Shown: positions 1-64,000 of the stretch, piece after piece
Position numbering within the stretch: position 1 is the first letter of the stretch
Layout of the letters: each line of letters starts with the position of its first letter
Assembly: GCF_000613945.1 (NCBI RefSeq)
Contig: NZ_BAJY01000011.1
Span: forward strand, 1-64,000
Length of the DNA stretch: 64,000 nucleotides
DNA from: Prevotella falsenii DSM 22864 = JCM 15124
GTDB taxonomy: Bacteria; Bacteroidota; Bacteroidia; Bacteroidales; Bacteroidaceae
Direction: 5' to 3'
Notes under the pieces: model-generated
Databases searched by the model: none
What the model saw: only the letters and a program-made list of their open reading frames with translations
What the model was told of the DNA's origin: nothing
Position numbers and translations under genes: made by a program

Positions 1-113
1 CTACCCTTGATATATTCGTCATTCTTGAACATACTGATGGCTGCCCACAGCATAAAGAAGGGAATTACGCTGATAGCAATACTAATGCAACCATTGGATA
101 ATTTCTCTTTCAT
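1..113 (-). CDS. Partial membrane-associated protein, N-terminal fragment
   Basis: Only the first 37 codons are inside the window; the gene continues past position 1. The minus-strand ATG at 113 is followed by a short charged start and then a hydrophobic stretch (about residues 9-28, containing VIPFFMLWAAISMF), which looks like a signal anchor or membrane segment. An AGGA-like purine run lies upstream of the ATG. The family cannot be identified from so little sequence. The gene is on the same strand as the OmpA-like gene, but a terminator at 273-305 separates them. Confidence 0.45.
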   Translation of the reverse strand, partial: MKEKLSNGCISIAISVIPFFMLWAAISMFKNDEYIKG

Positions 114-272
114 ATTCTTCAATTGGTTATGTTTTTTCCTTTTATCTCCTTACCGGTTTCATTTCTTTGATGATACATGGATAGGAATAAAGTTCTATGC
201 TTTTTCAAGATAACCCCCGCTCGGTTAAAAGAAAGAAAAAACAATGAAGGTGTTTTTATTTGTCTTAAACGA

Positions 273-305
273 AAAGAAGTCGTGCCAAATAGACACGACT
301 TCTTT
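273..305 (-). terminator. Terminator of the OmpA-family gene
   Basis: A perfect 12-bp inverted repeat (273-284 with 294-305) encloses a 9-nt loop. On the minus strand it is followed by TTTCGTTT. It lies 27 bp beyond the stop codon of the OmpA-like gene. Confidence 0.75.
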
Positions 306-331
306 GTATTTCAAGTATTATGAACTCTTTA

Positions 332-1491
332 TTAGTCTGTAACCTGAACAGTTGCACGACGGTTGAAAGAGATTGGTGTCAATGTTTCTACACCACCCTT
401 ACCAACTTGGGTAATCTTGTTAGATTGAACACCCATCTTAATAAGTTCGCCTGCCAAAGTCTTAGCACGTTCCTCAGACAACCATTGGTTGCGCTTTGGA
501 GTACCTGTTGCACTATCGGCATAACCTGTAACGAGGAGGTTGTTGTTGTTATCAACAGCGTATTTAGCAAGAGCACGTACGTTTACGAGATCCTTCTGAG
601 AAGCGATGTTTGTCTTGTCTATATTGAAGAATACTGAGATAGGAGTAGAAATCAATTCCTTAACAGATTCGCTTATCGTCTCAACCGGCTTCTGGTTTGC
701 AAGTGCTTCGCGGAGACGAGCATTTTCTGCTTCTGCATCGCGGAGACGTGAGTTCAAAGCATCGAGAGCTGCTTGATGTTGTGCGTTGATAGCATCGAGG
801 TCCGGAGTCTTTTCCCAACCTGTTTTGCCAAGGTTGAACTGAAGACCTAACTCAACATAGAGGTTGTTATCGTGTGAATCCCAACCACGGTTGCCGTAGT
901 ACTGGTCGTATCCATCAAGGTCGCCTTCATAGCGATTCCAACCAGCTTCAACATAGATGCGTGCAAGTTTGCTTAAACGAGCAGAAGCCTGAACGCCTGC
1001 ACTAAGACCTGTAGCATAGTAGTCGTGGCTCATAGAACGACCAACGCCCGCACCTACAAATGGGATAATGTCCAAAAAGCGGTTTTCGCTGTAGCCTAAG
1101 AACATATTGGTAAGGTTGAACATTGCCTGACCTTGTGCAATCCAATACTTGTTACCATTGTCAATATTTGAAGTTGGTGAATCGTTATCGCCCACGCGCT
1201 TACCCCAAATACCTTGTGCTTTGACACGAAGACCGAGTCCCGGAGTGAACCATTTACCAATAGCGAGTGCTACACCCGGGTTGCTACGGAAATCCTCAAA
1301 TGGATTTACCTTCAAGTTTGCACCATGTTCCTGCCCAGAGTACCATGCATTCCAATCTGCACCTACTTGAACAAACCAATTGCTCCAAAAAGAATTAGTT
1401 GCAACACTATACTTTTGGTAGGCACTTCGTCTTGAGCAAAGCCAGCCATTGAAACACCGGCAAATGCTAATACCATTAAAAATTTTTTCAT
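332..1491 (-). pseudogene. OmpA-family outer membrane protein, frameshifted as sequenced
   Basis: This encodes an outer-membrane beta-barrel with a C-terminal OmpA-like peptidoglycan-binding domain. The ATG at 1491 starts a clear signal peptide (MKKFLMVLAFAGVSMAGFAQ), but that frame stops after about 42 codons. The mature protein (WSNWFVQVGADWNAWYSG, a barrel, then a short coiled stretch AQHQAALDALNSRLRDAE) is in another frame. Its OmpA domain carries TGYADSATG and NQWLSEERAKTL, the usual peptidoglycan-binding signature. Adding one base in the A4 run at 1413-1416 joins the frames into 386 codons. A sequencing error or a recent mutation are both possible. The gene stands alone, with its own promoter and terminator. 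Confidence 0.85.
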
Positions 1492-1567
1492 AACTTTTAT
1501 TTTATTATACAATCAAATTATCTTTTATCTTGTAATTAGTAAGTTACTAACATATCAAATTATGTGG

Positions 1568-1575
1568 CAAAAGTA
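1568..1575 (-). promoter_or_regulatory. -7 promoter element of the OmpA-like gene
   Basis: TACTTTTG on the minus strand matches the Bacteroidetes -7 consensus TAnnTTTG and lies about 76 bp upstream of the ATG. No good -33 TTTG is present at the usual distance. Confidence 0.45.
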
Positions 1576-1661
1576 CGCATTATTTTTTATATAAGCATCA
1601 TTTCCTGTTTAAAAAAGCACTTTTTTAGGAAATATTTTTAAGAAAAAGGTAATTTTTCTCT

Positions 1662-3509
1662 TTATTCCAGCATTTTTTCAATGTCGAGTTGCTTTAATAT
1701 TGTCAATGTCGTCTTGCCGGTTGGGGTATAGTTTACATTATTGCAAGCAAACAGCTCGTTCACTAAATTCTCCATTTCCTCGTTTCCTAAGACCTGTCCA
1801 TATGGAATGGCTGCATTTCGTGCAAGGCTTAAAGCCAGAGCTTTGTCTATTTCTTCACTCGCAGAACTGCCACCTTCAAGTGTTGATGCTACCATATCGC
1901 CAACAAGGGCTGATATGTTTAAGCCTTCAATACCGGCAGGTACGCCATTCACGGCATAGCTTCCACCGCCCATATTGCTAAGTTCAAACCCCATTGTCTG
2001 CATTTCTGAAAGTATCTTTTGCAATATTGCTTCGTTACTTACAGGCAGGTTTACCATTTCAGGAAAAAGCATTTTCTGCGTGTGAGCAGTATGTTTTTTC
2101 AGCTGCTCCAGATATTGTTCGTATAATATACGTACGTGCGCGCGATGTTGGTCGATTATCATAAGTCCCGACTTAACAGCAGTCATGATGTAACAACCCT
2201 TGTATTGATAATGAGCGGGCGAACGTTCTTCGGCAAGACTCGCTTTACCTGTTTCGTTGGAAGTGAAGATTGGTTGCTCGTCAGGTTGCATCGGAACCGA
2301 TGAAACATTTTCTGTATCTGTTGAGAAGTCTTTGTTTAACTCCTTGTATAGTTCTTCCCATTTTGTTTGCGATGCAGCAGAAGAATTGCTGTTCTTGGTT
2401 TCTTTAAATGGGTTGTAACTTGGATTGAAGTTTACCGTAGGTGCACTTACGTTTGCCGAAGGGTTGAAAACAGGAATATCAGGCTTGCCTTCTGTGTCGA
2501 AGTCAATAGCCGGAATATCGTTGAACTTGCCTAATGCCTCTTTTACAGCCGCCATAAGAATTTGCCAAATAGCTTGTTCGTTTTCGAACTTTATCTCTGT
2601 TTTGGTGGGGTGGATATTTACATCAATGTTTTCCGGGGGCACTTCAAAATACAGGAAGTAAGGCACTTGTTCGCCAAAAGGCACCAAACGTTCGAAAGCA
2701 TTGGCTATTGCCTTATTGAAGTAAGGGTGTTTCATATAGCGGTCGTTCACAAAGAAATATTGCAATGCGCCTTTTTTCTTTGCCGATTCAGGCTTGCCAA
2801 CAAAACCATAAATGCGGCAAAGCGTAGTTTCTACTTCTACTGGAAGTAGGTTTTGATTGAGTCGCTTGCCAAAAACCTCAACAATCCGCTGGCGTAAGCT
2901 ACAAGCTTTCAGCGAAAATATTTCAACTCCATTGGAGTGTAGCGTAAAAGTAATGTTGGGATAAACCAACACGATTCGTTCGAAAGCAGATAGGATATTG
3001 TTCAGTTCCGTTGTGTTCGATTTCAGGAACTTGCGCCGTGCAGGCACATTAAAGAAGAGATTTTCTACTTTGAAGTTGCTACCTATGGGACAAACGCAAG
3101 GTTCTTGACCTATGAACTTGCTGCCGGAAATAGAAAGCGACGTACCTATATCGTCTTTTTCTTGGCGGGTTTTCAGTTCTATTTGCGCTACTGCAGCAAT
3201 GGAGGCTAAGGCTTCGCCACGAAATCCCATTGTAGTTAAAGCAAAAAGGTCGTCTGCTTTCCGTATTTTAGATGTGGCGTGGCGTTCGAAAGAAAGGCGT
3301 GCATCGGTTTCCGACATACCTTTTCCATCGTCAATAACTTGTATTGATGTACGCCCGGCATCTACTATGAGAACGTTTATCGTCTTTGCACCGGCATCAA
3401 CAGCGTTCTCTACCAACTCTTTTACTACGGAGGCAGGGCGTTGTATCACCTCTCCTGCAGCAATTTGGTTTGCCACACTGTCTGGTAAAAGTTGTATTAT
3501 ATCGCTCAT
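1662..3509 (-). CDS. mutL: DNA mismatch repair protein MutL
   Basis: MutL couples MutS mismatch recognition to strand removal. The 615-residue length is normal. The N-terminal GHKL ATPase motifs are intact: [11 protein letters not shown] (residues 31-41, general base E34), DDGKGM, RHATSKI and GFRGEAL. A low-complexity linker at about 340-430 precedes the C-terminal dimerisation domain. At the place where nicking-type MutL proteins carry DQHA(X)2E(X)4E, this protein reads [12 protein letters not shown], so the first Glu is Val and the Ala is Arg. The start is 11 nt downstream of the preceding small gene, so it is probably the last gene of the guaB-to-mutL operon. Confidence 0.96.
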
Positions 3510-3520
3510 TTTTCTCTCTT

Positions 3521-3793
3521 TTACATAAAATAAACTATCAATAGAACTGCCAAAATAGTTAAAACGGTTGCAATTCCGACAATCATCATGAAGCGGTTAT
3601 TTGCCTTTTGGCGAGTATTTCGCTCGCTGTGGAAATTGAAACTAACTTTTTTATCGTTTGTTTCCATTGCCTTTCCGCCTTCAATCTCTAACTTTACCCG
3701 ATTTTTTAGTTTGCTCAGACGTTCTTTTCGTTCATCAACGTAAATGTATTCGTGATGAAATCGTCGTGGTTTTGGTAAATTAAAGAATATCAT
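3521..3793 (-). CDS. Small conserved single-pass membrane protein
   Basis: A 90-residue protein beginning [24 protein letters not shown]. It has a basic, charged middle and one C-terminal membrane span (about residues 68-90). The longer reading frame from 3847 would overlap the OstA-like gene. The internal ATG at 3793 gives the short start I recall for Bacteroidetes proteins at this position, so I prefer it. It lies 19 bp after the OstA-like gene and 11 bp before mutL. Its function is unknown. Its place between an LPS-transport-type gene and mutL is the only clue. Confidence 0.75.
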
Positions 3794-3812
3794 AAAAGCG
3801 AAAAATTTACTG

Positions 3813-5753
3813 TTAGTTGGCAATTTGTTGGCGTGGTGGTGCAGCAACTTCGCTTGGGCGAATATCGGTATCGTCTTTGCGTGCCACCTTTCTGAATATG
3901 TCGTACTTGTCTTTTGGTCTTACTGCTTCGTACCAATGAAAGTTCGGAAGCAGTGTTTTATCGGGCGGAATTTGCGTCATAGGGTATAAAGTAGACGTGA
4001 ACTTGTTCGTCCAAATCTTCTCTAACTGTCGTTGGGGCGACATATAGATGCGCATCGTATCGGTTTCTAAATAGTTTAAACCTATAAGCGAACTGTCTCT
4101 TTCTTCTATTGGATAATACACTGTTACCACATTGCTGATAGCTTGTGCTGTTCTTATTTTGCCATCAATAAACTGTGCATGCATTGTTTTCGATGCTATT
4201 TGATTGTAATGTTCCTTGTCGTTAAGCTCTTCTATTGATAGCGCATTGCCTAAAATATGTGCCTCGCGAATAGTGGAATCGTTCATAAACACTTTAATAG
4301 AGTCGCCCAGCAGTTGTCTGTTATCACTCCAAACAATAGGTTCTTGGTACATTACCAAGCAGGAATCTTTCGTGTTGGCAATGAAAAAGCCACATACGGC
4401 TTGTATGTCGGTACGATAAGCACGTACATTATCTACACCAAAAATCTTGCGGTACCCCTGTGGCGTATCAATATTGAAGGCTTTCATGCTAATGGTATCT
4501 GCATGAATAAACAATGTATCGTTACTTTCCGAGAAGTCTTTGGCAACAGGACCGGGATTGCCACCGTATGCAATGGCTGCCGTATCGGTGTAATGAACAT
4601 AGTCGCCTTTGAATGCGTGCTTGCTTTTATAATCTATATAGTCTACATTGCCTTTGCCTTCGCCAACGTGCGTCTTACTATTATATAATAGGTGGTCGCC
4701 CGTTATGGTGCGTTTCTTCAGGTTGTCCACAATCTTTACGTTGCCATGTCCCTCGCTGTGTCCGGTATTTGCATTGTAAATAACGTCTTCCCCGGTTATG
4801 GTACGTTGCTCCTTGTGGTCGATAATCTTAACTTTGCCATGGCCTTCGGTATGTCCGGTTTTGCTATTGTAAGTAACATTATCACCCACCATGGTACGTT
4901 TGTTTACCTTATCGTTTATCTTTACGTTGCCATGTCCCTCTGCATCGCCCGTAGTACTGTTGTAGATTATATTGTTTCCTTCAATATCGCGCTGTGGTGA
5001 TTTAATCGTAGAATAGCCATTCAGCTGCATATAGTCGGTTTTGCTGTTGTATGTTCCATCGTTCGTATGTACAACCTCACCTCGTTTTGTGCGGATAATC
5101 GATTTTCCCAATACGTTCATTAAGCCCGTATCGGTATTTCCGCGTGCCGTAGGCGTGTTGATGTCGTACTTTGGTGTGTGTATTACAACATTACCATCGA
5201 AGTTTGCATCGTGTGTTTCGGTGTTGTAATCGCCTTGGTCAGCCACTACCACGCTGTTGCCATAGGTCAATGTGCCACGTCCACCGAAGTAATTGGCTAC
5301 ATTTGAAATCATATTGTAGTCCAGACTATCGCATTTCAACGATTTGAATGGTTGGCGTACAACAACCTTTTCGCGTGCTTTTAAGGTTTGCAAGTAGCCA
5401 TCGTAATAAGCTCGTTGGCAGGTGATACGTGTACCATCTTTGCGTTTTAAATCTACGTGCCCAAATGCTTGAAACGTACTTTGCTGTTCGTTAAGATAGG
5501 CACTGTCGCACAATAAAGTCATGTCTTTATATCGAAACTTAACATTACCTTTTGCAATTTGCACGTTAGGCAGCTCCATTTGGTTGTAGCGCAAGATGTC
5601 TGCGTAGTCAATATACACTTTGGCTCCCTGCTTCTGCTTATCTTTTTGTGCAGAAACAGAGAGCGACACGCTTAGTCCAAACAGGCATAGAATCAAGTAA
5701 TTGAAGATTCTATGCCCGTATAAGTTCGTTATTCCTTTGTTATTTCGATTCAT
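3813..5753 (-). CDS. OstA-like (LptA/LptD-type) periplasmic or outer-membrane protein
   Basis: A 646-residue protein with a signal peptide or anchor (about residues 15-36, ending VSAQ) and an N-terminal OstA/LptA-type beta-jellyroll (YADILRYNQMELPNVQIAKGNVKFRYKDMTLLCDSAYLNE). This fold binds and bridges lipopolysaccharide in the Lpt pathway. The middle of the protein contains at least four repeats of about 30 residues, each with a core like VIYNANTGHSEGHGNVKI and a following K-R-T-(I/M)-x-G motif; more divergent units flank them. The C-terminus has no clear LptD barrel. The start codon overlaps the SurA-like stop codon (ATGA), which indicates translational coupling. A role in LPS transport is inferred from the fold. 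Confidence 0.85.
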   Translation of the reverse strand: MNRNNKGITNLYGHRIFNYLILCLFGLSVSLSVSAQKDKQKQGAKVYIDYADILRYNQMELPNVQIAKGNVKFRYKDMTLLCDSAYLNEQQSTFQAFGHVDLKRKDGTRITCQRAYYDGYLQTLKAREKVVVRQPFKSLKCDSLDYNMISNVANYFGGRGTLTYGNSVVVADQGDYNTETHDANFDGNVVIHTPKYDINTPTARGNTDTGLMNVLGKSIIRTKRGEVVHTNDGTYNSKTDYMQLNGYSTIKSPQRDIEGNNIIYNSTTGDAEGHGNVKINDKVNKRTMVGDNVTYNSKTGHTEGHGKVKIIDHKEQRTITGEDVIYNANTGHSEGHGNVKIVDNLKKRTITGDHLLYNSKTHVGEGKGNVDYIDYKSKHAFKGDYVHYTDTAAIAYGGNPGPVAKDFSESNDTLFIHADTISMKAFNIDTPQGYRKIFGVDNVRAYRTDIQAVCGFFIANTKDSCLVMYQEPIVWSDNRQLLGDSIKVFMNDSTIREAHILGNALSIEELNDKEHYNQIASKTMHAQFIDGKIRTAQAISNVVTVYYPIEERDSSLIGLNYLETDTMRIYMSPQRQLEKIWTNKFTSTLYPMTQIPPDKTLLPNFHWYEAVRPKDKYDIFRKVARKDDTDIRPSEVAAPPRQQIAN

Positions 5754-7183
5754 CTAATCCAACCTTCATATTCGAAATCACAGTCTCGATACTCCGGTGC
5801 CATCTTAACATAAGTTTCTTTTACCTTCTTTTCAATCCATTTGTGGATAATGTCCTGACGCTTTTTTGCAATCACAATATCCTTCATAGGTTGTAAATCT
5901 TCAGTAATTGTGGCACGGTGTTCGTCTATTCTGCTCTTCAATTTAATGATAGCACAAACTTCTTTACCTCTTGCATCTATCATTTTAAAAGGTGCTGATA
6001 TGTCGCCAACCTTCATTGTTTCAACAACACGTGCTATTTCGGAAGGCAAATCTTTCATTGCAAAGTGAGAAGTACGTGCCATTCCCGTAGCATTTATCAT
6101 AAGTCCGTGATTGTTTCTCGTATCTTTGTCATCTGAAATGAAAGCAGTAGCTTCATCGAAAGTGAACTTTCCTGCTTTAATATCATTGCAAATGGAATCC
6201 AAACGATTGGTTGCAGCCTCTAATGCTGCATCCGATACTCTTGGTTTCAACAAGATGTGACGGCAATTTATCTTATCGCCACGGCGGTCTATCAATTGTA
6301 TGATATGGTAACCGAAGTCGCTTTCCACCACCTTTGAAATCTTTTTGGGGTCGGTTAAATTAAATGCTGCAGCTGCAAACGTTGGGTCGAGCATACCACG
6401 CCCCATATATCCCAACTCGCCACCTCTACGTGCAGAGCCCGGGTCTTCAGAATAAAGGCGTGCCAATGTTTCAAAAGAAGTTTCTCCATTCATTACTCGT
6501 TCTGTATAATTGCGGAGCTGGTCTTTTATTCTACTCACTTCTTCTGCCTCTATCTTTGGCGTTTGCGTCAGAATTTGCACCTCAACATTGGTCGGAATCA
6601 TCGGAATGCTGTCTGCGGGGAGCTTCTTAAAGTATTCGCGCACTTCTGCCGGCGATACTTTCACCTCACCTACAAGTTTCTCTTGCATCTTCTGTACCAA
6701 CTGACGGTTCTTGAAATCGTCGTGCAAATCTTGTCGTATCTGTGTAATACTCTTGTGTTGATACTCTTCCAGCTTCTCCTTTGAACCTATCTGGGGAATT
6801 GCAATCCAAGCGTTGATTTGCTGTTCTACGCCTTGTGCTATTTCTGCTTCGGTTACAACAATACTGTCTAATGCCGCCTGATGCAAGAAAAGCTTTTGTA
6901 CAGCAATCTGCTCGAGAAGTTCACAATTGGGATTTTTCTTCCATTTTACGCCTTCAGCTTCGCTTTGCAACCGCATAATTTCGACGTCAGACTTGAGAAT
7001 AGGCTCATCGCCCACTACCCATAGTACCTCATCGACAACGCTTTCAGGGTTGGCAACTTCGACATCTGTCGAGTCATTCTTTGGTACAAACTGAGCAGTA
7101 GACAGTAATCCTGTTGGCAATCCCATCATTGTAATGGCAGTGCCGGCAAGAATAAATGCCACATAATATTTTCTTATATTCAT
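5750..7183 (-). CDS. SurA-like peptidyl-prolyl isomerase / periplasmic chaperone
   Basis: A 477-residue exported parvulin-type chaperone. It has an N-terminal signal or anchor (FILAGTAITMMGLP), a SurA_N-like segment (VDEVLWVVGDEPILKSDVE) and two rotamase-like domains. The first, about residues 190-300, contains YSEDPGSARRGGELGYMGRG and FGYHIIQLIDRRG. The second begins CRHILLKPRVSD and is more divergent. SurA proteins deliver unfolded barrel proteins, including LptD, to the BAM machinery. That fits the downstream OstA-like gene, which it overlaps by 4 bp. It follows another PPIase gene by 16 bp. Confidence 0.9.
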   Translation of the reverse strand: MNIRKYYVAFILAGTAITMMGLPTGLLSTAQFVPKNDSTDVEVANPESVVDEVLWVVGDEPILKSDVEIMRLQSEAEGVKWKKNPNCELLEQIAVQKLFLHQAALDSIVVTEAEIAQGVEQQINAWIAIPQIGSKEKLEEYQHKSITQIRQDLHDDFKNRQLVQKMQEKLVGEVKVSPAEVREYFKKLPADSIPMIPTNVEVQILTQTPKIEAEEVSRIKDQLRNYTERVMNGETSFETLARLYSEDPGSARRGGELGYMGRGMLDPTFAAAAFNLTDPKKISKVVESDFGYHIIQLIDRRGDKINCRHILLKPRVSDAALEAATNRLDSICNDIKAGKFTFDEATAFISDDKDTRNNHGLMINATGMARTSHFAMKDLPSEIARVVETMKVGDISAPFKMIDARGKEVCAIIKLKSRIDEHRATITEDLQPMKDIVIAKKRQDIIHKWIEKKVKETYVKMAPEYRDCDFEYEGWIR

Positions 7184-7199
7184 AAAATCCTTTTCAACA

Positions 7200-8627
7200 T
7201 TAATGCTTGTTTACGGTAGCCAATACTTCCCGATTGACTGTTACCGCATACTTCTTGCGCAAATCTTTTACCCATTCTTTTTCCAACACCTCTTGGTAGT
7301 CAGATACTACTTGGCTGCGCACATCGTCCAACTCTTCCGGAGCTTTGAGTTTCTTTCCATAAACAGCATCAATAGGATAGTCCTTTATAGGCTTTACTTC
7401 TGCTTTTTGTTTGAAGATCTCTCTGTCTATCAATGGATTGTCGCCTGCTTTAAACAGTCCTTTCTCTACACGAACGCGGATAGTGCTATCGTTATTGAAC
7501 TTAGTGCGCAATGTTTTTGCCCATTCTTTAAATGGTATTTTTGCGATACAGTCCTTTACAGCCTTTACATCGTCTTGCTTTTGCACATGGTAAGCAATAC
7601 CTTTGAAGCGCGGTTCTTTCCAAGCATAGTTCTTTTTGTTCTTCTTAAAGAACGATTGCAATCCCTCTTCGTCGGCTGCAGCCTTGTCCCAAATGGTGCG
7701 AGTACTCATCTCGATAAGAAGAAGTCCGTCGTGATATTCTCTTATAAGATGCTTTAAATTAGCATCTTTGGCTTCCATTTCCGCAAGTCTCTTTTCCACT
7801 AACTGCTGTGGGGTAACGCCATTGCCTGCCTCTACCGCCATATTCTTCAGCTTCTGGTCGATGATTTGCTCGCGCAAATTGCGTGCCTCAATGAAGTGAT
7901 AAATATCTGCTTTCAAAGAGTCGTATGGTTGGAACTCCTCTTTTTCGATATACTTAATAATATGATAGCCAAATGGAGAAAGCACAGGGTGGCTTATTTC
8001 GCCCGGCTTCATAGAGAACAAAGCATTCTCAAAGCTCTGTACGGTTTGTCCTTTCGTAATCAAAGACAACTCTCCGCCACGTGCTGCAGAGCCCGGGTCG
8101 TCTGAATATTTCTTTGCCAACTCGGCAAAGTTGCCACCTTTTTTCAACACATTATATATAGAGTCGGCTCTGTTGGCAATTGCCGTTTGTTCGCTGTCGG
8201 TAGCTTTTTGCTTGAGCGCAAGCAAGATATGCGCACAGCGAACCAAACCGCCATTACTTTCTATTCTGTCTCTTGCTTCCTTATAAATCTTCCGTGCCTC
8301 TGCCTCTACGTCAGCATCGGTAATCATTGTTGGGCGTACCTGCTGGTCGCGATAAGTCATAAACTCCTGTTTGAAAGAAGTAAGTGTATCGAGTTTCGCA
8401 TCTAATGCCGCTTGCACCTTCAATTTATAATTGATAAACAAGTCTACATATTCTTCTATCGACTTCTTGTCAATTACCCCTTCTGTATTATTTTTGTTGT
8501 AAGAATACTCAAATTCAGAACGGGTAACAGGCTGACCGTTCACTGTCATGATAATCGGGTCGTTTTGCTGTGCAAAAACCATTGTGCTGCTAAGCAGTGC
8601 GGCAGCGAAAAATGCTATTATTCTCAT
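7200..8627 (-). CDS. Parvulin-type peptidyl-prolyl cis-trans isomerase
   Basis: A 475-residue periplasmic protein with a signal peptide (MRIIAFFAAALLSSTMVFAQ). One well-preserved parvulin domain runs over about residues 130-235: RCAHILLALKQ, KYSDDPGSAARGGELSLITKG, FGYHIIKYIEKEE. The remainder is an alpha-helical, lysine-rich chaperone-like region. Two consecutive PPIases before an OstA-like gene suggest a locus for outer-membrane assembly. The gap to guaB is 111 bp and to the SurA-like gene 16 bp. Confidence 0.9.
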   Translation of the reverse strand: MRIIAFFAAALLSSTMVFAQQNDPIIMTVNGQPVTRSEFEYSYNKNNTEGVIDKKSIEEYVDLFINYKLKVQAALDAKLDTLTSFKQEFMTYRDQQVRPTMITDADVEAEARKIYKEARDRIESNGGLVRCAHILLALKQKATDSEQTAIANRADSIYNVLKKGGNFAELAKKYSDDPGSAARGGELSLITKGQTVQSFENALFSMKPGEISHPVLSPFGYHIIKYIEKEEFQPYDSLKADIYHFIEARNLREQIIDQKLKNMAVEAGNGVTPQQLVEKRLAEMEAKDANLKHLIREYHDGLLLIEMSTRTIWDKAAADEEGLQSFFKKNKKNYAWKEPRFKGIAYHVQKQDDVKAVKDCIAKIPFKEWAKTLRTKFNNDSTIRVRVEKGLFKAGDNPLIDREIFKQKAEVKPIKDYPIDAVYGKKLKAPEELDDVRSQVVSDYQEVLEKEWVKDLRKKYAVTVNREVLATVNKH

Positions 8628-8738
8628 TTCAAACGATATTCATTCTATGCCTCGTTTGTGTTGAGGCTTGTTTTTAACTTATTATTTATAGTGAAACAAT
8701 ATTCTTCTCCCGTTATAACGAGAGCGGAGTTTGTTTTA

Positions 8739-10222
<1,484 letters not shown>

Positions 10223-10250
10223 ATATGTATATTAGAAAATTTATTGCGTG

Positions 10251-10258
10251 CAAATTTA
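10251..10258 (-). promoter_or_regulatory. -7 promoter element of guaB operon
   Basis: TAAATTTG on the minus strand fits TAnnTTTG and lies 28 bp upstream of the guaB ATG. No clear -33 element is visible. Confidence 0.45.
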
Positions 10259-10351
10259 CTAATTATAATTCATACCCACTGCCATTTATATGGTTTTTCT
10301 ATCGTGCATTAAAAGTATTTAACGCATTGACTTACTTCGAGTCCTTAATGG

Positions 10352-13157
10352 TTATCTTCTTTGTTTTTTGTTCTTTGCATCGAACTTGTAAGTGAAGGAT
10401 ATGCGTGCGTAATGGTGCATCCATTCTTCCCAGATCTCGGTGCGTTGCGTTGGTGTTACGGTAGAATTGTTCCACATGAATTGGTTCAGAATGTCGTTAA
10501 GCTCTATGCCCAGCACGCCTTTACCTTTCCAAAAGAGCCACTTCGCACTTGCGTCCCATATGAAACGGTGCTTGTTTAGTTCCGGACTTAGGTAACCGGA
10601 GCGTAACCGGTCTTCGAATTTTGTAGAAAATTCCCACCGGTTTAGCTTTGCCAAACATTTCAGTCCTAAGTTGTAATCGCCAAATGTGTTGTTGTATTCA
10701 CGTGCCAGCGAATATCTGTTCCGGCGCAAATTCATTGTGCCAAAAAGGGTAAGTTCAAGCCAATCGTGCTCGTAGCTAAGTTCCGGCGATAGGTTCAGCG
10801 TAAACTGTTTCAGCTTGTTCTGTTGCTTTGCTACCGTTTCGTCGAGTGCAGCAAGATAGCCATACGATGTTGTGAAGTAGGTTTCAGCTTTCGTAGATAG
10901 GTGGAAATTGTCGCCAATGCCCTTGTCTAACACTGCACTGAAGAGCCATTGGTCGCCACCCCGCACGTTTTCGTCGTGTGTTCGGTAGACGCCTGTGGTT
11001 GGATTATAGTAGTAAACACTTGCTATTGGGTTGATGTTGTGCGTGTAGCCGGCCTTCAGCAACAGCATGGATTGTATTCTTGGCAAGGTTTGTCTGTACG
11101 TTATCACGCTGCTGTGCTTGTGGCTTCGGTGCAGCAGTGGGTTGCCTTCCTTAATCCAAAGTGGGTCCGTATCGTCGCAATAGGCAAGACTTGAAAGCAA
11201 ATCGGGTAGGGTTGTAGCATAGTTGAACGTAAAGCTGAAGTTGCTGCGCTTGCCAACCTTCCATTTAATTTCCATATTTGGGTTTGTCAGTATGCTGTTT
11301 CGGGTTGCTGTGGTGTCTAATCTGCCACGTTGATAGTCTAAGTTTTCGTGCAGCCGGTTTACTTTTATGTTCGGAATAAACTGCCATTTGCCCAGCTTGT
11401 AGGTCAGCCCTAACTGTGCTGTATGGGTTGTTGTGCTTTTGTGGCTGTCGAAACTGTTGGCTGCATCTTTCACGTTGTCAATGTCGTTGTCTAACTTCGA
11501 CTGCACATTGGTGCTGTAGAAGTCCTGCCGTACCGACTCGTTAAGTTTGTCGAATGTGTATCCTCCCGTTAAAAGCAAGTTCTTTTTAACGTAATATCTC
11601 AGTTCTGTGTATGCCTTAATGTCTAAATTATGTAAGGGCGAATGGCTGTATTGGTACAGCGGCGACTGCACTCCCTGCTCCACATAGTCTATCTGTTGGT
11701 TCGTATTCGTGCGGTAGTTGCCATTGCTGTAATTTACTATTGTACCAAAAGAAAGTTCGCCTTTCTTTCCTAAGAAATGCACCCATTTAGCGTCTAACGT
11801 GGTGTTTAGCTCTTTGTTTGTGCTTTGTGCGTAGGTGCGTTTGCGGTTAATGAGGTGGCTATATATGTCGTCCCCATGCTGTGCCATTAAGGCAGGGTCG
11901 AGCGGAAAGTTGCCAAAGGCTTCCGGATTGCTGTTAAATCGGGCACTGCCGGTTTCTTGGTTCTTCTTTTGAAACGTATATTCCAATTCCGCATTAGCCG
12001 TTATGTAGTTTACGGAATCGGCGAAAGTGAAAAGGTTAGCCCTTACCGATGGTGCTATTTTGTGGTCGTACCATTTGTTTCTACTTAGTCCCCACGTCTT
12101 TGCGTTGCCTGATGTCGGTATGGTCCGGTCGGTTTTATATTCCGTTCCCCGGCCGTCAGTGTGGTTAAAGTTGGAACTGAATGATACATTATTGTTGTTA
12201 GAGAACTTGTGCGTGCCCTGTTTCCAATTGTGTTGCCACGCTGCTGCAGCACTCTGTGCTTTGCCGAAGTTGTCGAAAGCCCCCTTGTTGTACCAATCAA
12301 TTCCCAGCTTTTGGCTATAGTCTATGTTGTTGGCATCGAGGCTTATCAGCGTTGGATTTTTGTCGCTCAAGAGGTTTGCCTGAATAGCGGCTTGGTAGTT
12401 CTTGGGTGTTTGCAGCTTTGCAGTCATGTTGCCGTACCACTTGTCCATGAAACCGGGCTTGATGTTAATGTCTAAAACGTTGTCGTCCTTGCCATCGTCG
12501 TTGCCCGACTGCCGTGCCAGTTCGCTTGCTTTGTTGTAGGTTTTTATGTTTTTCACCGCCTCGGCAGGTATTTCTCCTACGATGCTGCCGCCGCCAAAGA
12601 TGTCGCGACCATTCATAAGCATACGCAAAGGCTTGTTGTTCCAGTAGAGTTTGCCTTCCTTTTCCACCACTCCCGGCAGGCGTTTAATCAGCTCGTCGAG
12701 CCTTGCTCCCTCTTTCAGTTTGAAGGCTTCGGGGTGGAAGACGATGGTGTCGCCACTCATTGTAAAGCGGCGCGCCTTTGCCGTAACTACAACATCGTCG
12801 AGCATCAGTTCGGTAGGTTTCAGCAGAAAGTCGCCTAAATCCAACGTGTCTGTAGTTGTATAGCCTGCCGAATAGGAATGCTTTGTTGTTGTTTCATAAC
12901 CTATCATGCCGGCTTTAACATTCATACGTCCCTCAAATCCGCTTGAACAGAAGAATTTTCCTTCTAAATCGGAAGTTAAGTCTATTATTTGTGTGCTATT
13001 GCCATTTTTTTATTTCCACCTTTACAGAAGCATTTTCTATTGGTTCTTTGGTGTTCGCATCAAGTACGCGACCCTTTATCGCATCGGCGTAAACGGTGGT
13101 GGAGATAGATAAAAGCGCAAGCAAGAGCGTTGCAAAAAGTGTATGTTTCAACTTCAT
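10352..13157 (-). pseudogene. Outer-membrane receptor-like beta-barrel protein, frameshifted as sequenced
   Basis: A TonB-receptor-like barrel of the Bacteroidetes OMP_b-brl type. The ATG at 13157 starts a signal peptide (MKLKHTLFATLLLALLSIST) and a carboxypeptidase-regulatory-like beta domain (IKGRVLDANTKEPIENASVKVE), then hits a stop. The frame changes within a run of seven A at 13005-13011; removing one A gives a single 934-residue protein. A plug-like region follows (LDDVVVTAKARRF, RLPGVVEKEGKLYWNNKPLR), then a long aromatic-rich barrel that ends in beta strands. The substrate is unknown and no SusD partner is adjacent. The homopolymer could be a sequencing error or a slippage switch. Confidence 0.8.
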
Positions 13158-13219
13158 TGTATGTACTGGATTGTTCGGTAATATCTGTTCAAGACCATAC
13201 GCATGGTAGTCTTTATTTA

Positions 13220-13227
13220 CAAAAATA
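13220..13227 (-). promoter_or_regulatory. -7 promoter element of the receptor gene
   Basis: TATTTTTG on the minus strand matches TAnnTTTG, 63 bp upstream of the ATG at 13157. No -33 match is seen. Confidence 0.35.
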
Positions 13228-13384
13228 GTTGTTTTATTTCATATAGGTGTTTCTTTTTATTGTTTTTGTTGGAATTTAACATATTGAAAATCAAGGAACT
13301 TATCATATCCTACTATCAGTTAGACACCCTACTTGTTGTTTTTCATCTCAGCGTAACGAAAGTGTATATCGTTTAAAAAGAATG

Positions 13385-13503
13385 GATTATGATTTAATAT
13401 ACTTATAAACAAAAAGAAATGAAGCTATCTTCGTCCTTGAAATCTTACACCGAATGCACGTTATTCATGAACGTTTTCGTTCAACCAAATGAGCAATGCC
13501 AAA
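13385..13503. repeat. Repeat B, copy 1 (about 120 bp)
   Basis: This segment is strongly similar to 60725-60843. The best-conserved part is TTACACC...ACGTTATTCATGAACG followed by TTTTCGTTCA(A/G)CCAAATGA. It is non-coding and lies just upstream of a repeat A copy, in the same arrangement as the second copy. Confidence 0.75.
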
Positions 13504-13580
13504 TTAATTTAAGCATTGCCATGTCGAGAAAACGCACTTTTCGAGGAACGTGAAAAGAACGAAAAGAAGACCTTAAAAGT

Positions 13581-13768
13581 GTAAATATTTTTCAGAAGCA
13601 TTAGCGTTGCGTAACTATCTATGCACCAATACATTACAAAACCTATTGTTTTGCGTTCCAAAACCGTAGGTTTTGCACGGTAAAAGCGTAGGTTTTACAA
13701 CGCAAAACCTACGGTTTCGCAATGCCAAAGCGTAGTTATCATTTTTTAAGAGAATTATCTTTACAGAA
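13581..13768 (+). repeat. Repeat A, copy 1 (188-bp palindrome-module element)
   Basis: The element starts GTAAATATTTTTCAG and ends near AAGAGAATTATCTTTACA. Between the ends lie four or five modules at about 23-bp spacing, each a short palindrome such as AAACCGTAGGTTT or AAACCTACGGTTT. Similar copies occur at 31702, 42890 (inverted), 54131, 60843 and 63130. A 76-codon minus-strand frame crossing it is an artefact of the repeat. Confidence 0.85.
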
Positions 13769-13891
13769 TAAGGGCGTTTTTCAGCTCTTATCATAAGCAA
13801 GAAAAAGAAAATCAATCTCTCTAATAATCTTCCAATTGAACTCATTTTCTTAGCAAAGAAAACTAATCAAACAAGCTTTTATACCCAAACA

Positions 13892-13922
13892 AAAAGGCAG
13901 CCCGAATGTCGGACTGCCTTTT
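13892..13922 (-). terminator. Bidirectional terminator after the DUF349 gene
   Basis: A hairpin with arms AAAAGGCAG-CCGA and TCGG-CTGCCTTTT (one mismatch) encloses a tiny loop. T runs lie on both sides. It sits 22 bp beyond the stop codon at 13944. Confidence 0.8.
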
Positions 13923-13943
13923 GTTTGTATGCGAACGAAAGGT

Positions 13944-15823
13944 TTAATCTTCCTTTTCAGCATCGATAGTCTTTATTTTTTGCTTTGTTTCTTCCAACTC
14001 GTCTTTCAGCTTTTGCACACGACGGTTCATATCGTCGATAAGGCTATTACCCTTCTTGCTGCTGATATTGAGGAAGCCAAGGTTGTTTTCGTAAGTGTTT
14101 ATCTCCTGCTTCAGCTGCTCAAAGCGACGCATAAGGCGGCCGCGCTCGTTGTCGATAGCGTTTTCGCCACGCTTTGCCACCTTCTTCAAGTTGTTGCGGA
14201 AGTTGTCTATACGGCGGCGAGAAGCTTGATATTTAATGTTTTGTAGAGTTTGTCGAGTATTTCGTGATACTCTTTGAACATCTTGTCCTTTTCCTTGAAT
14301 GGCACATGCCCTATCGTATTGAACTCATCGGTGAGCTTGCGCATTTCTTCCTGTAGGTTCTCTACTGTACCTTCGGCAAGTTGTTTGAGCTTTTCTATAA
14401 TCTCATTCTTTTTTGCAAGATTTTCACGCTCATTGCTTCTCTCGTCGGCATGAATGGCATTGCGGGCTTCGAAGAAGTGGTTGCACGCTGCAAGGAAGTC
14501 TTCCCAAAGCTGGTCGCCCAATCGTTTTGGCACCATTCCGATGGTTTTCCATTCCTTTTGAAGGGCAATGAGCTTGTCTGAAGTCTTCTTCCAATCGGTA
14601 GAATCTTTCAATGCCTGCGCCTTTTCTACAAGTTCTTGCTTGCGCTTTGCGTTTTCGGCGTACTTCTCTTTCAGTCCTTTGAAGTATTCGCCCTTCTTCG
14701 TGAAGAACTCGTCGCATGCAGCACGGAAGCGTTCAAAGATTTTAGTGTTCATCTTCTGAGGCGTAAAACCGATGGTTTTCCACTCTTGCTGCAAAGCTAT
14801 GATTTCTTTTGACTGGCTGTCCCAATCGCTTGTATTCTTGCGTTCCTGCTTTACGATGTCTTCAATCTTCTCACAAAGTGCAGTCTTCTTGACAAGATTT
14901 TCTTCTTCTTCAGCACGTATTTCTTCAAAATGCTGCTGATGACGCTTGTTGATTACCGTGCTGGCAGCCTTGAAACGTTGCCATACTTGCTCGCGAAGTT
15001 CCTTTTCAACAGGACCTGTTTCGCGGTATTCTTGGTGCAAATCTTGTAGTTGGTGGAAAGCACTGATAACGTCTGACTCTTCTGCAAGCTTCTCTGCAGC
15101 TTCGCAAAGTTGTGTTTTCTTCTCAAGATTTTTCTTAAAATCGTATTCACGTGCTTCGCGGTTGAGGTTCAGTAAGTCGTAATACTGCTCAACATATAGT
15201 TGGTAGTTGCGCCACAATTCGTTTACCTTTTCGGCCGGAACGGGTTTTATGGTTTTCCATTCTTGCTGCAACACCTTAAATTCCTTGAAGTTATTGTTTG
15301 CTTCCTCCGGTGTTGTAGCCATCGTTTTTATCTTTTCAATAATGGCTTCTTTCTTCTTCAGGTTTTCTTGCTTAAGGTCTTCTTGTTCCAAGAATGCTTT
15401 TTGGCGTTTCTCCTTAATAACTGCCATTGCAGCTTTGAAAGCCTCTTCTTCCTCATCGGGCAATACCTGATACTTCTCCGGCTCGCCACCTGCTTCAAGA
15501 TAAGCCTTTTGCTGCGCTTCGCGCTCAGCAATATGAAGTCGATAGAACGACGTCTTCAGATGGTCTATTTCAGCTTTCTCCGGAGTATCCTCGCTGTCGG
15601 CAATTGTTTTCATGCGCTCTACAATCTCCTTCTTAGAGCTATAGAGTTTGTTTGCGAGGGTATCTTCTTCCCTTAATTGTTGGTTGTCAGCTGCCGCTGT
15701 TGCCGTTTCTTGCGCAGTTTCTGCTGTTGTTTCGGCTTCGTTTACGGTTTGTTCTGCTGTCGTTTCAGACTGCTTTACTTCTTCTGTTCCCTGATTAAGG
15801 GCATTCTCTTGAGAGTCCATCAT
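13944..15823 (-). pseudogene. DUF349 coiled-coil protein, frameshifted as sequenced
   Basis: A large, highly charged helical protein made of repeated DUF349 units of about 70 residues, each with a core like LQQEWKTIGFTPQK, LQKEWKTIGMVPKR or LQQEWKTIKPVPAE. An acidic Glu/Thr/Ala-rich N-terminus precedes them. The frame from 15823 ends at LYKTLNIKLLAAV. The following frame resumes with ASRRRIDNFRNNLKKVAKRG and runs to 13944. One missing base in 14221-14236 explains the break and gives 626 residues. The molecular function is not established. The ATG at 15823 is directly followed by a second ATG. Confidence 0.8.
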
Positions 15824-15917
15824 TTCACTGTTAGTTTATGATTCGAGTTTTTTCATTGATTTTACGCTGCAGCCACCTTATATAATAGCTGCAAGTGCAA
15901 TACTATCTATTAAAGTG

Positions 15918-15925
15918 CAAACTTA
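15918..15925 (-). promoter_or_regulatory. -7 promoter element of the DUF349 gene
   Basis: TAAGTTTG on the minus strand fits TAnnTTTG, 95 bp upstream of the ATG. The -33 element is not evident. Confidence 0.35.
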
Positions 15926-16030
15926 GATAAAAAGTTTTAAACCACCTAAATTTATACTTTCTTTTTTATGCTTGGATTTAAAAATTATATTTGTTTTGCT
16001 TGTTTTCGTACTATATTGACATTATTTGCG

Positions 16031-16957
16031 CTATATTAGGCGTTTATGGCGCAGTATCCACCACGTCAGCCCCGATACGAAAACAGAAATGATAAGTGCA
16101 ATTCCAAATCCCCATTGCGAAGTTTCCATACCATTTATAAGGTTCATTCCGAAAAGCGAAGCGATGAGTGTAGGGAACATCATGATGATAGACACCGACG
16201 TAAGCGTACGCATCACTGTGTTCATATTGTTGTTGATGATGCTCGAATAGGTATCCATTGTCGATTCGAGAATGTCGGTATAAATGCTTGCAGTTTCGCG
16301 TGCCTGACTCATCTCGATATTTACGTCTTCGATTAGGTCGGCGTCCAACTCATCGACTTGCAGCTTAAACTTTAGTTTAGCCAGCAAATTCTCGTTGCCA
16401 CGGATAGATGTAACAAAGTAAGTGAGCGAATCTTGCAGGCGGCTCAAGCCGATAAGGCTTTCGTTGTTCACCTCTTGGTCAAGGTTGTGCTTCGCTTTAT
16501 CTATAAGTGCGCTTATCTGTTTCAATCGCTTCAAGTACCAGACAGCAGAGCAAAGGAAAAGTCGGAATATCATATCCACATAGTCGGTGAAGCCTTCTCC
16601 ACGCTTTTGCTGGAACGAAACGAAGTCGAGCATCATATTGGTCTCGAAGTTGCACACCGTAATGGTTACGTCGCGCTTGTGAATAATACCCAAAGGCACT
16701 GTTGTATAAGGTGTGCGGGAACGTATTTCCTTTACGTAAGGAATACGCAAGATGATGAGCATCCAACCGTCGTCGTACTCGTAACGTGCACGCTCGTCGG
16801 TATCGCTAATGTCCGAAATAAAGTAATCGGGGATATTATAAGTTTCTTCTAATTCTTGTTGTTCTTGCTCGGTAGGGCAAGTTACCTGTATCCAGCAGTT
16901 AGGCTGCCATTCCTTTATCGTATTCAGCTTTCCGCTAATATTCCAATATGTCTTCAT
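16031..16957 (-). CDS. corA: CorA-family magnesium/divalent cation transporter
   Basis: A 308-residue inner-membrane channel protein. The N-terminal two-thirds form a cytoplasmic funnel rich in charged helices. Two C-terminal membrane spans follow (about 245-265 and 280-300), with the family signature GMN in LFGMNLINGME after the first span and a basic tail (RHKRLI). CorA channels take up Mg2+ and gate on intracellular Mg2+. The start is preceded by GGAG inside an inverted repeat (16962-16999), so translation may be controlled by RNA structure. The gene stands alone. Confidence 0.92.
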   Translation of the reverse strand: MKTYWNISGKLNTIKEWQPNCWIQVTCPTEQEQQELEETYNIPDYFISDISDTDERARYEYDDGWMLIILRIPYVKEIRSRTPYTTVPLGIIHKRDVTITVCNFETNMMLDFVSFQQKRGEGFTDYVDMIFRLFLCSAVWYLKRLKQISALIDKAKHNLDQEVNNESLIGLSRLQDSLTYFVTSIRGNENLLAKLKFKLQVDELDADLIEDVNIEMSQARETASIYTDILESTMDTYSSIINNNMNTVMRTLTSVSIIMMFPTLIASLFGMNLINGMETSQWGFGIALIISVFVSGLTWWILRHKRLI

Positions 16958-16961
16958 TTTT

Positions 16962-16999
16962 GCTAATCTCCAATTAGTTTATTTTTAGTGGGGATTAGC
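16962..16999 (-). promoter_or_regulatory. Leader hairpin overlapping the corA ribosome-binding site
   Basis: On the minus strand GCTAATCCCC (16999-16990) can pair with GGAGATTAGC (16971-16962), with one mismatch and an 18-nt loop. The 3' arm contains the only Shine-Dalgarno-like GGAG and ends 4 nt before the corA ATG. Folding would hide the ribosome-binding site. Confidence 0.5.
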
Positions 17000-17098
17000 A
17001 TCTGTCAGGGTGCTATCCTCACGTCATTCGTTTAAAATATTCGAAAGATAATCGTCCATTATAAATTAAAATATTGGTTTTACGCCTGCAAAAGTAGA

Positions 17099-17106
17099 TA
17101 AAAAAA
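17099..17106 (-). promoter_or_regulatory. -7 promoter element of corA
   Basis: TACTTTTG on the minus strand fits TAnnTTTG, 142 bp upstream of corA. That predicts a leader of about 130-140 nt, unusually long for this window. It directly abuts the pepD terminator. Confidence 0.45.
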
Positions 17107-17110
17107 TCCG

Positions 17111-17161
17111 TTAGCACAAGTAAAACACTAAGTTTTTAGCTTGACTAACGGAATTATTACG
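17111..17161 (-). terminator. Terminator of pepD
   Basis: CCGTTAG...CTAACGG arms (17118-17124 and 17155-17161) extend inward with further pairing. On the minus strand the hairpin is followed by GGATTTTTTTATC. It lies 26 bp after the pepD stop. Confidence 0.75.
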
Positions 17162-17186
17162 TTATAAGGAGTAATTTTTTATTGCC

Positions 17187-18641
17187 TTATTTTACAGGAA
17201 TTTCCTCCAAAGCCTTCACCAACAAATCCCAGAAAGGCTGCGCAGTATCTACTTTAAAACGTTCTGTTGCTGTATGTGGGCTACGGATTGTCGGGCCAAG
17301 ACTTACAACATCAAGGTGTGGATACTTGCCAAGAATAATTGAACATTCAAGTCCGGCATGGTCTACCTGCACAATTACATCTTCGCCGGTTTGGTCTTTA
17401 TAAACTTTCTTCAACAAGTTCAAAATTTCGCTGTCCGGATTTGGGTCCCAGCCAACGTAGCTTGCGCTGAACTCTGTCTTCATACCGGCCAAGTCGAAGC
17501 AGCTCTTAATCTGTGTTGCAAGATATTCTTTCATATCCTCACGAGCAGAACGAGCAAGGATTTTAATATTGGTATTGTTTGCATCGATATTGATAATAGC
17601 AAGGTTTGAAGAGGTTTCAACAACGTTAGGATAAACAGGAATCATACGCAAAACACCGTTGTGAACTGCATAGATAGCGTTGATAACATTGTCTTGAATT
17701 TCTGCAGGAACAAGTGCAGCAGGCTTTTCAGCGTCTTCAACAAAGAATTCGATGTTGTTTTCAATCGTCTTAAATTCGCTTTCAAGCAATTGACGCTGTG
17801 CTTCCACCATTTCTTTAAGTGCTGCAACCTTGTCATTAGCCAATGCGAGTACAACTTCTGCCTTGAAAGGAATAGCATTGCGCATATTTCCACCTTGCCA
17901 TGCAGCTAAGCGTACACCAAGTTCTGACATTGCCTTGCGAACAAAACGTACCATTTCTTTATTTGCATTGGCACGACCTTCATGTATTTCAAGACCGGAG
18001 TGCCCGCCGCGGAAACCTTTCAATGTAACCTTAACAGCTGTTTCTTGGTCGTTGGCAACTTCTTTATATCCCAATGTAGAGGTAATGTCAATGCCACCGG
18101 CTGAACCGATAGCAAACTTTCCCCAGTTTTCAGAGTCTAAGTTCAGCAATATGTCGCCGTTCAATTCGCCTGCAGGAAGGTCGTTTGCACCGAACATACC
18201 GGTCTCTTCGTCCCTTGTGATAAGTCCTTCAATAGGTCCGTGCTTCAAAGTTTTGTCTTCCATAATACCCATGATAGCCGCAACGCCAATACCATCGTCA
18301 GCACCAAGTGTTGTATTGTTGGCATAAACCCAACCATCGGTTATGTGGGTTACGATTGGGTCGGTTTCAAAGTTATGGTTGCTGTCAGGACTCTTCTGTG
18401 GTACCATATCCATGTGCGCCTGAAGAATAACACCTTTGCGATTTTCGTAACCCGGAGTCGCCGGTTTGCGCATTACGACATTACCGGCAGAGTCGATGAA
18501 CGCTTCAACTCCCACTTTCTTTGCGAAGTCGAGCAAGAAAGCCTGCACTTTTTCCATGTGTCCTGACGGACGTGGAATTTGTGTCAAATCGTCAAAGTTA
18601 CGCCAAAGAAGTTCCGGACTGAGATTTCTAATTTCACTCAT
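17187..18641 (-). CDS. pepD: Aminoacyl-histidine dipeptidase (peptidase family M20C)
   Basis: A 484-residue cytosolic di-zinc dipeptidase. The metal-binding and catalytic motifs are present: HMDMVPQK (about residue 75), TLGADDGIGVA (about 115), RDEETGMFGA (about 145) and a C-terminal HTATERF. PepD hydrolyses Xaa-His and other dipeptides, which suits an asaccharolytic, peptide-using oral anaerobe. The start MSEIRNLSPELLWRNFDDL matches the family. It has its own terminator; the upstream neighbour is 50 bp away. Confidence 0.95.
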   Translation of the reverse strand: MSEIRNLSPELLWRNFDDLTQIPRPSGHMEKVQAFLLDFAKKVGVEAFIDSAGNVVMRKPATPGYENRKGVILQAHMDMVPQKSPDSNHNFETDPIVTHITDGWVYANNTTLGADDGIGVAAIMGIMEDKTLKHGPIEGLITRDEETGMFGANDLPAGELNGDILLNLDSENWGKFAIGSAGGIDITSTLGYKEVANDQETAVKVTLKGFRGGHSGLEIHEGRANANKEMVRFVRKAMSELGVRLAAWQGGNMRNAIPFKAEVVLALANDKVAALKEMVEAQRQLLESEFKTIENNIEFFVEDAEKPAALVPAEIQDNVINAIYAVHNGVLRMIPVYPNVVETSSNLAIINIDANNTNIKILARSAREDMKEYLATQIKSCFDLAGMKTEFSASYVGWDPNPDSEILNLLKKVYKDQTGEDVIVQVDHAGLECSIILGKYPHLDVVSLGPTIRSPHTATERFKVDTAQPFWDLLVKALEEIPVK

Positions 18642-18691
18642 AGTTTTGTTTATTTTAAAGGGTTAGTATATGTTTGTTTTATATCTGTTTC

Positions 18692-19705
18692 TTAATTATC
18701 AACATTGCTTGGTTTCAATTCTTCCTTGTGCGTGAATGCCAATGCTATCCATGCGTAGACACCAAGCAAAATCACCAACAGTGTTTGCAGCGTATGCACG
18801 ATTAGCACGAAATAGAGTGCTCTTACTTCAGCCACACCATAGATTATAAGCATTGTTTTCACTGCAAAATGCCACGGTCCCGCCCCATTCGGCGTTGGAA
18901 CAATAACTGCTATCGAGCCAACAACGAAGCATACCAACGCAGAAGTTACACCCAGCGGGCTCGTTTCTTCGAAACAGAAGAACGTTAAGTAGAAGTGCAG
19001 GAAGTAGCTGCCCCATATAGCCACGCTGTAAAACAAGAATAGCGGCATGTTTTTTACACCTTTCACAGAGATGACGCCTTGCCAAATTCCCGCCAACGTA
19101 TCTTTCACCTTTTTATATATAGGTATATGGCGACGAATGATGTACAGCAAGATTACAACAGCCAATGCACAAATGCCCGTAACGAGCCAACCGGTTGCAG
19201 AAAACTTATTGAAGATGTTGTCTACACTTGTTCCTGTTCTGAAGAAAAAGTTTGTAAACACTTTTATTTGCGACAGAATGGCAACCGCTGTTATCAGTAA
19301 CACGATGACGGTGTCTACTGCTCGCTCGGTAACAACTGTTCCCAAAGCCTTTGGAAACGACACTTTATCGTAACGGTTCAACACGCCGCAGCGTGCAAAC
19401 TCGCCTACACGAGGTATTACAAGGCTGACTGCGTAGGAAAGAAAGATGGAATTGACACAAACCGAGTTGCGTGTTTGCTCGCCCATAGGCTCCAATACCT
19501 GCTTCCAACGCCAGCCGCGAAAGGTTTGTGCAAGTATTCCGAACGGCATAGACAGCAACATCCACGTCCAGTCCATTTCGTTCATCACCACCTTGCGCAT
19601 CTGCACGAAGTCGAAGCCACGATACATCCAATAAAGAATGCCACCGCCCAAAATAAGAGGTAGCACAATTTTAACGATATTATAGAGCAACTTCTTCGTT
19701 CCCAT
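18692..19705 (-). CDS. Flippase-like / LPG-synthase-type membrane protein (UPF0104)
   Basis: A 337-residue protein with about eight predicted membrane spans, of the family that includes the membrane half of lysylphosphatidylglycerol synthase. Recognisable parts are LAQTFRGWRWKQVLEPMG, SLVIPRVGEFARCGVL and VPTPNGAGPWHF. The catalytic aminoacyl-transfer domain is absent, so lipid or polyprenol flipping is only a guess. Its promoter overlaps the divergent rsmA promoter, and the -7 box ends 8 bp before the ATG, so the mRNA may be almost leaderless. Confidence 0.85.
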   Translation of the reverse strand: MGTKKLLYNIVKIVLPLILGGGILYWMYRGFDFVQMRKVVMNEMDWTWMLLSMPFGILAQTFRGWRWKQVLEPMGEQTRNSVCVNSIFLSYAVSLVIPRVGEFARCGVLNRYDKVSFPKALGTVVTERAVDTVIVLLITAVAILSQIKVFTNFFFRTGTSVDNIFNKFSATGWLVTGICALAVVILLYIIRRHIPIYKKVKDTLAGIWQGVISVKGVKNMPLFLFYSVAIWGSYFLHFYLTFFCFEETSPLGVTSALVCFVVGSIAVIVPTPNGAGPWHFAVKTMLIIYGVAEVRALYFVLIVHTLQTLLVILLGVYAWIALAFTHKEELKPSNVDN

Positions 19706-19713
19706 TCTGAAAG

Positions 19714-19744
19714 CAAAGATACTATAAATGCTTTTAAATACAAA
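19714..19744 (-). promoter_or_regulatory. Promoter of the UPF0104 gene (near-leaderless)
   Basis: On the minus strand TTTG (19744-19741), a 19-bp spacer and TATCTTTG (19721-19714) match the Bacteroidetes consensus exactly. Only 8 bp separate the -7 box from the ATG. Confidence 0.75.
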
Positions 19745-19762
19745 ATAAATTTTCTAACTTTG
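19732..19762 (+). promoter_or_regulatory. Promoter of rsmA
   Basis: TAACTTTG at 19755-19762 is a perfect -7 box. TTTT at 19732-19735, 19 bp upstream, is one base from the -33 consensus. It overlaps the divergent promoter on the other strand. Confidence 0.7.
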
Positions 19763-19782
19763 TAGCCAAATAAAGAAAATTT

Positions 19783-20583
19783 ATGAAATCAGTAAAGCCC
19801 AAAAAGAACCTTGGACAGCACTTTCTAACCGATCTGAATATAGCGAAGCGCATTGCCGACACTGTGGACGCTTGTCCCGATATACCGGTTTTAGAGATAG
19901 GACCGGGTATGGGGGTGCTTACCCAATACCTTGTGGAAAAGCCCCGAGAAGTGAAGGCTGTGGAAATAGATGCCGAGAGCGTGGCATACCTTTACGAGAA
20001 GTTTCCAACCTTACAAGAGAACATCTTGGGTGAAGACTTTCTGCGTATGCACCTCGAAAACGTATTCGGCGGCAGGCAGTTTGTTCTTACAGGCAACTAT
20101 CCCTACGATATTTCGTCGCAGATATTCTTCAAGATGCTCGACTACAAAGACCTCATTCCTTGTTGTACGGGCATGATACAGCGCGAAGTTGCCTTACGTA
20201 TGGCAGCGCAACCCGGCAACAAAACGTATGGCATTCTTTCGGTATTAATCCAAGCGTGGTACGATGTGGAATACTTATTTACGGTCGATGAAGACGTTTT
20301 CAATCCGCCTCCAAAGGTAAAGAGTGCCGTTATCAGAATGACACGTAATAATGTCAGCAAGCTCGATTGCGACGAAAAACTCTTCAAGCGTTTGGTAAAG
20401 ACGGTGTTCAACCAACGTCGCAAGATGTTGCGCGTCAGCTTACGCCAGATGTTCCCAACCAAACCGCAAGAAGATTTCTACGAGCAGGAAGTGATGACAA
20501 AACGCCCCGAACAGCTAACAATTGCGCAATTCGTAGAACTTACCAATATCGTAGAAGCCGAATTGGCAGCCATAAACGCATAA
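19783..20583 (+). CDS. rsmA: 16S rRNA dimethyladenosine transferase RsmA (KsgA)
   Basis: A 266-residue S-adenosylmethionine-dependent enzyme that dimethylates the two adjacent adenosines near the 3' end of 16S rRNA during 30S maturation. Visible motifs: KKNLGQHFLTD at the N-terminus, VLEIGPGMGVLTQYL (SAM motif I), and LTGNYPYDISSQIFFK, the catalytic NxPY loop (here NYPY). The C-terminal small helical domain is complete. It begins the rsmA - GAF - frr - rsgA plus-strand group, with 15 bp to the next gene. Confidence 0.97.
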   Translation: MKSVKPKKNLGQHFLTDLNIAKRIADTVDACPDIPVLEIGPGMGVLTQYLVEKPREVKAVEIDAESVAYLYEKFPTLQENILGEDFLRMHLENVFGGRQFVLTGNYPYDISSQIFFKMLDYKDLIPCCTGMIQREVALRMAAQPGNKTYGILSVLIQAWYDVEYLFTVDEDVFNPPPKVKSAVIRMTRNNVSKLDCDEKLFKRLVKTVFNQRRKMLRVSLRQMFPTKPQEDFYEQEVMTKRPEQLTIAQFVELTNIVEAELAAINA

Positions 20584-20598
20584 ACAAATAAAGAAACA

Positions 20599-21075
20599 AT
20601 GAATAAAAAAGAAACATACGAACTATTGTTAAAGCAAATTGCTGCCCTCATAGAAGGCGAAGCAGACAACAAGGTGGGTGTTTTGGCAAATGTTGCAGCA
20701 GCCATTCACCACACTTTCGACACTTTCTTCTGGACCGGTTTCTACCTCCTGAACAAAGAAAACACGTTGCAGTTAGGTCCTTTCCAAGGCACTCCTGCCT
20801 GCTTCAACATTCCTGTGGGGAAAGGCGTCTGCGGAACAGCCTTCGCAGAGCGTCGCACACTCGTAGTCCCGGACGTAGAAAAGTTTGCCGGGCACATTGC
20901 CTGCAGCTCGCTTTCTCGTTCGGAAATCGTAGTGCCTATATATGATAAGGAAGGCGAAACCGTTGGCGTGCTCGACATCGACAGCACAAAGCTGAATGCT
21001 TTCGACGATACCGATGCCCAATACTTAGAGCAAGCCATGCACATTTTAGCAGCTGAAATCTATGCAAACCGATAG
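20599..21075 (+). CDS. Free methionine-(R)-sulfoxide reductase (GAF-type)
   Basis: A 158-residue single GAF-domain protein. The family reduces free, not protein-bound, methionine-R-sulfoxide with thioredoxin as electron donor. The three conserved cysteines are at 68 (GTPAC), 78 (GKGVCG) and 102 (GHIACSSLS), and the context LGPFQG, VVPDV and SRSEIVVPI fits the family. The usual Asp after Cys102 is Ser here. It lies 15 bp after rsmA, so it is probably co-transcribed and may protect the anaerobe from oxidative damage. Confidence 0.9.
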   Translation: MNKKETYELLLKQIAALIEGEADNKVGVLANVAAAIHHTFDTFFWTGFYLLNKENTLQLGPFQGTPACFNIPVGKGVCGTAFAERRTLVVPDVEKFAGHIACSSLSRSEIVVPIYDKEGETVGVLDIDSTKLNAFDDTDAQYLEQAMHILAAEIYANR

Positions 21076-21091
21076 AAAAAAGCCTATAAAC

Positions 21092-21123
21092 TTTGCACAG
21101 TTACGAATAAATCCCTAAATTTG
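21092..21123 (+). promoter_or_regulatory. Promoter of frr
   Basis: TTTG at 21092-21095, a 20-bp spacer and TAAATTTG at 21116-21123. Transcription would begin about 20-25 bp upstream of frr. Confidence 0.65.
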
Positions 21124-21151
21124 TATTTAGAAACAATTAATACGCATACTT

Positions 21152-21712
21152 ATGATAGACGTTAAAGAAACATTAAACGAAGCCGAAGAGCGTATGGAAA
21201 TGGCTGCTATGTATCTCGACGAGCAGTTGCAACGCATTCGCGCAGGACGTGCCAACGTAGCAATTCTCGACGGAATACGAGTAAGTTCATACGGGTCGAT
21301 GGTGCCACTCAACCAAGTTGCAACCGTATCAGTGCCCGACCCTCGCACCATTGCTATCAAGCCTTGGGACAAAAAGGCTATCCGCGATATTGAAAAAGCC
21401 ATTATGGACTCTGACGTGGGCATCACCCCGGAGAACAACGGAGAGCTTATTCGCCTCAATCTGCCACAGCCGACCGAAGAGCGTCGCCGCGAACTTGTGA
21501 AGCAAAGCAACAAGATTGGCGAACGCACAAAGGTGGAAGTACGCAACGCCCGTTCCGATATTAAAGACAAACTGAAGAAGGCTATCAAGGACGGACTTTC
21601 AGAAGACTTGGAGAAAGACGCAGAAGAAGACTTGCAGAAGATACACGACAAGTACATCAAAAGGATTGACGCGCTTCTCGCTGACAAGGAAAAAGAAATT
21701 ATGACAGTGTGA
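21152..21712 (+). CDS. frr: Ribosome-recycling factor
   Basis: A 186-residue protein that, with EF-G, splits post-termination ribosomes. The length and both domains are normal: helical ends (MIDVKETLNEAEERMEMAA and the charged C-terminal helix ending DKEKEIMTV) around the small beta domain VSSYGSMVPLNQVATVSVPD. The RIRAGRANVAIL motif is conserved. It has its own consensus promoter and is followed at once by a strong hairpin terminator. Confidence 0.97.
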   Translation: MIDVKETLNEAEERMEMAAMYLDEQLQRIRAGRANVAILDGIRVSSYGSMVPLNQVATVSVPDPRTIAIKPWDKKAIRDIEKAIMDSDVGITPENNGELIRLNLPQPTEERRRELVKQSNKIGERTKVEVRNARSDIKDKLKKAIKDGLSEDLEKDAEEDLQKIHDKYIKRIDALLADKEKEIMTV

Positions 21713-21720
21713 AAACATTT

Positions 21721-21759
21721 CCCTTTATTTGCCTTGTTGCAGGCAAATAAAGGGTTTCT
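21721..21759 (+). terminator. Terminator between frr and rsgA
   Basis: A perfect 13-bp inverted repeat (21721-21733 with 21742-21754) with an 8-nt loop, followed by TTTCTT. It ends only about 15 bp before rsgA, so rsgA may depend on read-through. Confidence 0.8.
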
Positions 21760-21769
21760 TGTATAATAA

Positions 21770-22714
21770 ATGCGTGGCTTAGTAATAAAGAATACAGGTA
21801 GTTGGTACACCGTAAGAACCGACGACGGACGAACTATCGAAAGCAAAATAAAGGGCAATTTCCGCTTAAAAGGTATCCGCTCCACCAATCCGGTGGCAGT
21901 GGGCGACTACGTGCACCTCATCATCAACCAAGAAGGAACAGCCTTTATTTCCGAGATTGAAGACCGAAAGAACTATATTATCCGCAAGTCGCCCAACCTC
22001 TCCAAGCAAAGCCACATCATAGCAGCCAACCTCGACCAAGCTTTTCTTGTGGTTACGGTGAACTATCCCGAAACTTCAACTACGTTCATCGACCGCTTTC
22101 TTGCAAGTGCCGAAGCCTACCGCGTGCCCGTTGTCTTGGTTTTCAACAAATACGACCTGCTCGACAACGACGAACGACGATACCAAGATGCCGCTATCCG
22201 TCTGTACGAAAGCATCGGCTACAAGTGCATAACGCTGCAAGCCACCGACGAAGCTCCGGCGGAACGAAGCATCGAACAGCTGAAACCGCTACTCAAAGAC
22301 AAGGTTACACTGCTGAGCGGCAATAGCGGCGTTGGCAAATCTACCATTATCAACGGCTTGCTGCCCGATGCCCACCTGCGTACCGCAGAAATTTCCGACT
22401 CGCACAACACGGGAATGCACACCACGACATTCAGCGAAATGTTGCAATTGCCCTACGGAGGCTATATTATAGATACGCCGGGCATAAAAGGTTTCGGCAC
22501 TTTCGACATCGACAAGGAAGAACTCACAAGCTACTTCCGCGAAATATTCAAGTTCTCCGAAGCGTGCCGGTTCAACAACTGCACCCATACACACGAACCG
22601 GGGTGCGCCGTTCTCAAAGCCTTGGAAGAACATTACATTGCCGAAAGTCGCTACAACAGCTACCTTTCCATGCTCGAAGACAAGGACGAAAACAAATACC
22701 GCGAGGCATTTTAA
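21770..22714 (+). CDS. rsgA: Ribosome small-subunit-dependent GTPase A
   Basis: A 314-residue circularly permuted GTPase that checks late 30S maturation. An N-terminal OB fold ([20 protein letters not shown]) precedes the permuted G motifs: NKYD (G4), [13 protein letters not shown] (G1) and DTPGIKGFG (G3). The C-terminal zinc motif is [14 protein letters not shown]. No separate promoter is seen; the gene starts 15 bp after the frr terminator. Its stop codon forms the edge of a short dispersed repeat. Confidence 0.96.
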
Positions 22715-22759
22715 CCCCAATCGGTCGTTAGCGTCCTTGGACCGGTTTTGTTCGATTGT
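22712..22759 (+). repeat. Partial copy of the end of the 197-bp inverted-repeat element
   Basis: About 48 bp, beginning AACCCCAATCGGTCGTTAG, closely resemble 31398-31444, the left end of the element at 31398-31594. The match begins at the rsgA stop codon. No partner inverted end is found nearby. Confidence 0.6.
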
Positions 22760-22776
22760 TGCCGTGCAACATAAAA

Positions 22777-22811
22777 AAAGCCGCCCCGGCAATCCCTGCC
22801 AAGGCGGCTTT
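22777..22811 (+). terminator. Terminator after rsgA
   Basis: AAAGCCGCC (22777-22785) pairs with GGCGGCTTT (22803-22811). A-rich and T-rich flanks let it serve both strands, including the minus-strand adhesin-like gene. Confidence 0.65.
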
Positions 22812-22993
22812 ACGTTTTAACAGTTCTGATTAGATGTGGAACTTGAATACAAACGGTGTTATGTTATACACCTTTTGCAAAGCGTGTGTTCTGCATCATT
22901 CAGCATTTATACTTAAACATTTAAACGGTGCTGTGCACCTTTTTCCGATGGTGTTCCGCACCCCGTTGCCGAGATGCGAAACACGGTTGTTTC

Positions 22994-24382
22994 CTACTGC
23001 TTCACTACTTTTTGTCCGTTCACGATGTATATACCCTTCGGCAGGTTCTTCAGCTCGCCTTGCAGACGTACGCCGCTAAGGGTGTAGATGCCTTTCTTGG
23101 CAGCTGCCGGCACGTCGGCCGTGATGTGCTCTACTGCGGTTGGATCATTGTAGACCTTCACCTCGTCGATGTTGATGCTGAACTGGTCGGTAGAGTTGAA
23201 GTGGCGGAAAGCAACGTACTGCGTACCTGCAGGCAGTGCCACGTCGAAGAACTTCCATGGGCTTTGGTCCATTGGTTGGATACCGGGGGCACCGGCAATT
23301 TCGCTTATCGTCCATTCCTGTACAACCTTGAAGTCGCTTTCGTTCTTACCCGTGGTAGAAGCACATACGGCAAAGTGTTCCTTTGCATAGTTCTTATCCT
23401 GCGCACAAGCATAGAACGTTACGCGTGTAGCACCTGCCACTTTCGGTGTGATGAGGTAGTTGTCCGGTGTAAAGGCACCGACGTAGTTTATGTACGATTC
23501 CGATATAGCGCACTTGCCTGTGCCGCCATAACCTTGATTCTTTCCATATTCTATCCAGTTGTTGCCATCGCCGTCGGCATCGATGGTGCTCCAGTTAGAA
23601 GGCAGTTGATAGTAATCGGGACGTCCTTCTATAGCTGCGGTAGTACCGTCGAAGTTTTCATAGAGCAAGAGGTCGTCGCCACCACCGCCGGTCGGCTCGA
23701 TGACTATCTTGTCCGTTACAGTCTCTCCGTTCAATACTACAGCGTGCTTTGCCGGGTCGAACACGGCTTCTGCAGGTTGGGTAATCTTGCAGCCTATCAG
23801 GTTGAGCTGACCTATGTTTAAGATAGCACCTTGTGCACCAACTGACCCTTTTCCTATGGCTGTTACCTTAGCATTCTTGATGGTAACTTTCTCGGTTGCA
23901 TCTCTTCCATTGATGCCGTATGCTGCGGAAGCATTCACGGTACAATTCTCGATGGTGAGGTCGGCTTTAAACGGGAATATGGCAGTGTTTTGGCTTTTCA
24001 GATTGAGCACTCCGCCGCCTGTTATATACACCGACTTAAAGAAGCGGAAGGCCGGCATGTGGTCGGCAAGAGATTGCACGTTGTTTGTACCCACCACGTT
24101 TATTTTCAAGCCTTCGATGTTCGAATCGATGGAAAACTTTCCTCCTGCATTGATTGTAGCATTTTGCAGGGTGAGCACGTTGCTGCTTGGGTCGTACTTC
24201 ACTGTTCCGTTTACGCCGCTAATTACAGAGAGGTCGTTGCAGTTGTCAGATGTTACCTGTACGCCGGCAATCCAGAGCTGGTACTTCTCTTCCTGCGCCT
24301 GCGCCTGCTGCGGCAGTGCGAGCATTGCGATGAACAGCGCAGCTATCGCTGCGTAGGTGTTCTTAAATAAATTTGTTTTCAT
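22994..24382 (-). CDS. Secreted adhesin-like protein with cleaved-adhesin/anchor-J domain
   Basis: A 462-residue secreted protein with a signal peptide (LFIAMLALPQQAQAQ). Residues about 30-230 form a repetitive beta-rich region (TLQNATINAGGKF, LTIENCTVNASAAYG). After a GGGGDD linker comes a domain like the gingipain 'cleaved adhesin' or choice-of-anchor J type, with a characteristic NYLITPKV strand. The end, KGIYTLSGVRLQGELKN then LPKGIYIVNGQKVVKQ, is a short C-terminal module common on Prevotella exported proteins. A role in attachment is inferred only. The 180 bp between it and the HU-like gene hold no gene. Confidence 0.8.
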   Translation of the reverse strand: MKTNLFKNTYAAIAALFIAMLALPQQAQAQEEKYQLWIAGVQVTSDNCNDLSVISGVNGTVKYDPSSNVLTLQNATINAGGKFSIDSNIEGLKINVVGTNNVQSLADHMPAFRFFKSVYITGGGVLNLKSQNTAIFPFKADLTIENCTVNASAAYGINGRDATEKVTIKNAKVTAIGKGSVGAQGAILNIGQLNLIGCKITQPAEAVFDPAKHAVVLNGETVTDKIVIEPTGGGGDDLLLYENFDGTTAAIEGRPDYYQLPSNWSTIDADGDGNNWIEYGKNQGYGGTGKCAISESYINYVGAFTPDNYLITPKVAGATRVTFYACAQDKNYAKEHFAVCASTTGKNESDFKVVQEWTISEIAGAPGIQPMDQSPWKFFDVALPAGTQYVAFRHFNSTDQFSINIDEVKVYNDPTAVEHITADVPAAAKKGIYTLSGVRLQGELKNLPKGIYIVNGQKVVKQ

Positions 24383-24562
24383 TGTTTTTTTTATTAAAAA
24401 GTTAAATTTGTTTGTTCGTCAGAGAGGGAGTCGCCCTGCAGGTTACGGCGGACTGAAAGGTCGGGTTCTGCAAGTGTGTGCTCTGCTTTTGGGGCTGCCC
24501 CGAATGGTTGGTACAGCCCGTCGGCTCTTGCAGGGTTGGCTTCCCCTCTTTTAATGAGAGAT

Positions 24563-25012
24563 TTACGGGTGCTGGCTTCCGCCTCCTTCGCCCGATGGCT
24601 TTCCGCTTTCCTTTTTCTTCCTGCGCTTGGGGTTGAACACGTTCAGCTCCACGTTTTTGGCAGCTTCTCGCATTTGTGCCTTTGGCGTGAAGACGATGCG
24701 CGGCTTCTTGAGCGTCTCTGCGCATACGTCGATTTCTTTCTCAATCATCTTCGACGATACCACGACACGGAACGAGCCGAGGTCTGCCAAATCGACGCTT
24801 GTGCCCATGAGTAGGGCGTCGCGCACGATGGCACCGAGCGATATGAGGGCGTTCGACACGTCGCCTGCCGAGAGCGATGTTTCGCGCACGATGCGGTCTA
24901 TCACCATCTTGTTGGTGAGGTTCTGTTTTGCCTTGGGATAAGCGTAGTAGACGGTATTTCCCTTGTTCTTTCCGATGGTCATTTTCTTTGACCTGACTTC
25001 GAATTCTATCAT
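24563..25012 (-). CDS. HU-related DNA-binding protein
   Basis: A 149-residue histone-like protein of the Bacteroidetes 'HU-related' type, longer than classical HU (about 90). The core NLTNKMVIDRIVRETSLSAG, IVRDALLMGTSVDLADLGSF and the basic VFTPKAQMREAAKNVELNVF correspond to the HU helices and DNA-binding arms. A Gly/Ser/Lys-rich tail follows. The start at 25012 is used; an internal Met at residue 11 is an alternative. Upstream lie a 23-bp tandem array (25100-25233) and a 69-bp array (25387-25580). Confidence 0.85.
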   Translation of the reverse strand: MIEFEVRSKKMTIGKNKGNTVYYAYPKAKQNLTNKMVIDRIVRETSLSAGDVSNALISLGAIVRDALLMGTSVDLADLGSFRVVVSSKMIEKEIDVCAETLKKPRIVFTPKAQMREAAKNVELNVFNPKRRKKKESGKPSGEGGGSQHP

Positions 25013-25099
25013 AATATAGAATGTTTTAAAATTGTTGTTTAATAATTGTTTTTACTGTAAATTTGTTGCTGTCGAGGTTGTAGTTCGGTTGCGCCTTTT

Positions 25100-25233
25100 G
25101 TCGTAACTCCGTTACTACGTTTGTCGTAACTCCGTTGCGACGATTGCCGTAACTCCGTTGCTACGTTTGTCGTAACTCCGTTACGACGATTGCCGTAACT
25201 CCGTTGCGATGATTGTCGTAACTCCGTTACTCC
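25100..25233. repeat. 23-bp tandem repeat array
   Basis: Five full units and one partial unit with exact 23-bp spacing (starts 25100, 25123, 25146, 25169, 25192, 25215). Each has the core CGTAACTCCGTT preceded by GT or GC; the unit ends alternate between CTACGTTT and CGACGATT types. It lies about 90 bp upstream of the HU-related gene. Confidence 0.9.
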
Positions 25234-25386
25234 AAAACGCGCTGTTCGGTTACTGTTTTCCTCGTTCTTCTCTGTTGCTCTTTCCCCGCCGCTGTGGGTG
25301 GGGTGAGCGTGTTTGGCGGTCGTTCGTTCATAATTTGTTCTTAATTAGTTTTGAAAGGTTTAATAATATATTTTCTTTTGTCCTGC

Positions 25387-25580
25387 ACACCTTATTATAT
25401 AATGTAACAGGTGAACATTTTCAAGTTGCGCTGCCGGTATTCCGCTTTCTTCCGTACACCTTATTATATAATGTAACAGGTGAACATTTTCAAGTTGCGC
25501 TGCCGGTATTCTGCTTTCTTCCGTACACCTTATTATATAATGTAACAGGTGAACATCTTCAAGATGCGCTGCCGGAGGGT
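25387..25580. repeat. 69-bp tandem repeat array
   Basis: Near-identical units begin at 25387, 25456 and 25525; the third diverges after about 50 bp. Each contains ACACCTTATTATATAATG, in which ATTATATAAT is a perfect palindrome, and CACC/GGTG arms around it. 69 is a multiple of three, so both strands stay open (23-residue repeats), but this does not look like real coding sequence. Confidence 0.9.
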
Positions 25581-25811
25581 GCGTTGGCGTGGCGGAAGTC
25601 CGGAGTCTTCCGGCTCGTCGCTTTCCTGCGACTTGTTGGCTGCGCTCTTCAGCGGCGGTCGTTCCCGACAAGGTTTGCTGTCGCCCTTCTGCGCGCGACG
25701 TTCAAACTCGATGTCTATCATCTCGCGTATGGTGTCGAGCAGCTCCAAGCGGTCTTCCGAAAATTGCAAGTTCCGCCTTTGCTTTGGCGTAAGCTTTTTG
25801 TCTGCCTTCAT
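25533..25811 (-). CDS. Small charged protein of unknown function
   Basis: A 92-residue frame from an ATG at 25811: MKADKKLTPKQRRNLQFSED, then a helix (RLELLDTIREMIDIEFERRA) and a basic, proline-rich tail. The first half is plausible as a real soluble helical protein. The last residues (ILKMFTCYII) fall inside the 69-bp repeat array, so the natural C-terminus may have been altered when the repeat expanded. No family is recognised. It lies upstream of, and on the same strand as, the HU-related gene, 520 bp away. Confidence 0.5.
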   Translation of the reverse strand: MKADKKLTPKQRRNLQFSEDRLELLDTIREMIDIEFERRAQKGDSKPCRERPPLKSAANKSQESDEPEDSGLPPRQRTLRQRILKMFTCYII

Positions 25812-26125
25812 ATACGTTAGTCGTTTAATAGTTTTGATGTTGCAAATTTAAGGGGTAAATGCACAAAAACACCTTGCAAAATCGGACAAAAATATGTCAG
25901 TATCGGACATTCTACATTTTTGCGATCTTGCGAAATCGGACATTTCACCCGTGTAACTCATTGTTATATTGCGTTTTACTACTGACAGATTAAGAGCTTT
26001 TAACAAATGGCGATTTTTGAGTATTGGAAGCCCGAATTTTGGAAAAAACGCAATGACGGCAACAAAATGATTTCTGCCGAAATCGGACCCTTCCGACAGG
26101 AGATTACAAAAAGATTTCTAAACTT
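25812..26125. other. Intergenic region with ATCGGACA direct repeats
   Basis: ATCGGACA occurs at 25881, 25902 and 25935, and ATCGGACC at about 26082, between the divergent small-protein and GSCFA genes. The first three are 21 and 33 bp apart, about two and three helical turns. No reading frame of substance is present. Confidence 0.5.
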
Positions 26126-26156
26126 TTTGTGCTTCTGAACAAAAGCAGTACCTTTG
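26126..26156 (+). promoter_or_regulatory. Consensus promoter of the GSCFA-Fur pair
   Basis: TTTG at 26126-26129, exactly 19 bp, then TACCTTTG at 26149-26156. Only 5 bp separate the -7 box from the ATG at 26162, predicting a leaderless mRNA. Confidence 0.8.
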
Positions 26157-26161
26157 TAAAT

Positions 26162-26968
26162 ATGGAGTTTAGAACGATAGTTAATGTGCCGAAACCGAGT
26201 TTCGAGATAATGCCGTGCGAACGTGTATTGTTCGTTGGCTCGTGTTTCGCAAGCAATATCGGTGAGAAATTTATAGATTGGAAATTCCGAACCCTTGTAA
26301 ATCCGTTCGGCGTGATGTACAATCCTGCTTCGATACTGCACACGGTAGAACGAAGAACCGAGGTTTTCGACACCGTCTTCATTACTTTGGGCACCAACCA
26401 CGTTTATATTGAGAGGGCTACGGGCGAAATTGTAGACAACTGCAACAAACGTCCGCAACGGCTTTTCGATGAGCAGGAACTCGGCATAGCTGCCTGTAAG
26501 GACTATCTGCGCCGTGCCATAGAAGTGCTGCGAGCGCGCAACCACGATGTAAAAATAATATTCACGGTCAGTCCGATACGCTATGCAAAGTATGGCTACC
26601 ACGAGAGCCAACTCTCCAAAGCCGTGCTGCTCTTAGCCGTTCGCGAAGTGATGGCCGGCCATGCCGACGGTAATGTGGCATATTTCCCTGCCTACGAGAT
26701 TGTGAACGACGAACTTCGCGACTATCGTTTCTACAAAGCCGACATGCTGCACCCCAACGAGCAAGCTGTGGAATATATCTGGGAACGCCTTGTCGATGTG
26801 TATTTCTCTGCCGCAGCCAAAGATTTTCTGCGCGAGTGGAAGCCGGTGAAAGAAGCCCTTGCCCACCGTCCTTTCAACCCGGAAAGCAGCGAATACAAAG
26901 AGTTTATGGCGCAAACAATGGAGCGGGCAAAGCTATTGTCGCAAAAATACAACGGATTAACAATATAA
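26162..26968 (+). CDS. GSCFA-domain protein (SGNH-hydrolase-like)
   Basis: A 268-residue protein of the GSCFA family, named for the motif seen here as VLFVGSCFASNIGEKF (about residues 24-39). Other landmarks are VNPFGVMYNPASIL, TLGTNHVY, FTVSPIRY and DMLHPNEQA near residue 215. The GSC serine and the D-M-L-H block resemble SGNH/GDSL esterase blocks I and V, so an esterase or acetyl-hydrolase activity is likely but unproven. I use the ATG at 26162 because the promoter's -7 box (26149-26156) lies inside the longer frame from 26129. The Fur-family gene follows by 5 bp. Confidence 0.88.
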   Translation: MEFRTIVNVPKPSFEIMPCERVLFVGSCFASNIGEKFIDWKFRTLVNPFGVMYNPASILHTVERRTEVFDTVFITLGTNHVYIERATGEIVDNCNKRPQRLFDEQELGIAACKDYLRRAIEVLRARNHDVKIIFTVSPIRYAKYGYHESQLSKAVLLLAVREVMAGHADGNVAYFPAYEIVNDELRDYRFYKADMLHPNEQAVEYIWERLVDVYFSAAAKDFLREWKPVKEALAHRPFNPESSEYKEFMAQTMERAKLLSQKYNGLTI

Positions 26969-26973
26969 AGCCA

Positions 26974-27402
26974 ATGAAATCAGAGCAGATTTTAGAGCAT
27001 CTTGCAAAGCACAACGTAAAGCCTACTGCCAACAGAATATTGATTGCAGAGGCTATTTCCCGATACAACGGACCGGTTTCGATGAAGGAATTGGAAACGC
27101 AACTGCAGACCATAGACAAGTCGAGCATATTCCGCACGCTCACACTGTTCAGCAATCGGCACGTGGTGCATCAGGTAGAAGACGGCAACGACATTGTGCG
27201 CTACGAACTTTGCATGAGCGACGACTACGAAACCGACCGCGATATGCACGCCCACTTTTATTGCGAACATTGCCAACGCACCACTTGTCTGCACGAAGTG
27301 GATATTCCCGACATTCATCTGCCCGAAGGTTACAAACTCTCCAACGTGAATTTTATGCTGAAAGGAATATGTCCCGAATGTGCAGTAAAAGAGAAACGAT
27401 AA
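26974..27402 (+). CDS. Fur-family metal-dependent transcriptional repressor
   Basis: A 142-residue regulator. The N-terminal winged helix (KPTANRILIAEAISRYNGPVS, IDKSSIFRTLTLF) is followed by the metal-binding half with HAHFYCEHCQRTTCLHEVD and a C-terminal CPEC pair, the structural zinc site CxxC...CxxC. The subtype (Fur, Zur or PerR) cannot be decided from the motifs alone. The ATG at 26974 is preferred over the longer frame that overlaps the GSCFA gene. It is 5 bp after that gene, so both are expressed from the same promoter. Confidence 0.9.
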   Translation: MKSEQILEHLAKHNVKPTANRILIAEAISRYNGPVSMKELETQLQTIDKSSIFRTLTLFSNRHVVHQVEDGNDIVRYELCMSDDYETDRDMHAHFYCEHCQRTTCLHEVDIPDIHLPEGYKLSNVNFMLKGICPECAVKEKR

Positions 27403-27457
27403 GGATAAAAAAGGTGAAAAAGAAAGTCAAAGCCATACGCCTGCTTCGTTTTTGCAG

Positions 27458-27465
27458 TATCTTTG
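27458..27465 (+). promoter_or_regulatory. -7 promoter element of murF-alr
   Basis: TATCTTTG fits TAnnTTTG, 77 bp upstream of the ATG at 27543. No -33 TTTG is at the expected distance. Confidence 0.45.
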
Positions 27466-27542
27466 CAGTCTGTAAATGATGGAAAGCAGCCGACTTCATA
27501 CATTTTACAGCAGCCTGTCTGCTTTCTGTTAATATTTCAACA

Positions 27543-30023
27543 ATGAGCTATTCAATAGAAAAAATAACACAATTAATAAACGCAGAACGGTATGGCGATG
27601 GTGCTGCAAGCATCAGTTTCCTACTGACAGACAGCCGTTCGCTCTGCTTTCCCGAAGAAACACTGTTCTTCGCACTGAAGTCCGACCGCAACGACGGGCA
27701 TCATTACATTCCCGAACTGTATCGTCGAGGGGTGCGCAACTTCGTGGTAGAGAGCGTTCCAAAGGATTTTTCTACACTTTATGCGCACGCAAATTTCCTG
27801 AAAGTGGGCAACACGCTCGCTGCCCTTCAGCAGCTGACAACCTGCCATCGCAAGGCGTTCGATATTCCCGTCGTAGGTATTACCGGGTCGAACGGCAAGA
27901 CGATGGTGAAGGAATGGCTGTCGCAGCTGCTTGCCTACGACAAGAATGTAACGCGTTCGCCCAAGAGCTACAACTCGCAGATAGGTGTTCCGCTGTCGGT
28001 GTGGCTGCTGAACGAAAGTTCGCAAATCGGTTTAATCGAGGCAGGCATCAGCAAAGTGGGCGAAATGCAGGCGTTACACGATATTATTCAGCCTACGGTG
28101 GGCGTGCTGACGAGTTTAGGTGCTGCCCATCAAGAAAACTTTTCGTCGTTGGAAGAGAAGTGTAACGAGAAGCTGTTGCTGTTCAAAGGCACGCAAGCCT
28201 TGGTCTATCAGCTCGACGATAAGATAGCGGCGAAGTGCATTGCAGCGAGCCATTACGATGGAAAACTGCTTGCTTGGTCGGAACACGACCTCACTGCCGC
28301 CTTCTTTGCAGACCATATAGAGAAGAGCGACACGACATCGACCGTCTCTTATATATGGCAACAGACCACACGCGGCAGCTTTACTTTGCCTTTCATCGAC
28401 GAGGCAAGTGTGAGCAACTGCATCACCTGTGCTGTCGTTGCGCTGCACTTTGGCATTCTGCCCGATGTGTTGGCACAGCGTATGGCAACACTCGAACCGG
28501 TCGCAATGCGCCTTGAAGTGAAAGAAGGGCAACACGGCTGCACGCTCATCAACGATTCTTACAACTCCGATATAAACTCGCTCGACATCGCACTCGACTT
28601 TATGAACCGCCGTCCCGACCAAAAACAACGCGAGCGTACACTTATCTTAAGCGACATTTACCAAAGCGGCGAAACCGAACAGCAGCTTTATGCCGACGTG
28701 GCAGCATTGGTAAAGAAGCGCGGTGTAACGAAGTTTATCGGCATCGGCACCGCACTTGGACGACAGCAGCAGTCTTTTGAAGGTTTGGAAACAAAGTTTT
28801 TCTTTGAAAACATAGCCGATTTCATCGGCAGCAAAGTGTTTAAGTCCCTGCACGACGAAGTAATTTTGCTGAAAGGAGCACGCTCTTTCGGTTTCGACAA
28901 GCTCACCGAACTGTTGGTAAAGAAGGTGCACGAAACTGTATTGGAAGTGAATTTGAATGCCGTAATAGACAATCTGAACCGGTATCGCTCTTTCTTAAAG
29001 CCCGAAACAAAGCTCGTTTGTATGATAAAAGCCGATGCCTATGGAGCCGGAGCAGTAGAGATTGCCAAGACTTTGGAGGACCATCGCGTCGATTATCTTG
29101 CTGTTGCAGTGGCTGACGAAGGTGCTACGCTGCGCCGAAACGGCATTACAAGCAACATTATGATAATGAACCCGGAGATGAGTTCGTTTAAAACGCTCTT
29201 CGATTACGAGCTCGAACCGGAGGTATATAGCTTCCGTTTGTTGGACGCACTGATTAAAGCAGCGGAGAAAGAAGGCATTACGGGCTACCCTGTTCATATC
29301 AAACTCGACACGGGAATGCACCGTTTGGGTTTCAATCCTCGTACCGACATCGACCTTCTCATAGAGAAGCTGCGCCATCAGAATGCGTTGATACCGCGTT
29401 CGGTATTCTCTCACTTCGTTGGTTCGGACAGTAATGACTTCGATTCGTTCTCTGCCGCACAGTTTGCACTGTTCAAAGAGGGCAGCAAGAAACTGCAAGC
29501 GGCTTTCAGTCATCGCATTTTGCGCCACATGGACAACTCGGCAGGCATCGAACACTTCCCCGAACGACAGCTGGATATGTGCCGATTGGGACTCGGACTT
29601 TATGGTATCAACCCGCGCGACAATGCCGTTATAAGCAACGTATCGACACTTAAAACCACCATTTTGCAGCTTCGGAATGTTCCGGCAGGCGAAACTGTGG
29701 GCTATTCTCGCCGCGGCATCATCGAAAAAGACAGCGTCATAGGAGCCATACCGATTGGATATGCCGACGGATTGAACCGTAAGTTAGGCAATCGCAACTG
29801 CTATTGCCTTGTCAATGGTAAGCGAGCCTACTATATGGGCAATATCTGCATGGACGTGGCATTGATAGATGTAACGGGAATAGACTGCCAAGAGGGCGAC
29901 AGCGTTGAAATATTCGGCGACCATTTGCCCGTAACGGTGTTGAGCGATGCAATAGGCACCATTCCATACGAGGTATTGACAACGGTTAGCAACCGTGTAA
30001 AAAGAGTTTATTTTCAAGATTAA
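27543..30023 (+). CDS. Bifunctional MurF ligase / alanine racemase
   Basis: An 826-residue fusion. Residues 1 to about 460 are MurF, which adds D-Ala-D-Ala to the UDP-MurNAc-tripeptide: P-loop GITGSNGKTMVKEWL, then LINDSYNSDINS. From about 465 on it is a PLP alanine racemase: LNAVIDNLNRYRSFL, the PLP lysine in CMIKADAYGAGAVE, and the second catalytic Tyr region VGYSRRGIIEKDSVIGAIP. The racemase supplies D-Ala for the ligase step on the same chain. I recall this fusion as common in Bacteroidetes. No separate alr or murF is present in the window. rmuC follows by 11 bp. Confidence 0.95.
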   Translation: MSYSIEKITQLINAERYGDGAASISFLLTDSRSLCFPEETLFFALKSDRNDGHHYIPELYRRGVRNFVVESVPKDFSTLYAHANFLKVGNTLAALQQLTTCHRKAFDIPVVGITGSNGKTMVKEWLSQLLAYDKNVTRSPKSYNSQIGVPLSVWLLNESSQIGLIEAGISKVGEMQALHDIIQPTVGVLTSLGAAHQENFSSLEEKCNEKLLLFKGTQALVYQLDDKIAAKCIAASHYDGKLLAWSEHDLTAAFFADHIEKSDTTSTVSYIWQQTTRGSFTLPFIDEASVSNCITCAVVALHFGILPDVLAQRMATLEPVAMRLEVKEGQHGCTLINDSYNSDINSLDIALDFMNRRPDQKQRERTLILSDIYQSGETEQQLYADVAALVKKRGVTKFIGIGTALGRQQQSFEGLETKFFFENIADFIGSKVFKSLHDEVILLKGARSFGFDKLTELLVKKVHETVLEVNLNAVIDNLNRYRSFLKPETKLVCMIKADAYGAGAVEIAKTLEDHRVDYLAVAVADEGATLRRNGITSNIMIMNPEMSSFKTLFDYELEPEVYSFRLLDALIKAAEKEGITGYPVHIKLDTGMHRLGFNPRTDIDLLIEKLRHQNALIPRSVFSHFVGSDSNDFDSFSAAQFALFKEGSKKLQAAFSHRILRHMDNSAGIEHFPERQLDMCRLGLGLYGINPRDNAVISNVSTLKTTILQLRNVPAGETVGYSRRGIIEKDSVIGAIPIGYADGLNRKLGNRNCYCLVNGKRAYYMGNICMDVALIDVTGIDCQEGDSVEIFGDHLPVTVLSDAIGTIPYEVLTTVSNRVKRVYFQD

Positions 30024-30034
30024 ATACAAGCAAA

Positions 30035-31333
30035 ATGGTTTTTCTTTATTTCTTTTCGGGTTTATTTCTCGGTGCGCTTCTTGCCTTTTTGTGGGCACGA
30101 AGCCAAGTTGCCACTACCGCACAGAAGCTGTCTGCCGAGCTTGCTGTTGCAAAAAGCAGGTTGGAAACGGCACAGAAGAACGCTGCCGACAGCGTAAATG
30201 CAGAGCGTGAACACAGTCAGAAACTGCTCGGCGAAATGCAGAAGCAAATGGAAACCGCCAAAAAACTGATGCAAGAAGAAATGCGCACAATGGCTGCACA
30301 AATGCTTTCGGAAAGCAGGGAACACCTGAACACTGCCGACAAAGAACGGTTAGACGCACTTCTGAAGCCGCTGCACGAGCGCATAGATGCGTTCAACCGG
30401 AACGTAACGGCTGCAACAAAGGAGGGAGCAAGCAACAAAACCGAAATAAAAACAACGTTTGAAGAGACGATAAAACTGTTGCAGGAAGTTCAAACCGCAA
30501 CCGTGAAAAGTATTCGTGAAGATAACGAACGCGCCATAAAGGAGTTGAGCCGGCAAACCGAGCGCATCGGCAACGATGCAGCATCGCTGACGCAGGCACT
30601 GAAAGGCGACACCAAGATGCAGGGCGATTGGGGCGAGATGATATTGGAAACCACTTTGGAAAGTTGCGGACTGACGAAAAACGAACAATTCTTCCTGCAA
30701 CGAAACTATCAAGATGCAAAAGGAAACAGCTTCCGTCCCGATGCCGTTATCGATTTGCCCGGCGGTGAGCACGCCGTTATCGACGCAAAGGTTTCGCTGA
30801 CAGCTTATCAGGCTGCCGTAAACGCTACCGATACAACAGAACAGGAGCAGTTTCTGAAAGAACACATTAAGTCTATAAAGAAGCACGTCGATGAACTTTC
30901 GGCTAAAAACTACGAAAAGATAGTGCCAAACTGCATTGGCTATGTGCTTATGTTCATTCCTTACGAAAGCGGATACGCAGCAGCGATTAAGACAGACCCT
31001 TCTATTCTGCAGTATGCCTACCGCAAACACATCATCTTGCTAAGTCCGAGCAACCTCTTGATGGCTTTACAGCTTACCCACACGATGTGGCAGAACTACC
31101 GTATGAATAAGAATGTAGAGGAAATTTTGCGCATATCGAACGACCTTTACGATAAGTTTGTTTCGTTTGGAGAGACTTTTTTGAAAGTCGGAACAGGCAT
31201 ACAGAAACTTCAAAGCGATTACGAGAAAGCCCATTCGCAGCTTAGCGAAGGCAAGGGAAACATTGTTCGCCGCCTCGACAATATGAAGATGTTGGGCATA
31301 ACACCCAAGAAAGAAATTCCCGATGGCTTATAG
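30035..31333 (+). CDS. rmuC: DNA recombination protein RmuC
   Basis: A 432-residue protein with an N-terminal membrane anchor (VFLYFFSGLFLGALLAFLWA), a long coiled coil (about 25-180) and the RmuC domain: MQGDWGEMILETTLE, FRPDAVIDLPGGEHAVIDAK (a PD-(D/E)xK-nuclease-like core) and LMFIPYESGYAAA. In E. coli rmuC limits recombination at inverted repeats. It follows murF-alr by 11 bp and is probably co-transcribed. A gene-poor, repeat-rich region of about 1.5 kb begins right after it. Confidence 0.94.
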   Translation: MVFLYFFSGLFLGALLAFLWARSQVATTAQKLSAELAVAKSRLETAQKNAADSVNAEREHSQKLLGEMQKQMETAKKLMQEEMRTMAAQMLSESREHLNTADKERLDALLKPLHERIDAFNRNVTAATKEGASNKTEIKTTFEETIKLLQEVQTATVKSIREDNERAIKELSRQTERIGNDAASLTQALKGDTKMQGDWGEMILETTLESCGLTKNEQFFLQRNYQDAKGNSFRPDAVIDLPGGEHAVIDAKVSLTAYQAAVNATDTTEQEQFLKEHIKSIKKHVDELSAKNYEKIVPNCIGYVLMFIPYESGYAAAIKTDPSILQYAYRKHIILLSPSNLLMALQLTHTMWQNYRMNKNVEEILRISNDLYDKFVSFGETFLKVGTGIQKLQSDYEKAHSQLSEGKGNIVRRLDNMKMLGITPKKEIPDGL

Positions 31334-31397
31334 TTACACCTTATTTATATATGGCAGTGGCAGTGCTTCGCAGATTTTACGAACACCATAAAGGATA

Positions 31398-31594
31398 AAC
31401 CCCAATCGTTCATTAGCGTCCTTGACCGGTTTTGTTCGATTGTCGAGCAGATGTGCCGCCATTTCATCGAAGGCGTAGCGGGCTACGGTGAGATGGAATG
31501 GCGGCGCAGATGCCGGCAAGCGGACGAAAGCAGCAAGGAAGCATGACGGTAATAACAAAGATAAGAAAATGCGTCCTAATGAGCGATTGGGGTT
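31398..31594. mobile_element. 197-bp inverted-repeat (MITE-like) element
   Basis: The ends AACCCCAATCGTTCATTAG (31398-31416) and its inverted match (31576-31594) differ at one position in 19. Inside are a GCCGCCATTTCAT/ATGGAATGGCGGC hairpin and a central GTAGCGGGCTAC at 31474. It has no coding capacity. A partial copy of the left end is at 22712. Confidence 0.6.
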
Positions 31595-31701
31595 AAGGGC
31601 TGATTTCAGACACGGAGTCAGCCTTTATTTATACCAATTGCAGCCTTACGTTACTTCTCCTTTTTTTCCTATTGTATGGCTGAAAAACGGGTCATAAAAC
31701 T

Positions 31702-31889
31702 GTAAAAATTATTCGCAAGCGTTGCTGTCGCATAACAGCTTTATTACCAGCGCATTACAAAACCTATTGTTTTGCATTCCAAAACCGTAGGTTTTGCACG
31801 GTAAAACCTACGGTTTAACAACGCAAAACCTACGGTTTCGCAACGTCAAACCGATTATATCACTTTTTAACAGAATTATCTTTACAAAA
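31702..31889 (+). repeat. Repeat A, copy 2
   Basis: Same orientation and length as copy 1, with modules CAAAACCTATTGTTTTGC, AAACCGTAGGTTT, AAACCTACGGTTT (twice), and the end CACTTTTTAACAGAATTATC. Confidence 0.85.
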
Positions 31890-32090
31890 TTAAAGGCATT
31901 TATTAAGAATGCACCTCAGTCGCCCAAAAGGGAAAACTACGCCTCTAATTAAATTTATACCCAACTCTTTTACAGTGCTGCCGACGTATCATTATTATTG
32001 GGTATTTTCTTTAGCAATCGGCAAATACATACAAATAAACTTGGTTACTTCGCTAAAAATAGATAAGTTTGCAGCCGAAAATTACAATTA

Positions 32091-32290
32091 TAAGTAGGTG
32101 TTCATAATTAATTGACATTGTATTTATGGCTATTTCCCGGTCAGTCTGCCGTCTTGAAGAAAGAGTGTAGCGGGCTACACGACTGATGAAAGGCGACAGA
32201 ATGACGGAAAAGAGACGTGAAGACGATGGCAAAGTGAAAGCATAAAAGATAAAAGCAATATAGATACGTTTAATTTTGAACACCTACTTA
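32091..32290. mobile_element. 200-bp TA-type inverted-repeat (MITE-like) element, full copy
   Basis: Perfect 14-bp terminal inverted repeats, TAAGTAGGTGTTCA at 32091-32104 and its complement at 32277-32290. The termini carry TA, as expected for Tc1/IS630-type insertion. A central GTAGCGGGCTAC hairpin is at 32168. It has no coding capacity. A shortened copy is at 34431-34522. Confidence 0.75.
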
Positions 32291-32622
32291 CGATGGACAA
32301 ATAAACTATGAGAACTAACCGAAAAGCAACTTTGTTGCTGCTCGCTGTAAGCTCAAGTGAACTGAAAAAGAAGAAAGAGGATAATGCTGAGTTTCATTTT
32401 GCACCCACAAAAACAAACCCTATCACCCATTTGTTACAATAAAAGCGACATTATGGGCAATGCTGTGCGATTTTTTCTTAAGGAAAAAGACAATTGCAAA
32501 AGATATGACAAGGCAGATATGATTAATTATTAGCAATACAAACAAAATACTGTTAAATTACATATTGCAGGAGAATAATAAAGTAATAAACGTTAAATCA
32601 TTAGTTCCTTTTAACTAATAGA

Positions 32623-32654
32623 TTTGCTTTTATCCTCATTTATTAGTATATTTG
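32623..32654 (+). promoter_or_regulatory. Promoter of the BACON/protease gene cluster
   Basis: TTTG at 32623-32626, a 20-bp spacer and TATATTTG at 32647-32654. The first gene starts about 145 bp downstream, so the mRNA has a long AT-rich leader. Confidence 0.65.
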
Positions 32655-32800
32655 CAATACGAAATCTAAACAAACTTTAAATATGTATAATAAATTGAAT
32701 AAAGAAATCATATATATCTGTACAAGTTACTTAGCTCTTTCACAGTATGTCAGTCTAATCTTTAAATATTAATTTTATATCAAATAAAACCTTGAAAAGT

Positions 32801-34420
32801 ATGGATTTAAAAAAGACCATCTTTCCCCTGTTCTTAGGTGGAATTCTTCTTTGCCTGTTTTCATGCGCAAAGGAAGACGAATTTGAGTTACCTACATTGG
32901 TTCTTTCAGAAAACAATGTAACTTTTGACAAAGGAGTTGGTGAAAGAAACATCAGCGTAACCACTAACCAAAGTAATTGGATAGCCTCATCTCCGCACGA
33001 GGGCGAGTGGGTATCGGTTATTCAAGATGGCAACATTCTGAAAATAAAAGTTGCTGAAAACAAGATGGGTACCGACCGCACAAGCTACGTTGTCGTGAAT
33101 GCCAACGGTGCTACCGGAAAGGTAGAAGTGAAACAAAGCGCAGCCGACGTGGTGCTTGACATTACACCAACAGCAATTTATCTTCCACAAATGGGTGGAG
33201 AAAAGGTGGTTGATGTTACAAGCAATTCATCGGTCTACGAAATTACAACCAGCGAAGAAGTAGATTGGCTTAAGATACTTAAGCGCGATGAAGAGATAAA
33301 ATTGATTGCCAAACGTAACGATACCAATCATAAGCGCGAGGTAAAACTATACGCAAAGAGCGGTAACGAGACTCGTGAAATCGTCGTATCACAGTCGGGC
33401 ATACAACGTTATATCCTTCCTATCAACCCCGGTATGCCACAAGATGCTCACAAAATCATGGAATATGAACTTGGACGCGGCAGCTACTTACGCGATTATC
33501 AAACTGCCATGCCCGGCTTCGGACTTGAGGAAATGTACACTTTCATTACCCCTTCGCCCATATTCACGTTGATACAGTATTGCAGCCCTGATGGCGTTAC
33601 GTCTTCGCAGATTATTACAGTCGGCGACGGAATTGGTGCCGTAGAAGCCGTTAAGGATAAAGCGTTCGAGAAATTCCTCACCGACAGCGGGTATGTACGC
33701 AACAATTCCGAATCGGACAGAGAGTACACGAACGAGAAAGAACTTATGTCGTTGAAGATTTATATATCTGAAAAGCCCGGTAACCAAGGCGTAAACCTTA
33801 CATTCAAGCCTATTACGAAACAAATTGGAGAGTACAAGACTTTTGAGAAAGTGCCTTACTATCCTCTTGAACTCTTGCAGGTAGCAACAGTAAAAGTACC
33901 TGAAGTTGAACAATTTGAAAAGAATGCGGGAAGCAAAGAAGAAGAACGCACTTATAACGAATATAAGAATACCGAAGTGTCTCAGCTCCAATATACGCTG
34001 AAAGAAAATGCAGACCCAAGTGCTGCTTACGGTCGTATCCACATGTTCTATACAACAGGCAATGACGGAAAAGCTCCCGAAAAACTTGGAAGCGTACAGA
34101 TTGGTGCTCTTCTCTTCAAGGATACCAACCTTGGTCTATGGAAGTATGGAAACAAATGGATTGTAACGAAAGAGTTCCAAAAGAAACTTGGAGAAGAAGG
34201 ATTTTCTTTCCTTCGTTCTGCAAACAACACCCACTTCTTTGCTCGCGAACGCGACCATCTGCTCATCGCCGTTACATGCGTAGTAGACAACAACGTTCCT
34301 GTTCTTGCATTACTTTACAACTACGACGAGTCTGTATTCGGCGGAGGTAGTAAGAGTTTGAAGGCTCAAGGGAAAATGATGAAAAACTTTATGAAAGTAA
34401 AGAAAGTTTTGAAGTTTTAA
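32801..34420 (+). CDS. BACON-domain surface lipoprotein, paralogue 1
   Basis: A 539-residue lipoprotein: hydrophobic signal, then LFSC with the lipid-bearing Cys at 22, followed by acidic residues (AKEDEFE), which suits surface export in Bacteroidetes. Two BACON-type beta domains lie at about 30-115 and 120-205; the first has NWIASSPHEGEWVSV and ends in VEVKQSA. A C-terminal part of about 330 residues (MPQDAHKIMEYELGRGSYL, FGLEEMYTF) is unfamiliar and shared with the next gene. I use the ATG at 32801; a TTG nine bases upstream is less likely. Function unknown; ligand binding or partnership with the protease is inferred from context. Confidence 0.88.
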   Translation: MDLKKTIFPLFLGGILLCLFSCAKEDEFELPTLVLSENNVTFDKGVGERNISVTTNQSNWIASSPHEGEWVSVIQDGNILKIKVAENKMGTDRTSYVVVNANGATGKVEVKQSAADVVLDITPTAIYLPQMGGEKVVDVTSNSSVYEITTSEEVDWLKILKRDEEIKLIAKRNDTNHKREVKLYAKSGNETREIVVSQSGIQRYILPINPGMPQDAHKIMEYELGRGSYLRDYQTAMPGFGLEEMYTFITPSPIFTLIQYCSPDGVTSSQIITVGDGIGAVEAVKDKAFEKFLTDSGYVRNNSESDREYTNEKELMSLKIYISEKPGNQGVNLTFKPITKQIGEYKTFEKVPYYPLELLQVATVKVPEVEQFEKNAGSKEEERTYNEYKNTEVSQLQYTLKENADPSAAYGRIHMFYTTGNDGKAPEKLGSVQIGALLFKDTNLGLWKYGNKWIVTKEFQKKLGEEGFSFLRSANNTHFFARERDHLLIAVTCVVDNNVPVLALLYNYDESVFGGGSKSLKAQGKMMKNFMKVKKVLKF

Positions 34421-34430
34421 TTAAATGGTA

Positions 34431-34522
34431 TAAGTAGGTGTTCATAATTAATTGACGATGGCAAAGTGAAAGCATAAAAGATAAAAGCAATATAGATACG
34501 TTTAATTTTGAATACCTACTTA
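34431..34522. mobile_element. 92-bp internally deleted copy of the TA-type element
   Basis: It keeps both terminal repeats (TAAGTAGGTGTTCA and, inverted, TAAGTAGGTATTCA) but lacks the central 108 bp of 32091-32290. The junction falls at GAC, a trinucleotide present at both deletion edges. It sits between the two BACON genes, 22 bp upstream of the second start. Confidence 0.8.
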
Positions 34523-34543
34523 CCTTATTTAAATTTATTCGAT

Positions 34544-36148
34544 ATGCGTATAATGAATTTATATAAACTGCTGCGACTCTCATCTGTATGCCTGTTATTA
34601 GCAATGGTAGCAGGCTGCGCCGAGAGTGTTGATTTCGAACAACCGCAGCTGAGCGTCTCTGAAAAGGAGATAAAGTTTACCAATCAGATTGGTGAGAAGA
34701 CCATTTCCGTGAACACGAACTGCAAGGAATGGATTGCAACAACTCCCAAGAGTTGGATACATCTCACCCAAAACGGAAACGAGTTTATCGTAAAAGTCGA
34801 TGCAAACACGACCGGAGCGGAAAGAAGCAGCTACATTCTTGTAGATGGCGGCTTGGCTGTTGAAAAGATAATGGTAAACCAAAGTGCTGCCGACCTTTCG
34901 TTGGAAATTGCCAATGGCGAAATTATCCTGCCACAAGCAGGAGGCACAACCACCGTGGACGTAAATTTGGAAAGCAACATGTACGAAATGGTTCAGAGCG
35001 AAAAACCTGATTGGTTGCAGATTATCAAGAAGAAGCACGCTTTGAAGTTCATTTCCAAAACAAATCACAGTGCAACGGAAAGAAGCATAAAGCTTATAAT
35101 ATCGAATGCAGGAAAGAGCAACGAAGTGATTGTTAAGCAACCGGGTGTAGCTACTTTCATATTGGCATGCAACCCCGGTGCTCCTTTCAGTCTTTTCAAG
35201 ATGATGGACTTTGAATATCGCCGTGGAAGCTTGCTTTCAGAGTATGGTGCTCCGGACCCGCAAATGGGATTGTACGAAGAAAGTTATACTTTCAAGACGC
35301 CGTCCCCTTTATTCAAGGAAGTATTCTATGTTCACGACACACAATACTTTATGCCTACCCGCATCTTCACACGTTCGTTGGTCAGAGAAGGTGTCGAGGC
35401 TGTGAAAACGCAGGCTTTCCAAGATTTCGTAAAAGCCAATGGTTATGTAAGAGATACAAAAGACCCTAACCATTACATCAACGAGAAAGAACTTATGACA
35501 ATGGACGTGGACATTTTGGAAAGCAATAATAGTGTCGTGTTGTTCTTCTACCAGATGCACATTCAAGACAAAGAATACGAAACATTCAAAGAACTTCAAC
35601 TCGGACCACTCCACCTCCTGAATAAAGCCGACCAAAAAGTCAGTGAGGTAGAGGAATACGAAAAGAGTCAGAACAGCGAAGAAGTTAAACGACAGATTTC
35701 TAAAAACAGGGAAATTGAAGCCATCGTCTATAAGACAACAGACCCCATATTGGTAACTCGCACATACTTCTTATATACGCGCGGTGGAGACTATCCGGCT
35801 CCGCAAGAAATGGTAGGAAGCGTTGAGCAGTATAGCCTTAGCTTCAGCCAACCAAACTTAGGTATATGGCAACATGGTAAAGAATGGTTTGTAACTCGTG
35901 AGTTTGATAAGCTGCTTACTTCAAATAACTTTGAGTTTGTAGGCTACACCGGCAAGTTCCATGTCTATGCCCGTCGCTCTGATTATCTGACATTGGCAAT
36001 CTCCGGTGAAAAGTTTGTCGATGTGAATGAAGGACAGCCGGTAATGCAAATCGGCGTACTTTACAAACCAAATGTCTTTGCCGGAAGCAAGCAAGAGATG
36101 CTGACAAAGGTAGAGAATATACTTAAGAAACACAATCGAAAGAAATAA
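34544..36148 (+). CDS. BACON-domain surface lipoprotein, paralogue 2
   Basis: A 534-residue protein, paralogous along its whole length to the preceding gene. It has a signal peptide with VAGC (lipid Cys at 25), two BACON-type domains (EWIATTPKSWIHLTQNGNEF; KIMVNQSA) and the same C-terminal region (PGAPFSLFKMMDFEYRRGSLL, EESYTFKTPSPLF, YINEKELMTMDVDI). The frame opens at 34508 inside the small repeat element; the ATG at 34544 (or 34553) gives a normal signal peptide. This is a tandem duplication with clear divergence. The protease gene follows after 19 bp. Confidence 0.88.
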   Translation: MRIMNLYKLLRLSSVCLLLAMVAGCAESVDFEQPQLSVSEKEIKFTNQIGEKTISVNTNCKEWIATTPKSWIHLTQNGNEFIVKVDANTTGAERSSYILVDGGLAVEKIMVNQSAADLSLEIANGEIILPQAGGTTTVDVNLESNMYEMVQSEKPDWLQIIKKKHALKFISKTNHSATERSIKLIISNAGKSNEVIVKQPGVATFILACNPGAPFSLFKMMDFEYRRGSLLSEYGAPDPQMGLYEESYTFKTPSPLFKEVFYVHDTQYFMPTRIFTRSLVREGVEAVKTQAFQDFVKANGYVRDTKDPNHYINEKELMTMDVDILESNNSVVLFFYQMHIQDKEYETFKELQLGPLHLLNKADQKVSEVEEYEKSQNSEEVKRQISKNREIEAIVYKTTDPILVTRTYFLYTRGGDYPAPQEMVGSVEQYSLSFSQPNLGIWQHGKEWFVTREFDKLLTSNNFEFVGYTGKFHVYARRSDYLTLAISGEKFVDVNEGQPVMQIGVLYKPNVFAGSKQEMLTKVENILKKHNRKK

Positions 36149-36167
36149 TATTGAAAGAAATATAGTA

Positions 36168-38930
36168 ATGAAAAAATCTATTATATATTTATGCGCGTGT
36201 GCTATCTTTGGTATGATGCTCACAACATCGTGCCAAGATAACTTAGATTTGGAAGCAACCCACTCCGATACACGCTCTGTTACCATTGATAAAGATATGT
36301 TTGCAGTAAAAGGCTGCATCAATGTAAAGTTGGCAAAGGGTACCAACCACGCCATACCAAGCTCTCCTAATGGAAACGTAGAGATGCAGAATGTACCTTC
36401 AGCAATGGCTTCGGCAATGAGATACTCAGGTGCTTATAAAATGGAAAGAGTTTTCAAGCCTGCAGGAATCTATGAAGCACGAACAGTAGCAGAAGGGCTC
36501 GACCGTTGGTACACTATCTATTTCGACGAAAGCAAAGATGTTTCTGCCGTGCTACAACAGTTCGATAAAGTAAACGGAATAGAGTATGCAGAACGTGTCC
36601 TGCCCATTGCACGTCCGAAAGTTACGGCAAAGTCCTATACAAACTCAAATGCAAGCGCAGATATGCAAGCTGCTTCAGGTGTCTTTAACGACCCATATCT
36701 GTCAAAGCAGTGGCATTATTACAATGACGGCTCGGTAAGTGCACACGCAAAGAAAGGAGCAGACTGTAATGTAAAGCCCGTATGGGAAAAGTACACAACC
36801 GGTAAAAGCAATGTCATTGTTGCCATCGTCGATGGTGGTATCGATGTTACCCATGAAGACTTGATGGATAACCTCTACATCAACGAAAAGGAGAAGAACG
36901 GCCAACCGAATGTTGATGATGATGGTAACGGATTTGTAGACGACGTTTACGGTTATAACTTCGTAACGGCAAACGATGTTGTCGGAGGCAAAATCGAACC
37001 CGACGACAGCGGACATGGCACACACGTTGCCGGTACTGTTGGGGCACGCAACAACAACGGAAAGGGTGTTGCAGGTATAGCAGGTGGCGACGGAACTGCA
37101 GGAAGTGGCGTGCGACTTATGAGTTGCCAAATTTTCAGAAAGGGAGATGAACAAGGTGATGCAGCAGCAGCCATTAAATACGCAGCTGACAATGGAGCCG
37201 TCATCTGTCAGAACTCTTGGGGATACCCATCAACAGCCAATGTTACTGAAATGCCCAGATTACTGAAAGAAGCTATCGACTATTTCATCAAGATGGCAGG
37301 TTGTGATGCTACAGGACAGCAACGACCAAATTCTCCAATGAAGGGAGGCGTTGTCATATTCGCTGCAGGCAACGAGAACAAAGAGTTTTCTGCTTATCCG
37401 GCCTGCTACGCGCCGACAGTGTCAGTTTCTGCTATGGCTTGGGATTTCACTAAGGCAAGTTATAGCAACTTTGCCAAATGGGTTACCATTATGGCACCGG
37501 GTGGAGACCAAGACACTTTCGGCAACGAAGGAGGCGTTTTAAGCACTGTACCAAAGACCAGAGACGCTTCAGGCTACGCCTATTTCCAAGGAACATCAAT
37601 GGCTTGTCCACACGTTTCAGGTATTGCAGCACTTATTGCATCGTATTTCGGAAAGCAAGGCTTCACCAATGAAGAATTGAAGACACGTTTGATTACTGCA
37701 TACAGACCTTTCAACATTGACGAATTAAATCCAATATATAAAGGAAAGTTAGGTAAAGGATACATCGACGCTGAAGCAGCCTTTGAATCTGATACAAAGA
37801 TTGCACCTGAGAAGGTAGGAACATTGACGCTTACACCGGACTTCGTGGATATTACTGCCGAATGGAGCATTGCAAAAGATGAGGATAAGACCGCAGCGTT
37901 CTACAGATTGTACATCAGTCCTAACGAACTGACTGCTGATAATCTCAAGGATATGAACTATCAGGAAATAAATGGTGTGGGACACTATTTAGGCGAAACG
38001 CTTAAGTTTACTTTCGACAATCTAAAAGATAACAAGACGTACAGCATTGCCGTAATAGCAGTAGACCGCTGGGGCAACCTCTCTGAACCTGTTATTCAGA
38101 AATGTACAACGAAACTTAACCATGCTCCGGAAGTTACCGGTTTCCCGGAAGGAATTATCGAATTAAACAACAATGACCGAAAGACTTTCAGTTTCAAAGT
38201 TACCGATCCCGATGGACACGAATGGGATTTAAAGACTACCGGCGAAACCAAAGGCGTATCGTACACAGTTAATAAATCTACTGTAACCGTTACCATTGTT
38301 CCCGTTCTCGAATCGGGCAGCTACACTTGTACGTTTGTTTTCTCAGATGATTTAGGAGCAAAATCAGAGAAGAGCTTTACATTTAAGATTTTGAAGTATA
38401 TGCCTCCGAAGTTGGAGAAGCCATTCGACAACTATATAATAGGATTAGATGAGGGCTCCGTGAATATTCCTTTGAAAGGACATTATACCAACAGTGGCAG
38501 CAATCAGCTTTCTTACAAAGCCAATGTTTCAAACAGCAACATCGCCACAGTCGAAGTCAGCAACGACAATCTTCAGCTAAAACCGTTGGCAAAGGGTATA
38601 ACCCGCATTAGCGTTCTTGCATCAGATGGTCATCAAACCTCTTCTGAAGGCTCTTTCCAAATTCGTGTCGTTGAGAAAAAGTCAGCCCCTGTTTATGCAG
38701 TTTATCCGGTTCCGGTGAAGAAAGACATCAATGCTCTGCTCAATCCTGAAGTAAAACAGGCGGAATTTGTTATCAGTTCTACCGTAGGAGAGCAGGTAAT
38801 GAAAGCTACCGTAACTCCGGACAAGAACAATGTTGCTACACTTGACCTTGCCAAACTACACTCCGGAACTTACAAACTTACCGTGCATACGAGCAAGGGC
38901 AATTACACTCAAATGTTCATTAAACGATAA
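36168..38930 (+). CDS. Subtilisin-family (S8) serine protease with T9SS-like C-terminal domain
   Basis: A 920-residue exported protease. The signal peptide ends TTSC (lipobox, Cys22). An N-terminal pro-domain-like region runs to about 200. The S8 triad is Asp222 (AIVDGGID), His283 (DSGHGTHVAG) and Ser477 (QGTSMACPHVSG), with the oxyanion Asn402 (AAGNEN). Then come a fibronectin-III-like domain (about 550-645), Ig/cadherin-like domains (650-840) and a C-terminal domain beginning YPVPVKKDINAL and ending SGTYKLTVHTSKGNYTQMFIKR, which resembles the type A T9SS sorting domain. It lies 19 bp after a BACON lipoprotein gene and 11 bp before a PorV-type gene. Confidence 0.92.
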   Translation: MKKSIIYLCACAIFGMMLTTSCQDNLDLEATHSDTRSVTIDKDMFAVKGCINVKLAKGTNHAIPSSPNGNVEMQNVPSAMASAMRYSGAYKMERVFKPAGIYEARTVAEGLDRWYTIYFDESKDVSAVLQQFDKVNGIEYAERVLPIARPKVTAKSYTNSNASADMQAASGVFNDPYLSKQWHYYNDGSVSAHAKKGADCNVKPVWEKYTTGKSNVIVAIVDGGIDVTHEDLMDNLYINEKEKNGQPNVDDDGNGFVDDVYGYNFVTANDVVGGKIEPDDSGHGTHVAGTVGARNNNGKGVAGIAGGDGTAGSGVRLMSCQIFRKGDEQGDAAAAIKYAADNGAVICQNSWGYPSTANVTEMPRLLKEAIDYFIKMAGCDATGQQRPNSPMKGGVVIFAAGNENKEFSAYPACYAPTVSVSAMAWDFTKASYSNFAKWVTIMAPGGDQDTFGNEGGVLSTVPKTRDASGYAYFQGTSMACPHVSGIAALIASYFGKQGFTNEELKTRLITAYRPFNIDELNPIYKGKLGKGYIDAEAAFESDTKIAPEKVGTLTLTPDFVDITAEWSIAKDEDKTAAFYRLYISPNELTADNLKDMNYQEINGVGHYLGETLKFTFDNLKDNKTYSIAVIAVDRWGNLSEPVIQKCTTKLNHAPEVTGFPEGIIELNNNDRKTFSFKVTDPDGHEWDLKTTGETKGVSYTVNKSTVTVTIVPVLESGSYTCTFVFSDDLGAKSEKSFTFKILKYMPPKLEKPFDNYIIGLDEGSVNIPLKGHYTNSGSNQLSYKANVSNSNIATVEVSNDNLQLKPLAKGITRISVLASDGHQTSSEGSFQIRVVEKKSAPVYAVYPVPVKKDINALLNPEVKQAEFVISSTVGEQVMKATVTPDKNNVATLDLAKLHSGTYKLTVHTSKGNYTQMFIKR

Positions 38931-38941
38931 TTACAACGAGT

Positions 38942-39894
38942 ATGAAGTCAAAACACATCATCATAATTGCTTGCGTAGCACTTTTCGGTGCTACGCAGGC
39001 TAATGCCCAAGGGCAAGACCTTTCAATATTAACTGCAAATACCGATGCCCGAACAGCCGCTATGGGCAATGCATTGGTAGCTGCCAAGGGAATGTATTTA
39101 TACAATAATCCGTCTGCACTTTTCGGTGTGGATAAGAAATTTACGGCAGATGTTTCTGCTTCCCTATACGAAAAGGAAGAAAATGTTGAAGGTACATTCG
39201 GGCTATACACAGCTGCTGTGGGCTATAAGTTCGCCAAACGCCATGCTGCATTTGCCGGTTTCCGCTATGCAGGTGGATTAAAAATCAAGGGATACGATAT
39301 GCTTGGAGAACCAACCAAAGATTACAAGCCCTACAATTGGACCATAGATTTTGGCTATGCTATATGATTGGCAAAGGTTTTTCAGCCTATGCAACGGGAA
39401 GTGTTATCTTCAGCCATCTCTCAAAAAACGCCAATGGTGGTGCATTTACCGTAGGAGCTTCTTATCAGAACAACAATATGACAGTAGCAAACAAGCATGC
39501 AAACTTCATGGTAGATGCCAAAGTTGCTGCAATCGGTCCTAAACTCGATTACGGCAATGGCTACAAGGTTTCAATGCCTACACATGTTGCAGTAGGTGGA
39601 ACGTTGTCGGTGGATATGGCAGACAAGCATCAAGTAGGAGCAGCATTGTCTACACGTTATTTCTTCCAGCCATCAGAATCTAAGGTTTTCATGGTTGGCG
39701 GCGGACTCGAATACACCTATAATAATATGGTGTCGGTGCGGGCAGGCTACGAATATGGCGACCACAACCTCAGCCACCTTACTATGGGTGTAGGCATAAA
39801 GTATCGCGGACTACGTCTTAACGGAGGTTATATGCTGAAAACAGTTGATGCCGGAAGCAGCTATTGCACCGTTGGTGTCGGATACGATTTCTAA
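38942..39894 (+). pseudogene. PorV/PorQ-family outer-membrane barrel, frameshifted as sequenced
   Basis: A FadL-like barrel of the PorV/PorQ type, with signal peptide IIACVALFGATQANAQ and the family-typical start SILTANTDARTAAMGNALVA followed by YNNPSALFG. The first frame stops at GYAI. The second continues with MIGKGFSAYATGSVIFSHLS and ends in alternating beta strands (SSYCTVGVGYDF). Adding one T at 39361 restores a 317-residue protein. PorV carries T9SS cargo to the surface peptidase PorU, so its position next to a protease with a T9SS-like tail is notable. Error or mutation cannot be separated here. Confidence 0.82.
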
Positions 39895-39942
39895 AATACA
39901 ATGAATGAATTATTTATTTATCTAATCTAAAAATATAGAATT

Positions 39943-41505
39943 ATGAGAAAAACTTTATTTTCTATCTGCGCATTAGCATTGAGCTTTACAGCTTCAGCAC
40001 AGATAGTAGACACACCAAAAGGAAAGCTAATTGATAATATGTATCGCAGCAGCGAGTCTTGGGTAAAGAAAGGCTGGATAGGAACAGAACCCGGTGTATA
40101 CGAAGGCTTGGTTTCTAAAATTGTGGAAGGCGAAGATGGCTGCCTTTACGTTTACAATCCTCTTTCCGGACTTGACAGTAAATCTTGGTTGAAATTAGAC
40201 AAGGTGAGCGACGGAAAATACAAGGCGGCTTTGCCACAGGTATTCCATAAAGATACAAGCGGAGGAGACGACGATGAAGATTCAGGCAACTCTGAACGTA
40301 TATTTACCCTTAACCGCATGTCAATCAAAGACAACAACCAGTACGAAGTTGTGGCAGCAAACAAGAACTATATGGAGTACACTTGGGACGGCTCTACTCT
40401 TAAAATGTTAGGAGTAGGTTCCAAGAACGAAATATTGGGAATGGTAGACAACAGCAACACGTGGGATAACCATTATGGCGACTGGTCTGTAACCATTCAA
40501 ACTTTCGACAACAAACTTGTTACCCCTCCTGCTTCTGCTGTTAAAAAGCAGTACAGTCTTACTTGCAAGGGAGAAACATCTCCACGCATTATCGAGGCTG
40601 CAGTAGATGGCAACGACATTTACTTGAAAGGAATTTCAAAAAGCGCGAAACTTGCCAATGCGTGGGTGAAGCTCACAACAGACGGAAACAAGGCTGTATT
40701 GCTGACAAACCAGTATCTTGGCAAAGCTATAAAAGCTGATTTCCTTAAGTATTCGAACGACCCATCGGAGTATCACGCTTTCGCAGCAGCTTTCAATGAT
40801 GCTACAACCATTGCAGAAAAGCTCGAATTCAGCATCAATACTACAAACGGAGTGCTGACCAACGACAAAGTACTCAGAATTATGATGGGTAAGAGCAGTG
40901 AAAGCAATATACCAAAAGAAGACCTTGAAGTTCTCGAGAATTTAGTATTGACTCCATTCCAACAAAAGGCAGCCAAACCAGAAACGCCAAAGTTGCACTA
41001 CTGTTCGGCTGTTGAGAGCTACGATTATTCGACAACTACCATCACTTTGGCTTTCTATGTAAGAAATGTTGATGTTGATGGCAACTATCTCGACCCTGAC
41101 AAGATGTACTATAATGTTTACCTCGGCGATAGCACAGAACCTTTCAAGTTCACAAAAGCCCAATTCTTCTATATAGAGAAAGATATGATTGACATTCCTT
41201 TCAACTATCAAGACAAGAAGAATGAAGACATCAAGGTCGTGGACGACCAGCGCATCTTGCACTTCTACGACCCTTCTATAAAGAAGATTTCCGTAGTAAT
41301 GGTGTACGAGGAAGATGGCAAGAAGTATTCAAGCGAACCAATGACTACCGAAGTTGTCTATGCAGGTATCGAGAATGCCACCATTAACGACAACACCACC
41401 GAGAAGTACTACTCTGTCGATGGTTACAGACTTCAACACTTACAGAAAGGTCTGAACATCGTCAAATCTTCTAACGGAACAACCAAGAAGATTTTCGTAA
41501 AGTGA
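39943..41505 (+). CDS. Secreted protein of unknown function
   Basis: A 520-residue protein with a clean signal peptide (MRKTLFSICALALSFTASAQ). The body is beta-rich with no family I recognise. It includes an acidic stretch (SGGDDDEDSGN, about residue 110) and a Y/F-rich segment (about 350-440). The tail KYYSVDGYRLQHLQKGLNIV followed by KKIFVK resembles the short C-terminal modules of Prevotella exported proteins. It is the last gene of the cluster, 48 bp after the PorV-type gene, and is followed by a terminator. Confidence 0.8.
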   Translation: MRKTLFSICALALSFTASAQIVDTPKGKLIDNMYRSSESWVKKGWIGTEPGVYEGLVSKIVEGEDGCLYVYNPLSGLDSKSWLKLDKVSDGKYKAALPQVFHKDTSGGDDDEDSGNSERIFTLNRMSIKDNNQYEVVAANKNYMEYTWDGSTLKMLGVGSKNEILGMVDNSNTWDNHYGDWSVTIQTFDNKLVTPPASAVKKQYSLTCKGETSPRIIEAAVDGNDIYLKGISKSAKLANAWVKLTTDGNKAVLLTNQYLGKAIKADFLKYSNDPSEYHAFAAAFNDATTIAEKLEFSINTTNGVLTNDKVLRIMMGKSSESNIPKEDLEVLENLVLTPFQQKAAKPETPKLHYCSAVESYDYSTTTITLAFYVRNVDVDGNYLDPDKMYYNVYLGDSTEPFKFTKAQFFYIEKDMIDIPFNYQDKKNEDIKVVDDQRILHFYDPSIKKISVVMVYEEDGKKYSSEPMTTEVVYAGIENATINDNTTEKYYSVDGYRLQHLQKGLNIVKSSNGTTKKIFVK

Positions 41506-41546
41506 TAACCTGTCTTTAGCCTTGTTATCATTAAGGTTACACAACG

Positions 41547-41584
41547 AGGGCGCATCCGAATTTCAGGTGCGCCCTTATTGTTTT
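41547..41584 (+). terminator. Terminator of the BACON/protease cluster
   Basis: AGGGCGCA (41547-41554) pairs with TGCGCCCT (41568-41575), followed by TATTGTTTT. It lies 41 bp after the last stop of the cluster. Confidence 0.75.
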
Positions 41585-41650
41585 CATACCTGCCAAAGAG
41601 GGTGTAACGACATGCAATAAAATAGGTTTTCGGTCGTTTATATAAACGTT

Positions 41651-42820
41651 ATGCAATGGACAGATAGAATAAGGCAGGTAAAAATAATTCTTGTTGTGGC
41701 GGCAATTGCAATTGCAGTTGTGTCGTTGGTAGCATCGAATATCCTCACGAAAGATTTGGCTCGGCAAGAGCGCACTAAGATGGAAGTGTGGGCAGAGGCT
41801 ATGCGCGCATTGAGCCAAGCGGACGAAAACACCGACCTTGCATTGGTTCTGAAAGTGCTCAACGACAACAACACCATTCCCGTCGTGGTGCTCGACAACG
41901 ATGAAAACGTAACCGATTTCCGCAACGTCGTTATCGATGCCAAGAACTACAAAGACAGTCTGTTGTATGTATCGGCTATGGCAAAACGCCTGAAAAGCAA
42001 CAAGCAAGACATAAGAATACAACTTTCCGAGGCTTCAAACGAATATATCGACGTCTGTTACGACGACTCGCTAATGCTGAAACGACTGGCACTCTATCCA
42101 TACGTGCAGTTAGGTGTGGTTATGCTCTTCGTTGTCGTGGCTATTTTTGCCCTCCTCACATCGAAGAGAGCAGAGCAAAACAAAGTCTGGGTAGGTCTTA
42201 GCAAAGAAACAGCCCACCAGTTGGGCACCCCCATTTCGTCGCTTATGGCGTGGACCACCATATTAAAGGAAACCTATCCCGACGACGATTTGCTGCCCGA
42301 AATGGACAAAGACGTAAAGCGGTTGCAGCTGATTGCCGACCGTTTCTCGAAGATTGGTTCGCTGCCCGAAGCCGTTCCGGTGAGTCTGAGCGAAGTGCTC
42401 GACCATGTTATCGACTATATGGACCGCCGCACATCGAAGACAATCCGGCTGATAAAAGTATTTCCTGCCGACGACATAATTGTCCGCCTCAATGCTTCGC
42501 TATTCGAATGGGTAATAGAAAACCTTTGTAAAAACGCAGTCGATGCCATGGGGGGCGAGTCGGGAACAATTACGCTACGTGTAGAAACCGTTGGCGAGCG
42601 TGTCATAGTAGAGGTCAGCGACACGGGCAAAGGAATAAAAAAGAAAGACATACGCAACGTCTTTCGTCCCGGATTTACCACCAAGAGCCGTGGCTGGGGC
42701 TTAGGTTTAAGTCTTGCCAAACGCATCGTGGAAGAATACCACAACGGCAAAATCTTTGTGAAAAGTTCCGAATTGGGCAAGGGAACCACATTCAGGATTG
42801 AACTGAAATCAAGCCAATAG
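41651..42820 (+). CDS. Membrane-bound sensor histidine kinase
   Basis: A 389-residue kinase with two membrane spans (about 12-32 and 150-170) enclosing a periplasmic sensor of about 115 residues of unknown type. The phospho-accepting His is residue 189 in SKETAHQLGTPISSL. The ATPase domain shows IENLCKNAVDAM (N box), VSDTGKGI (G1) and GWGLGLSLAKRIVEEYH (G2). There is no HAMP domain and no response regulator beside it, so it is an orphan. The signal is unknown. Confidence 0.92.
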   Translation: MQWTDRIRQVKIILVVAAIAIAVVSLVASNILTKDLARQERTKMEVWAEAMRALSQADENTDLALVLKVLNDNNTIPVVVLDNDENVTDFRNVVIDAKNYKDSLLYVSAMAKRLKSNKQDIRIQLSEASNEYIDVCYDDSLMLKRLALYPYVQLGVVMLFVVVAIFALLTSKRAEQNKVWVGLSKETAHQLGTPISSLMAWTTILKETYPDDDLLPEMDKDVKRLQLIADRFSKIGSLPEAVPVSLSEVLDHVIDYMDRRTSKTIRLIKVFPADDIIVRLNASLFEWVIENLCKNAVDAMGGESGTITLRVETVGERVIVEVSDTGKGIKKKDIRNVFRPGFTTKSRGWGLGLSLAKRIVEEYHNGKIFVKSSELGKGTTFRIELKSSQ

Positions 42821-42889
42821 CCCCTATTAACAGTAGGTACATTTCCTCGTTATTATACAAGGGAAATGCCGAAATTTTCCTTCTGTTTT

Positions 42890-43075
42890 GTAAACATAAT
42901 TCTGTTAAAAAGTGATAACTACGCTTTGGCATTGCGAAACCGTAGGTTTTGCGTTGTAAAACCTACGCTTTTACCGTGCAAAACCTACGGTTTTGGAACG
43001 CAAAACAATAGGTTTTGCAACGCACTGATAACAAGCGAGTTAAACCAAAGATATTCTTCGGAAAAATATTTACAC
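42890..43075 (-). repeat. Repeat A, copy 3 (inverted)
   Basis: Same element in the opposite orientation, filling most of the 394-bp gap between the kinase and yceD. It starts GTAAACATAATTCTGTTAA and ends AAAATATTTACAC. A 122-codon plus-strand frame over it (42866-43234) encodes the same repeat-derived string as a frame at 63 kb. Confidence 0.85.
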
Positions 43076-43170
43076 ATTTATCGTCTTCTTTTCATCTATA
43101 AAATAAGGTGTGTAAAGTTGTCGCTACAAAACTTCTCGAGAATATCCAAACACATAATTTTTGCTTTTAA

Positions 43171-43204
43171 TTTGCTTAATATCAGAAAAATATTCGTAAC
43201 TTTG
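43171..43204 (+). promoter_or_regulatory. Promoter of the yceD-rpmF-fabH group
   Basis: TAACTTTG at 43197-43204 is a perfect -7 box. TTTG at 43171-43174 is 22 bp upstream, slightly long. Only 10 bp separate the box from the ATG, so the leader is very short. Confidence 0.6.
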
Positions 43205-43214
43205 CACACCGATT

Positions 43215-43733
43215 ATGGACTTGGATATCCTTAAAATAGATTTGAAAGGTCTTGCAGACGGCTTGAACAGCTTCGAATTCGACCTTGACGATGCTTACTT
43301 TAAGGCAGTTAATGCTCCCGAAGTGAGTCGCGGAAACGTGCACGTTTCATTGAAGATAGTGCGCACGCAGAACGATTACTTCACACTCGATTTCCATGAA
43401 AAAGGAACGGTTGTGTTGCCGTGCGACCTTTGTTTGGACGATATGGAGCAACCTATCGAGACGCAACAGCGTCTTGAAGCTAAGTTTGGAAACGCATACT
43501 CAGAAGACGACGACCTTGTTACGGTAGCTGAGAACGAAGGAATACTCGACGTTTCATGGTTCGTCTACGAATTTATACTTCTTGCTCTGCCTATCAAGCA
43601 TGTGCATGCACCTGGAAAATGCAACCCTGCTATGATAAGAGCCCTTGAGGAACACTCTGCCGCCCGAAGCGGTTCGGAAGACGAGAAACCTATGGATTCG
43701 CGCTGGGAAGCCTTATTAAAATTGAAAAAATAA
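43215..43733 (+). CDS. YceD/DUF177-family protein linked to rRNA
   Basis: A 172-residue soluble acidic protein of the YceD (DUF177) family. It has the family core VVLPCDLCLDDMEQPIE with a CxxC pair (about residues 74-77) and the conserved acidic end before it. In plants and E. coli, relatives affect 23S rRNA accumulation. Its position directly before rpmF (24 bp) and fabH is the conserved bacterial order yceD-rpmF-fabH, which strongly supports the assignment. Confidence 0.9.
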   Translation: MDLDILKIDLKGLADGLNSFEFDLDDAYFKAVNAPEVSRGNVHVSLKIVRTQNDYFTLDFHEKGTVVLPCDLCLDDMEQPIETQQRLEAKFGNAYSEDDDLVTVAENEGILDVSWFVYEFILLALPIKHVHAPGKCNPAMIRALEEHSAARSGSEDEKPMDSRWEALLKLKK

Positions 43734-43757
43734 AAAATATTAAACGTTTAAAGAATT

Positions 43758-43943
43758 ATGGCACATCCTAAAAGAAGACAGTCAAAGACTCGTACACTCA
43801 AAAGAAGAACTCACGATAAAGCAGTAGCTCCAACATTGGCAGTATGCCCTAATTGCGGTGATTACTACGTTTACCACACTGTTTGCGCAAGTTGCGGCTA
43901 CTACCGTGGTAAGGTTGCTATCGAAAAGGAAACTGAAGAGTAA
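43758..43943 (+). CDS. rpmF: 50S ribosomal protein L32
   Basis: A 61-residue basic ribosomal protein: MAHPKRRQSKTRTLKRRTHD, then a zinc-ribbon with CPNCGDYYVYHTVCASCG, the four-Cys form of L32. It lies 24 bp after yceD and 6 bp before fabH. The four-Cys version implies zinc dependence; no Cys-less paralogue is in the window. Confidence 0.97.
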   Translation: MAHPKRRQSKTRTLKRRTHDKAVAPTLAVCPNCGDYYVYHTVCASCGYYRGKVAIEKETEE

Positions 43944-43949
43944 ACGAGA

Positions 43950-44969
43950 ATGGAGAAAATAAATGCCATTATCACCGGTGTCGGTGGCTATGTACCCGAT
44001 TACATCCTCACCAACGAGGAACTGTCGCGCATGGTCGATACCACAGATGAATGGATTATGGAACGTGTGGGCATCAAGGAACGCCGAATCTTAACCGAGG
44101 AGGGACTTGGTACAAGCTATATGGCGCGCAAGGCGGCAAAGCAACTCTTGGAGAAAACAGGAGCCGACCCCGACAGCATTGATGCACTTATCGTTACAAC
44201 AACAACTCCGGACTATAAATTTCCATCAACAGCTTCTATCGTTATAGGCAAGTTAGGCTTGAAGAATGCCTTTGGTTTCGACTTCTCTGCCGCTTGCTGC
44301 GGATTTCTTTATTCGCTCGACGTAGCTTCAACGATGATTCAAAGCGGACGCTATAAACGCATCATTGTTATAGCTGCCGACAAGATGTCGTCGGTTGTAG
44401 ACTACACAGACCGTCAGACGTGCGTGTTGTTCGGCGACGGCGCAGCAGCAGTTCTTGTTGAAGGCACTACCGAAGAAAACGTTGGCGTACAGGATTCTTT
44501 CCTTCGTACCGATGGCAAAGGTCTGCCATTCCTGCACATGAAGGCAGGTGGCTCTGTATGTCCTGCATCTCAATTCACGGTAGACCGCCGCTTACACTAC
44601 CTCTACCAAGAGGGACGCACGGTGTTCAAGTATGCCGTAACAAGCATGAGCAGCGACATCATGGAAATTTTGAAGCGCAATAACCTCTCCGGAGACGATG
44701 TTGCATGGGTTGTTCCACACGAAGCTAATCTTAGAATCATCGAAGCTGTGGCTAAGCGTGCCAATGTTCCATTGGAGAAAGTGATTATAAACATTCAGCA
44801 CTATGGCAACACCAGTGCTGCAACCATTCCACTTGCACTTTGGGACGAAGAAGCTAAGCTGAAGAAAGGCGACAACCTTATATTCACAGCTTTTGGTGCA
44901 GGCTTTGTTCATGGCGCATCTTACTACAAGTGGGTATACGACGGAGCTTCTGCAACAGCAAAGAAATAA
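43950..44969 (+). CDS. fabH: 3-oxoacyl-[acyl-carrier-protein] synthase III
   Basis: A 339-residue condensing enzyme that starts fatty-acid synthesis by joining an acyl-CoA primer to malonyl-ACP. The triad is visible: Cys in [14 protein letters not shown], His in [10 protein letters not shown] and Asn in [14 protein letters not shown]. Length and start ([20 protein letters not shown]) fit the family. It follows rpmF by 6 bp. A hairpin with a T run lies between it and era. Confidence 0.97.
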
Positions 44970-44998
44970 AATTCTTAGTTCGTACATAATAAAAGATG

Positions 44999-45038
44999 AA
45001 CGCATCTTTCTTTGCAAACAAAGATAGGTGCGTTTTTT
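44999..45038 (+). terminator. Terminator or attenuator between fabH and era
   Basis: AACGCATCTTTCTTTG pairs, with a few mismatches and G-U pairs, with CAAAGATAGGTGCGTT, followed by TTTTAA. It ends about 12 bp before the era ATG, so era may rely on read-through. Confidence 0.7.
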
Positions 45039-45049
45039 AATTTAAAGAT

Positions 45050-45931
45050 ATGCATAAAGCAGGATTTGTAAATATAGTAGGCAATCCCAACGTGGGTAAA
45101 AGCACGCTGATGAACCAACTCGTCGGCGAGAAAATCAGTATTGCTACATTCAAGGCGCAAACTACTCGCCACCGTATCATGGGCATCGTGAATACGGAAG
45201 ATATGCAAATAGTGTTCTCAGATACCCCCGGGGTGCTGAAACCGAACTACAAGATGCAGGAAATGATGCTGCATTTTTCCGAGTCAGCCCTTGCCGATGC
45301 CGACATTCTGCTCTATGTTACCGACGTTATAGAGAAGCCGGAGAAGAATGCGGATTTCTTGGAGAAGGTGGCAAAAATGCAAATTCCGGTTATCTTGCTC
45401 ATCAATAAAATCGACGAAAGCGACCAAAAAACACTCGTTGCCCTTGTTGAAAAGTGGCACGGACTGCTGCCCAAGGCTGAAATACTGCCTATTTCGGCTA
45501 AGAACAAGTTCGGCACCGACACGCTTATGAAGCGTATTAAGGAGCTGTTGCCCGAGAGTCCGGCTTACTTCGACAAAGACCAGCTGACCGATAAGCCTGC
45601 GAAGTTCTTCGTAACGGAGATTATCCGAGAGAAAATTCTTCGCTATTACGACAAGGAAGTGCCCTACTCTGTCGAGGTGGTCGTGGAGCATTTCAAGGAA
45701 GACGAAAAGAAAATACACATCAATGCTATCATTTATGTAGAACGCGACAGCCAGAAGGGCATCATCATCGGGCATCAGGGACTGGCATTGAAGAAAGTTT
45801 CTACCGAGGCACGCAAAAGTCTTGAGAAATTCTTTGATAAGAAAATATACTTGGAAACCTTTGTTAAGGTGGACAAGGATTGGCGCAACTCACAGAAAGA
45901 GTTGGGCAATTTCGGCTATAATCCCGAATAA
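45050..45931 (+). CDS. era: GTPase Era
   Basis: A 293-residue GTPase that binds 16S rRNA during 30S assembly. G motifs: [12 protein letters not shown] (G1), SDTPGVLKPNYK (G3), NKID (G4). The C-terminal KH domain has IIGHQGLALKKVSTEARKSLE and the end VDKDWRNSQKELGNFGY. The start MHKAGFVNIVGNPNVG is typical of Bacteroidetes Era. It is placed between fabH and der, with hairpins on both sides. Confidence 0.97.
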   Translation: MHKAGFVNIVGNPNVGKSTLMNQLVGEKISIATFKAQTTRHRIMGIVNTEDMQIVFSDTPGVLKPNYKMQEMMLHFSESALADADILLYVTDVIEKPEKNADFLEKVAKMQIPVILLINKIDESDQKTLVALVEKWHGLLPKAEILPISAKNKFGTDTLMKRIKELLPESPAYFDKDQLTDKPAKFFVTEIIREKILRYYDKEVPYSVEVVVEHFKEDEKKIHINAIIYVERDSQKGIIIGHQGLALKKVSTEARKSLEKFFDKKIYLETFVKVDKDWRNSQKELGNFGYNPE

Positions 45932-45961
45932 GGAAAGAAGCCAAACAAAACAACAAGCAAC

Positions 45962-46077
45962 GCCCTGACTGTATGTAGGGCAAACTCTCGCATGGCGCGA
46001 GGGCTGGAGACGTGGTCATCTTCGGCAAATATTCATAAGGTGCAGACCTCACCTTGACCCCTTTGAGATGTTTCTCA
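45962..46077 (+). ncRNA. Candidate structured leader between era and der
   Basis: At least four hairpins in about 115 bp: GCCCT/AGGGC (45962-45981), CTCTCGC/GCGAGGG (45985-46003), AAGGTG/CACCTT (46037-46055) and TGAGA/TCTCA (46064-46077). The spacer is GC-richer than other spacers here and ends about 20 bp before the der ATG. It could be a cis-regulatory leader or an sRNA; I recognise no known class. Confidence 0.35.
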
Positions 46078-46099
46078 GCGTGGGAAAGACCATCAATAA

Positions 46100-47413
46100 A
46101 TGGCAAATTTAGTAGCAATCGTAGGCCGTCCCAATGTGGGCAAGTCTACACTTTTCAACCGATTAACCCAAAGTCGCCGCGCCATTGTAAGCGATACGGC
46201 AGGCACAACACGCGACCGCCAATATGGCAAATGCCAATGGAACGGACGCGAATTTTCAGTTGTCGATACCGGCGGTTGGGTTGTTAATTCCGACGACATA
46301 TTCGAAGATGCTATCCGTAAGCAAGTTTTAGTGGCTACGGAGGAAGCCGACTTCGTGCTTTTTGTTGTCGATAACGAAACCGGCATTACCGATTGGGACG
46401 AAGATGTTGCACAAATTCTTCGTCGCAGCAAGCTCCCTGTAATTCTTGTTGCCAACAAAGTAGACAACAGTGGCGAATACTATATGTCGGCAGAGTTCTA
46501 TCGTTTAGGTCTTGGCGACCCTGTTTGTATCAGCGCACAGACGGGCAGCGGGACGGGAGAATTGCTCGACTTGCTTCTCGAGCGCATGAAAGATGCTCCC
46601 GAAGAAGGACTTGAAGACGAAATACCACGCTTTGCGGTTGTCGGTCGTCCCAATGCCGGAAAGTCGAGCCTTATCAATGCCTTCATCGGCGAGGACCGCA
46701 ACATCGTAACAGAGATAGCGGGCACGACGCGCGACAGCATTTATACGCGCTACAATAAGTTTGGGTTCGACTTCTATCTTGTCGATACGGCAGGTATCCG
46801 TCGTAAGAACAAGGTAACAGAAGACCTTGAGTTCTATTCCGTTATGCGCTCTATTCGCAGCATAGAGAATGCCGATGTGTGTATTCTGATGATTGATGCC
46901 ACACGCGGAATTGAGGCGCAGGATATGAATATCTTCCAGCTGATTCAGCGAAACAACAAGAGTTTGGTGGTGGTAGTGAACAAATGGGACCTTGTAGAGA
47001 ACAAGGATCAGAAAGTAATCAAGACTTTCGAGAATGCCATTCGCGAGCGTATGGCTCCGTTTGTAGACTTTCCCATCATCTTTGCATCGGCACTTACCAA
47101 GCAACGCATCTTCAAGATACTCGACGTAGCAAAGCAAGTGTATCTGAACAGAAACATGCACATTGGCACAACCAAGCTCAACGAAGTGTTGTTGCCCATC
47201 ATTGAGGAAACGCCGCCACCATCGGTAAAGGGCAAATACATCAAGATAAAATACTGTTCGCAGTTGCCCAACACGCAAATACCATCGTTTGTGTTCTATG
47301 CCAACTTGCCACAGTATGTCAGAGAACCCTATCGCCGCTTTTTGGAAAACAAGATACGCGAACGTTGGAACCTTAACGGTTGTCCCATCAATGTGTTTAT
47401 ACGTCAGAAATAA
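46100..47413 (+). CDS. der: Double-GTPase ribosome biogenesis factor Der (EngA)
   Basis: A 437-residue protein with two tandem GTPase domains and a C-terminal KH-like domain, needed for 50S assembly. First domain: [23 protein letters not shown]. Second domain: [32 protein letters not shown]. The C-terminus [19 protein letters not shown] is typical. A structured spacer precedes it and a small lipoprotein gene follows by 14 bp. Confidence 0.97.
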
Positions 47414-47427
47414 ACAGTTATAAAAGT

Positions 47428-47826
47428 ATGAAACGACTACTTTATGCCTTGCTTCTCGCAGTTCTTCTCCTTCCTTCTTGCAGCAGAAAGAAGGAAACAG
47501 ACCACGGTGCAATAGCGGCAGAAGCAGCGAAGCACTATTACGAAAATCTTATTTCGGGCAAATACAAACAGTTCTTAGAGGGTATGAACCTGCCCGACAA
47601 ACTGCCTGAAAGTTACGAACGCCAAATGCTCGAAAACTTCAAGGTGTTTGCCAAACGACAAGACAAAGAGCACAAAGGCATAAAGAAAGTAAGCGTTCGT
47701 AGTGCCCGGTTCTTTGCAAAAGACAGTACGGCAAGTGCTTTCCTTTTACTTCATTATGGCGACAGCACCACCGAACAAATAGTAGTTCCTATGCTTAAGA
47801 AGCACGGTTTATGGTATATGCGCTGA
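47428..47826 (+). CDS. Small lipoprotein of unknown function
   Basis: A 132-residue predicted lipoprotein: MKRLLYALLLAVLLLPSCSR, lipobox LPSC with Cys18. The rest is a compact alpha/beta protein (AAKHYYENLISGKYKQFLEG, SAFLLLHYGDSTTEQIV) resembling small NTF2-like or DUF4878-type accessory lipoproteins, though I cannot assign a family. The ATG at 47428 is preferred to an upstream one inside der, since it gives a proper signal. It is probably co-transcribed with der. Confidence 0.8.
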   Translation: MKRLLYALLLAVLLLPSCSRKKETDHGAIAAEAAKHYYENLISGKYKQFLEGMNLPDKLPESYERQMLENFKVFAKRQDKEHKGIKKVSVRSARFFAKDSTASAFLLLHYGDSTTEQIVVPMLKKHGLWYMR

Positions 47827-47918
47827 TGCAATTATTATAATAGAAACCAAACAACGATGCCGTTTATTCAGAAAATGAATAAGCGGCATTATTGTTTTCG
47901 CAATTCGGTGGAACAAAA

Positions 47919-48093
47919 GATACCGAGCAACCAACAAAAAGATACCGAGCAACCAACGAAAAGATACCGAGCAATCAACAAAAAGATACCGAGCAATCAA
48001 CAAAAAGATACCGAGCAATCAACGAAAAGATACCGAGCAACCAACAAAAAGATACCGAGCAATCAACAAAAGATACCGAGCAATCAACGAAAA
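47919..48093. repeat. 22-bp tandem repeat array (VNTR)
   Basis: Eight units start at 47919, 47941, 47963, 47985, 48007, 48029, 48051 and 48072, each beginning GATACCGAGCAA. Seven starts are exactly 22 bp apart and the last step is 21. Units differ only at C/T and A/G positions. There are no spacers, so it is not a CRISPR array. It fills the gap between convergent genes. Confidence 0.92.
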
Positions 48094-48128
48094 GCTCCTA
48101 AGCTTTCGTTGGAAAGCTTAGGAGCTTT
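48091..48128. terminator. Bidirectional terminator between the lipoprotein gene and mlaF
   Basis: A perfect 16-bp inverted repeat, AAAGCTCCTAAGCTTT (48091-48106) with 48113-48128, and a 6-nt loop. A- and T-rich flanks serve both converging genes. Confidence 0.85.
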
Positions 48129-48155
48129 AAAAGTATATCTCCACGCTGATACTGT

Positions 48156-48923
48156 TTACTTGGCTTCTTCGTTCTCTACTTCTTTCACTTTCTTGAACAA
48201 ATCGGACGCAAATACAAGGTCGTTCAGTTTTTTGTTATTCGCCGACATCACCAAATCCTTGTTGCCTTGCCATTCTGCTTTTCCGTCGGCAATGAAGACA
48301 ATGTTTTCGCCAATACCCATTACGGAATTCATATCGTGGGTGTTGATGATGGTCGTAATGTTGTACTCTTTTGTAATATCCGACAAAAGCTCGTCGATTA
48401 CCAGCGAAGTTTTAGGGTCGAGACCGGAATTCGGCTCGTCGCAAAACAAGTATTTAGGGTTCATTACCACCGCCCGCGCAATGGCAACACGCTTTTGCAT
48501 ACCACCGGAAATTTCTCCCGGATATTTGTTTTCTGCTCCTGTGAGGTTCACACGGTCGATACACTTCTGCGCTTGTCGGTCTCTTTCTTTCGATGTCATA
48601 TCCGAAAACATATCGAGCGGAAAGCGAACGTTCTCTAAAACCGTAAGCGAGTCGAACAATGCCGAGCCTTGGAAAATCATTCCCATCTCCCTTCGCATGG
48701 CAATCTTTTCCTTTTTGCTCATCATTACGAAATTACGGTCGTCGTAGAGCACCTCGCCGCGTGTGGGTTCGAGCAGTCCGACAAGGCATTGCACCAGCAC
48801 AGTTTTTCCCGCACCGCTCTGTCCGATGATAAGATTTGTCTTACCATCTTCAAATTTCGTGTTTATATCGTGAAGAACCTCTTTGTCTCCGAACGATTTA
48901 TATAGGTTTCTAACTTCTATCAT
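48156..48923 (-). CDS. mlaF: ABC transporter ATP-binding protein, MlaF-type
   Basis: A 255-residue ATPase of the Mla/Mce phospholipid-transport type. Walker A GQSGAGKTVLVQ, Q-loop MIFQGSALFDSL (typical of MlaF), signature EISGGMQKRVAIARA, Walker B YLFCDEPNSGLDP and a switch His in NTHDMNS. It lies 33 bp after the permease gene. No MlaD (MCE) gene is in the window on this side, so the substrate-binding part must be elsewhere. Confidence 0.92.
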   Translation of the reverse strand: MIEVRNLYKSFGDKEVLHDINTKFEDGKTNLIIGQSGAGKTVLVQCLVGLLEPTRGEVLYDDRNFVMMSKKEKIAMRREMGMIFQGSALFDSLTVLENVRFPLDMFSDMTSKERDRQAQKCIDRVNLTGAENKYPGEISGGMQKRVAIARAVVMNPKYLFCDEPNSGLDPKTSLVIDELLSDITKEYNITTIINTHDMNSVMGIGENIVFIADGKAEWQGNKDLVMSANNKKLNDLVFASDLFKKVKEVENEEAK

Positions 48924-48956
48924 CTTTGTTTACGCCGATTAAGAAAAGGTGTCGTG

Positions 48957-49703
48957 TCAGCTTAAAAGTTGTGTCAGGAATACATCGCTGAACAAAATCA
49001 GCACGCTGGAACTAACCACCGCATTGGTAGAAGACGTGCCCACTTCTACCGAACCGCCTTTCACCGTATAGCCAAAGAACGACGACACACTCGCAATGAT
49101 AAAGGCAAAGAAAAGGCTCTTTGTGATACTCATATACATGAACCACGGGTTGAAGTCGTGCTGAAGTCCTGCCGTCAGGTCTACGGGTGTGATAATGTGG
49201 GCAACGTAAGCAGTTGCGTATGCTCCCACGATACCCATTGCAGCAGAAAAGACAACCAAGAACGGCATAATCGTAATAAGTCCTACTATCTTCGGCAGTA
49301 TCAAGTAGCCGGCAGAATTAATGCCCATAATCTCCAAAGCATCGATTTGCTGGGTAACACGCATTGTGCCCAATTCGGAAGCAATGTTCGACCCCACCTT
49401 TCCTGCGAGGATAAGACACATGATACTCGACGAAAACTCGAGCAACATAATTTCGCGCGTAACGTATCCCGACACCCAAAGAGGCATCCACGGACTTTGC
49501 ACGTTCAGTTTTATCTGTATGCAGATAACCGCTCCGATGAAGAACGAAATCAGCAAAACGATGCCGATGGAATCGACACCAAGCTGCGACATCTCCTTGA
49601 CATATCGTTTTAAAAACATACGGAAACGTTCGGGACGACTGCATGCACGCCCCATTAAAAGCAAGTATCTGCCGAAAACTGTAAGCCAATTGAATATAAG
49701 CAT
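48957..49703 (-). CDS. mlaE: MlaE-type ABC transporter permease
   Basis: A 248-residue inner-membrane permease (DUF140/MlaE) with about five membrane spans. The conserved cytoplasmic helix EMSQLGVDSIGIVLLISFFI, the loop RVTQQIDALEIMGINSAGYL and the end KGGSVEVGTSSTNAVVSSSV match the family. With MlaF it forms the core of a phospholipid transporter that keeps outer-membrane lipid asymmetry. It is transcribed divergently from lptB, so two envelope-lipid systems share one intergenic region of 138 bp. Confidence 0.92.
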   Translation of the reverse strand: MLIFNWLTVFGRYLLLMGRACSRPERFRMFLKRYVKEMSQLGVDSIGIVLLISFFIGAVICIQIKLNVQSPWMPLWVSGYVTREIMLLEFSSSIMCLILAGKVGSNIASELGTMRVTQQIDALEIMGINSAGYLILPKIVGLITIMPFLVVFSAAMGIVGAYATAYVAHIITPVDLTAGLQHDFNPWFMYMSITKSLFFAFIIASVSSFFGYTVKGGSVEVGTSSTNAVVSSSVLILFSDVFLTQLLS

Positions 49704-49729
49704 TGTTGTTAGTTTAATCTACGCAGATG

Positions 49730-49737
49730 CAAAAGTA
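49730..49737 (-). promoter_or_regulatory. -7 promoter element of mlaE-mlaF
   Basis: TACTTTTG on the minus strand fits TAnnTTTG, 27 bp upstream of the mlaE ATG. Confidence 0.5.
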
Positions 49738-49781
49738 ACCAAAATCCGCTAAAAAACTGCAATATAAACCATTGTTTTAAG

Positions 49782-49798
49782 TAATATCAATGATATTA
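49782..49798. promoter_or_regulatory. Palindromic operator candidate upstream of lptB
   Basis: TAATATCA-A-TGATATTA is a perfect 8-bp inverted repeat with a one-base centre. It sits 13 bp upstream of the lptB -7 box, overlapping the place of the missing -33 element. Confidence 0.4.
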
Positions 49799-49811
49799 GC
49801 ATTTATTTTAC

Positions 49812-49819
49812 TACTTTTG
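49812..49819 (+). promoter_or_regulatory. -7 promoter element of lptB
   Basis: TACTTTTG fits TAnnTTTG, 22 bp upstream of the lptB ATG. No TTTG at -33; a palindrome lies there instead. Confidence 0.5.
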
Positions 49820-49841
49820 CAACACAGAAACAAAATAGCAG

Positions 49842-50669
49842 ATGCTCGACACTGAAAACATAATCATTGAACCCGAAAGCAATAAAAGCAGCGTTCTTCG
49901 CACCGAAGGACTCGTGAAGCGATACGGCAAACGCACCGTTGCCAACGGCGTAAGTATCAATGTGCGACAAGGAGAGATTGTTGGCTTGTTAGGTCCGAAC
50001 GGCGCAGGCAAGACAACATCGTTCTACATGACTACCGGTTTGGTTGTTCCAAACGAGGGACACGTTTACATCGACGAACAGGAAATTACCAATTATCCTG
50101 TCTACAAGCGTGCCAAAGCCGGCATCGGCTACTTGCCGCAGGAAGCAAGCGTATTCCGAAAGATGAGCGTCGAAGACAATATTATGAGCGTGCTGGAGAT
50201 GACCAAGCTCACCAAGCAGCAGCGCATAGAGAAGATGGAAAGCCTCATCAAAGAGTTCCGCTTGGAGAAAGTGCGCAAAAACCTTGGCGACCGTCTTTCG
50301 GGAGGCGAGCGACGCAGATGCGAAATAGCACGTTGCTTGGCGATAGACCCTAAGTTCATTATGCTCGACGAGCCTTTCGCAGGCGTGGACCCTATTGCGG
50401 TGGAAGACATTCAGCACATTGTCTGGCGGCTGAAGTTCCGCAATATCGGCATTCTCATTACCGACCACAACGTGCACGAAACGCTGAACATTACCGACCG
50501 TGCCTATCTGCTCTTTGAAGGGCAGATACTTTTCAAAGGAACACCCGAAGAACTGGCTGCCAACAAGATTGTGAAAGAAAAGTATTTGGGTACGGAATTT
50601 GTGCTGCAAAAGAAAGATTTCCAACTGTTGGACGAACGCAAGCGAGCAAAAGAAGCAGACGGAGAATAA
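49842..50669 (+). CDS. lptB: LPS export ABC transporter ATP-binding protein LptB
   Basis: A 275-residue ATPase that powers lipopolysaccharide extraction with LptF/LptG. Walker A GPNGAGKTTSFYMTTG (LptB-typical FYM), Q-loop GIGYLPQEASVFRKM, signature RLSGGERRRCEIARCLA, Walker B FIMLDEPFAGVDPIAVEDI and switch ITDHNVHETL. It has an N-terminal extension of about 20 residues and a C-terminal tail compared with E. coli LptB. It is divergent from mlaE and followed by ettA after 63 bp. Confidence 0.95.
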   Translation: MLDTENIIIEPESNKSSVLRTEGLVKRYGKRTVANGVSINVRQGEIVGLLGPNGAGKTTSFYMTTGLVVPNEGHVYIDEQEITNYPVYKRAKAGIGYLPQEASVFRKMSVEDNIMSVLEMTKLTKQQRIEKMESLIKEFRLEKVRKNLGDRLSGGERRRCEIARCLAIDPKFIMLDEPFAGVDPIAVEDIQHIVWRLKFRNIGILITDHNVHETLNITDRAYLLFEGQILFKGTPEELAANKIVKEKYLGTEFVLQKKDFQLLDERKRAKEADGE

Positions 50670-50732
50670 GGGCAGGAGCGAGAAAGGGTGTTCATAATTC
50701 CTTTTATATAAATCAAAACAACAATAAAATAA

Positions 50733-52430
50733 ATGGCAACAGTAGACGACAAGAAGATTATCTTCTCAATGGTGGGCGTATCAAAGATTATCCCGCAAAA
50801 TCAAAAACAAATTCTGAAGAACATTTACCTCTCGTTCTTCTATGGTGCCAAGATAGGTATCATCGGTTTGAACGGTGCCGGTAAGTCCACATTAATGAAG
50901 ATTATTGCGGGTATCGAGCAGCCGACATCGGGCGAAGTGGTGTTCAGTCCCGGCTATTCCGTGGGCTATCTGCCCCAAGACCCGCCACTCAACGAAGAGA
51001 AAACCGTCAAGGAAAACGTACAAGAAGGTGTGCAGCACGTTTACGACGCGCTCCGCGAGTACGACGAAATCAACGTGAAGTTCGGTTTGGAAGAATACTA
51101 TGGCGACCCCGACAAAATGGACAAACTGATGCAACGACAAGCCGAAGTGCAGGACATCATAGATGCTACCGACGCTTGGAACATGGATTCGAAGCTCGAC
51201 CGTGCCATGGCAGCTCTGCGTTGCCCTGCCGGCGACCTTCCCGTAACCCATCTTTCGGGTGGCGAGCGTCGCCGTGTGGCACTCTGCCGCCTGTTGTTGC
51301 AAAAGCCCGACGTGTTGTTGCTCGACGAACCTACCAACCACTTGGACGCTGAAAGCATCGACTGGCTGGAGCAACATCTGCAACAATACGAAGGCACGGT
51401 CATTGCCGTTACCCACGACCGCTACTTCCTCGACGATGTAAGCGAATGGATTTTGGAACTCGACCGCGGCGAAGGCATTCCATGGAAGGGCAACTATTCT
51501 TCATGGCTCGACCAGAAAACAAAGCGTATGGAGCAGGAAGAGAAGACGGCTTCAAAGCGCAGAAAGACGCTCGAACGCGAATTGGAATGGGTTCGCCTTG
51601 CGCCAAAGGCACGTCAGGCAAAGGGTAAAGCCCGTTTGAACTCGTACGAACAAATGCTCAACCAAGAGCAGAAAGACCGCGAAGAGAAGCTCGAAATCTT
51701 CATTCCGAACGGTCCTCGCTTGGGCAACAAGGTAATAGAGGCGCAACACGTGCAAAAGGCATTCGGCGAAAAAGTACTCTTCAGCGACCTCAACTTCATG
51801 CTTCCGCCTAACGGCATCGTGGGCGTGATAGGTCCGAACGGCGCAGGCAAAACCACACTCTTCCGCCTTATCATGGGCTTGGAAACGCCCGACGGTGGCA
51901 ATTTCGAGGTGGGCGAAACCGTAAAGCTCGCTTATGTAGACCAGCAACACAAGGACATAGACCCCGACAAATCGGTCTACGACGTCATTGCACAAGGCAA
52001 CGAAAACATAAGAATGGGCGGACGCGACGTCAATGCACGTGCCTACATCTCGCGTTTCAACTTCTCCGGCACCGACCAAAGCAAACTCTGCGGTGTTCTT
52101 TCCGGTGGCGAGCGCAACCGCTTGCAATTGGCTTTGGCATTGAAACAAGAAGGAAACGTGCTCTTGCTCGACGAACCTACCAACGACATCGACGTGAACA
52201 CCCTGCGCGCATTGGAAGAAGGTTTGGAAAGCTTTGCCGGTTGCGCCGTTGTTATCAGCCACGACCGTTGGTTCTTAGACCGTATCTGTACGCACATTCT
52301 TGCTTTCGAAGGCAACGGCGAAGTATTCTTCTTCGAAGGAACATACTCTGAATACGAAATAAACAAGGCACGCCGACTTGGCAACGAAGACATAAAGAAA
52401 GGTCGCTACCGCAAGTTGATGGAAGACTAA
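50733..52430 (+). CDS. ettA: Energy-dependent translational throttle protein EttA
   Basis: A 565-residue ABC-F protein with two ATPase domains and no membrane part, which binds the ribosomal E site. The start MATVDDKKIIFSMVGVSKII and the length fit EttA. Domain 1: GLNGAGKSTLMK, HLSGGERRRVALCRLLL, LLLDEPTNHLDAESI. Domain 2: GPNGAGKTTLFR, LSGGERNRLQLALAL, LLLDEPTNDIDVNTL. The inter-domain linker (ELEWVRLAPKARQAKGKARL) is the EttA type. A strong terminator follows. Confidence 0.95.
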   Translation: MATVDDKKIIFSMVGVSKIIPQNQKQILKNIYLSFFYGAKIGIIGLNGAGKSTLMKIIAGIEQPTSGEVVFSPGYSVGYLPQDPPLNEEKTVKENVQEGVQHVYDALREYDEINVKFGLEEYYGDPDKMDKLMQRQAEVQDIIDATDAWNMDSKLDRAMAALRCPAGDLPVTHLSGGERRRVALCRLLLQKPDVLLLDEPTNHLDAESIDWLEQHLQQYEGTVIAVTHDRYFLDDVSEWILELDRGEGIPWKGNYSSWLDQKTKRMEQEEKTASKRRKTLERELEWVRLAPKARQAKGKARLNSYEQMLNQEQKDREEKLEIFIPNGPRLGNKVIEAQHVQKAFGEKVLFSDLNFMLPPNGIVGVIGPNGAGKTTLFRLIMGLETPDGGNFEVGETVKLAYVDQQHKDIDPDKSVYDVIAQGNENIRMGGRDVNARAYISRFNFSGTDQSKLCGVLSGGERNRLQLALALKQEGNVLLLDEPTNDIDVNTLRALEEGLESFAGCAVVISHDRWFLDRICTHILAFEGNGEVFFFEGTYSEYEINKARRLGNEDIKKGRYRKLMED

Positions 52431-52458
52431 CCGGCTTTCGTAGCAGGTAAAGCAAAGG

Positions 52459-52497
52459 AAAAAGGTGAGCAAAGCATACGTTTTGCTCACCTTTTTT
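52459..52497 (+). terminator. Terminator of ettA
   Basis: AAAAGGTGAGCAAA pairs with TTTTGCTCACCTTTT around a short loop and ends in a T6 run, about 30 bp after the stop. Confidence 0.85.
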
Positions 52498-52506
52498 ATG
52501 TACATA

Positions 52507-52662
52507 AGTGCGTAGTAAATCACGCTCATTATATATGACAATTTGGTTTTGTGGGTGTTAGGAGTGCGATAAATCGCACCTACGCTGTTGCTACATTGTT
52601 CGTAGGACAATGTATTGTATTTGCGTTAGTGCTGTAAGGGCGTGCTTCATCACGTTCCTAAC
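52507..52662. repeat. Cluster of related short hairpin motifs
   Basis: Three similar hairpin-like motifs: AGTGCGTAGTAAATCACGC (52507), the strong GTGCGA-TAAA-TCGCAC with TAGG/CCTA flanks (52558-52583), and GGGCGTG-CTTCAT-CACGTTCC (52638). A separate ACATTGT/ACAATGT hairpin lies at 52593-52613. They look like REP-type or decayed repeat sequences; no gene is present. Confidence 0.5.
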
Positions 52663-52721
52663 ATCAAAGAAAAAGAAGATTGAATACAAACAATACAATG
52701 AATACTTGTTATATCCTGCTG

Positions 52722-53630
52722 TCATCTTACTACATCTATCTCTTCATGAGGAAGTTCTATTGCTCCTATACGATTTCCTGTCGTTGAATAGACATTTAAA
52801 GAAGGATAAATAAAGTTCCTAACAGCGAAGTCATCATCTTCTGGTGCTGGGATATCCTTAGATAATAACCTTGATTTTGTTGTCAGAATCACTTTTCTCG
52901 CAAGTCCTTGTTCTGCAACAGGAAGACTAGTATCGTCCATACTCATAAAACCGATAAACTTCTCTTCTACTACCTTCTTTTTATTTGTTACTGGGTTTAG
53001 AATGACTGTAAGATAAGTTGGATGTGGAGTCATCGATGTATTCCTCGCAGCTATTACAACAATTGGAGTTGCATTTTTCCTATGTATCAATCCTTTTCCA
53101 CCCGATGATGTTCTGTATGTTTCATCATTGTTTTGTATATCGTAATTCCAATATACCCCATCTATCTGCATTTCAGTATATGTCCCTACATGATGCGAGA
53201 ATATCTTACGCAGTTTCTTTGCAGAGTCATCATACATCCAAATATTATAAAACGAGCTGAACTCGTCCTCTGAATCAGCAATAGGTTGAATGAAAAAGTA
53301 AAAAGTTCCAAAGTCTTGAATGCCATTAGCAAGGCTACTTTGCCCTAGATAATCTCGTTTCCGAGCAACTTCCAACTGGCTATATGAAATGGTATCTTGT
53401 CCATAAAACGCTACAGGATATGCATCTTTAGGTAAACCATCCGCATAGAACGGAGCCAAAGGGTCAGCAATTGACCTTCTTTCATTGCATCTTGCCTCTT
53501 GTCGCTTCGTCGTATCCGATGCTTGCACATGCCCACAAGACACTAAGGAAACCATAATTGCTATTAATACAATTACTTTACTAACACTCTCCAACACAGA
53601 TTGGAACACATAAGCATTTCTTATTAACAT
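52722..53630 (-). CDS. Predicted lipoprotein of unknown function
   Basis: A 302-residue protein with a long N-terminal region and hydrophobic segment VIVLIAIMVSLVSCGH, lipobox LVSC at Cys32. The rest is a globular alpha/beta protein without a family I recognise (FYADGLPKDAYPVAFYGQD, FGTFYFFIQPIADSEDEFSS, NFIYPSLNVYSTTGNRIGAI). It has no operon partner; hairpin clusters and a 59-bp palindrome flank it, which may suggest an acquired gene, though this is inference. A later start is possible. Confidence 0.75.
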   Translation of the reverse strand: MLIRNAYVFQSVLESVSKVIVLIAIMVSLVSCGHVQASDTTKRQEARCNERRSIADPLAPFYADGLPKDAYPVAFYGQDTISYSQLEVARKRDYLGQSSLANGIQDFGTFYFFIQPIADSEDEFSSFYNIWMYDDSAKKLRKIFSHHVGTYTEMQIDGVYWNYDIQNNDETYRTSSGGKGLIHRKNATPIVVIAARNTSMTPHPTYLTVILNPVTNKKKVVEEKFIGFMSMDDTSLPVAEQGLARKVILTTKSRLLSKDIPAPEDDDFAVRNFIYPSLNVYSTTGNRIGAIELPHEEIDVVR

Positions 53631-53786
53631 AACATCCTCTAATATAATAGTTTAATAATTTAACCTACAAATAAATATCAAGCAGAATGATTTCATTACT
53701 GTTACGTCCACAAAGATAAAGAAAAAAAAGTCATATAGTCAAATCGCTAATCAACGAACAAAGTAAAAATAATTTTTCTAACAACT

Positions 53787-53845
53787 GGCAGAGTCAACCA
53801 GCAAGTGCAAAATATAATATTTTGCACTTGCTGGTTGACTCTGCC
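53787..53845. repeat. 59-bp perfect palindrome
   Basis: Arms of 29 bp around a single central A; the left arm begins GGCAGAGTCAACCAGCAAG. Pairing is complete, with no mismatch. It lies between the divergent lipoprotein gene and tRNA-Gln, 108 bp from the tRNA. It could act as a very strong terminator, a cruciform or the remnant of a recombination event. Confidence 0.92.
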
Positions 53846-53890
53846 TCATACCCACAGAAAACAAGAATTCGAAAAAAAGTTCGGATAATT

Positions 53891-53921
53891 TTTGCACTTA
53901 ACTAAAAAAGTAGTAACTTTG
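53891..53921 (+). promoter_or_regulatory. Consensus promoter of tRNA-Gln
   Basis: TTTG at 53891-53894, exactly 19 bp, then TAACTTTG at 53914-53921. The mature tRNA begins 32 bp downstream. Confidence 0.85.
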
Positions 53922-53953
53922 CAACCGCAAATCGGAAAGAGATGCAAACATAT

Positions 53954-54024
53954 TGGGATATGGTGTAATGGTAACACAACAGATTCTGGTCCTGTTATTC
54001 TTGGTTCGAGTCCGAGTATCCCAA
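53954..54024 (+). tRNA. tRNA-Gln (anticodon CUG)
   Basis: A full cloverleaf can be drawn: acceptor TGGGATA/TATCCCA, D stem GTGT/ACAC, anticodon stem ACAGA/CCTGT with loop TTCTGGT (anticodon CTG at 53986-53988), T stem CTTGG/CCGAG with loop TTCGAGT, discriminator A. One A-C mismatch closes the anticodon stem next to the loop. CCA is not encoded. The CUG anticodon reads only CAG, so a UUG-anticodon tRNA-Gln must exist elsewhere. A consensus promoter and a terminator flank it as a single-gene unit. Confidence 0.95.
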
Positions 54025-54030
54025 CACAAC

Positions 54031-54067
54031 AAAAAGCCAAATAGCAAATTCAGCTATTTGGCTTTTT
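54031..54067 (+). terminator. Terminator of tRNA-Gln
   Basis: AAAAGCCAAATAGC and GCTATTTGGCTTTT form a 14-bp hairpin ending in a T6 run, 7 bp after the tRNA. Confidence 0.9.
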
Positions 54068-54130
54068 TGATAGACCATAAAACAGTAAATGTTTTCCACA
54101 AATATAACTATTGCGTAATTACCTCCTTAT

Positions 54131-54230
54131 CAATACTTTGCAAAACCTATTGTTTTACAAAGTAAAAGCATAGGTTTTGTACGGTAAAAACGTAGGTTTT
54201 GCGTTGCAAAGCCGCCGCTTTTGGAAAACG
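54131..54230 (+). repeat. Repeat A, copy 4 (partial)
   Basis: Contains the modules CAAAACCTATTGTTTTAC, AAGCATAGGTTTT, AAAACGTAGGTTTTGC and GCCGCCGCTTTT but lacks both flanking ends. It is the most decayed copy. Confidence 0.7.
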
Positions 54231-54407
54231 GAATCAAAGCTTCCGGTTTTCTTAACCGTTTTTTATTGTTTCACAAAAATATTAGCTTGTTTTTCAAATG
54301 TTAAAATATGGAGGCGGAAACTACCAATATGCTACCTATATGGTTGTTGCTTTTATGCTTGTTTGCAGCTGCATTTTTAGACAAATCGTAGTGCAATGAG
54401 GATAAAA

Positions 54408-54442
54408 CGAAACCGCCCTTTCCAAACGGAAGGGCGGTTTCG
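54408..54442 (-). terminator. Terminator of recQ
   Basis: CGAAACCGCCCTT (54408-54420) pairs with 54430-54442; the minus-strand side runs into CGTTTTATCC. It lies 10 bp after the recQ stop. Confidence 0.8.
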
Positions 54443-54451
54443 CTAATCATA

Positions 54452-56635
54452 TTAGTTTGCCATTTCGGATATAAACTTTATGCGAACCAAACGAATATCT
54501 TCCTCGGTGTAGTCCTCGTCAAGTTCTTTGAGGGCTTCGTCGATGTTGTCGGTCTGACTATTCATAAAGTAATCGTAGATGTCTTCTATCTTTTCGTCGT
54601 CGTAAATATCTTCCAAGAAGTAATCGATGTTTAGTTTCGTGCCGCTATATACAATTTCTTCTATCTTTGAAAGTAGGTCGTCGAAGCCGAGTCCTTCGGC
54701 AATGGCAATGTCGTCTAACGGCAGTTTGCGGTCGATGCCTTGAATAATCTTCACCTTTTGCATCGATTTCTTAGCTACCGTGCGCACGCGCAGTTCTTCG
54801 GGACGCTCGATGTTCTTTTCCTTACAATACTGTTTAATGAGCTTGCAAAACTCTTCGCCGTAGCGTTTTGCCTTTCCGATGCCCACGCCTTGTATATTTT
54901 GCAACTCCTGTTCCGTAACAGGATACATCATTGCCATTTGGTCTAACGACGGGTCTTGGAAGATTACGTAAGCAGGAATACCTAATTTGCGTGCCAAATG
55001 CTTGCGCAAGTCTTTCAACATGGCATAGAGTTCCGGGTCGGCAACGCTTGTTCCGTTCACCAAACTCTCGTCGATGTCGTCGTCTTTAAATTCCTTGTCC
55101 ATCACAATCATAAACGATTGCGGGTTTTTCAAGAAGCGTTTGCCGGCTGCCGTGAGCTTCAGTAAGCCGTAATTCTCTACGTCTTTCTTCAGAAAACCGT
55201 CTAACATGGCTTGGCGAATAACGGGATTCCATACCTTCGGGTCTTCTTTCTCGCCGAGTCCGAACTCTTCGAGAAGGTTGTGCTTGTGGTCTCTTATGTC
55301 GTCGGTACCACGACCTTTTACAAAGTCGATGACATATTCTTGGCGGAAATTCTCCTTCAATGCCTTCACTGCCTGCAATACAATGAGCAATGGCTTTTGT
55401 GCTTCAATCTTTTCTTTGGGGTGCAGGCAGTTGTCGCACATGCCGCAATTGTCTTTCGGATATTCTTCACCGAAGTAGTGGAGTAGCAGTTTGCGGCGAC
55501 AAACCGACGATTCGGCGTATGTTTCGGTCTCTTGCAGCAGCTGTCTGCCTATGTCTTGCTCGGCAACAGGCTTGCCTTCCATAAAGTTTTCGAGCTTTTT
55601 GAGGTCGTTTTTCGAGTAGAACACGATACATTTGCCTTCTTCTCCATCACGTCCGGCACGCCCCGTTTCTTGGTAATAGCCTTCCAGACTCTTAGGAATG
55701 TCGTAGTGGATAACGAACCGTACATCGGGTTTGTCGATGCCCATGCCGAAAGCAATGGTGGCAACAATGACGTCGATGTTTTCCATCAGGAAGTCGTCTT
55801 GTGTTTTCGAGCGTGTTTCCGAATCGAGTCCGGCGTGATAAGGCTCTGCCTTTATGTCGTTTGCCTGCAGAACGGCAGCCAGTTCTTCCACCTTTTTGCG
55901 TGAAAGACAGTAGATGATGCCGCTTTTACCGAGGTTCTGCTTGATGAATTTGATAATCTGCCGATTGGTGTCTTCCTCGTTTTTCTTCGGTCGTACCTCG
56001 TAGTAAAGGTTAGGACGGTTGAACGAACTCTTAAATTCGGCACAGTCTTCAATACCCAAACTCTTCACAATATCTGTGCGCACCTTGTCGGTGGCAGTGG
56101 CAGTAAGGGCTATTATCGGTGCTTTGCCAATCTGGTCTACTGCTTGTCGTATCTTGCGGTACTCCGGTCGGAAGTCGTGCCCCCACTCCGAGATGCAGTG
56201 CGCCTCATCTATGGCATAGAAACTAACCTTTACCGTCTTGAAGAACTCTATGCTTTCTTCTTTGTTTAACGATTCGGGAGCAACATAAAGCAACTTTGTT
56301 CTGCCGCTGTGAATATCGGATTTAACATGGTCAATCTCTGTTTTCTTCAACGAAGAGTTTAGGTAATGTGCCACGCCGTCTTCTTCGCTCATACCATTAA
56401 TGACATCTACTTGATTTTTCATCAATGCTATTAAAGGTGAAATAACGATAGCCGTGCCTTCCATTATGAGCGAAGGCAATTGGTAGCAAAGGCTCTTACC
56501 GCCACCTGTAGGCATCAACACGAAGGTGTTGTTGCCCTCTAACACGTTGCGGATAATAGCTTCTTGTGCACCTTTGAACTTATCAAAGCCGAAAAAATGC
56601 TTTAGCTTTTCTGTGAGATTGACTTCTGTTGCCAT
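54452..56635 (-). CDS. recQ: ATP-dependent DNA helicase RecQ
   Basis: A 727-residue 3'-5' helicase. Walker A MPTGGGKSLCYQLP (Gly-Lys near residue 47), DEAH in YAIDEAHCISEWGHDFRP, motif VI TGRAGRDGEEGKC. The zinc site is CRRKLLLHYFGEE...CGMCDNC. An HRDC domain (DLRKHLARKLGIPAYVIFQD) is followed by an extra, acidic C-terminal region of about 120 residues ending DIRLVRIKFISEMAN. RecQ unwinds recombination and replication intermediates. It is 94 bp downstream of clpX. Confidence 0.96.
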   Translation of the reverse strand: MATEVNLTEKLKHFFGFDKFKGAQEAIIRNVLEGNNTFVLMPTGGGKSLCYQLPSLIMEGTAIVISPLIALMKNQVDVINGMSEEDGVAHYLNSSLKKTEIDHVKSDIHSGRTKLLYVAPESLNKEESIEFFKTVKVSFYAIDEAHCISEWGHDFRPEYRKIRQAVDQIGKAPIIALTATATDKVRTDIVKSLGIEDCAEFKSSFNRPNLYYEVRPKKNEEDTNRQIIKFIKQNLGKSGIIYCLSRKKVEELAAVLQANDIKAEPYHAGLDSETRSKTQDDFLMENIDVIVATIAFGMGIDKPDVRFVIHYDIPKSLEGYYQETGRAGRDGEEGKCIVFYSKNDLKKLENFMEGKPVAEQDIGRQLLQETETYAESSVCRRKLLLHYFGEEYPKDNCGMCDNCLHPKEKIEAQKPLLIVLQAVKALKENFRQEYVIDFVKGRGTDDIRDHKHNLLEEFGLGEKEDPKVWNPVIRQAMLDGFLKKDVENYGLLKLTAAGKRFLKNPQSFMIVMDKEFKDDDIDESLVNGTSVADPELYAMLKDLRKHLARKLGIPAYVIFQDPSLDQMAMMYPVTEQELQNIQGVGIGKAKRYGEEFCKLIKQYCKEKNIERPEELRVRTVAKKSMQKVKIIQGIDRKLPLDDIAIAEGLGFDDLLSKIEEIVYSGTKLNIDYFLEDIYDDEKIEDIYDYFMNSQTDNIDEALKELDEDYTEEDIRLVRIKFISEMAN

Positions 56636-56729
56636 GTTGATAGTTTAGTGTTCCTTATATAGAAAGGTAGGTTTGTTGTCGTCGCACCCACACCTTTGTA
56701 TTGGAATGGGTGCAACGTTCGTATGTGTT

Positions 56730-57962
56730 TCAGGCTGTTTCGAGTTTGTTGAACTTCGCCTTGTCTAATTGTTGTTGTGCGTATTGGGCTGTTACTTCGT
56801 ACTTCTTCACTTTCTTAGAAGGCAGTTCGAACATCGTGTCCATCATAACAGCCTCGACAATAGAGCGCAGTCCACGTGCACCCAACTTGTATTCCACAGC
56901 CTTATCAACGATATAGTCGAGCGATTCTTCGGTAAATGTAAGGTTGATGCCGTCCATTTTGAAGAGTTTTATGTATTGCTTGACTATCGAGTTCTTTGGT
57001 TCGACAAGTATTTTGCGCAGTGCTTCCTTGTCTAATGGATCGAGATAGGTAAGCACAGGCAAACGCCCGATGATTTCAGGGATAAGTCCGAACGAGCGTA
57101 AGTCTTGCGGAAGCACGTACTTCATTAAGTCTTTCTTGTCTATTTTCGCCACATTCTGCACCGAGTTATAGCCCACCACGTGCGTGTTGAGGCGTTGTGC
57201 TATCTTGCGTTCTATGCCGTCGAATGCGCCACCGCAGATAAAGAGAATGTTTCGCGTATCTACGTGAATGTAATCTTGGTCCGGGTGCTTGCGTCCGCCT
57301 TTCGGTGGAACGTTCACCATTGTGCCTTCGAGCAGCTTCAGCAATCCTTGTTGCACACCTTCGCCGCTTACGTCGCGTGTTATGCTTGGGTTGTCGCTCT
57401 TTCGTGCTATCTTGTCTATCTCGTCGATGAATACAATTCCCCGTTCGGCAGCAGCCACATTGTAGTCGGCTACTTGCAGCAAGCGCGAGAGAATGCTCTC
57501 CACATCTTCGCCCACATAGCCGGCTTCGGTAAACACGGTAGCATCGACAATGGTGAAAGGAACGTCTAACAGTTTGGCTATGGTACGTGCCAAGAGGGTT
57601 TTTCCCGTACCTGTCGAGCCCACCATAATGATGTTGCTCTTCTCCACTTCTATGCCGTCGTCGTCTTTCGGCTGTTGTAATCGCTTGTAATGGTTGTAAA
57701 CCGATACGGCAAGATAGCGTTTCGCTTCGTCCTGCCCGATGATATATTCATCAAGATAAGCCTTTATTTCTTTTGGCTTGGGCACTTTCTTCATGTCAAT
57801 ATCGGTTACACCCGGAACTTGTTTCTCCAATATTCCCGACTCAACGACAATGTTGTTGGCTTGCTGTGCACAGTCCTCACAGATGTAACCCGTAAGTCCT
57901 GTTATGAGAAGTCGTACTTCGTTCTCGCTCCTTCCGCAAAAACTACATTTCTTTTGAGGCAT
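56730..57962 (-). CDS. clpX: ATP-dependent Clp protease ATP-binding subunit ClpX
   Basis: A 410-residue AAA+ unfoldase that feeds substrates to ClpP. N-terminal zinc domain [20 protein letters not shown] with CEDC; Walker [16 protein letters not shown]; Walker [15 protein letters not shown]; the sensor and pore region [20 protein letters not shown] and [13 protein letters not shown]. The ClpP-binding IGF-type loop appears as LIPEIIGR. The gene starts 3 bp after the clpP stop, so both are co-translated. Confidence 0.97.
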
Positions 57963-57965
57963 TGT

Positions 57966-58631
57966 TTACTTCTTTCTGATTAGTACTTGGTCTATCATAC
58001 CATAATCCTTAGCTTCCTCAGCCGTCATCCAATAGTTGCGGTCGCTATCGTTCCATACCTTTTCATAGGTCTGATGAGAGTGATTGCTGATAATGGTGTA
58101 GAGTTCTTTCTTGAACTTCATTATCTCTTTTGCCTCGATTTCGATGTCGGAAGCCTGACCTTGCACACCTCCGAGCGGCTGGTGTATCATGACACGGCTA
58201 TGCGGCAATGCCGAACGCTTGCCCTCCTGACCGGCTACGAGCAACACGGCAGCCATGGAAGCAGCCATGCCTGTGCAGATGGTAGCTACGTCGCTGGAGA
58301 TAAATTGCATAGTATCGTAGATGCCAAGTCCTGCCGTTACACTTCCGCCGGGCGAGTTTATGTAGATGGAAATATCCTTCCCCGGGTCTACAGAGTCTAA
58401 ATAAAGGAGCTGTGCCTGAAGCGTATTAGCTGTATAGTCGTCAATTTGCGTACCGAGGAAGATGATACGGTCCATCATTAAACGCGAGAACACGTCCATC
58501 TGCGTTACGTTCAACTGTCGTTCTTCCAATATATATGGGTTAAGATACTGGTTTTGCAAACTTGTAACCTCGTCTAACACCATACCGTTTATGCCCAAAT
58601 GTTGGGTTGCATACTTTCTAAAATCGTTCAT
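57966..58631 (-). CDS. clpP: ATP-dependent Clp protease proteolytic subunit ClpP
   Basis: A 221-residue serine protease that forms the degradation chamber for ClpX. Catalytic Ser in CTGMAASMAAVLL, His in PHSRVMIHQPLGG, and Asp in DRNYWMTAEEAKDYGMID. The N-terminal stretch is slightly longer than E. coli mature ClpP and may include a pro-peptide. It sits first in clpP-clpX, downstream of tig but separated by a terminator and its own promoter. Confidence 0.97.
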   Translation of the reverse strand: MNDFRKYATQHLGINGMVLDEVTSLQNQYLNPYILEERQLNVTQMDVFSRLMMDRIIFLGTQIDDYTANTLQAQLLYLDSVDPGKDISIYINSPGGSVTAGLGIYDTMQFISSDVATICTGMAASMAAVLLVAGQEGKRSALPHSRVMIHQPLGGVQGQASDIEIEAKEIMKFKKELYTIISNHSHQTYEKVWNDSDRNYWMTAEEAKDYGMIDQVLIRKK

Positions 58632-58752
58632 TTTGTAACCTTATGTTATTTTAATTAGACAATAACAGGAAATGAATATCCTGCTTTTAACTATTGCCTT
58701 AAATACAAAGACCATGCCATAACGAAAAGCCGGTGTCTTGTATATTCTAACA

Positions 58753-58760
58753 CAAAGATA
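58753..58760 (-). promoter_or_regulatory. -7 promoter element of clpP-clpX
   Basis: TATCTTTG on the minus strand fits TAnnTTTG; ATTG lies near the expected -33 position. The leader would be about 120 nt. Confidence 0.5.
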
Positions 58761-59048
58761 AGAAAAAAATGGTAATTACTCAATAAAAAACTACTTTTTT
58801 AATTCTACCGATTATAGTTTTTTCGCTCTTTTGGTAGAAACAGAACCGTGAGAGCATATTTCGGGTAGCTATAAAAACACGGTTTTTATGATTTTAAAAA
58901 CCGGACAATGCTTTATAAAACATAAAAAGCAATATCCTTTCCAACAGCTTTCTTGATTGAAAGTTTGTGGAAAGGATATTGCCTTTATTATTTTATGCCC
59001 ACTACCTGCTGTGCAAAGCGCAAGCGTTAATGGTTTGCAGGCAATGGC
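58761..59048. other. tig-clpP intergenic region
   Basis: AT-rich. Apart from the tig terminator it contains a CGGTTTTT/AAAAACCG hairpin at 58880-58903. No gene is seen. Confidence 0.7.
58929..58982 (-). terminator. Terminator of tig
   Basis: A long inverted repeat: GCAATATCCTTTCCA with its complement, and an inner CTTTC/GAAAG. The minus-strand side continues into GCTTTTTATG. Confidence 0.8.
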
Positions 59049-60491
59049 TTACTTTTCTTCCTTTTCTTCTTTTTCAGCTTTCTTGGTTCTCTTTGCCTTT
59101 GCCAGCTTTTCTGTTGCAGCCACTTCTGCAGGCATCATAAGTTTGTTGAACTCGTCGAGAGAAACAGACTTCTTCTTCAATTTGACAACGTCTTTCAATG
59201 CAACAGAGAGTTTGCGGTCGAGCGCAGCCTCAACAAATGAATCGATGTTCTCGCGCTTCTTCATCATTTCCTCAACGTAGTTGTTCACGTATTCGTCGGG
59301 AACGTTGTTCATACCGTATTGTGCGAACTGCGCACGAGCTATCTGTGCAGCACTTTCGCGTATGTCGGCATCTTCAATCTTGATGTTGTTAGCCTTTGCA
59401 ATTTGGTCTCTAATGAGGTGCCACTTAAGTTCATTGATGCTTGGCTCGTAGTTCTTTTCTACAAATTCAGCACCCTTGTCTTCGTTGTTGGCAAGCATAA
59501 TGCGCTTCAGCAATGCGTCCGGGAATTGGAGGTCGCCTACTTTCTTCTCTGCGTATGTGCGCAAATCCTGCATAAACTTATAGTCTGAATCTCTTTCAAG
59601 TTGCTTGCTTACACCTTCGGCGATGGCAGCACGGAATGCAGCCTCGTCGTTAATGTTGGCGTCAGCACCGTAAACGCTGTCCCAAAGTTCTTTGTTGTTC
59701 TCCGCATTTACGAAGCGAGAGATTTCAGTAATCTGATATGAGAAGTCGCCGGTGTGGTTTGCAACTTCCTTGCGGTCTATCTTCAGCAACGAAGCAATCT
59801 CTGCGTCGTTGTCCGGATAAGCCTTGCGTGGGTTGAAAATAATAATATCGCCCAACTTACTGCCCTCGAAGAGTTTCTTTTGGTCTTCTACCTTAATATA
59901 TTGAGGCATCATCACAGCCCCTTCTACGGTGATACCGCCTTCGAGAGTGTTGCCGTTTGCATCGAGTTCACGAATGTCTCCCTTGAGCATATCGCGCTTT
60001 TCAGGCTCAAATTCTTGTGCTTTGTCGTAATGTCCTGCACGACTTGCGAACATTTCTATTTGCTGGTCGATGAGTTTATCGTCTACCTTTATGTCGTAAT
60101 AGTCAATGGTATCCTTGTTTGTAAGCTCGATGTTGAATTCCGGTGCAATAGCAATGTCGAACTTAAAGGTGTAAGGAGCCGGCTTTTCAAGCTCTACTGC
60201 TTCTTGTGTTTCAGAAGCCATAGGCTGTCCGAGCATGTGGATTTTGTTGTCTACAATATATTTCTGGAGGTTCTCACCCAAGATTTTGTTAATGGCGTCC
60301 ATCTTTACTTGTGGACCAACTTGGCGTTTCAGCAAACCCATTGGCACTTGCCCCGGACGGAAACCGGGAATGTTAGCACGCTTGCGATAATCTTTGAGTG
60401 CCTTCTCAACTTCTTCCTTGTAATCAGCTTCATCGACAACAATGGTCAAAAGACCATTCAATTTGTCGGTATTTTCAAATGAAATCTTCAT
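59049..60491 (-). CDS. tig: Trigger factor
   Basis: A 480-residue ribosome-bound chaperone. The N-terminal ribosome-binding domain has the signature region KRANIPGFRPGQVPMGLLKRQVG. A reduced PPIase-like middle domain and a long helical C-terminal domain follow, with an added charged tail (KRTKKAEKEEKEEK). It begins the conserved tig-clpP-clpX order, though here a terminator separates tig from clpP. Length is somewhat greater than the E. coli protein (432). Confidence 0.95.
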   Translation of the reverse strand: MKISFENTDKLNGLLTIVVDEADYKEEVEKALKDYRKRANIPGFRPGQVPMGLLKRQVGPQVKMDAINKILGENLQKYIVDNKIHMLGQPMASETQEAVELEKPAPYTFKFDIAIAPEFNIELTNKDTIDYYDIKVDDKLIDQQIEMFASRAGHYDKAQEFEPEKRDMLKGDIRELDANGNTLEGGITVEGAVMMPQYIKVEDQKKLFEGSKLGDIIIFNPRKAYPDNDAEIASLLKIDRKEVANHTGDFSYQITEISRFVNAENNKELWDSVYGADANINDEAAFRAAIAEGVSKQLERDSDYKFMQDLRTYAEKKVGDLQFPDALLKRIMLANNEDKGAEFVEKNYEPSINELKWHLIRDQIAKANNIKIEDADIRESAAQIARAQFAQYGMNNVPDEYVNNYVEEMMKKRENIDSFVEAALDRKLSVALKDVVKLKKKSVSLDEFNKLMMPAEVAATEKLAKAKRTKKAEKEEKEEK

Positions 60492-60578
60492 CTTTGAAAT
60501 ATTATATGTTTATTATTTAATTATCAAAAGTATAAGTTTAAAGTGCAAAACGATAGAGTTGCTACCCACTTTGAGGCG

Positions 60579-60586
60579 CAAAGATA
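60579..60586 (-). promoter_or_regulatory. -7 promoter element of tig
   Basis: TATCTTTG on the minus strand fits TAnnTTTG, 88 bp upstream of the ATG. Confidence 0.5.
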
Positions 60587-60724
60587 CTTAAATTTTGCCT
60601 AACTACATAATATATAGAGATAAAAAAAATATTTTTAAGAAATTGCCCTACTTATTATCTACGTGGGTTCGACATAAGAATTGTGCGTGGTATATTATTT
60701 ATAAAGATACTTAAAGAACAAACC

Positions 60725-60843
60725 GGTTATGGTTTAATATGCTTATAATCAAGAAAGAGCGAAATGTCTTCAGGCTCGAGTTCTTACACCAAATTCACGT
60801 TATTCATGAACGTTTTCGTTCAGCCAAATGAGGAATGCCAAAC
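60725..60843. repeat. Repeat B, copy 2
   Basis: Matches 13385-13503, best over TTACACC...ACGTTATTCATGAACG and TTTTCGTTCAGCCAAATGAG. Repeat A copy 5 follows immediately. Confidence 0.75.
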
Positions 60844-60929
60844 GTAAGCGTAGGTTTTGCATCGTAAAACAGCCGCTTTCGCAATGTCAAAACGCAGTTG
60901 TCGCTTTTTAAGAGAATTATCTTTACAAA
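60843..60929 (+). repeat. Repeat A, copy 5 (truncated)
   Basis: Only the right half is present: GCGTAGGTTTTGC, AAACAGCCGCTTTCGCAA, then the end TTTTTAAGAGAATTATCTTT. Its left half is replaced by repeat B. Confidence 0.75.
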
Positions 60930-61069
60930 GTTAAATTGAAAAACTCTCACTGTTTCATTAGTGAATTTGCTTAGAAAACAGCTGTGAGATAGCTTGCTTA
61001 ACCTGTTTTCTTATGCCGAACTCATGTTATCTCTTATTGGCAACCATAGGTAAACAAGGTGGCAAGACA

Positions 61070-61107
61070 ACAAAAAGCCTCGAAAAACATCAACGTTCTC
61101 CGAGGCT
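61070..61107 (-). terminator. Terminator of fhs
   Basis: AGCCTCG (61077-61083) and CGAGGCT (61101-61107) form a hairpin; the minus-strand side reads GAGGCTTTTTGTTG. It lies 20 bp past the fhs stop. Confidence 0.7.
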
Positions 61108-61127
61108 CGCAAGTTATGGATAATGCT

Positions 61128-62794
61128 TTATGACAAGCCTTCTATTACGCCATTCACTACGTGAATATTCTCTGCCTGCGGTTTTTTCGGCAAACCCGGC
61201 ATACGCATTATGGTACCGGCAATGGCAACAATCATACCTGCACCGGCATTGATAACAAAGTCGCGAATGGTAATGGTGAAGTCGGTTGGTACTCCGTAAG
61301 CCTTTGCATCTTCCGAGAACGAGTACTGTGTCTTGGCAATACATACAGGGAAGTGCTCGAAACCGAGTTCCTTAATGCGCTGCAAGTCGCGTTTAGCAGC
61401 AGGGCGAAGCACCACTTTACCTGCTCCGTAAACCTTCTTCGCTATCTTTTCAACCTTTGTAACAATGTCGTCGTTCTCCTCGTAAACGAAGTTCAGCGGT
61501 GCAGATGGGTTCTTTTCGATGGTATCGACTACCAAATGTGCCAATTCTTCTGCGCCCTTTCCACCTTCGCCAAAGGCTGTATTGATGGCAAAACCTACAC
61601 CCTGTGCCTCGCAATGTTCTTTTACGAGTTCCAATTCTTCGTCGGTGTCGGTGGCAAAGCGGTTCAAACAAACAACAACGGTTTGTCCGAATGCCTTCAA
61701 GTTTGTGATGTGCTTATCCAAGTTGGTAAGTCCTGCCTTCAAGCCTTCTACGTTTGGCTTGCTTATTTCGGCAACGTCGATACCCCCGTGCATCTTCAAA
61801 GCCTGTGCAGTAGCAACGAGAACTGTCAGCACCGGAGATATACCGGCCTTGCGACATTTGATGTCCAAGAACTTCTCTGCGCCCAAATCGGCACCGAAAC
61901 CAGCCTCTGTAATACAGTAATCCGAGCAGCTCATAGCCATCTTTGTTGCCAAAACGCTGTTGCAACCGTGTGCAATGTTGGCAAACGGACCACCATGTAT
62001 AAACGCCGGTGTATTTTCGATGGTCTGTACAAGGTTCGGATTGATAGCTTCGTGTAAGAGTGCGACGATAGAACCTGTAACATTCAGTTCGCGCAAGTAG
62101 AACGGTTTGCCTTCAAGCGTAATACCAAGGATTATGTTATCAAGCGTCGATGCAAGTCTTCTTCGTCAGAAGCCAAGCAAAGAATAGCCATAATTTCCGA
62201 TGCCGGCGTAATATCGAAACCGCTTTCGCTAAGCAAACCGTCGGTACGGCTGCCCAAACCGGTGATAATGGTGCGCAGATTACGGTCGTTTACGTCCAAA
62301 ACGCGACGCCACCATATTTCTTTCATACCGAAGCCATCGTCCTGATGCTGGTACAAATAGTTGTCTAACATCGCAGAAATCATATTATTAGCCGAAGTGA
62401 TGGCATGGAAGTCGCCTGTGAAATGGAGGTTAATCTTCTCCATTGGCAGCACTTGTGCATAGCCACCGCCTGCAGCTCCGCCTTTCATACCGAAGCAAGG
62501 ACCGAGCGAAGGTTCGCGAAGAGCCGGAATAGCATTCTTGCCAATACGGTTCATACCAAGTGCCAAACCTACGCTGACGGTGGTTTTGCCGATACCTGCC
62601 TTTGTCGGAGTAATGGCAGTAACAAGAATCAACTTCGACTTCTTTACCTTTTCCTCGTCGATAAGTTGGTAAGGAACCTTAGCAATGTACTTGCCAAACG
62701 GTTCAAGTTCGTCTACCGGGATATTCGCTTTCTTTGCAATACTATCAATTAATTCAAGTTTTGCCTCGTGAGCAATCTCAAAATCTGTTTTCAT
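61128..62794 (-). pseudogene. fhs: Formate-tetrahydrofolate ligase, frameshifted as sequenced
   Basis: The enzyme makes 10-formyl-THF from formate, THF and ATP. The first frame, from 62794, holds the P-loop [38 protein letters not shown] and [15 protein letters not shown], and stops after DLHRRLIT. The second resumes with [16 protein letters not shown] and contains [30 protein letters not shown] and [13 protein letters not shown]. One missing C (G on the coding strand) at 62141 restores [20 protein letters not shown] and a 555-residue protein of normal length. All motifs are intact, so a sequence error is likely. Confidence 0.93.
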
Positions 62795-62857
62795 TTTGTT
62801 AGTTGTTATTTTTTATTTCTTAGTTGTTGATTGATGACAATTAATCTTTAATATTGC

Positions 62858-62865
62858 CAAAAGTA
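62858..62865 (-). promoter_or_regulatory. -7 promoter element of fhs
   Basis: TACTTTTG on the minus strand fits TAnnTTTG, 64 bp upstream of the ATG. Confidence 0.45.
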
Positions 62866-63129
62866 TGAATTTTATATCTTACTACCAACTTTTTGTCGAT
62901 ATTTTTATATAAAAAAATGCATAATCGCACATTTTTGGCACATTGTGCAACGGTATTGCAAACCGCAGATAGCAATATTGCAGACGATAGAGAAATTGCA
63001 ACAGTTTCTGTGGAGCGAACTTCGCATTAACGAAAAGCCGCACTGACTTGTTGAACGAATATAGAAATGGAAGGGTGAAAATGTAATGGAAACAACTTAC
63101 TTTATGAACGAGAAAAAGCCAATAAATAT

Positions 63130-63317
63130 GTAAATATTTTTTCAGAGAATATCTTTTGCGTAACTCTTTCGTTATCAGCGTATTACAAAACCTATTGTTT
63201 TGCATTCCAAAAGCGGCTGTTTTGCACGGTAAAACCGTAGGTTTTGCGTCGCAAAACAGCCGCTTTCGCAACGTCAAAGCGCAGTTATCACTTTTTAAGA
63301 GAATTATATTTACAAAG
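63130..63317 (+). repeat. Repeat A, copy 6
   Basis: A full-length copy with both ends (GTAAATATTTTTTCAG; AAGAGAATTATATTTACA). Two of its four modules carry the AGCCGC/GCGGCT core instead of CCGTAGG. A 155-codon minus-strand frame (62882-63349) crosses it and is not credible as a gene. Confidence 0.85.
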
Positions 63318-63345
63318 TCGGAGGTGTTTTCAGCAACTGCCACAG

Positions 63346-63386
63346 GCAAAAAAGAACAGTCAATACCTTAAAAAGCATTGACTGTT
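63346..63386 (-). terminator. Terminator of the S41 peptidase gene
   Basis: AACAGTCAAT (63355-63364) pairs with ATTGACTGTT (63377-63386); the minus-strand side ends in CTTTTTTGCC. Confidence 0.8.
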
Positions 63387-63410
63387 TCGTAGAAACGGCT
63401 CACCTTATTA

Positions 63411-64000
63411 TTATATAAGGTGGCGCGCAAACTCTATGATGGTGTCTTTGCCACGATGAAAATCTTCGGAAGTAAGGTTTACCTTATAGTCCGGGTCTAT
63501 GCCAAACTCGGTCATTTGCTTGTCCTTATCGTACATCGGACAAGCCGAAAAGCGCACCGACCAGCCGTTGGGAAGCTCGGCAGAGAAAGGCAATCCTGCT
63601 CCTCCGCCGGTACGGTCGCCCACCGTTTTCACGTTCGGGAAACAGCGCATATACTTTACAAACTCGTTGGCAGCGGAGAAAACACTGCGGTTGGTCAGCA
63701 CAAACACAGGCTTTTGCCAGCGTATTCCCTTTCCGGGCTTTAAGGTTTGCTGTTTCATTGGCGAAAAATCGTTGTGCCCTTTCCCCGTTTTGTGTTGCAT
63801 ATAGCCCACAAGTACCGACTTGTTGGTGAACCTTGCAGCCAGTTCTTCCGCATTGTTAAGTGCACCTCCACCATTGTTTCGCACATCTATAATAAGGGCT
63901 CTGCAAGGTTGGAAGTAGAGAAGAATGTCGTCAAGGTTGCCTGCGCCTATTCCGCGTTGGAAACTTTCGCAACGCAAATAGCCGATGTTGTCATCGAGAA
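63411..64000 (-). CDS. S41-family (C-terminal processing) peptidase, 3' part
   Basis: The frame runs off the window edge, so only the last 195 or so codons are seen. The S41 core is clear: YLRCESFQRGIG, ALIIDVRNNGGGALNNAEEL, PVFVLTNRSVFSAANEFVKY with the catalytic Ser in NRSVFSAA, and GDRTGGGAGLPFSAELPNG. S41 proteases cleave near the C-terminus of substrates; the Bacteroidetes members are often exported, but the signal region is outside the window. It is followed by a strong terminator. Confidence 0.9.
   Translation of the reverse strand, partial: LDDNIGYLRCESFQRGIGAGNLDDILLYFQPCRALIIDVRNNGGGALNNAEELAARFTNKSVLVGYMQHKTGKGHNDFSPMKQQTLKPGKGIRWQKPVFVLTNRSVFSAANEFVKYMRCFPNVKTVGDRTGGGAGLPFSAELPNGWSVRFSACPMYDKDKQMTEFGIDPDYKVNLTSEDFHRGKDTIIEFARHLI

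What the first reader, a model, noticed from the sequence alone, without database searches (positions are those of the whole stretch)
32801..41505. Five-gene surface cluster: two BACON lipoproteins, S8 protease, PorV-type barrel, secreted protein
Five genes on one strand, gaps of 11-124 bp, one consensus promoter and one terminator. All products carry export signals. The two lipoproteins share an unfamiliar C-terminal region of about 330 residues. The combination suggests a surface assembly in which the barrel serves the protease and the lipoproteins bind ligand, substrate or the protease itself. I know of no described system with this composition; function is inference.
Basis: partly seen in the sequence, partly recalled or inferred. 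Interest (0 to 1): 0.8.

Follow-up and report, generated by a model that had tools for sequence, protein, structure and literature searches.

The report
Lipid-anchored surface protease with private barrel
This stretch of an oral Prevotella genome encodes what looks like a cell-surface protein-cutting module (a lipid-anchored protease, its own outer-membrane barrel, two lipoproteins and a secreted protein), and the protease-barrel pair also occurs in related bacteria in which the secretion machine that such proteins normally use was not found.

Summary
The five genes are real and keep order and strand in 16 of 16 genomes that have them, among 398 searched in the genus. In the window the barrel gene's frame is broken; in 29 other loci (19 genomes) it is intact.

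Parts are already in print. A P. intermedia transcriptome table lists what must be this cluster as 7.8-11.3-fold up under iron depletion; gene 5's P. intermedia orthologue is a mass-spectrometry-proven type IX secretion (T9SS) cargo.

What I did not find described is the core: a subtilase with both a lipoprotein signal and a T9SS type A C-terminal domain (CTD), next to a PorV-family barrel that is neither PorV nor PorQ. It recurs across Bacteroidales with BACON lipoproteins and sometimes SusCD. In P. intermedia 20 of 20 other CTD proteins checked have ordinary signal peptides. In four genomes without detected T9SS translocon, motor or sortase, all 17 detected CTDs sit on lipidated S8 proteases, and each has one over-cut-off PorV-family barrel, of the same clade.

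Best reading: the protease surfaces as a lipoprotein and docks its CTD in its own barrel; BACON lipoproteins capture substrate; in Prevotella it is an iron-starvation protein-digesting module. Docking and substrate are inferred.

The parts
32623..32654 (+). Bacteroidota-type promoter match, TTTG-N20-TATATTTG
   Evidence: Pattern scan of 18 upstream regions: same match at the same distance in L053; looser or partial matches in most others, none in three (L057, L061, L074)
32801..34420 (+). lipA: lipoprotein (Cys22), two BACON domains, ~330-aa C-terminal region
   Evidence: PF13004 E 4.2e-11; lipobox Cys in alignment A1; AF2 pLDDT 85, residues 6-180 BACON/Ig-like, best match 3zmr_B Z 12.2, rmsd 1.7, 86 aligned
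34553..36148 (+). lipB: paralogue of lipA (39% identity); start could also be 34544 or 34508
   Evidence: PF13004 E 4.9e-11; A1; follows lipA in 16 of 16 genomes
36168..38930 (+). S8 subtilase: lipobox, S8_N, catalytic domain, Ig/fn3-like domains, T9SS type A CTD
   Evidence: PF00082 1.4e-41, PF16361 2.4e-31, PF18962 9.1e-07; TIGR04183 4.3e-07; Cys22 and the D222, H283, S477 positions (triad motifs recalled) invariant in A3
38700..38927 (+). T9SS type A sorting domain (CTD) of the S8 protease, no GI cleavage motif before it
   Evidence: TIGR04183 36.1 bits, positions 1-72; linkers of 19 orthologues
38942..39894 (+). PorV-family barrel gene; reading frame broken in the window between 39337 and 39367
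   Evidence: Two ORFs in different frames; PorV_fam 70 and 129 bits on the two pieces; one frame in 29 of 29 other loci from 19 genomes
39943..41505 (+). gene 5: secreted protein (ordinary signal peptide) with short T9SS CTD; orthologue of P. intermedia A0A1P8JDA6
   Evidence: Published C-terminal glycopeptide of A0A1P8JDA6 is encoded exactly in the orthologue in L053 (PMC11969387); GI at the cleavage position in 15 of 15 (A2); AF2 pLDDT 86
41548..41584 (+). terminator-like hairpin GGGCGCA/TGCGCCC with T-rich tail
   Evidence: Read from the sequence; loop too long for the scan

Best explanation
A surface protein-capture-and-cleavage module induced by iron starvation. (1) The S8 protease is exported by Sec, lipidated at Cys22 and reaches the cell surface as a lipoprotein (inferred; signals shown). 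(2) Its uncleaved type A CTD docks in the dedicated PorV-family barrel encoded immediately downstream, which fixes or presents it at the outer membrane; the precedents are PorQ holding PorZ and PorP/SprF-like barrels holding type B cargo (inferred from genetic pairing, CTD-barrel co-occurrence and genomes without detected T9SS). (3) The two BACON lipoproteins sit beside it and capture or hold protein substrate through their unfamiliar C-terminal region (inferred). (4) Gene 5 is an ordinary T9SS cargo, cleaved and glycan-anchored (shown for the P. intermedia orthologue). (5) In oral Prevotella the module is switched on when iron is short (published for P. intermedia) and probably cuts host proteins to release haem, iron or peptides (inferred).
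For: Conserved unit: 16 of 16 genomes. The S8 is the exception among CTD proteins: in G107 (P. intermedia by exact published peptides) 20 of 20 other CTD proteins checked, of 23, have ordinary signal peptides, while the S8 N-terminus is lipoprotein-like in 19 of 19 orthologues read. Pairing: of 41 S8 ORFs at 35 loci, 13 have a PorV-family barrel downstream, and all 13 are lipoprotein-like and CTD-bearing; two more cases appeared when barrel loci were read. A lipidated S8 without CTD in a genome with paired ones lacks the barrel (L148). T9SS not needed everywhere: G497, G516, G504 and G588 give no SprA or GldM hit and no PorU over cut-off; all 17 of their TIGR04183 hits are on lipidated S8; each has one PorV-family barrel over cut-off. 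In a 34-row tree the two of these that lie apart from S8 (G504, G588) and the S8-linked barrels group away from PorV and PorQ (87/86). Iron: PIOMA14_I_1836-40 up 7.8-11.3-fold (PMC10434189 Table 3). Related loci carry SusD-type and TonB-receptor genes upstream.
Against: No binding, location or enzyme data for the S8, barrel or lipoproteins. The window's genome has SprA (split), GldM, PorU, PorV and PorQ hits, so the S8 may simply be secreted by T9SS there. Lipoboxes were judged by eye or a loose pattern, not by SignalP; two of the 20 'ordinary' signal peptides hold an ALAC inside their hydrophobic core (L286, L293). TIGR04183 does not detect short CTDs such as gene 5's, so other CTD proteins may exist in the four genomes. 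In G504 and G588 the barrel is not adjacent to any S8. Among the 15 barrel-linked S8 outside the query type, one (L145) has a GI and four an AI or SI in the 30 residues before the CTD. Outside the order, the non-canonical barrels I saw are not S8-linked. GldM and PorU were also not found in G480 and G639, which do have SprA, so only the SprA absence is strong. The larger first tree (41 rows, one misread row) supported the barrel group weakly (48/49). The iron link rests on product names and order, not on a sequence check of those tags. The window's own barrel is broken.
Confidence: 0.5

Rival explanations
1. Dedicated T9SS shuttle: the S8 is secreted through Sov by T9SS and collected by the operon barrel instead of PorV, as PorP/SprF-like shuttles do for type B cargo. 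The lipobox adds an anchor or is incidental.
For: The CTD is a genuine type A domain; the window's genome has T9SS genes; the barrel profile's closest solved relative is PorV itself (6h3i_F, E 3e-53); cognate shuttle genes directly downstream of cargo are established for type B (PMC12618676, passages).
Against: Pair kept in G497 and G516, where no SprA, GldM or over-cut-off PorU is found; the S8 is the only CTD protein with a lipoprotein signal among 21 examined in G107; no GI cleavage motif in 19 of 19 orthologues.
Confidence: 0.3
2. A protein- or peptide-utilisation locus (the protein counterpart of a polysaccharide utilisation locus): the function is general nutrient capture, the Prevotella form lacks the SusC-SusD pair, and iron control is secondary.
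For: TonB receptor-SusD-lipoprotein(s)-S8-barrel order in L111-113, L150-152 and L213; SusD confirmed by Pfam in L111, L150, L152 and L213, TonB receptor in L150 and L152.
Against: No SusD match in 30 stretches around the query-type operon; TonB-receptor matches in only three of them (L058 and L080, one genome, and L076), none within the operon. Iron induction is published for P. intermedia. Compatible with the best explanation for the other loci.
Confidence: 0.35
3. The CTD is only an Ig-like domain in these proteases and the barrel is an unrelated small-molecule channel of the FadL/PorV fold that happens to be co-transcribed.
For: No direct interaction data; weak barrel-profile matches to TodX channels (E 1e-4).
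Against: CTDs reach TIGR04183 and PF18962; of 41 S8 ORFs the barrel neighbours only ones with a CTD; the barrels score as PorV family and group beside PorV.
Confidence: 0.12
4. Degraded or non-functional operon in this strain.
For: Frame break in the barrel; the same draft genome also has SprA split into two frames.
Against: The four other genes are intact and 85-93% identical to P. intermedia; a frame break in another draft (lipA in P. aurantiaca, L063/L079) suggests sequence error as an alternative.
Confidence: 0.2

Closest known systems
P. intermedia OMA14 PIOMA14_I_1836-40 (iron-depletion stimulon, PMC10434189 Table 3)
   Same: Five consecutive tags annotated hypothetical, PorV/PorQ, S8 serine peptidase, BACON: the same content; G107's other two over-cut-off PorV-family barrels score as PorV and PorQ.
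   Different: Seen only as a table row, without a function; I did not compare sequences by locus tag.
P. intermedia T9SS cargo A0A1P8JDA6 (PMC11969387, Results read)
   Same: Orthologue of gene 5: the published glycopeptide is encoded exactly in L053; short CTD, cleavage before GI.
   Different: The Results and passages I read do not discuss the operon, its barrel or the S8; they model this CTD with the canonical PorV.
PorQ-PorZ of the T9SS attachment complex
   Same: A PorV-family barrel holding an uncleaved CTD (review PMC10202324, passages).
   Different: Not described there as a lipidated protease; the operon barrel is below the PorQ cut-off and outside the PorQ clade.
PorP/SprF-like shuttles with type B CTD cargo (PMC12618676 abstract and passages; PMC9143113 one passage)
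   Same: Barrel gene directly downstream of its CTD cargo gene.
   Different: Here the CTD is type A, the barrel is PorV-family, the cargo is lipoprotein-like, and the pair also occurs where no T9SS was found.
B. thetaiotaomicron BT0211-13 (BACON, S8 peptidase, DUF1573; PMC10434189 table, passage)
   Same: BACON protein next to an S8 peptidase.
   Different: No barrel listed; down in iron depletion (-5.9 to -2.6, P 0.15-0.24); sequence not compared.

Membership tests
PorV/PorQ family (NF033709) | Score over the curated cut-off of 90 bits | tested here: met
   G107 orthologue 214.9 bits; the window's broken copy gives 70 and 129 bits in two pieces
T9SS PorV (NF033710 equivalog) | Over 250 bits and inside the PorV clade | tested here: not met
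   92 bits; outside the PorV group in the tree
T9SS PorQ (NF033711 equivalog) | Over 220 bits and inside the PorQ clade | tested here: not met
   45.5 bits; PorQ clade 100/100 excludes it
T9SS type A cargo: S8 protease | TIGR04183 / PF18962 C-terminal domain | tested here: met
T9SS type A cargo: S8 protease | Ordinary (SPI) signal peptide, as in the other CTD proteins of the genome | tested here: not met
   Lipobox with invariant Cys22; 20 of 20 others SPI-like. Motif reading, not SignalP
T9SS type A cargo: S8 protease | PT/GI-type sortase cleavage site before the CTD | tested here: not met
   No GI in 19 of 19 orthologue linkers; one (L075) has AI inside the CTD start. The paper also reports non-typical sites, so this does not exclude cleavage
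T9SS type A cargo: S8 protease | Secretion depends on T9SS | not testable with these tools
   Needs a mutant
T9SS cargo with short CTD: gene 5 | CTD with cleavage motif, SPI signal, proven C-terminal glycan on an orthologue | tested here: met
   Exact peptide in L053, GI in 15 of 15, PMC11969387 Table 1
Type B CTD / PorP-SprF pair | Type B CTD (TIGR04131, accession from PMC12618676) on the cargo | tested here: not met
   NCBIfam scan of the S8 lists TIGR04183 and no TIGR04131 up to E 0.1
SusCD-containing utilisation locus | Adjacent SusC and SusD | tested here: not met
   No SusD match in 30 stretches around the query-type operon; present in related loci
BACON-domain lipoproteins | PF13004 over cut-off and a lipobox | tested here: met
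   A1

The most novel reading that the evidence does not exclude
A third, T9SS-independent branch of the PorV family: barrels that act as private docking sites for lipid-anchored subtilases through a T9SS-type CTD. In some Bacteroidales this lipoprotein-CTD-barrel pair is all that is seen to use type A CTDs, so the CTD there is a surface docking tag and not a secretion signal; whether it is older than, or a relic of, the T9SS partnership becomes testable.
Probability: 0.42. Interest if true: 0.82.

Novelty: new variant of a known kind. Interest (0 to 1): 0.62.

Why it matters
Type A CTDs are treated as T9SS secretion signals and PorV as their common shuttle. A clade of PorV-family barrels paired with lipidated CTD proteases, kept in genomes where no translocon, motor or sortase was found, would separate 'CTD binds a barrel' from 'CTD goes through T9SS' and give a minimal two-protein system to study that contact. 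It would also turn an unnamed line in an iron-starvation transcriptome table of a periodontal species into a defined surface proteolysis module.

Tried and rejected
Consensus promoter and terminator scan: no better than shuffles.

'Unfamiliar C-terminal region is unique to this pair': rejected; a profile of it finds proteins beside S8 proteases in L145-L148 (seven hits), though not in L111-L113 or L213. No PDB sequence match. A tandem duplication inside it is only hinted at (hhalign probability 28.7, score 29.2; best of 30 shuffles 18.7).

Gene 5: Foldseek found nothing of whole-protein value; VIA-align places residues 322-454 near fn3 domains (best 5fmv_B, Z 8.9, rmsd 2.2, 87 aligned), which shows no function.

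'Barrel present whenever S8 has a CTD': rejected. Of the 28 S8 ORFs without an adjacent barrel, 18 have a CTD hit; nine of them are lipidated S8 of G504/G588; of the other nine, eight exceed 1000 aa and eight show no lipobox by the pattern. The S8 loci were chosen by an S8 search and only part of its hits was read, so 13 of 41 is not a population rate.

'Every non-PorV, non-PorQ barrel is S8-linked': rejected; L208 and L209 have no S8 in 18 kb, L214, L215 and L225 none in 1.5-kb flanks. The wider stretches L243-L245 were fetched but not read for S8.

First barrel tree (41 rows) had one wrongly extracted row (PorV_L183, 451 aa) and weak support for the linked group (48/49). The second (34 rows) corrects that row and leaves out L155, L211, L212, L214, L215, L082 and L085.

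Barrel surveys at order and class level: the match lists were filled by canonical PorV and cut off, so no rate was taken from them.

In the query-type set the S8 of L065 was left out because its match is in two pieces; lipA of L079 was left out of A1.

Paper searches in which I saw no description of an S8/PorV-like pair or of lipidated CTD cargo (listings; some followed by passages). Passages of PMC10897501, PMC5837995 and PMC9127263 were looked at and not used. Supplements could not be read, so the S8 may be in the 80-protein cargo table of PMC11969387.


Full report
THE OBSERVATION. The cluster is real: lipA 32801-34420, lipB 34553-36148, an S8 protease 36168-38930, a PorV-family barrel 38942-39894 and gene 5 39943-41505, all on the + strand. 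Domain calls: BACON twice in each lipoprotein; Peptidase_S8_N, Peptidase_S8 and Por_Secre_tail in gene 3; PorV/PorQ family for the barrel. The barrel is not one open frame in the window (two ORFs in different frames). It is one frame in 29 of 29 other loci, from 19 genomes, so intact copies exist; whether the break is real or a draft error cannot be told. A Bacteroidota-type promoter match (pattern recalled) lies at 32623-32654 and recurs in the nearest relative; a hairpin follows gene 5 (read).

CONSERVATION. A search with the C-terminal region of lipA found relatives in 16 of 398 genomes of the genus, the window's own included, each with two or more matches that form the lipA-lipB pair. Regions from the 15 others carry all five genes in the same order and strand; lipA is split in one (L063) and the S8 match is in two pieces in another (L065). 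A named-genome scan gave 14 loci, ten of them from the same genomes: Prevotella multiformis, veroralis, denticola, histicola, jejuni, corporis, aurantiaca, conceptionensis, ihumii and brunnea, two Hoylesella species, an Alloprevotella isolate and a MAG; all 14 have the five genes. The flanking genes differ between the window and P. veroralis. One genome (G107) encodes exactly the published P. intermedia peptide YSSDPLTTEVVYA in gene 5, and another CTD protein there contains the start of a second published stretch, SLEMIEQDVHN, so I take G107 as P. intermedia and the window as a close sister (lipA 93% identical).

WHAT IS ALREADY IN PRINT. PMC10434189 (section on P. intermedia, part 1 of 2, read) lists PIOMA14_I_1836-40, 'Hypothetical protein, PorV/PorQ protein, S8 family serine peptidase, BACON domain protein', as 7.8-11.3-fold up under iron depletion. 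G107 has three PorV-family barrels over cut-off; one is the operon's, the others score as PorV and PorQ, so this must be the same operon, though I did not compare sequences by tag. PMC11969387 (Results section read; passages) identifies A0A1P8JDA6 as a T9SS cargo with a short CTD, cleaved after KYSSDPLTTEVVYA and carrying a C-terminal glycan: gene 5's orthologue. GI follows the cleavage position in 15 of 15 gene 5 sequences.

THE PROTEASE IS AN ODD CTD PROTEIN. Its CTD is type A (TIGR04183). Its N-terminus is a lipoprotein signal with an invariant Cys22. In G107 there are 28 TIGR04183 hits; four look like copies repeated at the other end of the contig, leaving 24, the S8 included. I read the N-termini of 20 of the other 23: 20 of 20 have ordinary signal peptides by eye, two of them with an ALAC inside the hydrophobic core. 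The S8 linker before the CTD has no GI cleavage motif in 19 of 19 orthologues. Signal types were judged from motifs, not SignalP.

THE PAIR OUTSIDE PREVOTELLA. A search of 247 genomes of the order with the S8 profile gave 31 with hits at E 1e-60. I read 32 loci from these hits (not every hit) and three paralogous operons and scored 41 S8 ORFs at 35 loci. Thirteen have a PorV-family barrel downstream: 12 as the next gene, one as the first of a tandem S8 pair. All 13 have a CTD hit and a lipoprotein-type N-terminus. Two further pairs, L211 and L213, appeared when I read barrel loci. Of the 28 without an adjacent barrel, 10 have no CTD hit (two run off a stretch end) and 18 do; nine of those 18 are lipidated S8 of G504 and G588. 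L148, a lipidated S8 without CTD, has no barrel although three other S8 loci in the same genome do (L146, L147, L213). My CTD profile was trained on 16 S8 sequences, all barrel-linked; Pfam's Por_Secre_tail matched 9 of 9 barrel-linked proteins scanned at E 0.01 (7 over its cut-off) and not L148. The neighbours vary: BACON proteins in L111, L145-L149 and L213; TonB receptor and SusD upstream in L111-L113, L150-L152 and L213, with SusD confirmed by Pfam in the four loci tested and the receptor in L150 and L152 (the L111 and L213 receptor pieces, cut by the stretch end, gave no Pfam match). No SusD match was found in 30 stretches around the query-type operon.

THE BARREL. It is PorV family (214.9 bits for the intact G107 copy) but far under the PorV and PorQ cut-offs (92 of 250; 45.5 of 220). 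The barrel profile's best solved relative is PorV (6h3i_F). In a 34-row tree the S8-linked barrels form one group (87/86) apart from PorV (93/74) and PorQ (100/100); the single barrels of G504 and G588 fall inside it. An earlier 41-row tree with a misread row gave 48/49 for the linked group.

GENOMES WITHOUT DETECTED T9SS. G497, G516, G504 and G588 (99% complete as listed, three families) show no SprA, no GldM and no PorU over cut-off (three weak PorU hits, in G516 and G588, lie in the same places as S8 CTDs). SprA was found in 7 of 13 genomes searched (G000, G107, G480, G639, G511, G582, G559); besides the four, G623 and G043 also lack it. GldM and PorU are also not found over cut-off in G480 and G639, so those two models alone are not decisive. 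All TIGR04183 hits in the four genomes (1, 2, 6 and 8) lie on lipidated S8 proteases; short CTDs would be missed by this model. Each genome has exactly one PorV-family barrel over cut-off, next to the S8 in G497 and G516 and elsewhere in G504 and G588. G582, same genus as G497, has SprA and GldM but no PorU, and its only over-cut-off barrels are the two S8-linked ones.

THE LIPOPROTEINS. AF2 models lipA at pLDDT 85: two BACON domains (3zmr_B, Z 12.2, rmsd 1.7, 86 aligned) and an alpha/beta C-terminal region whose fold was not tested separately. A profile of that region finds proteins in L145-L148, no PDB sequence.

MECHANISM. Shown: the gene unit, the domains, the double signal on the S8, the pairing and its presence where T9SS is not detected, gene 5's cargo status (orthologue), iron induction (published). 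Inferred: surface arrival of the S8 as a lipoprotein, CTD docking in the barrel, substrate capture by BACON lipoproteins, digestion of host proteins for iron, haem or peptides. The main rival is that in T9SS-bearing species the barrel is a dedicated T9SS shuttle; a T9SS-null strain decides.

VERDICT. The operon is known as data but I found no description of it as a system (ten paper searches, listed under Tried and rejected). The surprising part is the lipidated CTD protease with a private barrel of a third PorV-family group, which in some genomes stands without a detectable T9SS.

Noticed in passing
window 38942-39894; G000:C73:42585-46586 and 46580-49924: Besides the barrel, the SprA/Sov gene of the window's own draft genome is also split into two frames; either draft error or a decaying T9SS in this strain.
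   Followed up: partly
window 32308-32442: Short ORF (44 aa) upstream of lipA; a related 84-aa ORF lies upstream in the P. intermedia locus L053. PIOMA14_RS09340, the next tag to the operon, is up 8.5-fold in iron depletion and could be it.
   Followed up: partly
window 31398-31594 and 32091-32290: Two units of about 200 bp with 19-21 nt terminal inverted repeats, MITE-like, both holding GTAGCGGGCTAC, in the intergenic region before lipA; otherwise only loosely alike.
   Followed up: partly
window 31758-31853: Four imperfect 30-nt repeats spaced 22 nt.
   Followed up: no
L063 and L079 (P. aurantiaca), L065 and L069 (P. conceptionensis): lipA is split into two pieces in P. aurantiaca; the S8 match is in two overlapping pieces in P. 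conceptionensis.
   Followed up: no
L145 9481-18001: In G480 four encoded proteins match the lipA C-terminal profile and a fifth matches lipA by tblastn, beside one S8-barrel pair: an expanded set.
   Followed up: no
L154, L297 (G588): Nine lipidated S8 proteases within about 30 kb of a genome without detected T9SS.
   Followed up: partly
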